The notes under the pieces are model-generated. The model was given only the letters and a program-made list of their open reading frames with translations, was not told the DNA's origin and made no database searches. A DNA stretch of 50,753 bases. It comes from a virus. Where the stretch lies: positions 1-50,753 of the IMG/VR virus record IMGVR_UViG_3300049491_000401; one strand, written 5' to 3'. The position numbers and the translations under genes are program-made. Below are positions 1-50,753 of this stretch, in pieces; position 1 is the first letter of the stretch; each line of letters begins with the position of its first letter.

Positions 1-127
1 GCGACCGGGGCTCGAAGCCGCTCTCGAAGCGTGTCGGCCCGGCGACACTCTGACGGTCTGGAAGTTCGATCGATTGAGCCGGAACGCGCTCGACATGATC
101 ACCATGCTGGAGGAGTGCAAAGTGCGT
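1..127. repeat. Terminal direct repeat, left copy (contig circularity overlap)
   Basis: These 127 bases are identical to the last 127 bases of the window (50627-50753). An open reading frame runs through the junction without a break when the ends are merged. The length matches a common assembler k-mer size, so this is most simply an assembly overlap of a circular molecule rather than a biological terminal repeat. The unique circle is 50,626 bp. Confidence 0.93.
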
Positions 128-472
128 GGCGTTGGGTTGCGTAGTATCACGGAACCGTTCGATACGAACGACTACATGGGTCGGTTCATGTTCCAGCTAT
201 CCGGCCTGTTGTCGGAGCTGGAGGTGGGGTCGACATCGAAGCGGACGACGCGCGGCATTGAGGCTCTACGGGCCGAAGGGCACACGTGGGGGCCGCCTCG
301 GAAGATGACAGAAAAGCAAGTGCAGACGGCCATCAAGCTGCTCCAGGGCGGCAAAACGCCAATCGATGTGGCCAAGAAATTCAATGTGAGCGGCACGACG
401 CTACGCGAGAAAGTTCTCGAAGCGACGGGCGGCAAGAAGCTCTGGCCATCGGGGCCAAGAGCGAAACGGTGA
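2..472 (+). CDS. Serine recombinase (resolvase/invertase type), 3' part
   Basis: This is the C-terminal part of a small serine recombinase whose 5' part lies at 50454-50753; merged, it is 214 residues. This part has the DRLSRN motif at residues 81-86, the long helix ending in the E-helix region, and a C-terminal Hin/resolvase-type helix-turn-helix near residues 165-205 of the merged protein (TEKQV through TTLREK). The family cuts DNA with a serine nucleophile and rotates the strands to resolve, invert or integrate DNA. The size fits resolvases and invertases, not large serine integrases. Whether it integrates the phage, resolves circular dimers or inverts a segment cannot be told from sequence. 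A first ATG at 74 exists but is internal. Confidence 0.92.
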   Translation, partial: RPGLEAALEACRPGDTLTVWKFDRLSRNALDMITMLEECKVRGVGLRSITEPFDTNDYMGRFMFQLSGLLSELEVGSTSKRTTRGIEALRAEGHTWGPPRKMTEKQVQTAIKLLQGGKTPIDVAKKFNVSGTTLREKVLEATGGKKLWPSGPRAKR

Positions 473-553
473 AGGAGCCGATGCGACATGGCGTGGACGC
501 TGTCTCGATCTCCGATATTTGTTCAACCCCGAGAAAACGAGTGAGGCTGGGCC

Positions 554-811
554 GTGACCTATACCCCGTGCGCGAGCGGCATCCACATTTGCGGATTGAC
601 TGCCAATGAGGACGAATTCCTGACCGTGGCCAATTTTCCAGGCGTCACGCGTGACGCATTTGAGGCCGCGCGCAATGCCTGCGCATTGAGCGACCATGAC
701 GATTTTGATCTCGTCGTAGACTGGATGGTGGGCGGGGATATCGTCGAGGATTTTGGTATGCGGCGACAGCAGCTGGACGATTTGCGCCGCATCGTTGCAA
801 GAAGAGATTGA
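554..811 (+). CDS. Conserved small phage protein, unknown function
   Basis: 85 residues from a GTG start. The protein is acidic (NEDEF, DDFDLVVDWMVGGDIVEDF) with a mixed alpha/beta look and no signal peptide or membrane segment. I do not recognise the family. It follows the recombinase by 81 bases and its stop is close to the ribosome binding site of the DUF6527 gene, so it looks like part of the same rightward cluster. A competing 18-codon frame starting at 496 has a better AGGAG spacing but would be a tiny leader peptide at most. Confidence 0.6.
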   Translation: MTYTPCASGIHICGLTANEDEFLTVANFPGVTRDAFEAARNACALSDHDDFDLVVDWMVGGDIVEDFGMRRQQLDDLRRIVARRD

Positions 812-822
812 GGAGCCGAGAC

Positions 823-1176
823 ATGGCAGCACGCGGCGTACTTCGAACGATGGGTGACGGGCTGGTCGGTTTTCACTGCCCCGGCTGCGATGAGATGCAC
901 ATGGTCAACACCGATGTCGTGGACCGGCCGAACCACCCGGCATGGGACTTCGACGGCAACTTCGACGCGCCGACGTTCTCGCCGTCGATCAACGTCACGG
1001 GCGTGCGCCGGACCACCGAGGACGAGTACGCACGCATCATGGCCGGCGAGAGGATCGATCCGACCCCGCGCGTCTGCCACTCGTACGTGCGCGCTGGCGC
1101 GATCCAGTTTTTCGGAGACTGCACCCACGCCCTCGCCGGGCAGACGGTGCAGCTCAAACCCTTCAACACGGATTAG
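823..1176 (+). CDS. DUF6527 family protein
   Basis: 117 residues. ATG 823 is preferred to the TTG at 808 because GGAG sits 8 bases upstream. The sequence has the hallmarks I associate with DUF6527: a CPGC pair near the N-terminus followed by a histidine, PTFSPSINV in the middle, and CHSYVRAGAIQFFGDCTHAL near the end. The Cys and His residues suggest a bound metal. The family is common in phages of proteobacteria, and its function is not established. It sits in a run of small accessory genes with their own ribosome binding sites. Confidence 0.8.
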   Translation: MAARGVLRTMGDGLVGFHCPGCDEMHMVNTDVVDRPNHPAWDFDGNFDAPTFSPSINVTGVRRTTEDEYARIMAGERIDPTPRVCHSYVRAGAIQFFGDCTHALAGQTVQLKPFNTD

Positions 1177-1185
1177 GAGGGCGCG

Positions 1186-1581
1186 GTGACCCAGTGGCAC
1201 ACTGAGACTTGTTGCGAGTGCAAGACGCAGTTCGCGATGACGACCGAGCTGTATAATATCGCGCGGCAGCGATGCGAGAAGATGCAGTTCTACTGCCCTC
1301 ACGGGCATGCACAGCACTACGTTCGCGGCGAAAGCGAACTGGATAAAATGCGCCGCGAGAGAGACCGCGCCGTACAAGATCAAGCACGACTTGAGATCGA
1401 AAGAGACGTGGCGCGGGCAGAGGTTGACAAGGCGGCCAAATCGATCAAGCGGATGAAAAAGAGGGCGAACGCTGGTGTCTGCCCGTGCTGCAACCGCACG
1501 TTCTCAAACATGGGGGCGCACATGAAAACGCAGCACCCAGATTACGAGAGTGAAAACGTGGTAAAACTCAAGAGAGTATAG
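1186..1581 (+). CDS. C2H2-type zinc-finger protein with coiled coil
   Basis: 131 residues from a GTG start with AGGAGGG 7 bases upstream. An N-terminal CCEC cluster is followed by a charged helix-rich coiled coil (about residues 45-95) and then a C2H2-like finger, CPCCNRTFSNMGAHMKTQH, near residues 103-121. Comparable phage proteins are found in alphaproteobacterial viruses. A nucleic-acid or protein contact role is likely, but the target is unknown. Confidence 0.75.
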   Translation: MTQWHTETCCECKTQFAMTTELYNIARQRCEKMQFYCPHGHAQHYVRGESELDKMRRERDRAVQDQARLEIERDVARAEVDKAAKSIKRMKKRANAGVCPCCNRTFSNMGAHMKTQHPDYESENVVKLKRV

Positions 1582-1589
1582 GAGCCAAC

Positions 1590-2165
1590 ATGCGCAAGCC
1601 AATATTATGCCTGGACTTCGACGGCGTAATCCACAGCTACGCGAGCGGGTGGAAGGGGGCCGACATCATTCCTGATCCGCCCGTTGCTGGCGTTGCTGAT
1701 TTCATCGTCACCGCTCAAGAGCATTTCACGGTCGTGGTGCATAGCAGCCGCAGCTGTCAGCCTGGCGGCGTCGAAGCCATGAAGCGCTACGTGCACAAGA
1801 TCTCTGTCGACGGCGATCATGATGGATCGGCTTTCGATGCCGTCCAGTGGCCGACCGAAAAACCTCCCGCTCAGGTCACGATCGACGATCGTGCGTTGAC
1901 GTTCAACGGCACTTGGCCGCGCATCGAAGACCTGAAGGCTTTTCAGCCATGGAACAAGCGCATCGTCGGAGCTACCGGCGATCATCCTCAAGGCCGTCTG
2001 ACGAAGGACGACGAGGGCGGCTTGAAGATGGCGATTGGCACGAAGGACGGCGTCGTTCAAGTTCACTTCGGCAAGGAAGTCGCATGGCTCGGGCTGGACC
2101 GCGCGACGGCCATTGCACTCGGGAATAACCTCATCAAGCACGCCCGCACATTGGCCGTGCACTAA
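1590..2165 (+). CDS. HAD-like phosphatase fused to a C-terminal phage domain
   Basis: 191 residues. The first 118 or so have HAD motifs: LDFDGVIHSY (motif I with the nucleophilic and acid Asp), HSSRS (motif II Ser) and TIDDRA (motif IV acidic pair), so a small-substrate phosphatase or a polynucleotide 3'-phosphatase-like role is plausible. The last 65 residues, starting near DDEGGLKMAIG, resemble a separate small phage protein with an AFGK-PVAWLGL-like core, so this appears to be a fusion. Good ribosome binding site (GGAG). The natural substrate is unknown. Confidence 0.8.
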   Translation: MRKPILCLDFDGVIHSYASGWKGADIIPDPPVAGVADFIVTAQEHFTVVVHSSRSCQPGGVEAMKRYVHKISVDGDHDGSAFDAVQWPTEKPPAQVTIDDRALTFNGTWPRIEDLKAFQPWNKRIVGATGDHPQGRLTKDDEGGLKMAIGTKDGVVQVHFGKEVAWLGLDRATAIALGNNLIKHARTLAVH

Positions 2166-2185
2166 GCAATAGCAGGAGGCGCGAC

Positions 2186-2377
2186 ATGGAAGCCCTGAGT
2201 GGATTGTGCCTCGGTGGACCCCTGGATGGAAAACGACTTGACCACTACGGGCCGCGATATCGAGTACCACTCTCGCAGCCTCTGGCAGATTTCCGTGTGA
2301 GCAATGCTGCGGAGATCGCCCGTGTTGATGTGGAGGTGTTTGAGTACGTGTTTCACCGCCTGCCCATCAAGGGTTAG
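2186..2377 (+). CDS. Small conserved phage protein (GGPLDGK type)
   Basis: 63 residues with a strong AGGAGG ribosome binding site. It carries the CLGGPLDGK motif typical of a widespread family of short phage and prophage proteins with no assigned role. It is the last gene of the rightward accessory cluster. The 96-base gap to the convergent HNH gene shows no clear terminator hairpin. Confidence 0.65.
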   Translation: MEALSGLCLGGPLDGKRLDHYGPRYRVPLSQPLADFRVSNAAEIARVDVEVFEYVFHRLPIKG

Positions 2378-2473
2378 CAATTTTGGATGCCTGCACAAGT
2401 GCTGTCGCGGCGCGGAAAGTTCGAGCAGAGACACTACGACCATCCCGACGACTTTGAGGTCCGGGCGTGTGCT

Positions 2474-2785
2474 CTACCTTCCCCATGCTCTATGCCTCCT
2501 GAACTCTTTTGGGACGAGATGCTTGGTGTAGCTGCGGCGGATCTTTCCGCCCGTGGCGTGGTCCTCGGATGTCTTCCCGGTGTGGCACCACGTGCACAGG
2601 ACTTGCAGATTGTCGTCCTCATCCGTGCCGCCCGCCTCAAGGGCCGTACGGTGGTCCAAATCCCATCGGTCAGCAGGGCCTAGTTTGCGTGTGCACTTGG
2701 CGCACTTGCCGCCGCACTCTGCAAACAGCTTGGCCCGCTCTTGAGCCGTGCGAGCCCGGCGCTTGTCGTGGACAAAGGCGCTCAT
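2474..2785 (-). CDS. HNH endonuclease
   Basis: 103 residues. A CxxC pair (CGGKCAKC) is followed by the HNH core: LDHRTALEAGG with the catalytic His, DEDDNLQVLC, then CHTGKTSEDH. This is a free-standing HNH nuclease of the McrA-like type. It is the last gene of the early-left operon and overlaps the stop of the gene before it by 4 bases. A phage HNH gene away from the terminase could nick DNA in recombination, defence or packaging; nothing here decides between these. Confidence 0.87.
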   Translation of the reverse strand: MSAFVHDKRRARTAQERAKLFAECGGKCAKCTRKLGPADRWDLDHRTALEAGGTDEDDNLQVLCTWCHTGKTSEDHATGGKIRRSYTKHLVPKEFRRHRAWGR

Positions 2786-3264
2786 GCTGCCCCCTCATGC
2801 TCTTGCATCAGTTGCGCCGGGTCGAGGCCAGTCTCAGCCCGGATCACGTCTTCGACTTCCGCGAATAAGCCGATCGCTTCCATATGGCTCATTTTGTCGA
2901 ATGCTATGCTTTTTGGTTTCCAGATGATAATCTGGTCTTTGTGAAACGTCGGGAAAGCATAAGAGCCAACGGCACGGACGGCCACAGTTACGAGAAATTC
3001 GGCTTGCTCTTTTCGAATTCCGGAGAGAGGAATTGACGCAGCTATTTCTCGATGTCCGGCCTTCATTTGGAGAAATTTTCGAAGCTCCTCAGAGCTTGAG
3101 AATTGTCGATCGTTGTTAATCGGCCAATGCGAATATAGTACACGCGTCATCGCGAAATAGCGCTTCAAATGCGGCACGCTTCGGCGTTCATCTGGTAATT
3201 CTTGTGAGCATCCGCAGATGTGGCATTTGGGGCGTTTCGGTTTGGCGCGTTCTGAAATGCTCAT
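2782..3264 (-). CDS. DUF1367-like protein
   Basis: 160 residues. The N-terminus has a CHICGC metal-binding pair. The body (HLKRYFAMTRVLYSHWP, then a stretch around LRKFLQMKAGH and SIAFDKMSHMEAIGLFAEVEDVI) matches my memory of DUF1367-type phage proteins, which usually sit next to recombination genes. An HNH gene follows and an ERF gene lies upstream in the same operon, so a role in phage recombination or replication is the best guess. Start and stop overlap neighbours by 4 bases. Confidence 0.6.
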   Translation of the reverse strand: MSISERAKPKRPKCHICGCSQELPDERRSVPHLKRYFAMTRVLYSHWPINNDRQFSSSEELRKFLQMKAGHREIAASIPLSGIRKEQAEFLVTVAVRAVGSYAFPTFHKDQIIIWKPKSIAFDKMSHMEAIGLFAEVEDVIRAETGLDPAQLMQEHEGAA

Positions 3265-3521
3265 GAGTCGGTCCTGTTCCGCTCTAGTCGAGCAATGACA
3301 GCAAGAGTCTGCTGCATATCCAGACGCAACGCAGTCGGCATGTGATCGATAGTCATCGCCGCGGCAAAGGTCGTCAGGACGCGCTTGCAGGCTAGAACGT
3401 CGTCAGCCGTAGCCAGCGCCTGAGCGGCTGCTTGAGCCACAGCATGGCTGCTACCGCCTTCGTGATGGTAGCGCTTCAGCGCTACCTGAAAGTTTTTGTC
3501 GATCACGATTTGAGTTGTCAC
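3261..3521 (-). CDS. Small helical protein, unknown function
   Basis: 86 residues from a GTG start at 3521. A longer frame opens further upstream, but its N-terminal part is Arg/Ser-rich out-of-frame sequence of two neighbouring genes. The real protein begins TTQIVIDKNFQ and is mostly alpha-helical and Ala-rich. Translationally coupled to both neighbours by 4-base overlaps. Family not recognised. Confidence 0.6.
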   Translation of the reverse strand: MTTQIVIDKNFQVALKRYHHEGGSSHAVAQAAAQALATADDVLACKRVLTTFAAAMTIDHMPTALRLDMQQTLAVIARLERNRTDS

Positions 3522-3682
3522 GGAGCCGACCTCACGAGCTTTGGAATGGGCAGGCGGATGGATTTCACAACCTCCACCGGAGGTTCCAGATTGCCGGGCG
3601 GGCCGAGAAATGCGACTGTCCCCAGAAACCCGACCAGGGCGCACACCGCGAAGGCCAGCCCATAGCGCTTGACATCGCTCAT
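3518..3682 (-). CDS. Small single-pass membrane protein
   Basis: 54 residues starting at MSDVKRYG. One membrane segment spans about residues 7-26 (GLAFAVCALVGFLGTVAFL), followed by a Pro-rich tail with positive charges. It overlaps the preceding gene by 4 bases. It lies in the early operon, so a holin role is unlikely; early membrane proteins of phages often alter the host envelope or block superinfection, but no family is recognised. Confidence 0.6.
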   Translation of the reverse strand: MSDVKRYGLAFAVCALVGFLGTVAFLGPPGNLEPPVEVVKSIRLPIPKLVRSAP

Positions 3683-4017
3683 GACTGCACCCGATCTTCC
3701 GGAACCGTCGCCATGATCCCGCACGATTTAACGGCATCGACCATCTGGGCTTGCAACCGCCGGAGCTGTTCCGTGATCTCCGCCCGGCGCTGGCGAATGT
3801 CGCCTTGCATGGCCTCGCTCTCGCGCTCGACTTCCTGAAAGGCCAGCAGCAGCTTGTGCTCATCACCCTCGACGGAAATGAGCTTGCCTTGCAGATCCCG
3901 GATCGCCTTTGCCAGCTTGTCGAGGCCGGGCATGGTTACGACTTTTTCGTCAGGGGCTGACGTCTTTTGGTTGGCCACTCGTTCGAGGATGTCTGTCAAA
4001 TTCCAATTGAGAGCCAT
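3679..4017 (-). CDS. Coiled-coil protein, unknown function
   Basis: 112 residues with long amphipathic, charged helices (LDKLAKAIRDLQGKL through QRRAEITEQLRRLQAQM), a predicted coiled coil from about residue 32 to 95. No catalytic motif is visible. It sits downstream of ERF in the leftward operon. Confidence 0.65.
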   Translation of the reverse strand: MALNWNLTDILERVANQKTSAPDEKVVTMPGLDKLAKAIRDLQGKLISVEGDEHKLLLAFQEVERESEAMQGDIRQRRAEITEQLRRLQAQMVDAVKSCGIMATVPEDRVQS

Positions 4018-4059
4018 ATCGGTTACATCGCCCGTTTCTTGCGTTTCTTGCCGCTGCGC

Positions 4060-4209
4060 TTAGATGCCGGCGGCATTGCCGGAGTGACGCCGTTCGCTCG
4101 CCGCGCATCTAGGACACAGCACGGGAAACCCTTGGGGTGGGCCATCGTTAAACTCACCACACTGAGGGCGCATCTCACCCTCCAGCATCATGTCGGCTAT
4201 CTCTCCCAT
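4060..4209 (-). CDS. Small zinc-ribbon-like protein, possibly frameshifted
   Basis: 49 residues with GGAG 9 bases before ATG 4209. It starts MGEIADMMLEG and has a CGEF then CPRC pattern, as in short phage zinc-binding proteins of alphaproteobacterial viruses. The present frame ends at 4060, 42 bases short of the next gene. A different frame continues past a CG-repeat near 4099-4106 with a lysine-rich tail (KRSGKKRKKRAM) and stops a few bases before the next start, suggesting loss of two bases. See findings. Confidence 0.6.
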   Translation of the reverse strand: MGEIADMMLEGEMRPQCGEFNDGPPQGFPVLCPRCAASERRHSGNAAGI

Positions 4210-4215
4210 ATCCGG

Positions 4216-4959
4216 TTACTCCGCTGCTTGAGGGGTGGCGTCGCCGAGGTCTTGCATCCGATCGGCATATTCATCGTCCAGAATTTCAACCCATCGTGCG
4301 GGAGCCGTCGCCCATTCGTCGGCGTAGCTTAAGCGGATGAACCTCAGCCCCTCGACATCGCCCGCACCCTTGATGTGTCGGCGGATCTCGTTGAAAGCCC
4401 TGTCCGTCCCGTCCTTCTTGGCTGCACTGGAAGACTTACGTTTCTTGGTCTCATTCAGCGCGAGAAGGTCTTCCTCATTGTCGGCTTGGGGCATACTGTC
4501 GAGGTCAAGATCGCCCGTGGGAATCTTGAACAGAGACCGTAAATAGGCCTTCTCGACGTAGGATTGAGCGGCCTGGAATGTCTGCGGGCCCGTCACTTGG
4601 ATGAACAGCGTGCGCCTCGATCGCGGGTCGTGCCACGTCGCATCCTCGGTCGCGAGCAGGAAGGAAAACACGGCTTTGAGCCATTGGCTGGTTTTGCCGT
4701 CCTTTTCGATGCGGACCGTCTCGGCATGCTCCTCCAGCGGAAGGATCATCAGCCCGACCTCGCCAAGCTTGCGCGTAACGGCCGCATAGATGTCGTCGGC
4801 ACTGGCGAACATGTAGTTGCCATGCAGATTCTTTGTGGACTTGGATACCGCCCCCATCGTGGCTTGAACGCGGCATACGGCCTTGACGATCGACGGCGGC
4901 ATAGCCGTGACACTCGGGCGTGAAATCGTTTCGTTCTCTGGAAAGAATCGACTCATCAT
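4216..4959 (-). CDS. erf: ERF family single-strand annealing protein
   Basis: 247 residues. The ERF core is visible: NYMFASADDIYAAVTRKLGEVGLMILPLE near residues 49-77 and GPQTFQAAQSYVEKAYLRSLFKIPTGDLDLDS near residues 124-155, followed by a charged linker and a short C-terminal domain. ERF proteins bind single-stranded DNA and anneal complementary strands, which lets a phage circularise or recombine its genome. It is the only recognisable recombinase of this kind here. It overlaps the stop of a 28-codon gene. Confidence 0.88.
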   Translation of the reverse strand: MMSRFFPENETISRPSVTAMPPSIVKAVCRVQATMGAVSKSTKNLHGNYMFASADDIYAAVTRKLGEVGLMILPLEEHAETVRIEKDGKTSQWLKAVFSFLLATEDATWHDPRSRRTLFIQVTGPQTFQAAQSYVEKAYLRSLFKIPTGDLDLDSMPQADNEEDLLALNETKKRKSSSAAKKDGTDRAFNEIRRHIKGAGDVEGLRFIRLSYADEWATAPARWVEILDDEYADRMQDLGDATPQAAE

Positions 4960-5042
4960 CCCCTCCCGATCAGCTTGACAGTTCCGGCGGCAATCGCCAG
5001 AGACAGCGCGACGAACATCACCCAGCCCTCTATCTCACCCAT
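4956..5042 (-). CDS. 28-residue membrane peptide
   Basis: A short frame starting at ATG 5042, overlapping the end of the HTH gene by 8 bases and the ERF start by 4. It encodes MGEIEGW followed by one hydrophobic helix (VMFVALSLAIAAGTVKL) and a basic tail. The double overlap and membrane-peptide design support a real gene, but nothing is known of its role. Confidence 0.5.
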   Translation of the reverse strand: MGEIEGWVMFVALSLAIAAGTVKLIGRG

Positions 5043-5253
5043 TCCGAGCCCTCTCGATCAAATAAGCCGCCCGAGCCCGGTCGGTGTGGCGCTTCTTTTT
5101 CTGCACATCCTGCCAGATCACGCGGTTGATGAGCGTCCGATCAAGGCCGGTTTTTCGGTGGATCGAATTTTTGCTCATGCCTGCATCGCGAAGCTGGAGG
5201 ATTTTCATGTTCCGCTTTTTCAGGTAGTGTGGATCTGCTAAAACACACGACAT
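5035..5253 (-). CDS. Small HTH protein
   Basis: 72 residues from ATG 5253, chosen because AAGGAGG lies 6 bases upstream; a longer frame exists but starts inside the next gene. The middle (MKILQLRDAGMSKNSIHRKTGLDRTLINRVIW) reads as a homeodomain-like helix-turn-helix, flanked by a basic tail (KKKRH). A DNA-binding regulator or recombination accessory is likely. Confidence 0.7.
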   Translation of the reverse strand: MSCVLADPHYLKKRNMKILQLRDAGMSKNSIHRKTGLDRTLINRVIWQDVQKKKRHTDRARAAYLIERARNG

Positions 5254-5263
5254 GTTGACCTCC

Positions 5264-5578
5264 TTACGCCGCTTGAGACTCCGCCGCCGCATGCTGTGCC
5301 GCCAATCGGCGCTCTGGATATTCGTCCGCCCATTTCCGCCGGATATGAGCCTCCCAATCCAATTGGATATGAGCGATCAAGCGGGCCGCGAATTCCGCTT
5401 CGAACAGGCAAACGCTTCCGCCACGTGCCGGAAATGGCCGGTCATTGATCCTTAAATTGCTGACGTAGACCCGCCCATGACGGACCTCGGCTTCTGCCGT
5501 CAGTCCCGGAATGAGAATCGCGAATTTCTCGCCGGTCGAGTCCATCAAATACACGTCGTCATCGAGTTCGAGTTGCAT
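5264..5578 (-). CDS. Conserved hypothetical protein
   Basis: 104 residues from ATG 5578, with CAGGAGG placed 6 bases upstream. The N-terminal half looks beta-rich (MQLELDDDVYLMDS, KFAILIPGL, GRVYVSNLRI), the C-terminal half helical. No family recognised. An upstream extension of the same frame has atypical composition and is not used. Confidence 0.6.
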   Translation of the reverse strand: MQLELDDDVYLMDSTGEKFAILIPGLTAEAEVRHGRVYVSNLRINDRPFPARGGSVCLFEAEFAARLIAHIQLDWEAHIRRKWADEYPERRLAAQHAAAESQAA

Positions 5579-5802
5579 GGTTTGCCTCCTGAGTTTCTCC
5601 ATCCGGGGAGCAGCAATTGCCCTCGCCACTCCCCGGAACCGGCCCCCGCCGAAAAAACGAACGAGAGAAAGTTGTCTGCCACCTGTCGGGACCAAACCGG
5701 CACCATTGCCCTCTCTCTCGTCCTCCAGAACACCTTCCGAGCCTCGCCGACCGGCAAGGGCGCCACGTAACGGGCGTGGCCGTCTGCCCACTCGGATTTC
5801 AT
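5545..5802 (-). CDS. Doubtful 85-residue ORF in an otherwise gene-free stretch
   Basis: This frame overlaps the start of the 5264-5578 gene by 34 bases and lacks a convincing ribosome binding site. Its first 40 codons have GC-rich third positions like neighbouring genes and encode a plausible sequence (MKSEWADGHARYVAPLP), while the last third is compromised by the next gene's ribosome binding site. It may be a decayed gene. Confidence 0.3.
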   Translation of the reverse strand: MKSEWADGHARYVAPLPVGEARKVFWRTRERAMVPVWSRQVADNFLSFVFSAGAGSGEWRGQLLLPGWRNSGGKPCNSNSMTTCI

Positions 5803-5931
5803 CAGACCCGTTCCCCGACTATCCCGTGGGGTCCATTGCCGGGACTGGCTGGGCTTCCCACTTTCCGGCGAGGCCCGGACGGTACTCTGGAGGACGCCTA
5901 GCGCAGCGGCGCTAGACCGTCGTCGCCGCGT
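5579..5931. other. Hairpin-rich intergenic stretch
   Basis: About 350 bases with no confident gene apart from the doubtful ORF at 5545-5802. It contains an 8-bp inverted repeat CCGGGGAG/CTCCCCGG (5603-5610 and 5629-5636) just upstream of the 5578 start, a GCCACG/CGTGGC hairpin near 5770, and a 7-bp perfect hairpin CTAGCGC/GCGCTAG with loop AGCG (5898-5915) after the membrane-protein gene. None is followed by a U-tract on the transcribed (minus) strand, so these look more like RNA-processing or pausing structures than terminators. Confidence 0.45.
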
Positions 5932-6069
5932 CTACTTGGCACCCTCCCGGCGCTGGCGGGCGCGCTTGAACATGGGGCGGGTGAAGAACCCGAGGATGAG
6001 AAATCCGGCCATTCCCGCCGATCCGCCTAGAACGACGGCCGCGAAGATTTTGAGATAGTAAGCCGTCAT
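5932..6069 (-). CDS. Small single-pass membrane protein
   Basis: 45 residues starting [13 protein letters not shown]. One long hydrophobic segment (LKIFAAVVLGGSAGMAGFLILGFF, about residues 6-29) is followed by a strongly basic tail (FKRARQRREGAK). The ATG overlaps the pentapeptide gene stop by 4 bases, so the two are coupled. It resembles the many single-TM early phage proteins; function unknown. Confidence 0.6.
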   Translation of the reverse strand: MTAYYLKIFAAVVLGGSAGMAGFLILGFFTRPMFKRARQRREGAK

Positions 6070-6659
6070 GACGCGGCCTCGGCTTTGATGGCTTTGTCTG
6101 GCTGCGGCTGCTCTTCCAGCCAATCGATAGCCCGTAGGTACATTGCCGCCAGAGGCCGGGAGCCGCTCGCGGACGCATTTGTCCGGTAGTGAGCGCGCGC
6201 CTCCTCGATCGTAAACCATCGGCACCCGGCCGCGATTTTCCAGAGGTCACCTTGCCAAACAGCGACGGGTCGATACCCGCGCTCGTCACCGACCGGCAAA
6301 CAAATGATGCCGGTGGCGCGCCAGAGGCTGGCACCGTGGAGGCTGGCACCGTCGAGGCTGGCACCGACGAGGCTGGCACCGACGAGGCTGGCACCGACGA
6401 GGCTGGCACCGACGAGGCTGGCACCGTCTAGGCTGGCACCGTCGAGGCTGGCACCGTCGAGGCGGGCACGGCCGAGGCGGGCACGGTCGAGGCTGGCACC
6501 GTGGAGGCGGGCACCGTCGAGGCGGGCACCGTCGAGGCGGGCACCGTCGAGGCGGGCACCGTCGAGGCGGGCACGGTCCGGATCAAGATAATCTGTCATG
6601 CCGCGATCAATCCAAGCCGCATGGCGTTTCAGGATTTCATAGAGTTCTGTTTTTGTCAT
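6066..6659 (-). CDS. Pentapeptide-repeat protein
   Basis: 197 residues from ATG 6659, with GAGG upstream. After a helical N-terminus ([18 protein letters not shown]), residues about 28-112 are 17 consecutive pentapeptides of the form A[RS]L[DVH]G, which fold as a right-handed quadrilateral beta-helix. The C-terminal part ([31 protein letters not shown]) is a separate domain also seen with phage pentapeptide proteins. Some pentapeptide proteins mimic DNA and bind gyrase, but others do not, so the target is open. It is the first gene after the early-left promoter and therefore expressed early. Confidence 0.87.
6324..6578. repeat. 17 tandem 15-bp repeats
   Basis: Seventeen head-to-tail 15-bp units close to GAGGCTGGCACCGTC encode the pentapeptides. 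Sub-blocks are identical (four successive units ending GAC, four ending GTC), a sign of recent duplication. The array can change length in whole codons, adding or removing one coil of the beta-helix at a time. Confidence 0.95.
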
Positions 6660-6729
6660 TTTTGCTTCCCTCACTCGGCTGGATCGATGACCGCTCGGCA
6701 TCCGCGGCCTCTCGTGAACCAGTCCAAAC

Positions 6730-6800
6730 CAGCAGCGCGGTCACGGTGGGGGGTCCACCCCGCTGAAGGCGCCCCGGAGAAAGGCGGGTCCGCGCTGCTG
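6730..6800 (-). ncRNA. Structured leader RNA of the early-left transcript
   Basis: Immediately after the predicted start of the leftward transcript, a perfect 11-bp stem (CAGCAGCGCGG at 6730-6740 pairing with 6790-6800) encloses two smaller helices, including GGTGG/CCACC near 6744-6759. The whole looks like a branched domain about 71 bases long. No U-tract follows, so it is not an obvious terminator. It could be a regulatory leader, a stability element or a small RNA. Confidence 0.5.
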
Positions 6801-6805
6801 ATGGC

Positions 6806-6822
6806 CGTAACAATAAATTACG
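6806..6822. promoter_or_regulatory. Probable repressor operator OL
   Basis: An inverted repeat, CGTAA and TTACG separated by 7 bases, covers the -10 box of the early-left promoter. The same pentamer recurs at 6856-6861, 7217-7222 and as a palindrome at 7262-7271, i.e. on both sides of the repressor gene, which is the arrangement expected of lambdoid-style operators. Confidence 0.5.
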
Positions 6823-6838
6823 AACGAGGATGCGTCAA
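6810..6838 (-). promoter_or_regulatory. Early-left sigma70 promoter (PL)
   Basis: On the minus strand a -35 TTGACG (6838-6833) and a -10 TATTGT (6815-6810) are separated by exactly 17 bases. Transcription would start near 6803 and read the pentapeptide gene and the whole leftward operon. The -10 box is overlapped by an inverted CGTAA/TTACG site. Confidence 0.72.
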
Positions 6839-6913
6839 CAACAATGTGCGGAAAAGTTACGCGATTTGTCAACGGCTGTGGATAAAGAGGACCGGATCGA
6901 CCTAGGCAATCAC

Positions 6914-7183
6914 CTAGGAATTAACGATAGGCGGTGCTGGTGATGGTCTGGGATTTGATGGCAATATCAGATCATTGGGTGTAATTTTGAGTATCGCGCA
7001 AATGCGAAGAAGCATCTCAAAGTTCGGCTCAACTTCGCCTCGCTCGTACCGCCTGTACCGAGCGCCCTCTATGCCTAAAAGTTGCGCGAGGTCTTCTCCT
7101 GAGGCATAGCCAGCGTCGGAGCGGGCCTCAGCAAGACGCCTCCCAAATTCACGCTTTATTCTGTCGTGTCGCGAAACCGCCAT
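6914..7183 (-). CDS. XRE-family repressor (CI-like)
   Basis: 89 residues. A full Cro/CI helix-turn-helix spans about residues 12-72 (FGRRLAEARSDAG, then LAQLLGIEGARYRRYERG, then LRICAILKITPNDLI). There is no LexA/CI-type cleavage domain, so release by RecA-stimulated self-cleavage is not expected. It is read leftward, back to back with a similar protein at 7282, and probably keeps the two early promoters off in the lysogen. Its stop codon lies inside one of two CCTAGG hexamers (6901-6906, 6913-6918). Confidence 0.82.
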   Translation of the reverse strand: MAVSRHDRIKREFGRRLAEARSDAGYASGEDLAQLLGIEGARYRRYERGEVEPNFEMLLRICAILKITPNDLILPSNPRPSPAPPIVNS

Positions 7184-7216
7184 GCGCCTTCATACATCGG
7201 GCGAAACTAATCCACA

Positions 7217-7222
7217 CGTAAC
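7217..7222. promoter_or_regulatory. Operator half-site between the divergent regulators
   Basis: CGTAAC, the same motif as in the other presumed operators, sits 35 bases upstream of the minus-strand repressor start, where it could control the repressor's own weak promoter. Confidence 0.35.
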
Positions 7223-7245
7223 AGTGTAGCTATACGAGTTTGCCC

Positions 7246-7273
7246 TTGACTAGAACAGAAAGTTACGTAACAA
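7246..7273 (+). promoter_or_regulatory. Early-right promoter (PR) with operator palindrome
   Basis: TTGACT (7246-7251) is followed after 16 bases by TAACAA (7268-7273). The -10 region contains a perfect 10-bp palindrome GTTACGTAAC (7262-7271), which fits repressor binding. Transcription would begin near 7280, almost at the ATG of the downstream regulator, so the message may be nearly leaderless. Confidence 0.5.
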
Positions 7274-7281
7274 ATGGTTGC

Positions 7282-7563
7282 ATGATGAGCAGCAAGACCA
7301 TTACGGCTCGTGTAAACCGGATCTTCTCGGCTCGGCTCCGGGAGAAGCGGAAGATGTGCGGCTACAAATCCGCGGAATCATTTGCAACGGCCGTCGGAAT
7401 GAAACCTCATACGTATCGGCGCTATGAGCGCGGCACAGCGCAGCCCAGCCTCGTAGTTCTCGCGCGCATCTGCATGGAATTGGACGTAACGCCAAACGAC
7501 ATTTTGCCTGAGCCGAAGACAGTTTGGCACGAGGACGGATCACCCGTTCTTGCCGCCGCCTAG
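7282..7563 (+). CDS. XRE-family regulator (Cro-like)
   Basis: 93 residues from ATG 7282; a TTG at 7240 would start inside the promoter and is rejected. The helix-turn-helix (FSARLREKRKMCGYKSAESFATAVGMKPHTYRRYERG) and the tail LARICMELDVTPNDILP match the divergent repressor position for position, so the two are paralogues. Reading away from the repressor and first in the rightward early operon, it has the position of Cro. Confidence 0.8.
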   Translation: MMSSKTITARVNRIFSARLREKRKMCGYKSAESFATAVGMKPHTYRRYERGTAQPSLVVLARICMELDVTPNDILPEPKTVWHEDGSPVLAAA

Positions 7564-7590
7564 GAACGCTGAGAAGCGCCCGCCTAACCC

Positions 7591-7618
7591 GTTCGTGTTG
7601 GGGTCCCCTGACACGAAC
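7591..7618. promoter_or_regulatory. Palindrome after the Cro-like gene
   Basis: GTTCGTGT (7591-7598) and ACACGAAC (7611-7618) form a perfect 8-bp inverted repeat around a second palindrome, GGGGTCCCC. It lies just upstream of the hairpin at 7624-7690. It may be an additional protein site or part of an attenuator. Confidence 0.4.
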
Positions 7619-7623
7619 TCCCC

Positions 7624-7690
7624 CTGTTCCGCGTCTGTAAAATTCATCGTGCCCGGTGCGTTCGCATTCACGGGACAGGGGACTTTTTTT
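7624..7690 (+). terminator. Large hairpin with T7 tract between the Cro-like gene and gcrA
   Basis: CCCCTGTTCC and GGGACAGGGG form a 10-bp stem (one G-U pair) around a loop that itself contains CCCG/CGGG and TGC/GCA helices, followed at once by seven T residues. This is the shape of an intrinsic terminator. Since gcrA starts only 22 bases later with a strong ribosome binding site, partial readthrough or antitermination is likely. Confidence 0.6.
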
Positions 7691-7711
7691 GTCAAAATTC
7701 CAGGAGGCAAC

Positions 7712-8179
7712 ATGAGTTGGACAGAGGAGCGAGTCGATCTCGCAAAACAGCTTTGGCGGGAGGGTATTTCCGCCTCTCAGATCGCGCTCAAGGTCAGCGG
7801 CAAGGACAAGACGTTCACACGCAACGCCGTCATCGAAAAGATGCTGCAGCTCAAACGGGCAGAGCGGGCCAGCGCGCCGCGCCGCCGCATGAGCAAGCCG
7901 ACGATGCGGTCCCGGCTCGCGGATATTCAGGCAAAGTCATTGCCGCCAATCAACCAGACGCCGCTGGTGACCGACATTATGTCCCTCAAGAATCATCACT
8001 GCCGCTGGCCGATCGGTGACCCACAGGACGACGGTTTTGGCTACTGCGGAGCAACTAAGCACGCGCCGTTCTCGTACTGCGAGCACCACGCGCGGATAGC
8101 GTATGCCCCGCCGCAGGCCATGAAAGAGCGGGCGCATTTCCCGACCGGGCTGCTGCACCGGAAGCTCAAAGCCGCCTGA
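7712..8179 (+). CDS. gcrA: GcrA family cell-cycle regulator
   Basis: 155 residues from ATG 7712, with AGGAGG upstream. The N-terminus MSWTEERVDLAKQLWREGISASQIA and the TRNAVIEKM helix are the GcrA DNA-binding part; the C-terminus has the second GcrA signature, HHCRWPIGDPQDDGFGYCG then YCEHHARIAY. In Caulobacter and relatives, GcrA binds sigma70 RNA polymerase and activates promoters whose GANTC sites are methylated by CcrM. A phage copy could retune host cell-cycle genes or make phage promoters sensitive to methylation state. Confidence 0.92.
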   Translation: MSWTEERVDLAKQLWREGISASQIALKVSGKDKTFTRNAVIEKMLQLKRAERASAPRRRMSKPTMRSRLADIQAKSLPPINQTPLVTDIMSLKNHHCRWPIGDPQDDGFGYCGATKHAPFSYCEHHARIAYAPPQAMKERAHFPTGLLHRKLKAA

Positions 8180-8204
8180 ATCTTGTCAAATCAAGGAGAC
8201 ACGC

Positions 8205-8549
8205 ATGTCAGCGTTCAAAGGAAAGCCGTTCACCGATGTCCTCGGAGAAATCGAAAACGGAGACCTTCTCCGCGATCTCACCGAGGCGACCTATGAGATG
8301 ATCGCCGCCGTGATGGAAACCCGCAAACCGGGCAAGGTCAAGATCGTTTTGTCGTTCTCGCCGACCGGCAAGGGCACCGTCAATCTCGATGCCGACTACG
8401 ACGCCACGGTGCCCGAGCACGACCGCCCGACAACGACGTTTTTTGTGGGCAAGGACTACTCCCTCCAACGCAACGACCCCGCGCAGCCGCGTCTGCCGCT
8501 GCGCGAGGTTGAAGTTCCCAACAACGACCCCGTGAAGGTCGCTCAATAA
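8205..8549 (+). CDS. Conserved phage protein upstream of DUF2303
   Basis: 114 residues, good AAGGAG ribosome binding site. Helical start (FTDVLGEIENGDLLRDLTEATYEMIAAVMET), then beta-rich with basic strands (GKVKIVLSFSPTGKGTVNL) and an extended acidic tail. I recognise the pairing of this protein with DUF2303 in alphaproteobacterial phages but know no function. Confidence 0.65.
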   Translation: MSAFKGKPFTDVLGEIENGDLLRDLTEATYEMIAAVMETRKPGKVKIVLSFSPTGKGTVNLDADYDATVPEHDRPTTTFFVGKDYSLQRNDPAQPRLPLREVEVPNNDPVKVAQ

Positions 8550-8559
8550 GGATTGGTCT

Positions 8560-9372
8560 ATGTCTGATATCAAATCACCCGATATCATCAAAGCGATTTT
8601 TGATCAGGGGCGACTCGCCGCTCCTGTCATCGACAGGCCAGACGGCGGCAAGGTTATCCTCGCGCCCGAGGGCAGTGAGCGCTTCGACATCGAGCCTCGC
8701 GACAAGGAGCTTTTGAGGATCAAGCAGTCGCCGCATGTGCACGATCTCGAGTCCTTCGTCTCCTACGTCACGACGTTCAAGACGAGCGACACACGGATTT
8801 TCGCGGAGCCAGGGCATCTCTCGGTGGACAAGCAGCCAATCATCACGGCGGCGCTGGACTATCACGGCCCCGGCAAACCCGATCATTTGGCGCACCGGAT
8901 CACGTTCCGCCCGCGCTATTCCGAGCCCTGGACACGCTGGTTGCACGCCAAAGGCATGAGCCAGACGGAGTTTGCCGAATTCATCGAGGAGAATCGGGGT
9001 GACATCCGCGTGCCCGAGGCGGCTCAACTGCTCGACATCGTGCGGACCTTCAAAGCCAGCCGAAAGCAGGATTTTGACAGCGTCGTCTATCAACCGAACG
9101 GCGATGTGATGGTCAACTATGCCGAGACCACACAACAGGCCGGCAAAGGCGTTCCTGTGCCGTCTGAACTACAGCTCGGCATCCCCGTCTATTTCCGGGG
9201 AATCGTCTACGCCGTGCCCGTGTTCATGCGCTACAGGCTCGCGGACGGGAAAGTGACGTTCGCTCTCAAGGTCGACCGCGCCGACTACATCGAGGAAGCC
9301 GCCTTCAACGAGATCACGATGAAAATCGGGGAACAGACAGGCGTGCCCGTGCACCTCGGACGGCTGGGCTGA
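8560..9372 (+). CDS. DUF2303 (YfdQ-like) family protein
   Basis: 270 residues. Typical features are the central VHDLESFVSYVTTFKTSDTRIFA region and SEPWTRWLHAKGMSQTEFAEFIEEN, with IPVYFRGIVYAVPVFMRYRLADGKVTFAL near the end. The family is widespread in temperate phages next to recombination or replication genes; its biochemical role is not known. A strong terminator follows 7 bases after the stop. Confidence 0.83.
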   Translation: MSDIKSPDIIKAIFDQGRLAAPVIDRPDGGKVILAPEGSERFDIEPRDKELLRIKQSPHVHDLESFVSYVTTFKTSDTRIFAEPGHLSVDKQPIITAALDYHGPGKPDHLAHRITFRPRYSEPWTRWLHAKGMSQTEFAEFIEENRGDIRVPEAAQLLDIVRTFKASRKQDFDSVVYQPNGDVMVNYAETTQQAGKGVPVPSELQLGIPVYFRGIVYAVPVFMRYRLADGKVTFALKVDRADYIEEAAFNEITMKIGEQTGVPVHLGRLG

Positions 9373-9378
9373 AACGAC

Positions 9379-9417
9379 AACGGCCCCCACCGGAGGCAAA
9401 TCCATGGGGGCCGTTTT
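9379..9417 (+). terminator. Intrinsic terminator after the early-right operon
   Basis: AACGGCCCCCA (9379-9389) pairs perfectly with TGGGGGCCGTT (9405-9415), an 11-bp stem with a 15-base loop, running into TTTT. It would stop transcription between the DUF2303 gene and the replication gene unless it is overridden. Confidence 0.8.
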
Positions 9418-9504
9418 GAAGTGTGCGAACGCGAAACAAACGCAAACTCTAGTGGTGACTACCATGCACGTCATTCATGACGATTTTTGGGCGAGGTCGG
9501 CCAA

Positions 9505-10380
9505 ATGACAGCCCTCGCTTTCGTTCGCATGTATCCGACCGATTGGCGCTCCGGCTGCCTCGGGCTCTCTCTCGAAGAGGAGGGGCTCTACATGCGAGTC
9601 TGCATGTTCCAAGCAGAGACAGGCCGTCGCGTGCCACTGGACGATAGCCAGGCAGCCCGGATGCTCGGCGGCGTGAACCTCAATCAATATCGCAAGGTGC
9701 TAGGGCAACTGGTTCTCAAGGGAAAGGTGAAGCGACATGAAGACGGTTATGGCAACGACCGCATCGAGCACGAAACGAAGAAGGCACAAGGCGCTGCCGG
9801 GAAGCGTCCCGCCGCGACCGAAAAATACCCCGATCGGGAAGCCGATCAGGACGAAGGACGGGAAGATCATGCGGTTCCCGTAACAGTCACCCCCCCAGCT
9901 ACTAGGGTAGCTGCCCCCCCAGCTACCCCCCCAGTGAAGAACGATTTTGTCGAGCAAAATCAAACTCTCTCTATAGAGCCACGATTAAAGAAAGAAAAAG
10001 TAACCCCCCTACCCCCCAAGGGGGGCGGAACGAATTTCTGGGGTTCGGCTCTCAATCCAAGAATGCACGGCGTCGAGTCGGGTGTGGTTTTCGAACAAGG
10101 ATCGATCGCCCTCGTCAACGGAAACCGGAAATTCTGGGCCGAGCAATTCGACGGCGACGACGGCGCGCTCGATCTTGCGCTCATCGAAGTCAGTGGCCGG
10201 GTGAGACCCAACAGCGGGCGACCCTTGAAAACCCAGGTTGACGCGATCCTCGCTGGAATTGCCAGGGACCGTCGCGACCGGACAGCCCGGTACTGGGAAG
10301 CCGTCGACAGAAACCGTCCAGCCGGACGCAGTCAGCCGAATGCCCTCGATGTCCTCGAAAAAATGTCATTCTCGTCCTGA
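9505..10380 (+). CDS. DUF1376-type replication protein
   Basis: 291 residues from ATG 9505 (GAGG 8 bases upstream; a TTG at 9487 is less likely). Residues 1-90 match the DUF1376/YdaU winged-helix domain: FVRMYPTDWRSGCLGLSLEEEGLYMRVCM, then ARMLGGVN, then VLKGKVKRHEDGYGNDRI. A long low-complexity Pro/Thr linker follows, then a C-terminal helical domain. Such proteins often act as phage replication initiators in place of DnaA or lambda O. The linker DNA holds repeats and an AT-rich tract that could be the origin. Confidence 0.72.
   Translation: MTALAFVRMYPTDWRSGCLGLSLEEEGLYMRVCMFQAETGRRVPLDDSQAARMLGGVNLNQYRKVLGQLVLKGKVKRHEDGYGNDRIEHETKKAQGAAGKRPAATEKYPDREADQDEGREDHAVPVTVTPPATRVAAPPATPPVKNDFVEQNQTLSIEPRLKKEKVTPLPPKGGGTNFWGSALNPRMHGVESGVVFEQGSIALVNGNRKFWAEQFDGDDGALDLALIEVSGRVRPNSGRPLKTQVDAILAGIARDRRDRTARYWEAVDRNRPAGRSQPNALDVLEKMSFSS
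9889..10026. other. Candidate replication origin inside the replication gene
   Basis: Three C7-AG units (two continuing as CCCCCCAGCTAC, at 9891 and 9915, and one truncated at 9926) and a perfect 7-bp inverted repeat CAGCTAC/GTAGCTG (9896-9913) are followed by an AT-rich tract (about 9936-10000) and a CCCCCC-AA-GGGGGG palindrome (10012-10025). Iterons next to an AT-rich stretch inside the initiator gene is the lambda ori layout. The evidence is structural only. Confidence 0.4.
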
Positions 10381-10394
10381 TTTGGAGTTGCGTG

Positions 10395-10979
10395 ATGTCC
10401 GACCATGTCAAGCCGTATCTCAACCGCCTCGTGATCCTGTTTGGCCAGCCAAAAACGGACGATGTGACGATGTTTCTCGGCGAATATGCGCGCGTCCTGA
10501 CGCGGTTCAAGCCAGCTGAATTGGAGGCTGGTATTGATCGGCTGGTGACTCAGCATCGCATTCGATCGTTCCCGACGATCGCGGAGTGCTCGAATGCGAT
10601 TATCGAGGCTGCTCAGACAGCGGCCATGCTTAAGCCCCGGCGCCGGGAAGATGCAGAGCCCAAGGGTTGGAGCCCGCGTGACCTGCAAATCGCCGATGTG
10701 CTCTGTCGCAGCGATATGGGCCGTCAAGCCATGAGAGACGGATGGATCGGAGCCTTGCACGAGTTTTGCGCACGGACCGAGCGACTGCCGAGATCGCACG
10801 AGCAATCCGATCTCATCGCAGCATCGAAATACCTCGATCGGTGCGCTAGCGGTCAGGTTGATATGGGCGCGTCACACGCAGCGCTGCTCAAGCTCGCGCA
10901 CAACATGATCGACCGCCGGAACACGATTGCGGAACGGGTGTTTCCCCGTTCCCGCTCGATGGCGGGAGAACGGGAATGA
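10395..10979 (+). CDS. Probable replisome-organising or helicase-loader protein
   Basis: 194 residues, all-helical, starting MSDHVKPYLNRLVILFGQ. The N-terminal segment (VTMFLGEYARVLTRFKPAELEAGIDRLVTQHRIRSFPTIAEC) resembles the N-terminal domain of phage helicase loaders/inhibitors of the G39P kind. It directly follows the DUF1376 gene, as loaders do, and overlaps the methyltransferase start by 4 bases. I see no P-loop, so it is not a DnaC ATPase. Confidence 0.5.
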   Translation: MSDHVKPYLNRLVILFGQPKTDDVTMFLGEYARVLTRFKPAELEAGIDRLVTQHRIRSFPTIAECSNAIIEAAQTAAMLKPRRREDAEPKGWSPRDLQIADVLCRSDMGRQAMRDGWIGALHEFCARTERLPRSHEQSDLIAASKYLDRCASGQVDMGASHAALLKLAHNMIDRRNTIAERVFPRSRSMAGERE

Positions 10980-11977
10980 AAAAACTTCGCGTGCTCGATC
11001 TTTTTTCTGGAATCGGCGGATTTTCTCTCGGCCTGGAACGCACGGGCGGGTTTGAAACCGTCGCGTTCTGCGAGATCAACCCTTACGCATCGAAAGTGCT
11101 TCGCAAATGGTGGCCGTCCATTCCGAACTTCAGCCCTGGCATCGTCGCGCTGAACAGCTTGTTGACGAGGGTGCGGATGTCATCACGGCAGGATTCCCGT
11201 GCCAGGATATCTCACTCGCTGGCGCTGGCGCCGGACTTGCCGGAGAACGTTCGGGACTCGTCTGGCCGTTATTACGAACCATTCGCCTGGTTCGACCCAA
11301 AATCGCGTTCCTGGAGAACGTGGCAGCGCTGCTTGGTCGAGGGTTGGGAAGTATTCTCGGGCACTTGGCCGAGGTCGGGTATGATGCGGAGTGGCATTGC
11401 ATACCGGCGTCAGCCCTTGGTGCTCCTCACCAAAGGGACCGCGTCTGGATCATCGTTACCGACGCCATGCGCAACGGACTACGGCACGAACAGAAGCCTA
11501 TCCTCTGGAGCTGCGACCCGACCGAGCTTGCAGATGATGGCGCGTCACGAACTCTGGCCAACACCGATGGCGGCCGACGCGCGAGGCAGCAGCGGAGTGC
11601 CAAGGGCAGGCAAACAGGTCCAACTGGCGGATGCGGTTCGCAGATGGCCGACGCCCAGGGCGTCGGATGGAACACACGGTGGCCGAGTGACGCCGCGCAA
11701 GGGTCGGGAGGGCGGCAACCTCGTGGAAGCCGTGTCAGCCGAGTCATTCGCAACCCCGACCGCCAGTCCCTGGCGGTCGGGGAAAGCATCGCAAGAAACT
11801 CACGACCGGAATTCGCGCCCTCTGTCGGAGCAAATTGGTGGGCTGTTGAACCCGACGTGGGTCGAGTGGTTGATGAACTACCCTCCCGAGTGGACCGCCT
11901 TACCTGTCTCGGCAACGCCGTCGTCCCGGTTATCCCCGAGCTCATCGGCCGCGCGATCCTCAAAGCGGAAAGGATGA
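10976..11977 (+). pseudogene. C5 cytosine methyltransferase, N-terminal frame (frame-disrupted)
   Basis: This frame starts with C5-methyltransferase motif I (LDLFSGIGGFSLGLERTGGFETVAFCEINPYASKVL, in two parts residues 6-42) and then leaves the methyltransferase frame after ALN near residue 60. The rest of the family motifs lie in the other frame (11107-11985). After the break this frame does not decay: it stays open for 270 codons and encodes sequence I associate with other phage methyltransferase-linked proteins (WRTWQRCLVEGW, TWPRSGMMRSGIAYR, LNPTWVEWLMNYPPEWT). It may be a frameshifted gene, a recoded gene or an overlapping pair. Overlaps the loader stop by 4 bases. Confidence 0.72.
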
Positions 11978-11985
11978 CCCCATGA
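11107..11985 (+). CDS. C5 cytosine methyltransferase, catalytic and C-terminal frame
   Basis: 292 residues from an ATG without a visible ribosome binding site. It carries the rest of the family motifs in order: AGFPCQDIS with the catalytic Cys (motif IV), FLENVAAL (motif VI), GAPHQRDRVWI (motif VIII), and LGNAVVPVIPELIGRAIL (motifs IX-X). Motif I and the SAM-binding start are only in the upstream frame. A single -1 step near 11150 would join them into one normal-length enzyme. Alternatively two subunits could complement, as in the natural two-chain enzyme M.AquI. The target sequence cannot be read from sequence. Confidence 0.78.
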   Translation: MVAVHSELQPWHRRAEQLVDEGADVITAGFPCQDISLAGAGAGLAGERSGLVWPLLRTIRLVRPKIAFLENVAALLGRGLGSILGHLAEVGYDAEWHCIPASALGAPHQRDRVWIIVTDAMRNGLRHEQKPILWSCDPTELADDGASRTLANTDGGRRARQQRSAKGRQTGPTGGCGSQMADAQGVGWNTRWPSDAAQGSGGRQPRGSRVSRVIRNPDRQSLAVGESIARNSRPEFAPSVGANWWAVEPDVGRVVDELPSRVDRLTCLGNAVVPVIPELIGRAILKAERMTP

Positions 11986-12125
11986 AACGCAACACGCTCC
12001 TATTCGACAAGATCCGCGCCGAGGCCAAGGCCGGAAAGACAGACGCAGAACTATCGAAGATATTCAAACTTCCTGAAATCAACATCGCCGCGATTACGAG
12101 AAAAGTCAGGGAGAAACAAACGTGA
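11982..12125 (+). CDS. 47-residue HTH-like protein
   Basis: Starts at ATG 11982, overlapping the methyltransferase stop by 4 bases, and ends overlapping the next GTG start. The sequence (MKRNTLLFDKIRAEAKAG, KTDAELSKIFKLPEINIAAITRKV) reads as a small helix-turn-helix with a basic end. Coupling on both sides supports a real gene. Confidence 0.6.
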   Translation: MKRNTLLFDKIRAEAKAGKTDAELSKIFKLPEINIAAITRKVREKQT

Positions 12126-12319
12126 CAGTCACCATGTCTCAGCTCGCATCGGGTGAAGGGCGCACCGTGGACCTCGTCATTATGCGTCACGCAGTTCGAG
12201 ACCTTGTGAAATCCGGTCTCGGCTGGGAGGACATCTGGCGGGAAGTGAAAGGCCAATTTCCACCGTCGATATCGGCCGAAGATTTACGGCAATACGTCAT
12301 TCCGAGGCTCAACAAATAG
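12122..12319 (+). CDS. Small helical protein, unknown function
   Basis: 65 residues from GTG 12122, with GGGAG 7 bases upstream and a 4-base overlap with the preceding gene. Three short helices are likely, ending ISAEDLRQYVIPRL. No family recognised. Confidence 0.55.
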   Translation: MTVTMSQLASGEGRTVDLVIMRHAVRDLVKSGLGWEDIWREVKGQFPPSISAEDLRQYVIPRLNK

Positions 12320-12371
12320 GACGTTGACCGCTCGGCACCCGTGAATTCAGCGTGAACCAAAAGGACTCAAA

Positions 12372-12548
12372 ATGGCAGGCCACAAAACAGCAGTGAAAAA
12401 CGTCAAGCCAATAACAGACAAGACGACAGGCAAGACGACGCTCAAAGCCACGGCCCGCAAGGGCGAGTCGGTCTCCCGGAAAATCGCCGCCCGTAAATCG
12501 ACGAAGCAGAAAGTCGTGTCTCGCGCCAAGGCGGGGAGGGGAAAGTGA
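12372..12548 (+). CDS. Lys/Arg/Ala/Thr-rich basic protein (histone-H1-tail-like)
   Basis: 58 residues, too short for many gene finders. The composition is extreme: about one third Lys or Arg, with Thr, Ala, Ser and Val making up most of the rest (TDKTTGKTTLKATARKGES, KIAARKSTKQKVVSRAKAG) and almost no acidic residues. It looks like a disordered nucleic-acid-binding tail. It overlaps the start of the next gene by 4 bases. DNA compaction or antirestriction shielding are guesses. Confidence 0.6.
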   Translation: MAGHKTAVKNVKPITDKTTGKTTLKATARKGESVSRKIAARKSTKQKVVSRAKAGRGK

Positions 12549-12865
12549 TCGAAACGGTTCTCTCACGTCTCCGAGGTGCTCATCCCGACATGGAGACCAT
12601 CTTCATGCACGGATCTTGCTTCGAACTCTACGGTGTCATGCGGGCCATTTGGCCGGATTCAGAGCCCTGGTATCAGCCGATAGAGGGGCACGTCTACACG
12701 AAGGTTGGCAGCCACCTTTACGACATACGGGGCAAGCATCGACGGACGACGGTTGGCATGTTCGATCTCCGTAAACCGTTTTCGTCTGACATGCCACACA
12801 GGTGGTCCAAGAGAACGCACTATCGCATACAAAATCAAAGCAAGAGCCTGGAGGCTGCCGCATGA
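12545..12865 (+). CDS. Conserved phage protein, unknown function
   Basis: 106 residues from a GTG start. The pattern HGSCFELYGVMRAIWP followed by GHVYTKVGSHLYDIRG, with conserved His, Cys and Asp, is a recurring phage and prophage family. The His/Cys/Asp set could form a papain-like site, but this is speculation. It overlaps both neighbours by 4 bases. Confidence 0.6.
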   Translation: MIETVLSRLRGAHPDMETIFMHGSCFELYGVMRAIWPDSEPWYQPIEGHVYTKVGSHLYDIRGKHRRTTVGMFDLRKPFSSDMPHRWSKRTHYRIQNQSKSLEAAA

Positions 12866-13002
12866 CCGATGACAAGGAACTGATCGAGAAGGTCGCAATG
12901 CTTCTGGTATCGATAGGGCAGCACGAGAAAAACAGAGCCGCGCGGCTCTCCGTCGAAGCGCACAGCTGCGAGCGAACTGGCGCCTGCCTACGGCAGCCCT
13001 GA
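12862..13002 (+). CDS. Small helical protein, apparently frameshifted near its end
   Basis: 46 residues in the open frame (MTDDKELIEKVAMLLVSIGQHEKNRAARLS), coupled to the previous gene by ATGA. The last 12 residues look out of frame. In the +1 frame the sequence continues in a protein-like way (SELAPAYGSPEWVARQWEKW) up to a stop at 13079-13081. The ancestral gene was probably about 72 residues, with one base inserted near 12961-12967, or the ribosome shifts there. Confidence 0.5.
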   Translation: MTDDKELIEKVAMLLVSIGQHEKNRAARLSVEAHSCERTGACLRQP

Positions 13003-13085
13003 ATGGGTCGCTCGACAATGGGAAAAATGGGCGGTGAAGTATGCAAATCCGCCACTTCCAAAACCAGACTCGACCCCTTAGAACT

Positions 13086-13095
13086 GATTCGAATC
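13086..13095. promoter_or_regulatory. Paired GANTC (CcrM) sites upstream of the outer-membrane protein gene
   Basis: GATTC and GAATC abut to form the palindrome GATTCGAATC, about 55 bases before the ATG of the outer-membrane protein. GANTC is the CcrM methylation target, and GcrA acts at promoters carrying methylated GANTC. A GcrA gene is on this genome. The link is inferred from position. Confidence 0.35.
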
Positions 13096-13149
13096 ACCTG
13101 CGTTTCGTTGCTCGCGTCTGTCAATCCAATTTGTGTGGAGACACCCGCC

Positions 13150-13824
13150 ATGAAACGCATGCTGACCTATCTGGCCTTTGGGCTAGCCGCGCTGACCATC
13201 CTCGTGGGGCCGTCGTTTGCCGCTGATCTCGCCAAGCCAGCGGAACCCGCTAAGGCCGCCGAAGTCTTCGCGCCACAGCCGTTTTCCGGCCTCTACATCG
13301 GCGTTCTCGCTGGTCACGCCACCGGCACCACCAACGACGCCGACGGCTTCAAGTTTCCCCGCGACGGATACACCGGCACCGGCCTCATCGGCTACAATCA
13401 TCGTGTCCCGAACGCCTCTCACATCGTCCTGGGAGCCGAAGCGGATCTCGGATTGACCGGCATTTCAGGCGCCACGAACGCGGGTGGGTTTACCGTCACC
13501 GGCACGAACAAGGTTCTCGGCTCCATCCGAGCGCGCGCCGGGTACGCCATGGCCAGCAGCATGATTTACGTCACCGGCGGCCTTGCCATGACAAACGCCA
13601 AGTTGGCGGTCGAGAGCATCGGCAGCGACAGCACCAATCGGCTCAATGGCTACGTGCTCGGTGGCGGTCTCGAAACCGTGCTGCTCGGCAATCTCGGGAT
13701 ACGGATCGAATACCTGCGCTATCAGTGGCGCGATCAGGACTACACCATCGGCGGCGCGAGCACGGGCAAGCTCGGCAGCCACGACGACCACATTCGGGCC
13801 GGTCTTATCGTTCGGCTCAACTGA
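13150..13824 (+). CDS. Outer-membrane beta-barrel protein (Omp25/RopB-like)
   Basis: 224 residues from ATG 13150; an upstream in-frame extension is not supported. A signal peptide (MKRMLTYLAFGLAALTILVGPSFAAD) should be cleaved near residue 23-24. The mature part is the small eight-strand barrel family of alphaproteobacteria: FSGLYIGVLAG, GYNHRV, GAEADLGLTGI, SIRARAGYA, LGIRIEYLRYQW, HDDHIRAGLIVRLN. The usual terminal aromatic residue is missing (ends in LN). As a phage-carried cargo gene it could change the lysogen surface, mask a receptor or alter permeability. Confidence 0.85.
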   Translation: MKRMLTYLAFGLAALTILVGPSFAADLAKPAEPAKAAEVFAPQPFSGLYIGVLAGHATGTTNDADGFKFPRDGYTGTGLIGYNHRVPNASHIVLGAEADLGLTGISGATNAGGFTVTGTNKVLGSIRARAGYAMASSMIYVTGGLAMTNAKLAVESIGSDSTNRLNGYVLGGGLETVLLGNLGIRIEYLRYQWRDQDYTIGGASTGKLGSHDDHIRAGLIVRLN

Positions 13825-13976
13825 CTACTGAGGGCGGGATAACTCCGCCAGGTGCCGACCGGACATCTGAGTTCAGACAGCAAGAGACGATCGGGCTCGC
13901 CCGCCGTTCTGCATTACGGTCTCATAACCCGTCAATCGTCTCATCTCCGGCAACGTGCAAGCATTTTTCGAGCAGC

Positions 13977-14051
13977 ATGAGCGATGGCGGCGATGTGCTG
14001 TGGATGATTGAGCGCGCAAAGAAGGCGCTGCTCTCAATGACGGATGGATAG
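13977..14051 (+). CDS. Possible 24-residue peptide
   Basis: A short frame MSDGGDVLWMIERAKKALLSMTDG ending where the next gene begins. It has an amphipathic helix but no clear ribosome binding site. Could be a leader peptide. The rest of 13825-14052 shows only a GGCGG/CCGCC hairpin without a U-tract. Confidence 0.25.
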   Translation: MSDGGDVLWMIERAKKALLSMTDG

Positions 14052-14052
14052 C

Positions 14053-14310
14053 ATGGACACCACTGTCATCGCCATGATTGGATTCCTGGTCTCCGGCGAG
14101 ATCCAAGAGGACGTTGTCGGCACGATGCCGTCGGCTCAGTGCGCGGCATTCGCCAAGCGGATCGCCCTCGACGTTCGCGGCCCCCGCAAGGGTCGCCCTA
14201 CGGTCACGCTCAACGACGGTCAGACGGTGCGTGTCGTCGGAGCCGGCTGTCTCCCAGCCTGTAACGCTGACGCTCCCGAGCCCCTGACGCTGCTCAAGGA
14301 TGAGGCCTGA
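14053..14310 (+). CDS. Small protein with hydrophobic N-terminus
   Basis: 85 residues (ATG 14053; ATG 14044 in the same frame is possible). The first 15 residues are hydrophobic but lack a basic n-region, and three cysteines occur later (QCAAFAKR, GCLPAC). Family not recognised. It ends 3 bases before the NusG-like gene, so the two are likely co-transcribed. Confidence 0.55.
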   Translation: MDTTVIAMIGFLVSGEIQEDVVGTMPSAQCAAFAKRIALDVRGPRKGRPTVTLNDGQTVRVVGAGCLPACNADAPEPLTLLKDEA

Positions 14311-14313
14311 TAC

Positions 14314-14793
14314 ATGATCTGGTATGCCCTCCAAGTTCGCGGTTCTCAGGAATTGGCGATCGCCAACGATCTTCGCGCCGAAGGGCATACGGTGTTCGTT
14401 CCGGTCGAGCGCATCATTCGTGCCGCCCGGAACGCCAAGGGCAAGCTCACGGAGCGCGAAACGATCAAGCCGCTGGTGACGTCCTATGTTTTCTGCGATG
14501 CGCCCTACGTGGCTCACAAGCACGTCTACGGGCCTGTCACGTTCGGGTCTCAGGCCTACGGCATCCCGGACGCAGCAATGACCCCACTCAAGGCCCTCAA
14601 TGGCCGGGATCGGCGAGAAGGCCAACAAGTCGCTGTCTTCACGATTGGCCAGGTGGTCAAGCTCACCGGCGGCTCGTTCGAAGGAAAATCCGTCACCATC
14701 ACCAAGCGCGTCAACGGTAAGGTTGTGGTGCTCATGGACATCATCGGCGGGCCAAGGCGCGTTGTCCTCACTCAAGACCAGATCGCGGCTTGA
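14314..14793 (+). CDS. NusG/RfaH-like transcription elongation factor
   Basis: 159 residues. The N-terminal NGN-like domain starts MIWYALQVRGSQELAIANDLRAEGHTVFVPVER and continues LVTSYVFCDAP; the C-terminal KOW motif is GQVVKLTGGSFEGKSVTITKR (about residues 110-130). NusG paralogues bind the RNA polymerase clamp and increase processivity or recruit ribosomes. It lies just before the long late region, so a dedicated antiterminator for late transcription is a sound inference, functionally like lambda Q. Confidence 0.85.
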   Translation: MIWYALQVRGSQELAIANDLRAEGHTVFVPVERIIRAARNAKGKLTERETIKPLVTSYVFCDAPYVAHKHVYGPVTFGSQAYGIPDAAMTPLKALNGRDRREGQQVAVFTIGQVVKLTGGSFEGKSVTITKRVNGKVVVLMDIIGGPRRVVLTQDQIAA

Positions 14794-14946
14794 CGTTCTG
14801 CCGCAAATCAGCCATGCAATAAACATGATTCGGCGCAATGCGCCATCCTTCGGGCGGACCCCCAGCGGTACGAGTTAACGCCGAGCTGGGCGCCTTGGTG
14901 GCTAGGCCACGCAAGCCAGAAACACGCCCAAAACCAGATAGGCTCC

Positions 14947-15171
14947 ATGGACGCGAACAAGCTCGCCGCCACCATCACTGGATTCGTGACATGGGCCATC
15001 GGCAACCCGTTTGGGTTTCTGCTCTGGCTTGTTGGCTGTGTGGCGATCCTGGCTGTATCCGCGACGATCCTCGCCCCATTCGCCCCGCAGTTCATTCGCC
15101 CGGCCGGCGACATCAATAAATGGGTGTATGTGGCTGGATTTCTCGCCCTCATGAAACATGCTGGCCGATGA
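14947..15171 (+). CDS. Membrane protein with two TM segments
   Basis: 74 residues. Hydrophobic segments at about residues 20-44 (GNPFGFLLWLVGCVAILAVSATIL) and 58-70 (WVYVAGFLALM). The size and two-TM plan suit a class II holin, and no holin is seen next to the endolysin. The ribosome binding site is weak. The 153 bases upstream show a GGCGCA/TGCGCC palindrome (14832-14844) and nothing else I can name. Confidence 0.6.
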   Translation: MDANKLAATITGFVTWAIGNPFGFLLWLVGCVAILAVSATILAPFAPQFIRPAGDINKWVYVAGFLALMKHAGR

Positions 15172-15521
15172 ATAGAGTCTATGTGGAGCCCGAATTAAAC
15201 TACATTGCCAGACAGGCCGACCCCAATGGAATTCTGGCTGCTCGATACGCTGCGAAAAATCGAGCGGCAGATGGACGAGATCAAGTCGTCGATCCACGAG
15301 ACCCAAATCTTGCTTCAACGACTGGCCATATTGGCCACACTGTGGGCCGGGGTGGCTACCCTGGGCTACAACAGTCAGGGCGCTCAAGAGCTGCTCGCAG
15401 GAGCCATCAAAGCCGCGCTCAGACTGCCATAACATGGGGCTGTCACGCCGCTAAAATCGCAGGCGCTGGTTTCGTCAGCTTCATCATCGTCGGCGCCGTC
15501 CTGATCGTGCGCGCCGGCTGA
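15168..15521 (+). CDS. Alternative overlapping ORF with C-terminal TM segment (doubtful)
   Basis: 117 codons starting with an ATGA overlap at the end of the previous gene. Most of it overlaps the better-looking 15226-15432 gene in another frame, and that part has poor composition. Its final segment (IAGAGFVSFIIVGAVLIVRAG) is a clear membrane helix lying beyond the overlap, so something membrane-bound may be encoded there. Confidence 0.28.
   Translation: MNRVYVEPELNYIARQADPNGILAARYAAKNRAADGRDQVVDPRDPNLASTTGHIGHTVGRGGYPGLQQSGRSRAARRSHQSRAQTAITWGCHAAKIAGAGFVSFIIVGAVLIVRAG
15226..15432 (+). CDS. Small membrane protein with N-terminal coiled coil
   Basis: 68 residues from ATG 15226. A charged helix (LLDTLRKIERQMDEIKSSIHETQILLQR) is followed by one membrane segment (LAILATLWAGVATLGY, about residues 33-50). 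Typical of small phage envelope proteins such as holin accessories or antiholins. No family assigned. Confidence 0.6.
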   Translation: MEFWLLDTLRKIERQMDEIKSSIHETQILLQRLAILATLWAGVATLGYNSQGAQELLAGAIKAALRLP

Positions 15522-15599
15522 GAATTCCCCGCGGCGCCAGTGTCCAGCGCACGGCCGCTCATCTCTAGTGCCCCGAGTCAAAACGACAGGAGGCGATTA

Positions 15600-16679
15600 A
15601 TGCTCAAATCGTGGATTGTGCGCCGGTATTCCGGGTACACGGCTGCCGGTGGATTCTGGCTGACTGTTGGGTTTGCCGTGCTCACAGTCGATATGGCTAT
15701 CGGATTCCTTGCTGGCACGGCGGTAGGGACGTTCTGGCACGGCGTTGGCTATGCTGCTCTTGCAGCCGGTTTCGCATTTTTGCCAGACGCTGCCTATGAA
15801 GAATTCGAGGGCGGCCGGTACATTGCGGCCGGTGTTGTCGCGCTTCTTTGCCTGCCTATCGGCATCAAGGCATACGAGCAACAGCTCACGTATAGCGCCG
15901 GTGTGCGCCACGGAGAAATGCAGTTGACCAGCGTCGTCAATCAGCGGTTCGATGGCGCGCAAGATGACGTGAAGCGCAACGCGGTCGAACTCGGCCTATT
16001 GCAGACGGTTCTCGCGAAACTCCAAGCCGATAACCCTTGGGCGACGAACGCCAAGGCAGATGGCTTGAAGCGCCAGCTAGCGGACCTCAACGACCGCATC
16101 GGCAAGGAAGAAAAAGGCCAGCGCGGCCGGAAGGCCGGCAAGGGCAAGGAATTCGAGCGATTGCAAGACGAGGCCAACGAAGTCGCGAAGCGGATAGCGA
16201 TGGTTGAGAAGGCCGACGAGACGCAGAAAAGAATCGAGTTCCTACAGTCAGCGATTGATAAAAAGCGCGTTGTCGCCAATACCTCAGAACATCGGCAGAG
16301 CATTAACGTTGATGTCGCCAAGACGACTGCGAAGCTCTTCAACGTGATGCGTGGCCAAAGCGCCGAAGACGCCATGAAGACTGACTCGGTTTCGGTCGAA
16401 TACGCGACGATGGGGAGTGCAAGCCTTGGTTCCCTCGCTCTGCTGCTGCTTGCTCCGGCCTCGATTTTCCTAGCTGGCCGTCGGCGCATCAAGGCAGGCA
16501 CAGACGACCTGCACCGATCGGGGACTCACGCAACGGCATCTAGCAACCAGTCTGCCCCGACCATCATCCACAGAACCGAACGTGTTGATGACACCAAGGC
16601 TCTCGACCTCGAGGCACGTCTCAACCGGCTCTGCAATTCTATTGGACCGGCGACCGCTCAATACAGGAATGCAGCATGA
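15600..16679 (+). CDS. Polytopic membrane protein with long coiled coil
   Basis: 359 residues from ATG 15600, with a strong AGGAGG. Three hydrophobic segments in the first 95 residues (GGFWLTVGFAVLTVDMAIGFL, VGYAALAAGFAFL, YIAAGVVALLCLPIGI) are followed by a long charged coiled coil (about 115-235), another membrane helix (SLGSLALLLLAPASIFLA, about 283-300) and a polar tail. The layout resembles DUF4407-type membrane proteins, but I cannot assign it. It overlaps the small terminase start by 4 bases, so it is expressed with the packaging genes. Confidence 0.65.
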   Translation: MLKSWIVRRYSGYTAAGGFWLTVGFAVLTVDMAIGFLAGTAVGTFWHGVGYAALAAGFAFLPDAAYEEFEGGRYIAAGVVALLCLPIGIKAYEQQLTYSAGVRHGEMQLTSVVNQRFDGAQDDVKRNAVELGLLQTVLAKLQADNPWATNAKADGLKRQLADLNDRIGKEEKGQRGRKAGKGKEFERLQDEANEVAKRIAMVEKADETQKRIEFLQSAIDKKRVVANTSEHRQSINVDVAKTTAKLFNVMRGQSAEDAMKTDSVSVEYATMGSASLGSLALLLLAPASIFLAGRRRIKAGTDDLHRSGTHATASSNQSAPTIIHRTERVDDTKALDLEARLNRLCNSIGPATAQYRNAA

Positions 16680-17152
16680 GTGAAGTACAAACGGTGCTAA
16701 AGCCCAAGCACGCAGGAGGCCGCCCGCCCATCTATCGGGTCGAGTTCTGCGAGCGCATTATCGAGTACGGGAAGATGGGCTACAGCCAAGCCCAAATGGC
16801 CGCTCAGCTCGACGTCTCGAAGCAAACAATCACCGATTGGGCCAAGCAGCATACGCTGTTTTCTGACGCTCTGACGCGGGCGCGCACGTTTTCTCAGTCG
16901 TGGTGGGAGGCGAAGGCTCAAGACGGACTGGAGAACAAGGATTTCAACGCAGGCCTCTGGGACAAATCAGTCAAAAGCCGGTTCCGCGAGGATTACACCG
17001 ACCGCACCGTCAACGAGATGGTGGGCAAAGACGGCGAGGAACTGAAGCTCGGCGATAGCAGCGATGCTGCGCGCGCGATTGCTTTCATGCTCGTGCGCGC
17101 GATTGGGCGGCAAGAAAAGGCTTCTGAGACGAAGTCTCGTTCTACGAAATGA
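16676..17152 (+). CDS. terS: Terminase small subunit
   Basis: 158 residues. The HTH (GRPPIYRVEFCERIIEYGKMGYSQAQMAAQLDVSKQTITDWAK) fits small terminases that bind the packaging site, followed by helices (SQSWWEAKAQDGL) and a variable C-terminal tail. It directly precedes the large subunit. The recognised pac or cos site is likely close by but not identified. Confidence 0.8.
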   Translation: MSEVQTVLKPKHAGGRPPIYRVEFCERIIEYGKMGYSQAQMAAQLDVSKQTITDWAKQHTLFSDALTRARTFSQSWWEAKAQDGLENKDFNAGLWDKSVKSRFREDYTDRTVNEMVGKDGEELKLGDSSDAARAIAFMLVRAIGRQEKASETKSRSTK

Positions 17153-17186
17153 GAACCGCCCAGCGAGCCGCTGAAATGGTTTTCTA

Positions 17187-18818
17187 ATGTCCCTCAGTTT
17201 GGATGATATCATTGCCCGCCTCCAATCCATGCCGGAGGCCGAGCGCGATGAGGTTACGAAGCTCGCCAAGCAACATACAGCGCACATGCGCTGGATACCG
17301 AATCCAGGGCCGCAAACGCAGGCTTATGACTGTCAAGCGGATCAACTGCTCTACGGCGGCGAAGCGGGCGGCGGCAAGACGGACTTGATCCTCGGGCTCG
17401 CATCGCAAGAGCACAAGCGGTCGCTGCTCCTGCGCCGAGTCAACAAGGACGTGTCCTGGCTGGTCGACCGCATGGCGCAGATCCTTGAAACACGCCAGGG
17501 TTACAACGGCCAAGACGATCGCTGGACCTTCCCCGATGGCAAGGTGATCGATTTCTCAGGGTGTCAGCACCCGGGTGATGAGCAGCGCAACAAGGGACGC
17601 CCGAAGGATTTTATTGGCTTCGATGAGGCCACCGACTTTCTGGAGAGCCAAGTAGAGTTCATCATCGGCTGGCTGCGAACGACGGAAAAAGGCCAGCGGT
17701 GCCGGACGGTCTTCGCCACCAACCCGCCCACATCAGTCGAAGGCGAGTGGATTGTTCGATGGTTTGCCCCCTGGGTGGACCCAAGCCACCCGCTCTACCC
17801 TTACCCGACGGGTAAGCTGCTCTGGACATGTCGCGGGTTCGAGGATGCCTGGCTGTGGTTTGAAACGCCCCGCACGCTTCATGTCAACGGTCAGGAAGTT
17901 CGAGATGCGACGCCGGAAGAGGTAGCCGACCTCAAGAATCAGAACGTCCGCCGCACGACCTCACGGACGTTCATCCGGTCCGGCCTCAGCGATAACCCGG
18001 ACCTCGCCAACACGAACTACCGCAGCCAACTCGAGCTGATGCCCGAGGAGCTGCGCAACCGCTACCTCAAGGGCGATTTCACAGCCGGCGCCAATGATGA
18101 CGAGTTCCAAGTTATTCCGACCGAGTGGATACGCCTCGCGCAAGAGCGGTGGACCGAAGACGGCGGTGAGCGCATGGAGACGATGGGCGTTGACGTGGCC
18201 CAGGGCGGCAATGATAACACGGTGTTCGCGCCCCGATGGAAGGGCAAGAAGACGACCTATTGGGTCGACCGGCTGAAGAAATGGAAGGGTGTTGAGACGC
18301 CGGATGGCGCTTCCGTTGCCGGCCGCGTCCTGATGCACCTCAAGCATGCAGCTCAAGTGAATGTCGACATGGGCGGTGGCTGGGGCGGCTCCACTTACGA
18401 GAAGCTGAAAGAAGCGGAGTTCTCAGTCTATGGCTTTGTTCCATCCGAAGCGGCTCACGGCCGGACATCAGATGGCCGTCTCGGGTTCAAAAACAAGCGG
18501 GCTGAGGCCACATGGCGGGTCAGAGAACTGTTGAGTCCTGAAAGTGCGACCACCGTAGCGTTGCCTCCAGACCCACAATTGAGGGCTGATCTCGCGTCTT
18601 ACCGCTGGCGGCTCGTCAGCGGTGGCATCATTCAGATCGAAATGAAAGAGGACACCAAGAAGCGCATCGGGCGCTCTCCAGACGATGGAGACGCCGTCAT
18701 TCTCGCGCTCGCTACCGGCGACAAGCGCACGCAGCCGCGGCGCAATGATCCGCTGAACCATCAGATGCAGACCAAAGCCGTCTCTTCCAACCGCTACGCT
18801 ATGAGGCACAGACGCTAA
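17187..18818 (+). CDS. terL: Terminase large subunit
   Basis: 543 residues. The packaging ATPase has Walker A GGEAGGGKT (Lys64) and Walker B FIGFDEATDF (Asp146, Glu147), then a coupling motif around VFATNPPTS. The RNase-H-like nuclease begins at MGVDVAQGG (Asp336) and has GGWGGSTYEKL and GDAVILALA further on. It cuts and pumps the phage DNA into the prohead through the portal. The order terS-terL-portal is intact. Confidence 0.93.
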   Translation: MSLSLDDIIARLQSMPEAERDEVTKLAKQHTAHMRWIPNPGPQTQAYDCQADQLLYGGEAGGGKTDLILGLASQEHKRSLLLRRVNKDVSWLVDRMAQILETRQGYNGQDDRWTFPDGKVIDFSGCQHPGDEQRNKGRPKDFIGFDEATDFLESQVEFIIGWLRTTEKGQRCRTVFATNPPTSVEGEWIVRWFAPWVDPSHPLYPYPTGKLLWTCRGFEDAWLWFETPRTLHVNGQEVRDATPEEVADLKNQNVRRTTSRTFIRSGLSDNPDLANTNYRSQLELMPEELRNRYLKGDFTAGANDDEFQVIPTEWIRLAQERWTEDGGERMETMGVDVAQGGNDNTVFAPRWKGKKTTYWVDRLKKWKGVETPDGASVAGRVLMHLKHAAQVNVDMGGGWGGSTYEKLKEAEFSVYGFVPSEAAHGRTSDGRLGFKNKRAEATWRVRELLSPESATTVALPPDPQLRADLASYRWRLVSGGIIQIEMKEDTKKRIGRSPDDGDAVILALATGDKRTQPRRNDPLNHQMQTKAVSSNRYAMRHRR

Positions 18819-19021
18819 TGGGCATGTTTAAACCTTCGCAACCTGATCCGCGCCCTAAGGAGCCCGACGCCATCAGGCTGCCGTCTCCCGACGATCCCGA
18901 CATCATGGCCGCGCGCAAGCGCAAGTTGCAAGACACCATTGGCCGCGCCTCGGGACGGCAAAGTACGGACCTCACGTCGGGTGCGTCGCAAACGCCCTAC
19001 ACCAGGTCGTCGCTCGGCTGA
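18818..19021 (+). CDS. Small conserved protein between terL and portal
   Basis: 67 residues, overlapping terL by one base and the portal start by one base. Proline-rich start, then RKRKLQDTIGRASGRQSTDLTSG and PYTRSSLG. Podoviruses with this portal type commonly have such a protein here; a virion or assembly role is likely but unproven. Confidence 0.65.
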   Translation: MGMFKPSQPDPRPKEPDAIRLPSPDDPDIMAARKRKLQDTIGRASGRQSTDLTSGASQTPYTRSSLG

Positions 19022-20718
19022 TGGCAGATGATAACGCGCTCGAGCTGCTGAAACGCGGCGACAAGCGCTTCGCCAAACGCGCGTCACTCGAATCCTTCTG
19101 GCAAGAGGTGATGCTCAATTTCATGCCCTGGCACGCCAGCTTCGGAACGGAGTTGATGTGGGGGGAGGACTTTGCGGCGCATCTCACGGACAACTCGCCG
19201 GGCCTACTCGCGCGTGATTTCGTCGGCCAGATCGGCGCCATGCTGCGCCCTCCGGGTAAGCAGTGGATGTGGCACAGGTCCAGCCGCGAAGAGGTCAACG
19301 ACGACAGCGAGTCTCGTGAATACCTGGACTGGCGCTCCAAGCAAATGATGCGGATCATGACCGATCGCGTCACGGGATTTCACGGGGCCTGCAAGACCGA
19401 CGATGAGTTCTTCGGTATGATCGGCAACAGCGTGTTGTCAGTCGATCTGAACGCCAAGCGTGACTCACTCCGGTTTTCAGCCTATCACGTCAAGGACGTG
19501 GTGTGGGCCATCGGGGCCGAGAACAAGCCTGACATTCTGACCCGAAAGGAGATGGTCCCTGCTCGCGTCGTGATGCAGCGGTTCCGGTTGCCCGGCGACA
19601 AACTGCACGCGAAAGTCAAGGAAGTCTACGACAAGGACCCCGACGCCGAGATTGAGATCCGTCACGAAGTGCTGCCCTGCGAGGACTATGACGCTTACAA
19701 CAAAAAAACGCCGGGCTTCGGCAAATACTGCTCTGTCTGGATCGACGTGTCCAATAAGCACGTCATGCGGGAAACCAAGCAGCAGACACTGCGCTATGTG
19801 GTGTCTGGCTGGGTGCGAATGCCGGGCTCGCCCTACGCGATCTCGCCGGCCACGACGATTGCACTTCCCGACGCCCGGCTGATCCAGCAGCAAGCTATCG
19901 CTATTCTCGAAGCAGCTGAGAAACAGGTCAATCCACCACTGATCGCGGCCGCAGATGCCATTCGCGGTGATATCCGCCTCGATAGCCTCGGGGTGACCTG
20001 GGTGGATCGCAGCTATGACGAGCGCTCAGGCGAGCCGTTGAGGGCCCTGGAACTGGGCAAGAATTTCCAATTGGGTGTGGACGCTCTGCTCCGCACCGAG
20101 AACCAACTGACACGAGCCTTTTATCTCGATACGCTGCGCATGCCGGACACGAGGTCGTCGCGCTCTGTCGAAGAGGTCCAATTCAAGATTGACGAATACG
20201 TGCGGGCAGCGTTGCCCCTGTTCGCCCCCATGCAGACCGAGAAGAACGAGGCGATGCTGTTTGAGGTCGATCAGCTCGTGGCTCTGACGGGCGGATACGA
20301 GGGCAGAACGCCCCCCAAGCAGCTCAAAGAGTCCGAGATCATCTTCGCCTGGGACAATCCGCTTTCCGACATGCTTGAGCGGCAGAAAGCTCAGAGGCTC
20401 GGCGAACTCTCGCAATTGGCGCAAACTAGCGCCGCTCTTGAGGCTGCCGCCATGCAGGCGCCGGCACTGAAGCAGATCAATGTCGGAAAGGCGTTTCGCG
20501 AAGCCGCTATCGGCATCGGCTCGGCAGGCTGGCTCTACACCGAGGAAGAATCTGTCGCCGAGGAGCTCAAACTGCACGAGGCGAATTCGGAGCAGGCCAT
20601 GGTCGCCGCGGCGCCGAACATTGCCCAGGTCATTGATAGTGGCGTCAACGCTGCTCAGGTGGCGACGACCATCCCCAATCAGGGCGAGCCAGGCTTTGCC
20701 CTGCCGATGCCAGCATGA
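19021..20718 (+). CDS. Portal (head-tail connector) protein, T7-like
   Basis: 565 residues, the usual size of T7 gp8-type connectors. It starts with the characteristic helical segment (DKRFAKRASLESFWQEVMLNFMPWHASF), contains a DFVGQIGAMLRPPGKQWMWH stretch and a long C-terminal helical barrel region. It forms the dodecameric ring through which DNA enters and leaves the capsid. Confidence 0.88.
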   Translation: MADDNALELLKRGDKRFAKRASLESFWQEVMLNFMPWHASFGTELMWGEDFAAHLTDNSPGLLARDFVGQIGAMLRPPGKQWMWHRSSREEVNDDSESREYLDWRSKQMMRIMTDRVTGFHGACKTDDEFFGMIGNSVLSVDLNAKRDSLRFSAYHVKDVVWAIGAENKPDILTRKEMVPARVVMQRFRLPGDKLHAKVKEVYDKDPDAEIEIRHEVLPCEDYDAYNKKTPGFGKYCSVWIDVSNKHVMRETKQQTLRYVVSGWVRMPGSPYAISPATTIALPDARLIQQQAIAILEAAEKQVNPPLIAAADAIRGDIRLDSLGVTWVDRSYDERSGEPLRALELGKNFQLGVDALLRTENQLTRAFYLDTLRMPDTRSSRSVEEVQFKIDEYVRAALPLFAPMQTEKNEAMLFEVDQLVALTGGYEGRTPPKQLKESEIIFAWDNPLSDMLERQKAQRLGELSQLAQTSAALEAAAMQAPALKQINVGKAFREAAIGIGSAGWLYTEEESVAEELKLHEANSEQAMVAAAPNIAQVIDSGVNAAQVATTIPNQGEPGFALPMPA

Positions 20719-20969
20719 AATCAAAGCAAGGTTGGCGGTCCCGGAAAATAAAATATCGCTTTAGGGGGCGGGCTATTAAGCCGGGACGAAGCGTACACCA
20801 AGCAAATCCAGCAATAAATAGAAGAGATCTATCGTCGAAGATCCGCGCATCCGCCTTGGGTAAAATTCGGCTGTGGCACGTAGATTGTTCGGGATTGGGG
20901 ACATGGAGGCGTTGGATGATGTTTGACGATCCGGCGATCAGTAGAATCAGGAATTTCATTAAGAAATGA
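20715..20969 (+). CDS. Atypical AT-richer ORF after the portal
   Basis: 84 codons overlapping the portal stop and the next gene start by 4 bases each. The product is very basic (MKSKQGWRSRKIKYRFRGRAIKPGRS) and uses AGA, ATA and AAA codons rarely seen in the neighbours. No family recognised. A shorter option is the 17-residue peptide MMFDDPAISRIRNFIKK with a GGAGG just upstream at its end. It may be a recent insertion. Confidence 0.4.
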   Translation: MKSKQGWRSRKIKYRFRGRAIKPGRSVHQANPAINRRDLSSKIRASALGKIRLWHVDCSGLGTWRRWMMFDDPAISRIRNFIKK

Positions 20970-21295
20970 AACGCGTCCCCGCCTACGCCTTCACGAAAGA
21001 AGAGGTCCAGATCCTCAAGGCCGCGTGGACCGAGACACACGCCCGGCTCGCGCTGAACCTCATCATTGATCGGATCTGCGGTGTGATGGGTAGCTCATTC
21101 GTGCCGGGCGACCCGCACGCCACCGCATTTCTTGAAGGCGTCCGCTGGCCAGCCCAGCAGATCGCCATCGCCATCAATACGCCGCTGGACAAACTGATAC
21201 AGGAACCACCGAATGAGTCTCCAGGAACCCCCGTCCTCACAGCAACCGAGCGCGCCGCCCGTGGCGCAGCCAACTACGCCCGCGCCAAGCGCTAG
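20966..21295 (+). CDS. Conserved protein of the head module
   Basis: 109 residues. The central LALNLIIDRICGVMGSSFVPGDPHATAFLEGVRWPAQQI is a pattern shared by small proteins located between portal and scaffold genes in podoviruses. It overlaps the scaffold gene by 83 bases in another frame. Its role in head assembly is unknown. Confidence 0.65.
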   Translation: MKRVPAYAFTKEEVQILKAAWTETHARLALNLIIDRICGVMGSSFVPGDPHATAFLEGVRWPAQQIAIAINTPLDKLIQEPPNESPGTPVLTATERAARGAANYARAKR

Positions 21296-22223
21296 CGCGC
21301 CGTCCGCTCCGGCGATTGGTGGCAGTGGAGCGGTCGCAACGCCACCGGCGCCGACGACGGGCCAGCCTACAACGCCGACCGACGACTGGCGACGGAGCAT
21401 GGCCGGTGACGACGCCAAGGCCATCGAGCGACTAGCCCGGTTCAAGACACCAGCCGATCTGTTCAAGAGCTACACCGAGGCCGAGGCCAAGCTGCGCACG
21501 CGCGCCGAACCGGTGAAGCTGGCCGAAAATGCCACGCCCGAACAAATCGCCGAATTCCGCAAGGCCCAAGGCGTGCCCGATGTGGCCGCCGATGCCACGC
21601 CCGACAAGTTCATGGATGCCTATGGGATCAAAATCCCCGATGGCATTCAGCTCGGCGAGGTCGAGAAGGGCATGCTCGGGGATTTTGCCAAGCAAATGCA
21701 CAGCGCCCACATGCCCCCGACGGCTGTGAAGCAGGCAACGGATTTCTGGTTCAAGGCTCAGGCCGCCAATGAGCAGGCTATCCGCCAGATCGACGTGGCC
21801 CGCGAGAAGGAATGGATACCCCAAGCCAAGGAGCTGATCGGCAAGGACTACGACGGGCTTGTGGCTGGCGCCAATGAATATCTGACGCAGATGGTGCCCG
21901 ACGAAGCGGCCCGCAATGAGATCCTGAATGCGCGCCTTCCCGGCGGTGGTCTGATCAGTGCGCACCCGGCCTTCATCCAGATCATGACGACGGCAGCCGC
22001 TCAAAATGGATTCACCGATCGCATCGAAGCGGCGTCGTTCGAGAGCAGCGGTAAATCGCTCGAACAGCAACAGCAGGAAATCGAGGCTCTGAACAACACA
22101 GACCGCGCCAAATACAACCTGCCGGCGATCCAAGCGAAGCTCACAAAGATCCTTGAGCTGCGCGTCAAGCGTGGCGAGTTGGATAATTACGGCCAGCCCC
22201 TACGGCAGCGCCGCACAGCCTAG
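21213..22223 (+). CDS. Capsid assembly scaffolding protein
   Basis: 336 residues. A long Pro/Ala/Thr/Ser-rich N-terminus (about residues 1-62) leads into an acidic, helical body (LARFKTPADLFKSYTEAEAKLRTRAEPV) and a coiled C-terminus (EQQQQEIEALNNTDRAKYNL). Composition, length and position directly before the capsid gene are those of podovirus scaffolds, which guide prohead assembly and leave before packaging. Confidence 0.75.
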   Translation: MSLQEPPSSQQPSAPPVAQPTTPAPSASAPSAPAIGGSGAVATPPAPTTGQPTTPTDDWRRSMAGDDAKAIERLARFKTPADLFKSYTEAEAKLRTRAEPVKLAENATPEQIAEFRKAQGVPDVAADATPDKFMDAYGIKIPDGIQLGEVEKGMLGDFAKQMHSAHMPPTAVKQATDFWFKAQAANEQAIRQIDVAREKEWIPQAKELIGKDYDGLVAGANEYLTQMVPDEAARNEILNARLPGGGLISAHPAFIQIMTTAAAQNGFTDRIEAASFESSGKSLEQQQQEIEALNNTDRAKYNLPAIQAKLTKILELRVKRGELDNYGQPLRQRRTA

Positions 22224-22406
22224 AGTCCACGCGGTCAACCCGCTACCAGCGGCACCGCACGCCTACCGCGTACACAAGCCAACAGCGCGCCCCTGAACCG
22301 CACTCAAAGCGGCCCCGTTCCGACGGCCAACCCGCTTTTGCGCCTCTCAGGCCAACCGACGCCATAGGCAACCAGAAAGGACCAATTCAACAAAGGGAGT
22401 CTGATC

Positions 22407-23246
22407 ATGGCGATCGGCGAAGCAATTAAGTACCGAAACGAGTTCATCAACGGTTTCGCGCAGACGGTCTCGATCCTCGCTGACCGATCCGTTGATGAAG
22501 CAATGTCGATGGGGGCTGCCGCCGTTTTCGATGTGGCGGACCTGTCGGGAGATCTACCCGAGCGCGGCGTTGACGGCCGCCTGCCGCGACTGTCCTCGAA
22601 CGACACGCAGGTCACCTGCACGCTCAAGGAGTACGGCGGCACCTTCGAAGTCACCGACTTCGAAAAGTTCAAGTCGCAATCCGACGAGCGCGCCAAGAAC
22701 AACGCGAAAATTTATGCCCGCATCAATCGGCGTTTTGATCGCGTGTTGATCTCGGAACTCAACAACGCGACGACCCTCTGGAATACTGGCACGGCCATCA
22801 CGGTCGATATCGCCACGGTCCAGAAGATCATCGCCACGCTGGGACAGGCGCAAGTGCCGATCAGCCCCCAGGACGTGACGTGGGTGGTGACCCCACAGCT
22901 TCAAGGCAAGCTCATGGGTTTGCCTCAATACACCAGCGCGGATTGGGTTTCGGCCAAGCCGTTCGATGGCGGCTCAAACCAGTTCGCCAATCAGCGCAAG
23001 ATCAAGTCTTGGGCTGATATCGGCTGGGTGACGAGCCCGCTGTTGCCTGGCGTTGGCACCGCCACTGCAACGACTTTCCTGTATCATCGGTCGGCGCTCG
23101 GCTGCGCCAAACCCTCGAACCAGGTCATGTACACGGCCGGCTTCGACGATCAGCATCACTTCCACTACTGCTCAGGCACCGTGAAGGCCGCGGCCAAGGT
23201 CCTGCAGAATGGCGGAATCATCAAGGTCGTCACGAACGACGCCTAA
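22407..23246 (+). CDS. Major capsid protein
   Basis: 279 residues, with GGGAG upstream after a 183-base leader with no obvious gene. Features of the Phage_capsid_2-type HK97 fold: an N-terminal helix (AIKYRNEFINGFAQTVSILADRSVDE), then TFEVTDFEKFKSQSDERAKNNAKIYARINRRFD, and LPQYTSADWV. Its own leader and strong ribosome binding site fit the high expression needed. No fused Ig-like decoration domain. Confidence 0.85.
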   Translation: MAIGEAIKYRNEFINGFAQTVSILADRSVDEAMSMGAAAVFDVADLSGDLPERGVDGRLPRLSSNDTQVTCTLKEYGGTFEVTDFEKFKSQSDERAKNNAKIYARINRRFDRVLISELNNATTLWNTGTAITVDIATVQKIIATLGQAQVPISPQDVTWVVTPQLQGKLMGLPQYTSADWVSAKPFDGGSNQFANQRKIKSWADIGWVTSPLLPGVGTATATTFLYHRSALGCAKPSNQVMYTAGFDDQHHFHYCSGTVKAAAKVLQNGGIIKVVTNDA

Positions 23247-23263
23247 GACAAGGAGAACTGAAC

Positions 23264-23563
23264 ATGGCCTATTCTACTGCTGGCCTGCGGCCGTATGGCG
23301 ATGGTGCTATCCGGTCGTGGGTACTCGATACCGTTGACACGGTCGCCACGGCCACAACCGGCAGCTACGTGACGGATGCCACGTCGTCATCGACGGCTGG
23401 CACGCCCGGTCGCGGCTTGTCGATCGGTGATCCCGTCTTGATTCGGGTCGTCGGTGCTATTCCAGTCAACGGCCAACCGCCTGCGACCTGCACAGACCAA
23501 GCCTGGGCGTTTGTGGGAACACTGAGCACGGTGACGGGCGCCGGCGCTCTGGTCGCCACCTAA
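23264..23563 (+). CDS. Probable head decoration or minor structural protein
   Basis: 99 residues, rich in Thr, Ser, Val and Ala, mostly beta-strand, starting MAYSTAGLRPYGDGAIRSW. It follows the capsid gene by 17 bases with an AAGGAG ribosome binding site. Position and composition suggest a capsid-decorating or stabilising protein; family not recognised. Confidence 0.5.
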   Translation: MAYSTAGLRPYGDGAIRSWVLDTVDTVATATTGSYVTDATSSSTAGTPGRGLSIGDPVLIRVVGAIPVNGQPPATCTDQAWAFVGTLSTVTGAGALVAT

Positions 23564-23591
23564 TCCGATCTGACAGAAACAGGAGAGGCCA

Positions 23592-24059
23592 ATGACTGGC
23601 CTCTCCGATCTCATTGGAGAATTCATGGACCCCGTCTGCGCCTATCACGAAATTCAAGAAACGCCATCTGCCATCAAGCAGTGGTTTCACGTCGTCGCGC
23701 CGGGCACGACCTTCGAGCAGGCCACCGACTCGCGATACTGGCGCAACGTCTGGCAGATGCTCCAGAACAAGCAGCATTCGACCATCGATCTTGTGGCCGA
23801 TGATGGCTCGTGGGAGGCCAAGGTCCGCGTCCTCTATGTGGCAGATGGAATCGTTAAATTCAGGACGATCTATCACCTCGATCTTGCCAGCAAGGCCACC
23901 AAGGCCCTGGATGTTCCCCCCAAGTACCGGATCGAGCATCTCGCCAAATCCGGTTGGCGCGCGATCGACCCTGCTGGGACAGTCGTTGCCTCGAATGAGC
24001 CAACTAAGGACGACGCTATCCGCGCTGCCGCTCAGCACGCTCGTAAGGTGGCCGCCTGA
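23592..24059 (+). CDS. Conserved structural-module protein
   Basis: 155 residues (ATG 23592; ATG 23625 has an equally good GGAG). The sequence KQWFHVVAPGTTFEQATDSRYWRNVWQML and RVLYVADGIVKFRTIY is a mixed alpha/beta fold of a family I have seen only next to head genes of such phages. It overlaps the tailspike start by one base. Confidence 0.6.
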   Translation: MTGLSDLIGEFMDPVCAYHEIQETPSAIKQWFHVVAPGTTFEQATDSRYWRNVWQMLQNKQHSTIDLVADDGSWEAKVRVLYVADGIVKFRTIYHLDLASKATKALDVPPKYRIEHLAKSGWRAIDPAGTVVASNEPTKDDAIRAAAQHARKVAA

Positions 24060-26263
24060 TGCCAAAGAACGTTGTCCACAAGGCTTATACCACGATCGCA
24101 GCCTTCCTTGGGGCGACGAAGGCCGCAGGCGAAGTGTCCGTCATCCACAACACGGACATCGACAACCGATTCGACGTAGCGGTCCAGACGGACGCGAACG
24201 CCGTGCTCTATGAGAGCAAGATCAAGCCGGTGTCGACGGTTGCCCAATTGGCGGATCTCTCGACAACGCGCTATCCGGCAGCGTTCGTGATCGGCAGTGT
24301 GTCATCGCAGAATGGCCTTTGGCTATTCGATAGCTCGAATCGATCGGCTGCCGTCACGGCAGACCCGAGCTCGTTGAGTGTAGTCGCTCCATCGACGGAT
24401 ACGAGTGGTGCCAGCGGCGCTTGGGTTAATCAGGGCGCTGCACGCAAGGCCCGCGCGGACCTCGGCCTCGCACCGATTACCGGACTGCCTCGCACGGCCG
24501 CTGCTTTTCGCGCGGCGCATCAGCAAATCGGAACCAGCAATACAACCCAGATCCCGGCCGTCACGCACGGCGATAGCGTGAGCGGATCGATCTGGGCTTA
24601 CTTGGCGCCGGCGCTGCATCAGGCAATCGGTGGCAATCCGAATTATCCCGCCAACGACGACGTCGCCGACGTTGCGCATATTCTAATTGGCAATGCGGGG
24701 TTCACCTGCACGGCTACAGGCGCAGTGACGATCGACACGGCCGCATTCGACTATTGGGTTAACGGCACGGTGCTTCGCGCAACCGGCGGCGTGGTCAATT
24801 TCATGCAAGGGCCGTTCACGCCGACGTTCGGCAAGATGTATCTGTTCTGGTGCAAAGAGGCCGGTGCTGGATCGTTTGACCTCGTCGTTGGGGGCTCCAC
24901 GGTCGCCACGTACAACGCCGACAACGGCGGCGCTGCGGCTATCGGCTACCACCTGATCACGCAAACGACAGCACAGACGGCGGTCGCGGCCAACGTCACC
25001 GGCACCGTCCGTTTCCTGCTCGTCACTGGCTGCGACACGCGTGACCACGGTTTGTGGAACTACCCAAACGGGATCAGCGGCCAGGCGCTGAACGATCAGC
25101 TCGCCTACGCCAAGGCGCGCACACTGTACGCCGAATTCCTGGCGGTGTTCGACCCGCACATCTTCTCGTTCTGCATGAAAGAAAGCAGCTCTTGGCTGGC
25201 GACAGAACTCGTCAAACTCGGCGACATCCTGACCGCTGGTTGCCCGCTGGCAGACAAAATTTTCTGCGCGGCAAACCCTTATACCGATGAGCTGACGGCG
25301 GCCACCGAGGCCGACATGATCATCCAGAATGAGCAGATCAAGGCGTTCGTCCTGGCTCGTGACACGAGCTACAAATTTTTTGACTTGCATGCACCCTACG
25401 GCGATATCGCTCAAATCGACGCGCTCGATTTGATGCGCGAGCCGGACGACATCCACCCGACATCGCTTGGAGCGCAGCACGCGGCCGTTCTTGCCGCCGA
25501 CGCGCTGGCCATCGGCCGCCATCCACATCACTACAGCCCACAGCCGGTGAACGCTCAGCTACGGCCCTCCTATCTCGGGATGGGTTCGACACTGGGGCAA
25601 CGTGGGACTTTTTTCGGCGGCGTCGAAAAAATTATCCGGTTCCCCACGGCGAACGATGCCTTCGGCGTCGATTGGACCGGAACAATTCCGCGTAAAGTCG
25701 AATGGAAGGACCAGACCGGCGCGATCGTTTTTCGGATGTCCAACCTGTCCGGCGTGGCGGCCGGCTGGGAAAGTTTGCTGAAGGGAAACCTAGTCAGCCA
25801 CGCGGCCAACACCGGCACGATCGGCACGGCGGCCATCCCATACCAAACCGCGTATTTCCAGTCGGCGCCGACGATCACGTCAGACCGGCGCATGAAGCAG
25901 AATATCGCCGAGATCAGCGAGGCGGTCCTGCGCGCATGGAGCCGTATCAAGTGGCGCGAGTATCGTCTCAAATCCGAGGTTGCGGCCTCGGGAGACGCCG
26001 CTTTTATTCGCATGGGGTTGATCGCGCAGGAAATCCTCGAAGCGTTTGCGGCCGAGAACCTGGACGCCCTCGACTACGGCCTGCTCAACCATCACGTCGA
26101 CGACGGGTGTGATCTTGTGCCGGATACGGCCACGGGAGAATTGGTCAAGACGCCGGCGCGTGAGCCATCGGATTATTATTCCGTCGTCTACGACGAGTGT
26201 TTCGCGGTCGAAGCGGCATACCAGCGCCGGCGGCTGGACCGGATCGAGGCGAGGATGTCATGA
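24059..26263 (+). CDS. Tailspike with SGNH hydrolase and Peptidase_S74 chaperone domains
   Basis: 734 residues. The N-terminal part (PKNVVHKAYTTIAAFLGATKAAGE) is a virion-anchoring region. An SGNH/GDSL esterase follows, with the block I motif GDS at residues 171-173 and the block V DIHP at 464-467 carrying Asp and His. The C-terminus is an intramolecular chaperone of the S74 type, with SDRRMKQNI near residues 608-616 (Ser608/Lys613 dyad), which helps trimerisation and then cuts itself off. The esterase would deacetylate host surface polysaccharide during adsorption. Confidence 0.85.
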   Translation: MPKNVVHKAYTTIAAFLGATKAAGEVSVIHNTDIDNRFDVAVQTDANAVLYESKIKPVSTVAQLADLSTTRYPAAFVIGSVSSQNGLWLFDSSNRSAAVTADPSSLSVVAPSTDTSGASGAWVNQGAARKARADLGLAPITGLPRTAAAFRAAHQQIGTSNTTQIPAVTHGDSVSGSIWAYLAPALHQAIGGNPNYPANDDVADVAHILIGNAGFTCTATGAVTIDTAAFDYWVNGTVLRATGGVVNFMQGPFTPTFGKMYLFWCKEAGAGSFDLVVGGSTVATYNADNGGAAAIGYHLITQTTAQTAVAANVTGTVRFLLVTGCDTRDHGLWNYPNGISGQALNDQLAYAKARTLYAEFLAVFDPHIFSFCMKESSSWLATELVKLGDILTAGCPLADKIFCAANPYTDELTAATEADMIIQNEQIKAFVLARDTSYKFFDLHAPYGDIAQIDALDLMREPDDIHPTSLGAQHAAVLAADALAIGRHPHHYSPQPVNAQLRPSYLGMGSTLGQRGTFFGGVEKIIRFPTANDAFGVDWTGTIPRKVEWKDQTGAIVFRMSNLSGVAAGWESLLKGNLVSHAANTGTIGTAAIPYQTAYFQSAPTITSDRRMKQNIAEISEAVLRAWSRIKWREYRLKSEVAASGDAAFIRMGLIAQEILEAFAAENLDALDYGLLNHHVDDGCDLVPDTATGELVKTPAREPSDYYSVVYDECFAVEAAYQRRRLDRIEARMS

Positions 26264-26961
26264 GCAACAACTATGACGCTGCCACGAACCTCCGAGCCTA
26301 TTTTGAGTCGCGCACGAGCCGTGAAATCGCCCGGCATCACACCATGGAGGCCGAACTCCATGATTGGGCGGCTATGGGCGCCGTGGAGTTCTTCGAGGGG
26401 CCAGGCGATGACCCCACGGTTCTCTCGGACTATGCCACCAACAAGCTGTGGCTGCGCGTTTCCGCAGGCGTGACAGCCTCGCCGGGAACCATCCGCTATT
26501 ACAACGGCGGGACGGCATCACTCCTGGCCTCGTGGCCCGTTCTGAACCGTGGGGCGTTCGCCATTCAGATCGGCGCTCGTGGTGGTGATCTCGATTACCT
26601 CTGGTCTGCGGCGACATCTGGCGATCCTGGCTCCGGCAAGGCCCTTGCCAACCACGCGACTTTGACCAGCGCGACGGCCTTGCATATTTCCAAGACGGGG
26701 CGACTCGGCCAAGCCTATGCCTCGATTCTTTCGACGTGGTCGTCCGGCAGCCAAATGGCGCTTTACGAGCTCGGCAGTCAGACCTCCTTGTTGCACGCCA
26801 CCCTGTCGGGCGCTCTGTCGGATCAGACGGCGTATTTTGTCGCACCCATCACGGTCAACCACGGCACCGCTCTAACGCCAAACATGCTTATCGGCGTTGA
26901 TTACACCGTCCTCCAGTTCGGCGCGAATAATCCCCAATGGGGCGGCAACGCCTACACCTGA
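26260..26961 (+). CDS. Putative tail/adsorption structural protein
   Basis: 233 residues from ATG 26260, overlapping the tailspike stop by 4 bases. The middle is beta-rich (LWLRVSAGVTASPGTIRYYNGG, SMTLYELG-like strands) and the C-terminus has HGTALTPNMLIGVDYTVLQFG. It could be a second spike or spike partner. No catalytic motif recognised. Confidence 0.5.
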   Translation: MSNNYDAATNLRAYFESRTSREIARHHTMEAELHDWAAMGAVEFFEGPGDDPTVLSDYATNKLWLRVSAGVTASPGTIRYYNGGTASLLASWPVLNRGAFAIQIGARGGDLDYLWSAATSGDPGSGKALANHATLTSATALHISKTGRLGQAYASILSTWSSGSQMALYELGSQTSLLHATLSGALSDQTAYFVAPITVNHGTALTPNMLIGVDYTVLQFGANNPQWGGNAYT

Positions 26962-26967
26962 GGTTTC

Positions 26968-28260
26968 ATGGCAGCCACAACCAAGCTGATTCTGTTCAAC
27001 GCTGTCCTGCGCGAACTGGCCTCGCACCAGCTCGCGAACCTGACGACGGTCAACACGCGGTTGACCGAGCTGAACGGCGCCTATGATCACGCCGTCGAAT
27101 ACGTGCTCGGCAAGCAGGACTGGGGGTTTGCCCGGCGGCGCGCGACACTGACGGGCATCCCTGATTCGAGCTTTCCACCCTACGCTTATCGGTATTCCCG
27201 GCCCGGCGATTATTTACGCAAGTGCTGGATCAAGGTCGCGGCGGCGGACGACAGCCAGATTGACCATGCCGAGGCGGGCGCGACGATCTATGGATTTGAG
27301 ACGACGGCACTCGTCGAGTACATCTCTGATCACGCGGACACCTACGACCCCGCCAATTGGCCGCCGCACTTCACGAAAGCGCTCACGCTCTATCTGGCTC
27401 AACTCGTCGCGCCGAAGCTGGCGCGGGCTGGTGCTGGCGAGGTCGGCGGTCTCGGACAAAAGCTCGAGATGGCTTTGGCCGAGGCCGATGCCTTCGAGGC
27501 AGTCTTCCTCACCAACACACAGATCCCGGCCAACCGTCACCCAGTGTTCCGGCGCGCGATCGAGTTCATGGGGCAGGCACTCGGCGGCTCTGTACCGCTG
27601 CATGCCCATACCGACAAGCTGCGCTGGCAGATGAATCTCGGTTGGTCGCACGCGGTCAAATACGTCCTGGAAATGGGAGCCTGGAACTTCGCCAGCAAGC
27701 GCGCCTATCTCGCGGATGGGATGTCAGCAGATAGCCTGGTGCCCGCGACAGAGGGTGGCATCATCGAGGGCTATTCCCTGCCGCCGGCGGTTGATACGAC
27801 GCCAAGTCTCTCAGTCTCCGGCTACACCTACGGCTATCCGGTTCCCGAAGACTTTCTGCACAAAATCTGGCTCAAGCCAACAGCAACATCGGACCTAGAG
27901 GCGCGTCATCAATTTATCGGCAACACCCTGTTCGTCGATCAATCACCACTGCTGATGGAATACGTCGCCTACAACGATTTCACGACCGACCCGGCTAACT
28001 GGTCTGCTAATTTTTTGGAAGTGGTCGCCGCCTATCTGGCCTTCATGGTCGTTCCAGAGTTCGTGGTCGAGCAGGATGGCAAGGGCCGGGGACGCGTCAC
28101 GGCAACTCAGCTCAGCGAAAAGCTCAACGCCCTTTACCTGTCCAAGCTCTCAGACGCCAAGCTACGTGATGCCATCCAACAAGAAGCGATCACGTTGCCC
28201 ATGGGGCGATTCGTCTCTGCCCGGCGCGGCGGCAGTAACAGCCTGAGTCGCTATCGCTGA
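26968..28260 (+). CDS. Tail tubular protein A, tandemly duplicated
   Basis: 430 residues, about twice the T7 gp11 length. Two copies of the tail tube A domain are in series: AYDHAVEYVLGKQDWGFARR (copy 1) matches GWSHAVKYVLEMGAWNFASK (copy 2); YRYSRPGDYLRKCWIKV matches YGYPVPEDFLHKIWLKP; TYDPANWPPHFTKALTLYLA matches TTDPANWSANFLEVVAAYLA. The protein ring sits between portal and nozzle. A double-domain chain would build a ring from half as many chains or a two-storey ring. Confidence 0.83.
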   Translation: MAATTKLILFNAVLRELASHQLANLTTVNTRLTELNGAYDHAVEYVLGKQDWGFARRRATLTGIPDSSFPPYAYRYSRPGDYLRKCWIKVAAADDSQIDHAEAGATIYGFETTALVEYISDHADTYDPANWPPHFTKALTLYLAQLVAPKLARAGAGEVGGLGQKLEMALAEADAFEAVFLTNTQIPANRHPVFRRAIEFMGQALGGSVPLHAHTDKLRWQMNLGWSHAVKYVLEMGAWNFASKRAYLADGMSADSLVPATEGGIIEGYSLPPAVDTTPSLSVSGYTYGYPVPEDFLHKIWLKPTATSDLEARHQFIGNTLFVDQSPLLMEYVAYNDFTTDPANWSANFLEVVAAYLAFMVVPEFVVEQDGKGRGRVTATQLSEKLNALYLSKLSDAKLRDAIQQEAITLPMGRFVSARRGGSNSLSRYR

Positions 28261-30959
28261 TGGCGCGGCATCATGAACTTCTCTATGCTCTGAACTCCGG
28301 CGGCGTCGACCCGGAAGCGCTCGCCCGCATCGATCTTGAGAAGATGCGCCTTGCGGGCGAGCATCCCGTGGCCAATTTGTTGACGCGTGTTCTGGGGCCG
28401 ATCTCATTGCGTCCAGGGCTGCAATCTATCCTTCGCATTCCCGGCGATCTGCCGACACGCTTGATGGCTTTCGAGCTCGGCCTGGGTGTCAGCAAGATCC
28501 TGTTGCAGTCTGCCGCCATCATGCGCGTTGTCGGTAATGACGCCATGGTTCAAGTGCCGACAGTAGCGACATTAATTGCGACTGGCTCTTGGACCAATGT
28601 CTCGACCTCACCAGCAACGGCGTCCGGTGGGGCCACTCTGACCTTCAACGCCACGAATACGGCCTCCGCGCGGCTGCGGCAAGCCGTGACGTTCGCGGCT
28701 CCCGATCAGATCGTGGAGAATATCTTGCGCGTCGTCGTTGACTCCGGGCCGGTCGTGTTCAGGACGGGAACGACAGCCGGTGGTGAGGAGTTAGTCACTG
28801 ATACAATCCTTTTCGAAGGCACTCACAAGATCGCTATCACGCCGAATGCGGGAACCGCCTATGTCGAGCTGCGCGCCGACGATCCCGTGACGCGCTCGGT
28901 CTCGCAGATCCAATTCGAGTCTACGTTGATCGGAGGCGCCGGCGACCTGACCCTGACGACGCCGTGGCCCGCCATCGCCGATGTGGACAAGGTGAGAGTG
29001 TGGCCGTCACTAGATGTGCTGTTCTGCGGCGATGGCGTGCGCCAACAACGCCGCATCGAGCACCGCGGGGACGCCTCGTGGTCGTTGACGAAACACCAGA
29101 GCGTCAAAGGCCCTTATGTACCGGGCAACAGCCGGGTGTCCCTGACTGCGGCGGCGACCTCGGGAAATACGACCGTGACGGCATCTGAGGCTCTGTTCAA
29201 GGCTGGCCACGTTGGCGCGCTGTTGGAACTCACGTCGTCGACGGGCAAGACGGTAAACCAGACGTTCACGGGGGTTGGCCAGACCTCGGATTATGTGACG
29301 ATCACCGGCATTGATGCTGGTCGCAATTTCTACATTACCGGTACGGGGACAGCCTTTGTGGGAACACTCGTCCTAGAGCGTTCCTTTGAGACGGGCGAAC
29401 CCACGGTGTGGTCAACCTATTCTTCCTATGTCGATGGCGCGGCGACGTTCGCGAGGACCACTGTCGCCGACGGGCAGAACAACTTGCGGGCCCACTACCG
29501 TTGGCGGATTGCGGCCTACACCTCTGGCTCCGTCATCACCAGACTCGAATACGAGTCTGGAGTTCAGATTGGGCGCGCGCGCATCACCGGCTACACAAGC
29601 CCAACCATCGTTTCGGTCGAAGTGCTTGTTGCCCTCGGCAACCTCAACGCCACCCGTGATTGGCGGCTAGGCGCCTGGTCGGACGTCCTCGGATGGCCGC
29701 GCGTACCTGTCATCCACGACGGGCGCATGTACTGGTTCCAAGAAGACGACGTCTTCGGCTCCGTGGTCGACGACTATTCGAATCACGACGACAACACCGA
29801 GGGGGATAGCGGCCCGATCTGGCGCTCGATCGGCGCTAAGTCCAAGGCAGGCGTTTTGTGGGCGCTCTCTCAGACGCGACTCTTCGCGGGGACGCAGTCA
29901 TTCGAGGCGACCTTGCAAGCCTCGGAACTGGATGAGCCGATGTCGCCTTCGCGCTATACGGTCCGCTATCCCCGCCGGCGCGGGTCTCTCGACCTCCCAG
30001 CGGTCGAGCATGACGACGGGTTTTTTTTCACTCAGAGGTCGGGCAAGCGCATCTATGAGATGTCGACGCCAGCCGGGGAGACCCGGCCAACGTCTTCGGA
30101 CATGACGCGGCTTCTGCCCAATGCGATCCGCGGCCATGTGGTCGATATGGCCGTCCAGCAGCAGCCCGACACGCGGCTTTATGCCGTGCTCGACGACGGA
30201 ACATGCTTGGTGCTGACCTACGACCGGGACGATAAGGTCCAGGCTTGGACAATGATCGACTTGGAGCGGCCGGGGCACACGATCGAGCGCGTGGTGGTCC
30301 TGCCGAATGTCAATCAGGACGATGTGTATTTTCTCGTACGCCGCAATTTCACCGAGCGGTATCTTGAGAAACTCGCCCCAGAGGCCGATCAAACATCGCC
30401 GGATACTTGCGCCCTGCTCGACGCGCACAAGGTTTTGATTGGCCCTGTCGATGAGATCACGGGTGGCGGCCATTTGGCAGGCCAGACCGTGCAAATCTGG
30501 GCGGACGGCCAGCGCCGGGCAGATGTGACGCTCGATGGGACCGGTTCTGGCGCGCTTGATGATACCTACAACCGCGTTGTCTATGGGCTCGGCTATAGCG
30601 GCATTTGGAAATCGGTCAAGCTGGCCTACGCGGCTCAACTCGGGACCGCCCTGGGGCAAGAAAAGATCGTGCATCAGGTCGGTGTGATCCTGCGGAATTC
30701 ATGCCTCGATGGCATCCGCATCGGCTCAGACTCGAATGCTGTGGAGCCGATGCCGGAAATCATTGACGGCGCGGTGCGAACGTCGAATCAGTTCTTTGAG
30801 GAATACGATCGAGGCACGTTCTCGATCCAATCGGATTGGACCGCCGACACGCGTTTGTATCTGTCTGTCGATAGCGCCGAAGGGCCCTTCACGCTCCAGG
30901 CAATTGTGATGGATATCGAGACACGCGATGGCGCTGGCGCTCCGGCAAGCAACGGCTGA
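28260..30959 (+). CDS. Tail tubular protein B (nozzle), T7 gp12-like
   Basis: 899 residues, one-base overlap with tail tube A. Long beta-rich protein with typical features: a start RHHELLYALNSGGVDPEAL-type motif, GDGVRQQRRIEHR, WPRVPVIHDGRMYWF near residue 475-490 and many Asp/Gly turns. It forms the hexameric nozzle at the tip of the short tail. Confidence 0.8.
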   Translation: MARHHELLYALNSGGVDPEALARIDLEKMRLAGEHPVANLLTRVLGPISLRPGLQSILRIPGDLPTRLMAFELGLGVSKILLQSAAIMRVVGNDAMVQVPTVATLIATGSWTNVSTSPATASGGATLTFNATNTASARLRQAVTFAAPDQIVENILRVVVDSGPVVFRTGTTAGGEELVTDTILFEGTHKIAITPNAGTAYVELRADDPVTRSVSQIQFESTLIGGAGDLTLTTPWPAIADVDKVRVWPSLDVLFCGDGVRQQRRIEHRGDASWSLTKHQSVKGPYVPGNSRVSLTAAATSGNTTVTASEALFKAGHVGALLELTSSTGKTVNQTFTGVGQTSDYVTITGIDAGRNFYITGTGTAFVGTLVLERSFETGEPTVWSTYSSYVDGAATFARTTVADGQNNLRAHYRWRIAAYTSGSVITRLEYESGVQIGRARITGYTSPTIVSVEVLVALGNLNATRDWRLGAWSDVLGWPRVPVIHDGRMYWFQEDDVFGSVVDDYSNHDDNTEGDSGPIWRSIGAKSKAGVLWALSQTRLFAGTQSFEATLQASELDEPMSPSRYTVRYPRRRGSLDLPAVEHDDGFFFTQRSGKRIYEMSTPAGETRPTSSDMTRLLPNAIRGHVVDMAVQQQPDTRLYAVLDDGTCLVLTYDRDDKVQAWTMIDLERPGHTIERVVVLPNVNQDDVYFLVRRNFTERYLEKLAPEADQTSPDTCALLDAHKVLIGPVDEITGGGHLAGQTVQIWADGQRRADVTLDGTGSGALDDTYNRVVYGLGYSGIWKSVKLAYAAQLGTALGQEKIVHQVGVILRNSCLDGIRIGSDSNAVEPMPEIIDGAVRTSNQFFEEYDRGTFSIQSDWTADTRLYLSVDSAEGPFTLQAIVMDIETRDGAGAPASNG

Positions 30960-31290
30960 TGACTGGTATGTATTCCTGGGAGTTCGGGAGCCGAAGGCGT
31001 GGGCTGGTCTTGTGGCGGTCGAGCGCGACGTTCTCGTGGGGTTTGGTGGGGTCTGCTTCGGGGTTGATGACCGATGGTGGGCGTATTTTCGCAAGCTTCC
31101 CGGCGTCCGGGCGACCGTCACGAGTCAGAAAGCCGCCCGTTTGATCTTGTCGACGGTGGCTGAAGCTGGACTGCCGATTCACGCACAGGCCGACCCTCGT
31201 ATTCCCGGAGCTGAAAATTGGCTCAGGCATCTCGGGTTCGTCGCGTCAGAAGAAATCCTCGAAGGGGAGCGGGTCTGGATCTATGGATGA
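30928..31290 (+). CDS. GNAT acetyltransferase-like virion-module protein
   Basis: 120 residues, overlapping tail tube B by 32 bases. N-terminal RQATADDWYVFLGV and C-terminal ADPRIPGAENWLRHLGFV have the GNAT pattern, but the acetyl-CoA pyrophosphate loop is not clear, so catalysis is doubtful. Small GNAT-like proteins occur at the same place in other T7-like structural operons. Confidence 0.6.
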   Translation: MALALRQATADDWYVFLGVREPKAWAGLVAVERDVLVGFGGVCFGVDDRWWAYFRKLPGVRATVTSQKAARLILSTVAEAGLPIHAQADPRIPGAENWLRHLGFVASEEILEGERVWIYG

Positions 31291-31299
31291 GGTGACCCG

Positions 31300-31830
31300 A
31301 TGATGGCCGCAGCAGTACTTTCGGCGGGGGCGACGATGATCGGCGCCGTGTCGCAGTCGAATGCTATGAAAGCGCAGGCAAGAACCGACCAGCAACGCGC
31401 TGAGATCGAGTCGCAATGGGCCGAGCGTCGAGCGTTGGAAGAGCGGGCGGCAGGCCAGCGCGCTGGCGGCGAAGAGATGCGCAAGGCACACTTGGCGCAG
31501 GGACGGCTGACGACCCTGGCAGCGGCCTCGGGCGGTACGGCTACAGACCCCGGCGTGCTCGATACGTTGGGTGATATCGAGCAAGAGGGCCAATACAACG
31601 CCCGCACGGCCGAGGCGGGCCATCAGCAGAAGGCGGCTGGCATTCAGTACCAGTCCAACCTCGACCGGTGGACGACAGACGCCAATGCCAGAATCAAGCA
31701 ATCAAGCGCTAGGTCCACTCTGATCGGAGGCATCATGGGAGCCGCAGGGCAGGTGGCCAGTGGCTACGCCAAGACCCCCATGGGGTCTCGCTATGGCACT
31801 GATCCTTCACCTTCCTATCGGTACGGGTGA
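31300..31830 (+). CDS. Internal virion protein (T7 gp14-like)
   Basis: 176 residues. A hydrophobic N-terminus (MAAAVLSAGATMIGAVSQSNA) precedes a long charged helix (QQRAEIESQWAERRALEERAAGQRAGGEEMRKAHLAQG) and a Gly/Ala-rich tail with IGGIMGAAGQVASGYA. This is the usual build of the small inner-core protein that is ejected first and lines the outer-membrane pore. Confidence 0.75.
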   Translation: MMAAAVLSAGATMIGAVSQSNAMKAQARTDQQRAEIESQWAERRALEERAAGQRAGGEEMRKAHLAQGRLTTLAAASGGTATDPGVLDTLGDIEQEGQYNARTAEAGHQQKAAGIQYQSNLDRWTTDANARIKQSSARSTLIGGIMGAAGQVASGYAKTPMGSRYGTDPSPSYRYG

Positions 31831-32384
31831 TCATGGACCCCTTCTCCCAAATCGATGATGTCTCTGGCCTCTCACATCGTCTTGAGGGTCTGGTCCGGGA
31901 AATGTCTCTCAAGACCCGGCCGACCCTGGAGCATGTCTATGCGCTCTTGGCTTACGCCCAACAGCCCGGCGTGCGCGAGAAGTTTGATGCACGGTTCGGC
32001 TTGGGGTCGGCGGACGCGATCCTTGCCAAGGCGGCACAAGCGGACGCCGTGACCTCGCTCAAGCAAGCGGTGGATGTGCTCAACGCCCAGGTTGCCGAGC
32101 TGCCCGCTCTCTCGGGCCGCCTGGACGCCCTGGCAGAAGCGATTCAATCCGTTCGGGAGCCGGATCTATCCCCGCTGCTAGAACGCCTGGACGACGTATC
32201 CAGGGCTGTCCGGGAAGGGGCTGAGACGCCCGAGGCGGATGAGGGCGACGACGACAGCGCCACGGCTCAGGCGTTGGCCGGGCTCACGGCAGCGGTCAAC
32301 GAGATGGTCCGGCTGCAAAAGGCAAAGAAGACCGTCCTTCGTGACATGAACGACAACGTCATTGGATTGAAGATCGAGGATTGA
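31827..32384 (+). CDS. Coiled-coil structural-module protein
   Basis: 185 residues. GTG 31827 overlaps the previous stop; ATG 31833 in the same frame is equally likely. Heptad-rich helices (SLKQAVDVLNAQVAELPALSGRLDALAEAIQSV) and an acidic stretch (EADEGDDDS) are followed by VLRDMNDNVIGLKIED. Likely a virion or assembly protein; not recognised. Confidence 0.6.
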   Translation: MIMDPFSQIDDVSGLSHRLEGLVREMSLKTRPTLEHVYALLAYAQQPGVREKFDARFGLGSADAILAKAAQADAVTSLKQAVDVLNAQVAELPALSGRLDALAEAIQSVREPDLSPLLERLDDVSRAVREGAETPEADEGDDDSATAQALAGLTAAVNEMVRLQKAKKTVLRDMNDNVIGLKIED

Positions 32385-32385
32385 T

Positions 32386-32763
32386 ATGGCCGTCAACTAC
32401 AGAACTTCACTCAAGACCACGCGCATGACATCCGTTCGCGACGACATCGACAGCGGCGCTGGTGCTGGAACATTGGAAGTCTGCACGGCGGCCTTCGCAT
32501 CGGTGCTGATCACGTTTACGCTGTCCGATCCAAGCGGGACAATTGCCTCTGATGTCCTGACGCTCTCAGGCATGCCAAAGGCCGCCAACGCCGCAGCAAC
32601 CGGCACCGCAGCCGTGGCGCGCATCAAGGAGAGCGGGGGAGCTGTCGTCGTGAACAACCTGACGGTGGGCACTTCTGGGACTGACATCATCATCAGCTCA
32701 ACGTCGATCACGTCTGGCAATCCATACAATCTGAATTCCGGCACCATCACACACGCGGCATAG
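32386..32763 (+). CDS. Beta-rich structural protein
   Basis: 125 residues, starting MAVNYRTSLKTTRMTSVRDDID, with many Thr, Ser, Gly and Ala and alternating hydrophobics in the rest. I have seen the start in structural regions of alphaproteobacterial phages. Probably a small tail or fibre protein. Confidence 0.55.
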   Translation: MAVNYRTSLKTTRMTSVRDDIDSGAGAGTLEVCTAAFASVLITFTLSDPSGTIASDVLTLSGMPKAANAAATGTAAVARIKESGGAVVVNNLTVGTSGTDIIISSTSITSGNPYNLNSGTITHAA

Positions 32764-32777
32764 GGTATTTCCACTTC

Positions 32778-33575
32778 ATGGCTATTTCCACCTGGGACGG
32801 GTTCATTGCCTCCGCTAAACAGCCGATCAGCCTCACGAAGACGGCGTCACGCACGGCGGTGGCTGCTTCGTGGTTTTCCGTCTTCGACATCGCCGGCAAC
32901 CCAGGCGCTGGCGTACTCGCAGGAACGTCGACAACCACGGGCGTTGTGCCGACAGATGCCACTGCGGGATGCCCAACCATCAATGCATTCGGTGGTGGCG
33001 CAACGGGATACTTGGCGCAGGTGGAATTCGGTAGTTCGGTGGCGTGTCGCATAAAGATCTTCGATCTTCTTTGGAAGGGCGGCGCCTACGCCTTCAACGC
33101 CTCGACAACGGGCCAGACGCCCGCGAGTTTCTCTAGCCGGGTTCTGGGTGGTACAGATTTCTCAGACACCCAACTCTGGTACGAGCAGGTGACAGCCGGA
33201 ACGGGCGTTCAAAACGTCGCCGTGACCTATACCAATCAATCTGGGACAGCGGGCCGCACAACGGGCACGGTCGCCGCTCCAGCGGCCATGATCCTCGGAC
33301 GCATGATGCAGCTTCCATTGCAGTCGGGCGACACGGGATTGCAAGGAGTAACGGGCGTTGTCGGCACGGTCGCCACCGTAGGCACATTCAATATTCTCGT
33401 AATGCGCTCGCTTTGGTCTGGCCGCTGCAAAATCGCTAACGACGGAGATATTCACGATCTCGCAAAAACGGGCATGCCGGAGCTTTACGCCGACAGCGCG
33501 CTTGTACAAATCATCGCGCCAGACTCAACGGCAACTGGCGTCCCCGATATCGAGCTGGTGATTGCCAATGCGTAG
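32778..33575 (+). CDS. Beta-rich structural (tail) protein
   Basis: 265 residues starting MAISTWDGFIASAKQPISLTKT. Gly/Thr/Ala-rich, mostly beta, with WFSVFDIAGNPGAGVLAG and QLWYEQVTAGTGVQNV. It resembles a recurring structural protein of podo- and siphoviruses of Rhizobiales. It overlaps the next gene by 8 bases. Confidence 0.6.
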   Translation: MAISTWDGFIASAKQPISLTKTASRTAVAASWFSVFDIAGNPGAGVLAGTSTTTGVVPTDATAGCPTINAFGGGATGYLAQVEFGSSVACRIKIFDLLWKGGAYAFNASTTGQTPASFSSRVLGGTDFSDTQLWYEQVTAGTGVQNVAVTYTNQSGTAGRTTGTVAAPAAMILGRMMQLPLQSGDTGLQGVTGVVGTVATVGTFNILVMRSLWSGRCKIANDGDIHDLAKTGMPELYADSALVQIIAPDSTATGVPDIELVIANA

Positions 33576-34113
33576 TCCGCTCATCTTGAAGCGTCCAGGT
33601 GCTGGACGCTTCGGCGGCTACACCTACCTTGCCAAATCGGGCGCCTCGCAGGCAATCGCCGACGATATCATTTTTGAAACTGTCAGCTCTGGCGTTGATC
33701 TATCACTGACCGCCTCCGAAGAAAGCGACACTCTCTCGGCGGCCATCCAAGAGGGTATGATACTTTCCGCGTCTGAGGGGGCGGACTCCGCTGCACTAAG
33801 TGTGCAAGAGGGGTTTCGTCTTGCTGCGAGTGAAGGCGCTGATACCGCCGCCCTCAGCGTTTCGGTTGTCGCCGTAGGTCTGGCACTTGCTGCGTCCGAG
33901 GCAGCAGACATTGCTTCTCTCACCTTGGGCGGCGGCGCCAATCTCACCTTGGTAGCAACCGAGGCGGCGGATGCTGTTTCCATTGTGCTCCAGGCTCCCG
34001 CGACGCTCGAGGAACCCAATGGCGCCTTCGTCAGTCATGATGCCTTCCTGCGCCGCCGCAAGAAACGCCGTAACGAGGACGCCATCGCCCTCCTGCTCAT
34101 GGATGCCGCCTAA
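33568..34113 (+). CDS. Repeat-containing structural protein
   Basis: 181 residues from ATG 33568 (a TTG at 33562 is less likely). Residues about 48-145 hold five imperfect 20-residue repeats of the type LxLxASExADxAxLxxxxG, for example LTASEESDTLSAA, LSASEGADSAALS, LAASEGADTAALS, LAASEAADIASLT and LVATEAADAVSIV. The last 35 residues are basic. The repeats look like a stacked beta structure in a fibre or adhesin. Overlaps the next start by one base. Confidence 0.6.
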   Translation: MRSPLILKRPGAGRFGGYTYLAKSGASQAIADDIIFETVSSGVDLSLTASEESDTLSAAIQEGMILSASEGADSAALSVQEGFRLAASEGADTAALSVSVVAVGLALAASEAADIASLTLGGGANLTLVATEAADAVSIVLQAPATLEEPNGAFVSHDAFLRRRKKRRNEDAIALLLMDAA

Positions 34114-36857
34114 TGGCTCGACTGCCCCAAGCCACAGATCTGCAGCGCCAGCCGGCGCCGGCGAGCTCACCGGGCATCCGGGTGGGGCAGATCGACTATG
34201 GGCTGGAGTCGCGCAACAAGAGCGGCGGCATCGCTGGCGGCCTGCAATCGATTGCCGGCGGGCTCGAGGCGATCGGTAAACAGCAAGAAGAAATCGACGA
34301 CTACGACACGCGCAAGAAGCTGCTCGATTTCAAGCTCGAAACCGAGATGGCTCTGGAAGAACACAAGCGGAGCATGCCCGTTGGTGGGGATGGGTTCGCC
34401 GCTTCCTGGGAACAGGAGGCCACGCGCCGGTCGAATGCGTTTTTCGGCAAGAACGGCGCCAATATTTCTCCCATGCAGCGTCAAAAAGTCGATCTAGCGC
34501 TGGTGCAGCACAACACGATACTTTCCGAGCGTGCGCAGCGCTCAGAGATGGCCGAACGTGACAGGCGGGAGATCGAAGGGCTCGAAGAGACCCTTGGCAA
34601 GACCCGATCGTTTGTCGAGGCCGATCCCAAGCGCCAAGAGGAAATGCGCGCTGAGGGCCGCAAGCTGATCGAGAGTAGCCGCATTCCTCCGGCCGACCGG
34701 CTACGGCTTGCCCATAAATACGACAAGGAAATAGATAAGACCTCGGCTGTCACGCGGCTGATGATGGCCAGGACGGCCGAAGATTACGCGACCCTGAAGG
34801 AGGATCTCGCGCCTGATATCGCGGAAAAGCGGGCAGCCAGCGGAATCGGGCCTGGCCCCTACTTCAATGCCGAGATCAATGGTGTGATCGAAGGGGCTGC
34901 CGCCAAGCATGGCGTCGATCCCGCGATGCTGCGCACGTTCGCCAAGATCGAAAGCGGCGGCAATCCCAAGAACACCACCGGCAGCTACAAGGGTCTGTTC
35001 CAACTCTCCGAAGGTGAGTTCCGCAAGCACGGCGGGAATGGAGATATCTACGATCCGCAGGCCAATGCCGAGGCTGCTGCCCGCAAACTCAAGTCCGAGT
35101 CGGACGCATTCGCTATGCGCACGGGGCGGCAGCCGTCGGCCGCCGAACTCTACATGGTCCATCAGCAAGGCGAGGGCGGTTCGGCCGCGCATGCCGCCAA
35201 CCCCGACGCTCCCGCATGGCAGAACATGGCCTCGACTGGCGAGGGCCGCCAGAAAGGCGAGACGTGGGCCAAGAAGGCGATCTGGGGGAATATCCCCGAT
35301 GCCGACAAGAAGACATTCGGCTCTGTCGAGAACGTCACCAGCAAGGACTTTCTGGCTCTATGGGAACGCAAGGTTGCGAATCTCAGCGGGGCGCGGCCAG
35401 GGGCGCCAGCACCCGAAGACGGCGCGGGCGAAGGCTACGCCGGACCCTATGCCAAGCTGAACATCACCGAGCGCAAGGCGCTCTGGCAGCAAGCCGAGGT
35501 CCAGCAACGCAAGATGAGCGAGGGGCTGCTCACAGAAATCAAGGAATACTCGGGCAATGCCGCGATCGGCAAGCTCCCGCCCGATGAGGTCGTGAAGGAT
35601 CTCGGCGACCGGGTGAAGGCGACGGGAGACCCGCGTGTGGCGGCAGCCTATCACTCGACGCTTGGCTTGGCCGACATGACGCGCACCTTGCAAAACGCCC
35701 CACCGATCGCCGTCGAAAACCTCGCCAAGCAGATCGAAACCCAGCTTGGCGACACAGCCATGCCAGAGGAACAAAAGCGCCTGGAGCACGTCAAGAAGCT
35801 CGCGGAGACCATGCGCAAGCAGACCAATGAAGACCCGATGACATGGGCGCATCAACGGCGCGTGATGGTGCCCGTCGGCGAACCCGGCAGCGAGGGGGCG
35901 GCGTTCCAGGAGCCCATCGTCCTCGACCGGCTCGATATGATGGCGCCGGATGCCGACATCACGCTCGCCCGACGCGCCCATCAAGCCAGGCGCGTGGGTG
36001 AGTTTTACGGGCAAGAGCCGAAGTTCTTCACGAAAATCGAGAGGGACGCGCTCGGTGACGTAATGCGCAAAGGCGGCGGGCCGATGCTCGACGTTCTCGG
36101 CAAGATGCATAAGGCCTTCGGCAACGACATGGTTTTGGCCATGAAGGAGATCAGCAAGAACGCGCCGGAAGTGGCGATCATGGGCAAGCTGATGGCTGAA
36201 GGGGGTGACCCCAAGCTGCTCGAAGACGCTGCCAAGAGTCTCAAACTGCGCCAGGAACTTGGCGACAAATTCATTTCCAGCGTCGACAAGAAGCAGGCTG
36301 AGCCTGACGTGCAAGCGCTGAATGGAGTGCTGGCCAAGACTCCGGGGATCATCGACCCCATTCGCCGGGCGACCGACGCCGTCTATGAATACCGGCACCG
36401 GTATCTCGGTAAGGATAAGTTCGATCCTGACCTCTACAAGAAGATCATGGGGGAGGTGATGGGAGAAGTCTCCGGGCCAGATGGCACGAAGTATGGCGGC
36501 GTCGGGAAGCAAGGCGCGGGCTGGTTCGATGGCAAATGGTCGAGCAATGTGCTGGTGCCGCCGGGTGTCCGGCAGGACGGCTTCGACGACATGGTGTCCT
36601 TGGTTACGGACAAGGATTTGCAGACGAGCAAGCCCTATCACGTCACCGGAAAACCATTGACGGCGGGCGAAGTGAGGCGCGCGACTTGGATCAGTGTCGG
36701 CTCAGGGCGGTACGTCCTGCAAACGGGGGCCGAGGCGAATGGCGAGCCAAATTTTGCGCTCGATCCACAAGATCCGAAGCGGCCATTTATTCTCGACGTT
36801 CGCCCGCTTTTGGGGGAGTTCCGGAAGCGGAAGCCAGAGCTTTTCGCTAATCCTTGA
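34113..36857 (+). CDS. Internal virion protein with lytic transglycosylase (SLT) domain
   Basis: 914 residues. After a helical N-terminal region, the SLT domain runs from about residue 260 to 370: HGVDPAMLRTFAKIESGGNP with the catalytic Glu280, YKGLFQLSEGEF, and YMVHQQGEGG. The rest is helical. By analogy with T7 gp16, this core protein cuts the peptidoglycan during DNA ejection. Confidence 0.85.
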   Translation: MARLPQATDLQRQPAPASSPGIRVGQIDYGLESRNKSGGIAGGLQSIAGGLEAIGKQQEEIDDYDTRKKLLDFKLETEMALEEHKRSMPVGGDGFAASWEQEATRRSNAFFGKNGANISPMQRQKVDLALVQHNTILSERAQRSEMAERDRREIEGLEETLGKTRSFVEADPKRQEEMRAEGRKLIESSRIPPADRLRLAHKYDKEIDKTSAVTRLMMARTAEDYATLKEDLAPDIAEKRAASGIGPGPYFNAEINGVIEGAAAKHGVDPAMLRTFAKIESGGNPKNTTGSYKGLFQLSEGEFRKHGGNGDIYDPQANAEAAARKLKSESDAFAMRTGRQPSAAELYMVHQQGEGGSAAHAANPDAPAWQNMASTGEGRQKGETWAKKAIWGNIPDADKKTFGSVENVTSKDFLALWERKVANLSGARPGAPAPEDGAGEGYAGPYAKLNITERKALWQQAEVQQRKMSEGLLTEIKEYSGNAAIGKLPPDEVVKDLGDRVKATGDPRVAAAYHSTLGLADMTRTLQNAPPIAVENLAKQIETQLGDTAMPEEQKRLEHVKKLAETMRKQTNEDPMTWAHQRRVMVPVGEPGSEGAAFQEPIVLDRLDMMAPDADITLARRAHQARRVGEFYGQEPKFFTKIERDALGDVMRKGGGPMLDVLGKMHKAFGNDMVLAMKEISKNAPEVAIMGKLMAEGGDPKLLEDAAKSLKLRQELGDKFISSVDKKQAEPDVQALNGVLAKTPGIIDPIRRATDAVYEYRHRYLGKDKFDPDLYKKIMGEVMGEVSGPDGTKYGGVGKQGAGWFDGKWSSNVLVPPGVRQDGFDDMVSLVTDKDLQTSKPYHVTGKPLTAGEVRRATWISVGSGRYVLQTGAEANGEPNFALDPQDPKRPFILDVRPLLGEFRKRKPELFANP

Positions 36858-36859
36858 TC

Positions 36860-37174
36860 TTAGTCGAGCATCAGCACCTCGGAGCCCTTTGGGGCTCCGT
36901 AGGTTCCTTGGGGGCCAGCAGCATAGCCGCGCGTTCCCATGCACGAAGTAAAGAGACGAGCATTGACGATCGTTGCACCATAGGCGACGCCGCCATTGCG
37001 ATCCGAATATGCCTGGGATCTGTGTTGCTGAGAGCGCTCTATGCACTCAAATCTGTCCTTCAGGAATGTCTCTTGGGTGCCACCCGCTTTAGAATACCGC
37101 AACGGCGGCAGTTGCTGCGTCGTCGAGCAAGCGCCAATTACGCAGCACAACGATAGGACCGATAAAAAGCGCAT
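36860..37174 (-). CDS. Secreted lipoprotein, inverted within the late operon
   Basis: 104 residues on the opposite strand to about 30 kb of virion genes. GGAGGG precedes ATG 37174. The signal peptide RFLSVLSLCCVIGAC ends in a lipobox with Cys16; Ser at +2 favours the outer membrane by E. coli rules. The mature protein has two further Cys (FECIERS, LFTSCMGTRGY), a common pattern of small phage and bacterial outer-membrane lipoproteins. As an independently read cargo gene it may block superinfection or change the lysogen envelope. An 8-bp IR (36881-36900) lies near its 3' end. Confidence 0.78.
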   Translation of the reverse strand: MRFLSVLSLCCVIGACSTTQQLPPLRYSKAGGTQETFLKDRFECIERSQQHRSQAYSDRNGGVAYGATIVNARLFTSCMGTRGYAAGPQGTYGAPKGSEVLMLD

Positions 37175-37194
37175 CGGCTCTCCCTCCGAAACGG

Positions 37195-40100
37195 ATGCAG
37201 GATTTCATGGAAGAAATTGAATTCGGCTCCTGGAAACCGTCGCGCGGTGCCCCAGCCACATTGGACGAAGTCTACAGCGCCTCGCTCGATGCGCAACGCA
37301 AGTATCAGAACGTCAATTCGTACACCCGCAATTTGATGGATGCCTACGATCGAGTCAATGACGAGATCAAAAAGACTGTCGGCGCGGATCTCATCAATCC
37401 CTTTAATCGATACCGGGCCTATCCAGGGGATGCGATGGGTGGCGCGCCACCCTCTGTTTATGACGCCGAGAAGGCAACGCCCGACCCGATCAAGAGCTGG
37501 GAATCAGATCTCGATGCGCTCGCCGAGAAACATCCGGGCGTCGTCGATTGGGGGGGGCTGAAAGCACGGCCATTGAACGAAGTCGGGCGCGTCATGAAGG
37601 CGTCCGAAGAAAAAAACTCCGACGTGATGCAGCGGCGCGGTTTTGTAGACGGCAAGGATATCCCTGGACTAGGCCGCGTGCCGCTCGTGCGTGATGTTGC
37701 AAGCGGCGTCGTCAACATCGCCAAAGATCCAGCGGGGATGGCCTACAGCGTACTCGGCTCGCTTCGTGGTGCCTTGGAGAGCCCTGCTGATATCATTGCC
37801 AACCTCGGCGGACTCAATGGCATGGCGACGAAGTCGCTCGTCAAGAATGCTGTTAGAAACGGGTTGTCGAATGCGGGGATACAGGCAGTCCTAGAACCTG
37901 TCGTGCAGGCCAACCGGGCTGCTGGCGGATTGGAATACGGGTGGGAAAAAGCGTTCGAGGATCTTGCGGGTGCCTTCGGAACCGGCGCTGCTCTTGACCT
38001 CGCTATGCGCCCCGCCGGCCGCGCCGCGATCCGCCGTTTCGGCAATGATACGCCCGACGGCACGTTCTCGCGCAATGTGCCACGCGGTGGTGTTTTCACC
38101 GACGCGCCGGAACAGCTCCATCTCCCGCCCAAGCCCGTTGTCCGTCCCGACATTTCCGAAGCTGTGCTTGAGAAGGCCCGCGCTGGCAACCTCGAGGCCC
38201 TCAAGGAAGTCGCGGTCAAGGCGGGCATTGCCGATCATCCCAGCGTCAAGGGCGCGCTCGATCATGCCGAATTGGGCGGCAAGGTCGATGAAGCCGCCAT
38301 GGCAAAGTTCAAAGAACTCGGTGTCGATGACGGCGAAGGGTTTCGCACGATTGCGGAGGTGATCAAGAACCCCGACCGCTACATTCGAGAGCCGAGCCCT
38401 GTACGTGCCGCCTCTGCGGCACTTGCGCCGCAAGAGGCCGTTGCCCTGGTAACGGAGAATGCCCCACAGGTGCAAGCCTTGCTGGCTGGCCTGGAACCCC
38501 GCATCGCGCGGGCCGTTGGCCATGCCCTGGAAGCGGGCCTGCCTCAGATCCTACCCCTCGTGCGTGAAGCCGTGGCGGGCCTCAAGGCGGGCGCCACCGA
38601 TGCCGTGCCCTCGTTTACAGCCAAGCTCGGCGAGGTCGAGCGTTTCGTCGACGTGGCGACGATCCATGGCAGTCACAATCTATTCGAGGCCGCCGACGCT
38701 CTCCGCCGGTCGCCGGATGCCGTCGATAGCAATGTTCCCCTGACAACCGACTTCATGCACGGGGCGCGTGCGCTCTCCACGCTCGATGCCGATGCCTACG
38801 CGATCATTCGCTCGGGGGAGATGTCCCCCGCGATCGGTGCCGAAGTCGCCAACACCGTACCTCCAGCACAACAGGCCCGTGTGCTCAATGATTTGCGCAA
38901 AGCGGGAGCTGAGACAGTCGCCGACGCGCGGGAGTTGATCGACACGCTCGTGACGCGGGAACGCGGCGATGAGATGCCACTGCATGCCGGCGCCAAGATC
39001 AGCGACCCCGCCGGCCCGGAAGCCAAGGCACAAACCGAACGTCTCGCCGAAGAGCACGCCGATGCCATCAAGGAGGCCGAAGCCCCACTGAAAGAGCGCG
39101 ACAAGCTCGAAAGCGAAGTCGAGACGATCCGCGGCGAGATTGCCAAGCTCGAAGAGAAGACCGCAATCGGGGCGGAGAAGAAGTCAGACGCGACCAAGCA
39201 GGCGGATGCAGGCGAATTTGATCCGTTCCGCGCGATCGACCCCGAGACAACAGCCAAGCCCGGCGACGGCCCGACAGCAAAAGAATTCGGAGAACTCGCA
39301 GCCAAGCGAGGGGACTTGCGCGATGCGCAAGCGCGGCTGGCGAATGCCAATGACGCGATCTTCCCGCCGTCGCCCGATGACATCCTGTTCCGCCACATCA
39401 TGGAGCACGCGGGCCTTCAGCGCGTCAAAGACCTGCGCTCAGCGATCGATGATGCCTTGCGGCTGGCCACCCAGATTTTGCCGGAGGGGACACGCGTCCA
39501 GGTCACGCCGGAACGCATGATCGATCCCGTCAGCGGCCACATGCTGGATGCCCTGTCCGACGTGGCGACGGGCGATATCGCGCTTGCAACCTATGCCGTC
39601 AATCCTGCGGCACGGATTGCCCACGAAGGGTTGCACACCCTTGTCACGCGCGGGCTGGTGTCGCCTCAAGAGATCAATCTGCTCGCCGATGCCGCGCGCA
39701 CGGCGAAGGTGTTCCCGGAAGATGTAGAAGCCAAGTATCGCACAGCCTATGAGGGCCGGCCAGAAGTCGATCGCCTGATCGAGGAAGAGGCCGCTGCTCA
39801 CTATATCGAAGCCCGGATCAAAAGGGGCGAACCTGCCCCGCAATCAATCGTCGACCGCGTACATGCTCTGATCAAGCGGGTTCGCAATGCGCTCGACGGA
39901 TATGGGTTTAAAACGGCTGAGGACGTGCGTGACGCGATCTTGCGTGGAGACGTCGCCAAGCGTGAGGCTAATGACGCGTGGGGGCGCACACAACGTGAGT
40001 CGACGGACAAAGGTCCAATGTTCGCTCTGCGCGACACGGACTCCCTCGGCTACTACTCCAAAGCTCTTGAAGCCGCTCGCTCTCTGAAGCAGTCCAAAGG

Positions 40101-42294
40101 CACGCCAGAGCAAATGCTGGCTCAGCTCAAGACGGCGGGTGTCAAGGAAGCCGAGATCAAGGCCACGAAGCTCGATGAGCTGTTGGCTGATCCGTCGGTT
40201 CGGGGTCATTCCATCACCCGAGACGAGATCGTCAAGCACCTGGAGGAAAGACGAGTCAATCTGAGCGAGGTCGAGCGCAAGCGGTCAAGCAACGCAATCC
40301 AGGTCGAGGAAGAACTCTCTAAATGGCGCGAGAATGAGATTGAAAAACTGTCGACTTACGACTCCGACCGCCATGCCGAAATTTCTCTAAAGCACGAGGA
40401 TGATATCTTAAAGTTCGTTCGTGAAAACGGCGTGGTCGTCGACGAAGAGCGTTTTAGAGATGATGCGAGCGACCTTTTGGCGGAAGTCGGCGTCAAGGTC
40501 GAGACAGGATCAATACCATTATGGGAGCACGCCGAGTCCTACACTTTCGTCACGATGCCGGATGGCAAGACGCTTTGGCTCTCCAATCAAGGCGGTCACG
40601 AAGTTTATCAGTCCTACGCTGCGGCCGTCAAAAGCCTGGAAGATGATGCGAAAAATCAAGCCAAGGATTCGATTGATGAAGCAGAGCACCAGCAGCGCGA
40701 CCTCATCCGCCGCGAGCTCGAAGGCGAAGATGACACCAAATGGTCCTCCTACTCCCTCGACCCAGCGAACCCAACCTACAGAGAGACGGTTATACATCTG
40801 CCTGAAGTCGGCGTTTCGTTTGATGAATATCTGAAAATCCGCCAAGAGAACGGCACCGCCTATCGCGACCCGATCCCCTCGAATCTTGCTGGATACCGTC
40901 GCGATTACGATGAGGGCCTGTGGCGAACGAACGGCGGCGAGCGCTCCCTAAGTGCTCGCGCGCAGGACAAGAACTTCCGCTCCGGCCACTTCCCCGAACC
41001 CAACATCATCGGTCACATGATGACCAGCACCGTCAAGGACGCGGCTGGACGAGACGTGTTCCTGATCGACCAGATCCAGTCCGATTGGGGGCAGAAACTG
41101 CGCGACGGCGGTGTCAGAGACGAGGCGAAGATCGCTGATATTCGCACACAGCAGGAGATCTCGCGCACAAAAGCCGATGAGATCATGGATGGTTATATGC
41201 GTGGCTTGGCCAACGAAGACCGGGCCAAGAACTACAAGCCCGATGTCGTTGATCGGTTCGGCAGGATGGCGCAAGAAGGAGATCAGACGGCTAGGACGTG
41301 GATAGAACTCAACGATCGTGCGAATTTATTGAATTCCGAACTCCGCACCGCCGAAGCCACCGCCTCCGGTCATCCTCTCGTCAACACCACAGACCAATGG
41401 ACCAATACCACTCTCCGCCGTGCTATCAGGCTAGCGGTTGAGCAGGATGCCGACTCAATCGCCATTCCATCCGGCGATACGGTGCTGTCATACAACCCCG
41501 GCGGCACCGAGGGCATGCGGGGATTCTACGACAAGATCGTGCCGAAGAACCTGCGCAATCTGCTGCAGAAGATCGACAAGGACAGCCCCGATCCAGCCAA
41601 GACTGCAACGCTGGCCACGCCGTCCAAGGGCGCGACTGGAAAAGGCTTCACGGTTTTCCCCCTGACCGACAAGGTCAAGGCGTCCGTCATCAACGATGGG
41701 CAGGCGATGTTCTCCCTGCGCGAGGGCGGCGATGGCGCGAGGATACGGGCCTATCACTGGACCGACCAGACATTCGAGAGGTTCGACGCCAGCGAGACGG
41801 TCGAGGCTGGGTTCCATTTCGACGACATGAACCAGGCCGTGACCCGATCGGCGACCAAGTCCGGCTGGCCGTGGCCGCTGAAGGGGCGGCTGATCCCCGT
41901 CGAGATCGAGGCCGGCCGTATCCTCGATCTGCCCGAGGACGTGACGCTGTGGACCGGGAAGCACATGATCGACGCGCTCGAAAAGCACGGCATCATGGAC
42001 GCGGAGACCGCCGCCCGCATGCGCAGCAAGGACTTCACCGGACAGGAGCGCACGCGCCAAGTGCGTGATTGGCTGGTGGAGCAGGGCTACGACACCGTCC
42101 GCTATGAGAACCGTTTCGAGGGCGCTGGCCCCTCCTACATGACGCTCGGCACTGGCAACGTGCGCCACGCACGCAGCGGCGCGGTGCTGTTCGGGCTCAG
42201 TCCTGAACCACCCAAGGCACCGCTTCATGCGGAAGTCGCCATGATCGACCGCATGAATATGCTCAAAGACCTCGCCATGGCCTGCAAGGGATAG
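37195..42294 (+). CDS. Giant polyvalent virion protein: metallopeptidase and ADP-ribosyltransferase-like
   Basis: 1699 residues, the largest gene here. The N-terminal third is helical with a membrane-proximal hydrophobic patch. A coiled coil covers about 618-672. A zincin-type motif HEGLH is at 810-814 with acidic residues at 863-865 (EEEAAAHY) as a likely third ligand. Around 1262-1500 is a large polyvalent-protein-type domain (GHFPEPNIIGHMMTS, IDQIQSDWGQKL, FYDKIVPKNLRNLLQK). The end, about 1515-1670, looks like an ADP-ribosyltransferase fold: RAYHWTDQTFERFD, GFHFDDMNQA, YDTVRYENRFEGAGPSYMTL. Such proteins are packaged in heads and injected with the DNA to act on the host. Confidence 0.72.
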   Translation: MQDFMEEIEFGSWKPSRGAPATLDEVYSASLDAQRKYQNVNSYTRNLMDAYDRVNDEIKKTVGADLINPFNRYRAYPGDAMGGAPPSVYDAEKATPDPIKSWESDLDALAEKHPGVVDWGGLKARPLNEVGRVMKASEEKNSDVMQRRGFVDGKDIPGLGRVPLVRDVASGVVNIAKDPAGMAYSVLGSLRGALESPADIIANLGGLNGMATKSLVKNAVRNGLSNAGIQAVLEPVVQANRAAGGLEYGWEKAFEDLAGAFGTGAALDLAMRPAGRAAIRRFGNDTPDGTFSRNVPRGGVFTDAPEQLHLPPKPVVRPDISEAVLEKARAGNLEALKEVAVKAGIADHPSVKGALDHAELGGKVDEAAMAKFKELGVDDGEGFRTIAEVIKNPDRYIREPSPVRAASAALAPQEAVALVTENAPQVQALLAGLEPRIARAVGHALEAGLPQILPLVREAVAGLKAGATDAVPSFTAKLGEVERFVDVATIHGSHNLFEAADALRRSPDAVDSNVPLTTDFMHGARALSTLDADAYAIIRSGEMSPAIGAEVANTVPPAQQARVLNDLRKAGAETVADARELIDTLVTRERGDEMPLHAGAKISDPAGPEAKAQTERLAEEHADAIKEAEAPLKERDKLESEVETIRGEIAKLEEKTAIGAEKKSDATKQADAGEFDPFRAIDPETTAKPGDGPTAKEFGELAAKRGDLRDAQARLANANDAIFPPSPDDILFRHIMEHAGLQRVKDLRSAIDDALRLATQILPEGTRVQVTPERMIDPVSGHMLDALSDVATGDIALATYAVNPAARIAHEGLHTLVTRGLVSPQEINLLADAARTAKVFPEDVEAKYRTAYEGRPEVDRLIEEEAAAHYIEARIKRGEPAPQSIVDRVHALIKRVRNALDGYGFKTAEDVRDAILRGDVAKREANDAWGRTQRESTDKGPMFALRDTDSLGYYSKALEAARSLKQSKGTPEQMLAQLKTAGVKEAEIKATKLDELLADPSVRGHSITRDEIVKHLEERRVNLSEVERKRSSNAIQVEEELSKWRENEIEKLSTYDSDRHAEISLKHEDDILKFVRENGVVVDEERFRDDASDLLAEVGVKVETGSIPLWEHAESYTFVTMPDGKTLWLSNQGGHEVYQSYAAAVKSLEDDAKNQAKDSIDEAEHQQRDLIRRELEGEDDTKWSSYSLDPANPTYRETVIHLPEVGVSFDEYLKIRQENGTAYRDPIPSNLAGYRRDYDEGLWRTNGGERSLSARAQDKNFRSGHFPEPNIIGHMMTSTVKDAAGRDVFLIDQIQSDWGQKLRDGGVRDEAKIADIRTQQEISRTKADEIMDGYMRGLANEDRAKNYKPDVVDRFGRMAQEGDQTARTWIELNDRANLLNSELRTAEATASGHPLVNTTDQWTNTTLRRAIRLAVEQDADSIAIPSGDTVLSYNPGGTEGMRGFYDKIVPKNLRNLLQKIDKDSPDPAKTATLATPSKGATGKGFTVFPLTDKVKASVINDGQAMFSLREGGDGARIRAYHWTDQTFERFDASETVEAGFHFDDMNQAVTRSATKSGWPWPLKGRLIPVEIEAGRILDLPEDVTLWTGKHMIDALEKHGIMDAETAARMRSKDFTGQERTRQVRDWLVEQGYDTVRYENRFEGAGPSYMTLGTGNVRHARSGAVLFGLSPEPPKAPLHAEVAMIDRMNMLKDLAMACKG

Positions 42295-42298
42295 CCAC

Positions 42299-45160
42299 AT
42301 GAGCCTCAAGGATTGCATCACGGCAGCCGTGCGCCAGGGCCACATTACGCTTGAGGAAGGGCAGACCCTCGCCAAGCGCTACGACAACATCGCTAAGCAG
42401 GTTCTGAGCACGGGCGAGGCCAAGGCGCAATTTGTGGCTGAGCTTGAGATCGAGGCCGCCGAACGCAAGCGCAGGGCCTTCCTGATGGAAGGTGTGCGGG
42501 GCAAGCTGCTCGCCGAACTCAAGGGATACCGCAACCTCAAGGGCGAGGAAGACATCGCCGAAGCGTTTCTGATGATGCACGAGAACTATGGTCGCATGGG
42601 TTCCTACATCGCCGACGCGGAGGGCGCCCGCACGGTGATCCAGCGACGAGCCCATGAGCAACTCAGCGACCTTTTGCGCGAGTTCCGCAAGGGCGCTATC
42701 ACGGGCGATCTGCGCCGCTCCCGTCCCAAAGTGCATGCTCGCTTGCAAAACGTCGTGCGCGAACTGTTCGGAGAATCAACGGGCGACGCCCCAGCCGCGA
42801 TGATGGCCAAGGCCTGGGAGAAGGTCTCCGAAGATTTGCGCGTCCGCTTCAATGAGGCAGGCGGTGCCATCCAGAAACTCGAGAAGTGGGGCCTACCTCA
42901 GGGGCACGATCAGCAAGCCTTGCTCGACTATGGCAAGGAAAAATGGGTCGATCGCCTGATGCAGGAAGGCGTTCTCGACCGCGACAAAACTGTGCATCCA
43001 TTGACCAAGCGCCGGATGACGGATGAGGAATTGCGCGAGAGCCTGAATGTGATCTGGGACCGCATCACCACCGATGGTTGGATTGACCGGGAGGCCTCCG
43101 GCGTGCCGACCGGCAAGGGCGCGTTGTGGTCACAACACGCTGACCACCGCTTCCTGCATTTCAAGTCAGCCGATGCCTGGATGGACTACGCCAAAGCCTT
43201 CGGCAACCCAGACCCCTACGGCGCAATGATGGGCCACATCAACAAGATGGCCCGCGACATCGCACACATGGAAAAATTCGGGCCGAACCCGACCGTGATC
43301 CGCACCTACCTCAAGCAGCACCTGCAAGCCGAAGCGGCCAAGGTCAAGTCCACAGAGGTCGTCATCGGGGAGCAGATCGAGCAGTTGAAAGATCTCTCGG
43401 GGAAGCTCACGAAACCCAACCCGGAACGCGAAAAGATAACGACTGAGATCGCGAGCGTCCTGAAGGACCTGGACGCCGAGCGCCGAACGAAGTGGGGTAA
43501 ACGGCACAGTCGCTACATGCGCGAAGAGCGCGATCCGTTGTCGACAGCCAAGGTCGCCGAGGTCGAGCTGCGTATGGACACGCTTTATCAGAAAATGACG
43601 ACCCTGACGGATAAGCTGAAGGGCACGCCAGCCACCATCCGCGATGCCGAAATCGCCCACGCCATCGACTTGCTCACCGAGGAGATGCGCGACCCGATCC
43701 AGTTCGCCAACACCAAGAACCCACAAGACCATTTGACGAGAACGCTCTACAAGGCCGACGCGCGATGGGAACTCATGCGTGGCTCGATGAGCCCCGTGAG
43801 TGCGTCGTTTGCGAATGTCATGGCGAGTACGCGCAACCTCATCTCTGCGGCCAGCTTGGGAAGCGCCTGGGCCTCCTCTCTCGCCGATCCGATGTTTGGG
43901 CAGGACATGCGGTTGCGAATGGGGATGGGGTTCGCCAAAGCCAACTTCGGGCGTGTCTTGACCGTTGCCCTCAAAGAGATGGTGACGATGGGCAGCCGCG
44001 AAGACGCCGTCAGGGCAGGCCTCGGGCTCGACAGCGCCATCGATGTCATGCACCGGACGGCCAAGGAGAACAACTCCATGGATGCGCGGGCCTGGACCGG
44101 CTACCTCGCCGACCGCACGCTGACCTATGGCATGCTGTCGCCCTGGACCCAGGCAGGCAAACACCTCGCAGGCCTCGATCTCATGGCGTGGTTCGCGGAC
44201 AACACAAAAAACGATTGGGCGCACATTCCTGATGGCCTACGCAAGGGGCTCGTGTCGCACGGCTTCGATGCTGCGTCGTGGGATCTGATCCGCAACGTAC
44301 CCCTGCATGAGCCCAAACGCGGCGTGTTCTATCTCCGCGCTCCGGATATCGAGGGCGCTGCTGGCCGGGAGCTGTCCGAACGCTATGCAGCGATGATTTT
44401 GCGCGAGACCCGCTATGCGGTTCCGGAAGCAACCGTCGCTTCACGAGCGGTTGGGGGTGCGACGCGGCCCGGAACATTTCACGGCGAAGTGTGGCGCTCC
44501 ATGATGCAGTTCAAAGGGTTCGGGATTGCCGTGGTTATGCTGCATGCAAACCGAATGGCGCGGGAGTTGATGGCGGGGGACAGATCGGCGGCGAGCATGG
44601 CCGGGGCGATGCTGATCACGGGCGCGTTTCTCGGCGCCGTGTCGATGTCCCTGAAGGACATCAAGGACGGTCGCGATCCCCGCAAGTGGCTCGATGAAAA
44701 AACCTATTTCGATCCGATGTTTTGGGCGGCGGCGGCACTGCAATCGGGTGGCCTCGGTATCTATGGCGATTTCCTGTTTTCGAATACGGGCCGCACGGGT
44801 AGCGGCCTGGGAAAAACGATGGTGGGCCCTGTCGTCGATCGCATTGACAACGTCCTCGGCCTGACCATGGGCAATGTCGGCCAAGCCATCCGCGGGGAGA
44901 AGACCAACCGTGGCCGGGAGGCAGCGAAGCTGGTCCGCCAGAACACGCCGGTCATCGGCAACAACATTTTCTTAGGATTAGCCTATCAGCGTGTGCTGAT
45001 GGATCAGCTTCAACGGCTGGCTGATCCCGAGGCACACGCTGATTTCAGGCGGCAAATTCAACACAGACGCAAGGATTTCAAGCAAGATTTCTGGTGGGAG
45101 CCCGGTTCCTCGTCTCCAAGACGCGCCCCGGACTTGACCCGTCCCTTGGCCACACGTTAA
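42299..45160 (+). CDS. Large internal virion protein
   Basis: 953 residues, helix-rich, 4 bases after the giant gene. The region around 480-680 (VSASFANVMASTRNLISAASLGSAWASSLADPMFGQ) is moderately hydrophobic, and hydrophobic helices occur near 770-790 and 825-850. It resembles the ejected core proteins of T7-like phages that form part of the trans-envelope channel. The first 100 residues form a charged coiled coil. Confidence 0.68.
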   Translation: MSLKDCITAAVRQGHITLEEGQTLAKRYDNIAKQVLSTGEAKAQFVAELEIEAAERKRRAFLMEGVRGKLLAELKGYRNLKGEEDIAEAFLMMHENYGRMGSYIADAEGARTVIQRRAHEQLSDLLREFRKGAITGDLRRSRPKVHARLQNVVRELFGESTGDAPAAMMAKAWEKVSEDLRVRFNEAGGAIQKLEKWGLPQGHDQQALLDYGKEKWVDRLMQEGVLDRDKTVHPLTKRRMTDEELRESLNVIWDRITTDGWIDREASGVPTGKGALWSQHADHRFLHFKSADAWMDYAKAFGNPDPYGAMMGHINKMARDIAHMEKFGPNPTVIRTYLKQHLQAEAAKVKSTEVVIGEQIEQLKDLSGKLTKPNPEREKITTEIASVLKDLDAERRTKWGKRHSRYMREERDPLSTAKVAEVELRMDTLYQKMTTLTDKLKGTPATIRDAEIAHAIDLLTEEMRDPIQFANTKNPQDHLTRTLYKADARWELMRGSMSPVSASFANVMASTRNLISAASLGSAWASSLADPMFGQDMRLRMGMGFAKANFGRVLTVALKEMVTMGSREDAVRAGLGLDSAIDVMHRTAKENNSMDARAWTGYLADRTLTYGMLSPWTQAGKHLAGLDLMAWFADNTKNDWAHIPDGLRKGLVSHGFDAASWDLIRNVPLHEPKRGVFYLRAPDIEGAAGRELSERYAAMILRETRYAVPEATVASRAVGGATRPGTFHGEVWRSMMQFKGFGIAVVMLHANRMARELMAGDRSAASMAGAMLITGAFLGAVSMSLKDIKDGRDPRKWLDEKTYFDPMFWAAAALQSGGLGIYGDFLFSNTGRTGSGLGKTMVGPVVDRIDNVLGLTMGNVGQAIRGEKTNRGREAAKLVRQNTPVIGNNIFLGLAYQRVLMDQLQRLADPEAHADFRRQIQHRRKDFKQDFWWEPGSSSPRRAPDLTRPLATR

Positions 45161-45208
45161 GCACAAGCGTCCGTTGCGTTTCGCGTCCCATCCAGAGGAG
45201 GCATGCGC

Positions 45209-45685
45209 ATGGCGGACATTGGCGTCCTGCCGACAAAAACCACGATTCGGCTGACATCATCCACGGGAGACTCCGGGACGATCACGGGAGCCACGCGCGC
45301 CGCTGCCGGCATTATGACCGCAGACCAAGCCGCACGGCTTGACGACCTATGGGGCCGGGCGGAAGGTGATGGCGGGGCCATTCAAATCCTTCCGCCTCTG
45401 GTTCGCCCTGTCGCATCTCTCCCCGTCGATGCCGTGACGCGTGCCGAAATGCGGCAAGCGTTGTCGGCCCTCAAGGGCGACGTGATCAACGACGCCGGCA
45501 AAGTCCTCACGCAAATACGCCAAGAGACGACACCCGGACAGGCTCCGGCCAGTCTCGACAATGCGCGCATCGAGCGTTTGGAGCAGGCTCTGCTCAATGT
45601 GGCGGATCGGGTGTCTCAACTCGAGCAGACCGTGGGGCAGATCGGAGCGGCGATTGAGGACACGCTGAGAGGGCAGGCCGCATGA
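45209..45685 (+). CDS. Conserved virion-module protein
   Basis: 158 residues from ATG 45209, chosen because AGGAGG lies 7 bases upstream (ATG 45203 is too close). Beta-rich start (TTIRLTSSTGDSGTITGATRAAAGIMTADQAARLDDLW), then a coiled-coil C-terminus (RIERLEQALLNVADRVSQLEQTV). It could be a fibre adaptor. I recall similar starts in Rhizobiales podoviruses. Confidence 0.6.
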   Translation: MADIGVLPTKTTIRLTSSTGDSGTITGATRAAAGIMTADQAARLDDLWGRAEGDGGAIQILPPLVRPVASLPVDAVTRAEMRQALSALKGDVINDAGKVLTQIRQETTPGQAPASLDNARIERLEQALLNVADRVSQLEQTVGQIGAAIEDTLRGQAA

Positions 45686-45719
45686 CGAACCTGATGCACA
45701 TAAGCCAGGGGGTGGAAAG

Positions 45720-46682
45720 ATGAGCTTGATCATCCTCGAATCCGACCTAAAGAAGTTTTCCAAACGCGCCAACCCGGAATACGTCGCGGCCTTGCTAGGC
45801 GGCATGGAGTTGTTGCGAGAGGCAGGCATTCTCGAAAACGAGCAACGCCTCTCGCATTTCATGGGGCAGGTTGGGGCGGAAACTGGTGGTTTCACGGTCA
45901 TTCGCGAGTCGTTGAATTATATGACAGCGAAGCGCTTGCGTGAAGTGTGGCCAGCGCGGTTTCGAAATAAATCCGACATCGAACTGCAACCGCTCCTTAA
46001 GAATCCGATCAAACTCGGAGATGAGGTTTACGGGGGTCGGATGGGAAATTCGCACCCAGGAGACGGCTACACGTTCCGCGGCGGCGGCTTCCTTCAAACG
46101 ACGGGTAGGGCAGCCGTCGTGCAATACTGCAAGGCTTGCGGCGTGCCGTTCCGGCCAGATGTGCTCGACGATATCAGCCTCTCTCTTCGTTTTGCGGTCG
46201 AGGAGTGGACCAAGGCCAAGTGCAACGACTTCGCGGATCAGAATGATCTCATGAAAGTCAGCCGCGCCATCAACGTCGGCAGCGCCTCTAGCAACGTTAT
46301 CCCCGTGGAAATGAAAAGCCGGGAGGAATGGTTCGCCAAGGCGTGGGCTATCTGGGGCTCGAAAGGCAAGGCCGACAAGCCTCCGAAAGAGCCTATCAGC
46401 CCGGCCAAGGTTCTGACGGCAGCGGCAACAACAGCAACCGTCGCCTCTGTGACAGTGCAGCCCGTTGCCGAAGTCGTGAAGCAAGCGGCTCCGGTGGCCA
46501 AGCCTGTTTTGGAAACAGCAGCTACGGCCATCAAGCAAGGCCAGGACGTGCAAGGCCTGATTACTCAAGCCAAGGGGCTGACGACATTCGCGGCCGCAGA
46601 GCCGTTCTGGGTTGCCGCAGCGGCCGGCGGGTTTGGTCTGATCATGGCGTTCGGCTGGATACATAAGAGGCTCCTGTCATGA
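45720..46682 (+). CDS. GH19-like endolysin with C-terminal membrane anchor
   Basis: 320 residues. The catalytic part (1-210) has GQVGAETGGFT with the likely catalytic Glu54, NYMTAKRLREVWPARF, and GRGGFLQTTGR-type GDGYTFRGGGFLQTTGR, as in chitinase-like phage lysozymes that cleave peptidoglycan. An Ala/Val/Pro-rich linker leads to a membrane helix at about 297-315 (FWVAAAAGGFGLIMAFGWI). A C-terminal anchor is unusual for an endolysin and may control its release. Ends overlapping the spanin gene. Confidence 0.85.
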   Translation: MSLIILESDLKKFSKRANPEYVAALLGGMELLREAGILENEQRLSHFMGQVGAETGGFTVIRESLNYMTAKRLREVWPARFRNKSDIELQPLLKNPIKLGDEVYGGRMGNSHPGDGYTFRGGGFLQTTGRAAVVQYCKACGVPFRPDVLDDISLSLRFAVEEWTKAKCNDFADQNDLMKVSRAINVGSASSNVIPVEMKSREEWFAKAWAIWGSKGKADKPPKEPISPAKVLTAAATTATVASVTVQPVAEVVKQAAPVAKPVLETAATAIKQGQDVQGLITQAKGLTTFAAAEPFWVAAAAGGFGLIMAFGWIHKRLLS

Positions 46683-46897
46683 TCCGGATCTACACAGCCA
46701 TAGCCACATTTTTTGCCATCGGCGTTCTTGCGTTTGGCTTCATGAAACACAGCGAGCACAAGGGCGCACGGAATGCAGTGGCGAAGATCGAGAAGCGGAC
46801 GGAAAAGAAGATCCACAAGGCTGAAACTGCTCAACGCCGGGTCGATCCTAGCGCTTCTGAGCAGCGGCTGCGCAGTCGATACTGCTCAAACTGTTGA
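46679..46897 (+). CDS. Probable i-spanin (Rz-like)
   Basis: 72 residues. One N-terminal membrane helix (IYTAIATFFAIGVLAFGFM, residues 4-22) is followed by a charged helix (ARNAVAKIEKRTEKKIHKAETAQRR). Short for Rz, but its position right after the endolysin and the embedded second frame are typical for spanin pairs, which fuse inner and outer membranes at lysis. Confidence 0.68.
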   Translation: MIRIYTAIATFFAIGVLAFGFMKHSEHKGARNAVAKIEKRTEKKIHKAETAQRRVDPSASEQRLRSRYCSNC

Positions 46898-47054
46898 GCC
46901 GTCCAAGATCTGCAAACCGTGGAAGCAGATCAATATCCGAACTGCTGACAAACTGACACCCGAAACCGCCGGGGAGATCGAGCAGAACAACGTCGGTAGA
47001 GAGGCATTTGGCTGCCCCTACGAGCCACCGCTCAAGCGCGTGGCGGGGAAGTAG
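46773..47054 (+). CDS. Probable o-spanin lipoprotein (Rz1-like), overlapping the i-spanin
   Basis: 93 residues starting inside the previous gene in another frame. A basic n-region and LNAGSILALLSSGC give a lipoprotein signal with Cys33. The mature part has ICKPWKQINI and FGCPYEPP, features I associate with Rz1-like proteins of alphaproteobacterial phages. The true start may be slightly different because the n-region is unusually long. Confidence 0.68.
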   Translation: MQWRRSRSGRKRRSTRLKLLNAGSILALLSSGCAVDTAQTVEPSKICKPWKQINIRTADKLTPETAGEIEQNNVGREAFGCPYEPPLKRVAGK

Positions 47055-47147
47055 CGTCTCCGGATGGAATCGAACCACCGACTTCCTGTAGTGATCGGAC
47101 CGAAATCCGATCACGCCAGGACCTCTAACCAGCTGAGGTACGGAGAC
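47055..47147 (-). tRNA. tRNA-like gene with long hairpin instead of an anticodon loop
   Basis: Read on the minus strand this is a tRNA body: 7-bp acceptor GTCTCCG/CGGAGAC, T8 and A9, D-arm CCTC-AGCTGGTTA-GAGG with the conserved A14 and GG, and T-arm GGTGG-TTCGATT-CCATC. Where a 17-nt anticodon arm should be there is a CCTG/CAGG base stem carrying a further 10-bp stem (GTGATCGGAT/GTCCGATCAC) closed by a TTCG tetraloop. No ordinary 7-nt anticodon loop is present, and CCA is not encoded. It lies 48 bases after the last gene of the minus operon. It may be a tRNA derivative with a non-decoding function, or an intron-bearing or decayed tRNA. Confidence 0.7.
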
Positions 47148-47194
47148 TCACGAGATTACAGCCATCGCTGGGACGGGGCTAGTCCGTTTCTTAC

Positions 47195-47413
47195 TTAGTA
47201 GTCGCCGTCTGCCAGCACATGCGCTGCCGATTTCGCTGTGTCGATTTCCACCAGAGTAAAATCGTCCTGGCGTTGGTGGACGCCACACTTCTTCAGTGCC
47301 TCGACCAGCAAGGCTCTCGCCTGCTCCTGAGTCTCCGCAACGATGACGCTAGCGGCCGGGACGGGATAGTGCCGATCATGATCATTGCAAGACCACACAC
47401 GCATCGGCCTCAA
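47195..47413 (-). CDS. Small phage protein, unknown function
   Basis: 72 residues (MRPMRVWSCNDHDRHYPVPAASVIVAETQEQARALLVEALKKCG). The domain with SVIVAETQEQARALL and then DDFTLVEID is common in short phage proteins. It overlaps the gene before it by 4 bases and is the last protein gene before the tRNA-like gene. Confidence 0.62.
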   Translation of the reverse strand: MRPMRVWSCNDHDRHYPVPAASVIVAETQEQARALLVEALKKCGVHQRQDDFTLVEIDTAKSAAHVLADGDY

Positions 47414-47649
47414 TCTCCTTTTCCGCGACTTCGGATCATTGATGCGCCTATCGTGGACGCAGCGAGTATCCCGCGATCATAGTCGGCTACGGGGACGGTT
47501 GTCGCGATCTGATCCATGATCTGGGCGCACGCCTCACGCTCGTCACGGGCGATGGCGCGGAATATGTGCGCCAATCCCGGCCATTGATCAGGCTTTAGGC
47601 CGGCAGATTTGCCAGCAGTTTGAGCCATGACGTCGAATGCATCAAGCAT
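47410..47649 (-). CDS. Small helical protein, unknown function
   Basis: 79 residues. Helical (HIFRAIARDEREACAQIMDQIATTV) with a conserved ACAQI segment that recurs in the next gene upstream (VCAKIAD). Both look like the phage small proteins that contain an EREACAxI helix. Short overlap with its downstream gene. Confidence 0.6.
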   Translation of the reverse strand: MLDAFDVMAQTAGKSAGLKPDQWPGLAHIFRAIARDEREACAQIMDQIATTVPVADYDRGILAASTIGASMIRSRGKGD

Positions 47650-47656
47650 GGGCCTA

Positions 47657-47959
47657 CTACTTCTTGGTTCGAGCGCGGATGTCAGCGGCTATGCATTCGG
47701 CCGTGATGGCGCAGTCTCTCAATGTCGCGTCGTCCTGCGAACCGCCATAGCTCTTGTCAGCCGCCCGGTCTTTTGCTGCGCTTTCGTCTGCGATCTTGGC
47801 GCAGACTTCTCTCTCTGCCTGAACTTCGCGCGCCGCCCATGCGTGCTTGTCGTCGACGGCAGCCTGCCACAACGACCGCAACTGCTCGATCTCGTTCGCA
47901 GCATCTCGCATTGCCATAATGCTCGGAGATGGCCCGCGCAATCTGTCGATGATGTCCAT
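47657..47959 (-). CDS. Helical phage protein with ExEVCAKIAD motif
   Basis: 100 residues. IIDRLRGPSPSIMAMRDAANEIEQLRSLWQ is a typical start of short phage proteins often annotated as ead/Ea22-like. Later REVCAKIADE and CAITAECIAADIR. Probably a regulator or accessory protein with no known activity. Confidence 0.62.
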   Translation of the reverse strand: MDIIDRLRGPSPSIMAMRDAANEIEQLRSLWQAAVDDKHAWAAREVQAEREVCAKIADESAAKDRAADKSYGGSQDDATLRDCAITAECIAADIRARTKK

Positions 47960-47963
47960 GGGC

Positions 47964-48143
47964 CTAGTCCTTGTTAGCGTCGTACTTAGATTTTAGGCGC
48001 TGATAGGTGGCGTACTGCTGGGCCTCTATCTCGCGTTGATGACGCTCATCGTTCAGTCCGGCGATCACGTCATCTCTTGCCGCCGATGTGGCGGGCGTGT
48101 CCTTGCTTGTCGGCGGCACGCAGTTGCAGCATTTATTGTGCAT
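47964..48143 (-). CDS. 59-residue charged protein with N-terminal Cys cluster
   Basis: Too short for common cut-offs but well placed: 4 bases before the next gene, and its ATG lies inside the arm of the 18-bp hairpin at 48139-48181. It starts MHNKCCNCVPPTSKD and continues as a charged helix (GLNDERHQREIEAQQYATYQRLKSKYDANKD). Could be a lipoprotein only if an unusual signal were used; more likely metal-bound. Function unknown. Confidence 0.6.
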   Translation of the reverse strand: MHNKCCNCVPPTSKDTPATSAARDDVIAGLNDERHQREIEAQQYATYQRLKSKYDANKD

Positions 48144-48181
48144 CGCTGTCCCGGCTACGCCTCAGCCGGGACAGCGATGCA
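48139..48181. repeat. Perfect 18-bp inverted repeat with 7-base loop
   Basis: TGCATCGCTGTCCCGGCT (48139-48156) and AGCCGGGACAGCGATGCA (48164-48181) pair without a mismatch. On the transcribed minus strand the stop of the 48155-48367 gene and the start codon of the 47964-48143 gene both lie in this structure. There is no U-tract, so it is not a simple terminator. Confidence 0.95.
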
Positions 48182-48367
48182 ATCTGCGGACCCGCGTCCC
48201 CAGTATTCGAGCCGGTCGGGGACCAGATCGGGGCGACCGCAGCAAGAACCCATCACCCACTCCCCATCACGGATGTAGATCACCGCGTGAGTGTAGGAAC
48301 GGGTAGCGCTGTGACGAACGAGGACCGAACCGTCTGGAGCGCGGAAGCGAAATGTCTTGCTGGCCAT
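48155..48367 (-). CDS. Small conserved phage protein
   Basis: 70 residues from ATG 48367, with GGAGAAGG upstream. It starts MASKTFRFRAPDGSVLVRHSATRSYTHAVIYI and has GSCCGRPDLV, a small beta-rich fold. It ends inside the 18-bp hairpin. Family not identified. Confidence 0.6.
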   Translation of the reverse strand: MASKTFRFRAPDGSVLVRHSATRSYTHAVIYIRDGEWVMGSCCGRPDLVPDRLEYWGRGSADCIAVPAEA

Positions 48368-48383
48368 CGGGCCTTCTCCGTTT

Positions 48384-48731
48384 CTAACTTGCAACGATCG
48401 GTTTGGCGTGGCGACGCATCATGCGCTCGCTCTCCTCGCGATCCATCTTTTCACCCGGTCGCTTGACCGCATGGAAACCAGCCAACGTGATCACGAAATT
48501 CACGTCTGGTCGGTGTGCGCCGGTCTGGACTTCGATCGCGAGCCCCTTCGCCACCAGCACGCGCCCGATGTCGACGCCATCACCATCGCCCGCAGCGTAG
48601 AAATTGCGATAGCCGATCTTCTGGTTAGTCAACCCGAGCGCGTGCCGGATGAAGTGGCGCTCCTCGCTGGTCAGGTCGTCCTCGCCCACGTCGTGCCGGT
48701 CGTAGCCGCTCTCAAAACTGGTCACGGACAT
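48384..48731 (-). CDS. Conserved phage protein, unknown function
   Basis: 115 residues from ATG 48731 with GGAG upstream; the longer upstream frame is out-of-frame sequence of other genes. Sequence around DDLTSEERHFIRHALGLTNQKIGYRNFYAAGDGDGVDIGRVLVAKGLA is a family of small proteins in alphaproteobacterial phages and their hosts. May bind nucleic acid; no evidence. Confidence 0.62.
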   Translation of the reverse strand: MSVTSFESGYDRHDVGEDDLTSEERHFIRHALGLTNQKIGYRNFYAAGDGDGVDIGRVLVAKGLAIEVQTGAHRPDVNFVITLAGFHAVKRPGEKMDREESERMMRRHAKPIVAS

Positions 48732-48736
48732 GGGGG

Positions 48737-48949
48737 TTAATCTCCTTGCTTGGGCCAGTCGGCCGGGCGGTATCCTGACAGGTACGCCTCTACCAATCGA
48801 CGCTGCGGCTCCCTGATGGCTCGCCGACCAGTCATGAGGTCGTGCGCCATCTGATTTCTCTGCTCTCCGAGGTAGCCGAGCATCGAGGCCATCTCGAAAA
48901 GACTGAGCCCGAGACGCTCGCGCGCCCGGGCCAAATCCTTGGGTGTCAT
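48737..48949 (-). CDS. XRE-like HTH protein
   Basis: 70 residues. MTPKDLARARERLGLSLFEMASMLGYLGEQRNQMAHDLMTGRRAIREPQRRLVEAYLSGY has the XRE arrangement but with an insertion in the turn region, as in a group of small phage and prophage HTH proteins. It probably regulates this operon. It overlaps the gene before it by 4 bases. Confidence 0.7.
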   Translation of the reverse strand: MTPKDLARARERLGLSLFEMASMLGYLGEQRNQMAHDLMTGRRAIREPQRRLVEAYLSGYRPADWPKQGD

Positions 48950-49137
48950 TTCTTAACCGCAGCCACGAGTTCTGCGGTCGTCGCGCCCTCAAACCAAGCG
49001 TTGTTCAGGAGATCGCTATAGGATTTTTCGGCCTGCTCCCGGTTGCGGTCGGACACGTCCGCGAGCAGCAGTTCGAGAGCGGCATTGAGTTCGCGGCGGG
49101 CAGCGGTGTCGAACGTAGAGTTGTCTGTCGTAAACAT
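48946..49137 (-). CDS. Small helical protein, first gene of the minus operon
   Basis: 63 residues from ATG 49137, which has GAGG 8 bases upstream; two earlier in-frame ATGs are less well placed. Helical and acidic (AARRELNAALELLLADVSDRNREQAEKSYSDLLNNA). It follows the consensus promoter by about 40 bases. Confidence 0.58.
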   Translation of the reverse strand: MFTTDNSTFDTAARRELNAALELLLADVSDRNREQAEKSYSDLLNNAWFEGATTAELVAAVKK

Positions 49138-49182
49138 GGTCATGTCCTCGTTGGGTTGGCTCATTGCCTCAGTGACAATCAT

Positions 49183-49210
49183 AAAATAGCACATCCAGTC
49201 GATATGTCAA
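49183..49210 (-). promoter_or_regulatory. Sigma70 promoter of the right-hand minus operon
   Basis: On the minus strand TTGACA (49210-49205) is followed after 16 bases by TATTTT (49188-49183). The -35 is a perfect consensus. Transcription from near 49176 would read eight small genes and then the tRNA-like gene. No operator of the CGTAA type is seen here, so it may be active in the lysogen. Confidence 0.75.
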
Positions 49211-49224
49211 GTGCCATAGTGAAA

Positions 49225-50055
49225 TTATTTTCTCCGTTTGCGCCCATCAGCCGGTTTCAGATCGTAGCGTTTGCATATTTTTGCCACCTGCCTGTCGGAC
49301 AGATCAATTTTCCGCGCGATGTCTACCACTGATAGCCCCTGCTGCACGAACGGGGAGATTTGCTCTCGGCGCCGTTCCGGTGTCCAAATATCCGAATGCG
49401 CGACAATGCCGCGTCGCCTGATTACGCGCGACACCAGTGCGCGTGATACGCCCAGTTCCTCCGCCACAAGCGAGGGAGTCATGCCGGTTGCCAGTGCGGC
49501 TGCAATAGCATCCTGGTTCAGACTGCCGGACACCTGCGACCGCCCCTTGTTAGCCTGCCCCCATGTCCACTGTTGACGGCGGAACAGCCGAGCGATTGTT
49601 GATTGATGGACGCCGATCAATGTTGCCGCCTGCGCCATTGTAGATCCGCGCCTATGTTCGGCTATAATTATTGCGACCACGCGCACGTCTAAACCAAGAT
49701 CGCGACGAGGAGAGGGGAGGCTGTAGCTCGCTCTGTGCCGCGCTACAGTGCTCGGATATCTGACCCCGATTGCCTCCGCGATCTCTCGATCTGACCGCCC
49801 CTCATGCGTCAGTTTCGCAATAATACTTCGTTTTTCGGCCGATAGCCGCACGTCGTGGCGGGCACCTTTGACGCCAACAATGTCGTGACGAATTCGCATC
49901 ATCACCACTATATCCTCGGACACGCCCAACTCGTCCGCTATTTGACGACCAGGCATTCCTGCGGCAACGCACTCGCGCACAAACTCAACCCGAGCGACTG
50001 CGTCGAGATTAGGCCATAACGATCGTACGGCCTCCATCTCTGGATGGTCATCCAC
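49225..50055 (-). CDS. Protein with five tandem helix-turn-helix units
   Basis: 276 residues from GTG 50055, with AGAGAGGA upstream. Five HTH units of the Hin/Tc1 kind follow each other at about 24-58, 75-110, 124-160, 181-214 and 228-264; the turn cores are MPGRQIADELGVSEDIV, RSDREIAEAIGVRYPST, STMAQAATLIGVHQST, MTPSLVAEELGVSRALV and LSVVDIARKIDLSDRQV. No catalytic domain is left over. It could bind a long or repeated DNA site. It lies between the divergent control region of the serine recombinase and the minus operon, so a recombination accessory or architectural role is one idea. Confidence 0.75.
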   Translation of the reverse strand: MDDHPEMEAVRSLWPNLDAVARVEFVRECVAAGMPGRQIADELGVSEDIVVMMRIRHDIVGVKGARHDVRLSAEKRSIIAKLTHEGRSDREIAEAIGVRYPSTVARHRASYSLPSPRRDLGLDVRVVAIIIAEHRRGSTMAQAATLIGVHQSTIARLFRRQQWTWGQANKGRSQVSGSLNQDAIAAALATGMTPSLVAEELGVSRALVSRVIRRRGIVAHSDIWTPERRREQISPFVQQGLSVVDIARKIDLSDRQVAKICKRYDLKPADGRKRRK

Positions 50056-50071
50056 AGCGGGCGTTCCTCTC

Positions 50072-50319
50072 TTAGGCGGCCTTGGTCGTCAGCTTGCTCA
50101 CGACGAGACCAACGTTTGCCGTGAGCACGTTGAAATTCGAGCCTTCGAATTCCGCCCACGAGACGATGCGTTCGAGTAGTCGCGGCCGGCCATGCGGCCG
50201 ACTACTCGAACGCTGTCGGCATGGATGCGGAGAAATATCGACAGATCAGGATGCCGCCGCATCGCTTCGTCGGCGACATCGGCGGCCTCTTTCATCGCTT
50301 GGATTGTCAAGTTCGCCAT
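50072..50319 (-). pseudogene. Small protein gene with -1 frameshift at a perfect palindrome
   Basis: The frame from ATG 50319 (AGGAGA 7 bases upstream) reads sensibly to MAGRDY (MANLTIQAMKEAADVADEAMRRHPDLSIFLRIH start, split here), then turns into Ser/Arg-rich sequence and stops at 50098. In the -1 frame the protein continues plausibly as LERIVSWAEFEGSNFNVLTANVGLVV to a stop at 50072. One lost C after the TAC codon near 50176 explains it. The product was probably about 82 residues. It is divergent from the recombinase gene. Confidence 0.55.
50168..50213. repeat. Perfect 15-bp inverted repeat near the recombinase
   Basis: GCGTTCGAGTAGTCG (50168-50182) and CGACTACTCGAACGC (50199-50213) flank a 16-base GC-rich centre. 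It lies inside the frameshifted gene and about 240 bases from the recombinase start. It could be a mutational product (corrected quasi-palindrome) or a recombinase binding site. Confidence 0.93.
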
Positions 50320-50453
50320 TGGGGCGTCTCCTGCGTTCTGGCGGGCCTCGGGACCGTCCCGCTAACCTCACCTGTGCATCGTGGTTGACAAATCGCACAC
50401 GGCGCTTGCTTAGTCAAGAAGAAACATGTACATATTCCTCCTTGAGATAGCCA

Positions 50454-50753
50454 ATGCGGAAACCCAAGAAGTTGCCTCCGGAACACCCATATCCGACACA
50501 TCAGATAGGCTACGCGAGGGTGAGCACGACAGAACAAGATTTGCGAATGCAGATCGACGCGCTCCATAAAGTCGGTATCGAAGACAAGGATATCTACACC
50601 GACAAGAAGAGCGGCAGGAACAGGAAGCGACCGGGGCTCGAAGCCGCTCTCGAAGCGTGTCGGCCCGGCGACACTCTGACGGTCTGGAAGTTCGATCGAT
50701 TGAGCCGGAACGCGCTCGACATGATCACCATGCTGGAGGAGTGCAAAGTGCGT
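50454..50753 (+). CDS. Serine recombinase (resolvase/invertase type), 5' part
   Basis: The gene starts at ATG 50454 and runs off the window into base 1. The N-terminus reads GYARVSTTEQDL at residues 19-30, the classical catalytic block with the nucleophile at Ser24. Arg22 and the later DRLSR complete the active-site signature. The ribosome binding site is poor, with only a GAG about 10 bases upstream. The start is divergent from the minus-strand gene beginning at 50319, and the spacer holds promoter-like TTGAC elements in both directions. The recombinase therefore shares a control region with that gene and the five-HTH gene behind it, which could be partners in its regulation. Confidence 0.92.
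   Translation, partial: MRKPKKLPPEHPYPTHQIGYARVSTTEQDLRMQIDALHKVGIEDKDIYTDKKSGRNRKRPGLEAALEACRPGDTLTVWKFDRLSRNALDMITMLEECKVR
50627..50753. repeat. Terminal direct repeat, right copy
   Basis: Exact copy of bases 1-127. It carries the middle of the serine recombinase gene, from shortly before the DRLSR motif to just after it. Annotators should delete one copy and join the ends. Confidence 0.93.

Follow-up and report, generated by a model that had tools for sequence, protein, structure and literature searches.

Why would a phage carry a gene for a transfer RNA that has exchanged its anticodon loop for a long hairpin? The question arises from a tRNA-like gene close to one end of an IMG/VR virus record, the 50,753 nucleotides of which are here called the window. 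A direct terminal repeat of 127 nt is located at the window ends, and therefore the genome is probably complete, circularly assembled and ∼50.6 kb in length. Among its structural proteins, one shows a distant relationship to counterparts in temperate podoviruses, such as phiV10 and SPN1S. The tRNA-like gene is located downstream of a run of small genes on the minus strand and abuts the stop codon of a convergent plus-strand lysis ORF that ends at 47054. A consensus scan detected no promoter-like site directly upstream of the gene, no terminator-like site was found near it on the minus strand, and there is no second copy of its hairpin sequence within the window.

Several other features of the window were noted. 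A small serine recombinase of the resolvase/invertase type (∼210 aa) is encoded across the record ends, at 50505-50753 joined to 1-470, and there is no match to the tyrosine integrase family PF00589. The start of a 159-aa protein encoded at 14314-14793 resembles, by eye only, a NusG-type N-terminal domain, making this protein a possible phage antitermination factor, and a similar ORF is found in contig G034, a relative described below. Tandem repeats of 15 nt in 17 registers occupy 6264-6623 and overlap a minus-strand ORF (6066-6701). In addition, a 276-aa protein encoded at 49225-50055 has more than one helix-turn-helix motif; among them is a match to GcrA, below threshold, that hints at an alphaproteobacterial host.

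A tRNA body with a hairpin in place of the anticodon loop

An earlier note on this DNA described the element as a tRNA in which a 10-bp hairpin with a UUCG loop takes the place of the anticodon loop, and the sequence, ARAGORN, Rfam and the predicted fold all confirm that description. Read on the minus strand from 47147 to 47054, the 5' half is GTCTCCG-TA-CCTC-AGCTGGTTA-GAGG-T-CCTG-GC-GTGATCGGAT-TTCG and the 3' half is GTCCGATCAC-TA-CAGG-AAGTC-GGTGG-TTCGATT-CCATC-CGGAGAC-G (Table 1). The acceptor, D and T arms are complete and retain the conserved loop bases, as the note had also stated and as is evident from the sequence, the fold and the Rfam match. The anticodon arm consists of a 5-bp lower stem, with U26-A44 extending CCTG/CAGG by one pair, followed by a 2x2 internal loop (GC/UA) and the 10-bp hairpin closed by UUCG. 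This loop is itself closed by a U.G pair and not by the extra-stable C-G. A stretch of 42 nt separates the D and T arms, compared with 23 nt in a normal tRNA, which agrees with the earlier estimate of about 19 extra bases. The gene extends to G73, and CCA is not encoded.

Table 1. Coordinates of the tRNA-like gene and its parts in the window
Feature	Positions	Strand	Basis or remark
Non-decoding tRNA-like RNA gene, 94 nt including G73	47054..47147	-	ARAGORN, Rfam RF00005, R1 model, fold
Acceptor stem 5' strand, GTCTCCG	47141..47147	-	Pairs 7/7 with 47055-47061
D arm, CCTC-AGCTGGTTA-GAGG, with the family's C10-G25 pair	47122..47138	-	
Lower anticodon stem 5' strand, U26-CCUG	47117..47121	-	Identical in G034
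10-bp hairpin, GTGATCGGAT-TTCG-GTCCGATCAC, replacing the anticodon loop	47091..47114	-	Fold, arm z
Lower anticodon stem 3' strand, CAGG-A44	47084..47088	-	
Remaining variable loop, AGTC (A45 G46 U47 C48)	47080..47083	-	
T arm, GGTGG-TTCGATT-CCATC (49-65)	47063..47079	-	Ends approximate to one base
Acceptor stem 3' strand, CGGAGAC	47055..47061	-	

ARAGORN calls the element as tRNA-??? with no isotype. The Rfam tRNA model (RF00005) matches 47055-47147 end to end at 45.8 bits, with a 28-nt insert at the anticodon. With Rfam run at the gathering threshold and default fast filters the element is missed, as the filters drop a match that E-value mode recovers, and no curated RNA family other than tRNA exceeds its gathering score in this region. 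The predicted fold is the described cloverleaf, at -45 kcal/mol (z -3.4), and none of 200 shuffles folds as well. Taken alone, the central arm has a z of about -6 against dinucleotide shuffles. The covariance model R1 scores the window element at 82 bits, the window being one of the 14 sequences from which R1 was built.

A 5-bp anticodon stem with a 7-nt loop, U33 and a purine at position 37 are absent from the element, which has a 24-nt hairpin there. Position 33 is a G in the window and a U in only 4 of the 24 members of the family described below, whereas all 55 ordinary tRNAs of the same contigs, parsed identically, have U33. In the window the stem ends in G31 x A39, C32 and U38 lie on either side of the hairpin, and without the hairpin there is still no U33. 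There is consequently no readable anticodon, nor is one restored by taking the hairpin out, and both a decoding and an intron reading fail. The suggestion that this could be a tRNA with a removable insert has to be given up for the same reasons. Being tRNA-shaped and, judged from its sequence, unable to decode, the element would count as a pseudo-tRNA in the broad sense.

A family with a C10-G25 D stem in scattered phages

A first pattern scan of IMG/VR, in which the length from D to T arm was left free, matched 79 contig stretches. Sorted by structure, many of these are tRNA-like genes with extended anticodon arms, and several share with the window its uncommon D stem, CCTC/GAGG (C10-G25). 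Ile(TAT) tRNAs with long variable arms, tandem tRNAs and tRNAs in arrays were set aside. A second scan, built on the C10-G25 D stem and permitting normal length, returned 27 loci: 8 are Ile, Met or Thr tRNAs of ordinary length, mostly within tRNA arrays, and the other 19 carry hairpins where the anticodon arm would be. A further, looser scan added members, and 24 distinct sequences were kept, including those of the window and G034 (an over-specific tRNA pattern gave no matches; looser patterns succeeded). Common to the family is a core made up of the C10-G25 D stem and A45-G46-N47-C48, with G46 and C48 in every member and A45 in 22. The window has all the defining features, namely C10-G25, G46, C48, A45, a paired acceptor and an extended anticodon arm. 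Several members share a three-part build of lower stem, internal loop and distal hairpin, and the hairpins are unrelated between members in sequence, length and loop (UUCG, UCCG, GCAA, CACA or 7 nt). CCA is encoded in 5 of the 24, and G3-U70 is present in 2.

These elements form a small and apparently undescribed family in scattered uncultivated phages. In the open-access texts consulted, we found no phage tRNA mimics whose anticodon arm is extended, although unanticipated wording would escape such a search. In phage records, blast with the window locus returned generic T arms only, short N-padded D-arm queries gave no matches at E-values that may exceed the limit, and no megablast-level relatives of L066, L048 or L090 were detected among 50,697 records. 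Genes of this kind are easily overlooked, as ARAGORN finds none, assigns no isotype, or assigns a doubtful one.

Other arrangements were observed beside the C10-G25 family. An ordinary G10-C25 D stem is combined with an extended anticodon arm at L012, L039, L036/L044/L055, L032/L045, L015, L059, L074, L079 and L081; a tyrosine integrase-sized ORF is located 1-3 kb upstream at L012, L036 and L055, with integrase matches in the L012 and L036 records, and the L012 and L039 hairpins differ by a compensatory pair change. At L014, L033, L042, L049, L050, L061, L062 and L063 the acceptor is TGACCCT or TGGCCCT and 48-50 nt without a clear single hairpin separate the D and T arms; these contigs carry tRNA arrays, and most also a tmRNA. 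Phage genes for tRNA-Ile(TAT) that combine an unusually long variable arm with a normal anticodon loop are found at L007, L016, L038, L043, L065 and L080. The L056 acceptor stem continues into its flanks as a shifted inverted repeat of ∼20 bp (GTTGCACCAGATGTACCTGCTC / GAGCAGGTACATCTGGTGCAAT). Finally, one phage has a tRNA-Met and a C10-G25 mimic (L155, 6423-6589) as well as a tyrosine integrase (G039, 6828-7313), probably close together; the L155 positions are locus coordinates and those of G039 record coordinates.

The D arm and T loop are largely fixed by the search patterns, and therefore their invariance is not evidence of selection. The acceptor stem, the lower anticodon stem, G46, C48 and A45 lie outside these patterns, so their conservation is not circular. 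Pairing holds in 97.3% of cells when 14 sequences are aligned. Changes on both sides occur in each of the seven acceptor pairs and in each of the five scored pairs of the lower anticodon stem (88.6% paired), and the T helix is 100% paired. The covariation score of this alignment is 0.81, compared with 0.19 after shuffling and no more than 0.18 with the partners slid. The arms of all 24 members fold better than the mean of their dinucleotide shuffles (Fisher combined p ∼2e-19), a result that is partly expected of any stem-loop. The conservation of G46, C48 and A45 would fit a tertiary core that has been kept. On this evidence the element is a virus-associated, non-decoding tRNA mimic whose shape is kept by selection, and the covariation supports the earlier claim that selection has maintained the tRNA body while decoding was lost. 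Compensatory change among relatives, which the note had named as a check, is found both in the covariation and in the re-paired stems of G034.

The latter contig was identified by a terminase scan and has a terminase 91% identical to that of the window. Its element is found by R1 at 59.8 bits, G034 not being in the R1 seed. The D stem, T arm and U26-CCUG/CAGG-A44 are those of the window, whereas the acceptor, CGCCCTG/CAGGGTG, is wholly different yet fully paired, and the distal hairpin, unlike that of the window, has 14 bp, five of them G-U, and a CACA loop, and is likewise fully paired. As G-U pairs preserve an RNA helix and not a DNA palindrome, selection appears to act on the RNA. The G034 copy is located at a site homologous to window position ∼14931, where the window has no insert, and the window copy is ∼32 kb from this site in window coordinates and on the opposite strand. 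In G034 the copy is a clean indel of ∼117 nt within otherwise alignable DNA, holds little besides the RNA itself and is flanked by a 7-bp repeat, CGCCAAA.

Seven further terminase relatives, several of them fragments, have no family element by R1; they are G035 (75% terminase identity), the fragment G036 (6 kb) and five with 41-44% identity, two of which are only ∼5 kb. The 19-bit R1 match in G035 is a tRNA 3' half beside an integrase: Lys-like (TTT) and with CCA, it lies at 567-658, near a tyrosine integrase at 1354-1851, and is likely attP, from which it follows that G035 is probably temperate. An endolysin scan returned one relative, without an element of the C10-G25 family, and a structural-protein scan for relatives returned none. 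With the element absent from relatives, or present elsewhere, both its presence and its position vary. No ordinary 17-nt anticodon arm, which the note had named as contrary to its reading, occupies the locus in any relative examined; these have either no element or the same architecture at another place.

The extended pattern was run twice against the genomes of 84,980 bacterial and archaeal species, using exact patterns and without a positive control there, and gave no match; at the level of these patterns the case for absence from cellular genomes is strong but not absolute. A shared-neighbour search found no gene common to all carriers, and no tyrosine integrase was found in most of them. 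Of 14 fetched records >19 kb, 11 have no second, ordinary tRNA. Ro60/TROVE (PF05731) is absent from 25 carrier or relative records, with a control genome positive and incomplete records counting as weaker evidence. A tblastn search with the window's minus-strand genes found no homologues in the relatives' records, one of which is a partial genome. The idea that the RNA works with the adjacent minus-strand genes is not borne out, given the different location in G034 and the lack of a recurrent neighbour across the family.

Candidate roles of the RNA

Of the possible roles, we tentatively prefer an accessory one, in which the RNA acts as a decoy or competitor towards host factors that bind tRNA, perhaps in counter-defence. 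Conservation of the elbow, core and pairing, together with freedom of the acceptor and hairpin sequence, fits factors that read the shape of a tRNA and not its identity. A decoy becomes the first choice given that variable presence and position are typical of accessory phage genes, and that tRNA-cutting defences are documented, together with phage tRNAs that answer them (PMC10264068, PMC11555353). The RNA would be read through from the minus-strand genes, as suggested by the lack of an upstream promoter-like site and by how little the G034 indel holds beyond the RNA, and its maturation would presumably follow the tRNA route, through host RNase P and 3' processing. It is then expected to adopt the L shape of a tRNA, in which the elbow and acceptor end are normal and a long rigid hairpin replaces the anticodon loop. 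Such an RNA would neither decode nor be open to anticodon-loop nucleases, and may occupy host proteins that read the tRNA elbow, core or acceptor end, for example tRNA-targeting defence enzymes or toxins, acting as an uncleavable or non-productive competitor. Decoy action requires high abundance or affinity relative to the very large host tRNA pool. Charging by a single synthetase is unlikely, as the acceptor is free even between close relatives and CCA and G3-U70 are so infrequent, and the free acceptor and the lack of CCA in most copies also make EF-Tu binding doubtful.

Two other functional accounts are each unlikely. The tRNA body may be a scaffold that protects and matures the RNA, with the hairpin as the working ligand for a phage or host protein in regulation, packaging or anti-defence. 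The long structured arms of all 24 members and the three-part build of several agree with this, and it would be a natural parallel of the engineered tRNA-scaffold method (PMC3753655, for example). However, hairpins that are unrelated even between the window and G034 would be odd for a specific ligand. Alternatively, the element could punctuate a transcript, its tRNA shape directing cleavage by RNase P and 3' nucleases that would release mRNA ends where the minus-strand operon faces the lysis genes. RNase P needs no anticodon arm, and both the location of the window copy, downstream of the minus-strand run and beside the convergent lysis ORF, and the lack of a terminator-like site there suit this account. 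The G034 copy, however, sits between genes elsewhere, and processing alone leaves the long paired arms and the C10-G25/A45 core unexplained.

The remaining explanations give the RNA less to do. It is improbable that a small mobile or passenger gene is moving between phages while giving its carriers little in return. The elements are indeed scattered over unrelated phages without a partner gene, and the G034 copy is a clean indel between CGCCAAA repeats. However, this repeat equally fits a deletion, the elements have no linked mobility enzyme, and the repeats that flank the 24 elements exceed shuffles by a small margin only (mean 4.96 versus 4.45; 2 of 300), an excess that could reflect base composition. 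The hairpin being unique in the window and the flanking repeats unconvincing, a DNA repeat or mobile palindrome was set aside. Still less probable is a role at the level of DNA, as a recombination or attachment site located by chance within a tRNA gene. Despite the palindromic hairpin, the tyrosine integrases near some G10-C25 elements and L155, and the serine recombinase across the window ends, the latter gene is ∼3.4 kb away, the five G-U pairs of the G034 arm break a DNA palindrome, and a tRNA attachment site was rejected on the lack of a tyrosine integrase in the window and in most carriers. That a small intron is spliced out of a tRNA here, or that the tRNA decodes with a long anticodon arm, is a yet fainter prospect. 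The extra bases do lie at the canonical intron position, and the loops of L048, L064, L086 and L092 are near 7 nt with a U33-like base, but the identity of position 33 across the family argues otherwise, as does the failure of hairpin removal to give a U33-anticodon-R37 loop or any consistent anticodon. Bacteria are not known to have small protein-spliced tRNA introns. Least probable of all is a decaying tRNA pseudogene with a chance palindrome; ARAGORN assigns no isotype, as might be expected of one, but the 7/7 acceptor is intact, the tertiary core is kept, family covariation is strong and the stems are fully re-paired in G034.

Place among known tRNA-like RNAs

The nearest known kinds are the pseudo-tRNAs, represented by tRNA-Other, the Y RNAs and engineered tRNA scaffolds. 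Like YrlA, a bacterial Y RNA with a tRNA-like domain that is encoded near Ro60, the mimic imitates a tRNA without decoding, and bacterial Y RNAs have been reported in phages too. Unlike YrlA, its ends form a standard acceptor stem, and a Y RNA of known type was rejected given the absence of Ro60/TROVE from the 25 records and of any non-tRNA family match. The tRNA-like domain of tmRNA also joins an acceptor and T arm to a helix in the place of the anticodon stem; in contrast, the mimic has a full D stem, C3-G70 in place of G3-U70, and no tag ORF or room for one, and ARAGORN reports no tmRNA in the window. Engineered scaffold RNAs likewise carry a foreign hairpin for an anticodon arm on a retained tRNA body, whereas the mimic is natural and has a conserved C10-G25/A45 core. 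tRNA-Other, the Bacillus cereus pseudo-tRNA, is tRNA-shaped with no role in translation, but it keeps a Trp anticodon and sits inside a longer regulatory RNA (PMC3399842). Ordinary phage tRNAs, which supply codons or stand in for tRNAs cut by defences (PMC10264068, PMC11555353), share the tRNA body, the phage location and the accessory presence; the mimic differs in having no 7-nt loop, U33 or anticodon, in a hairpin that varies in sequence and length, and in usually being the sole tRNA-like gene of its phage. The tRNAs of tRNA-dependent lysogeny and tRNA-fragment attP sites (PMC10865867) are phage tRNA genes with uses beyond codon supply, but require an integrase and a real isotype, or only a tRNA 3' half, and the mimic fits neither. 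It therefore belongs among the known non-translational tRNA-like RNAs, and is unusual in its apparent restriction to viruses.

A broader proposal, which we hold to be rather doubtful, is that a virus-specific class of mimics, spread across unrelated phages, disarms a host factor that reads tRNA shape, such as an immune nuclease or toxin. If true, this would be counter-defence by means of RNA, with a helix substituted for the vulnerable anticodon loop. The usual explanations of phage tRNAs are codon supply and the replacement of cut host tRNAs, and a tRNA-shaped family free of decoding falls outside both. Its existence suggests that phages use tRNA-like RNAs for a purpose other than translation, and the family offers a direct test of tRNA-shaped phage RNAs as decoys, ligands or processing devices.
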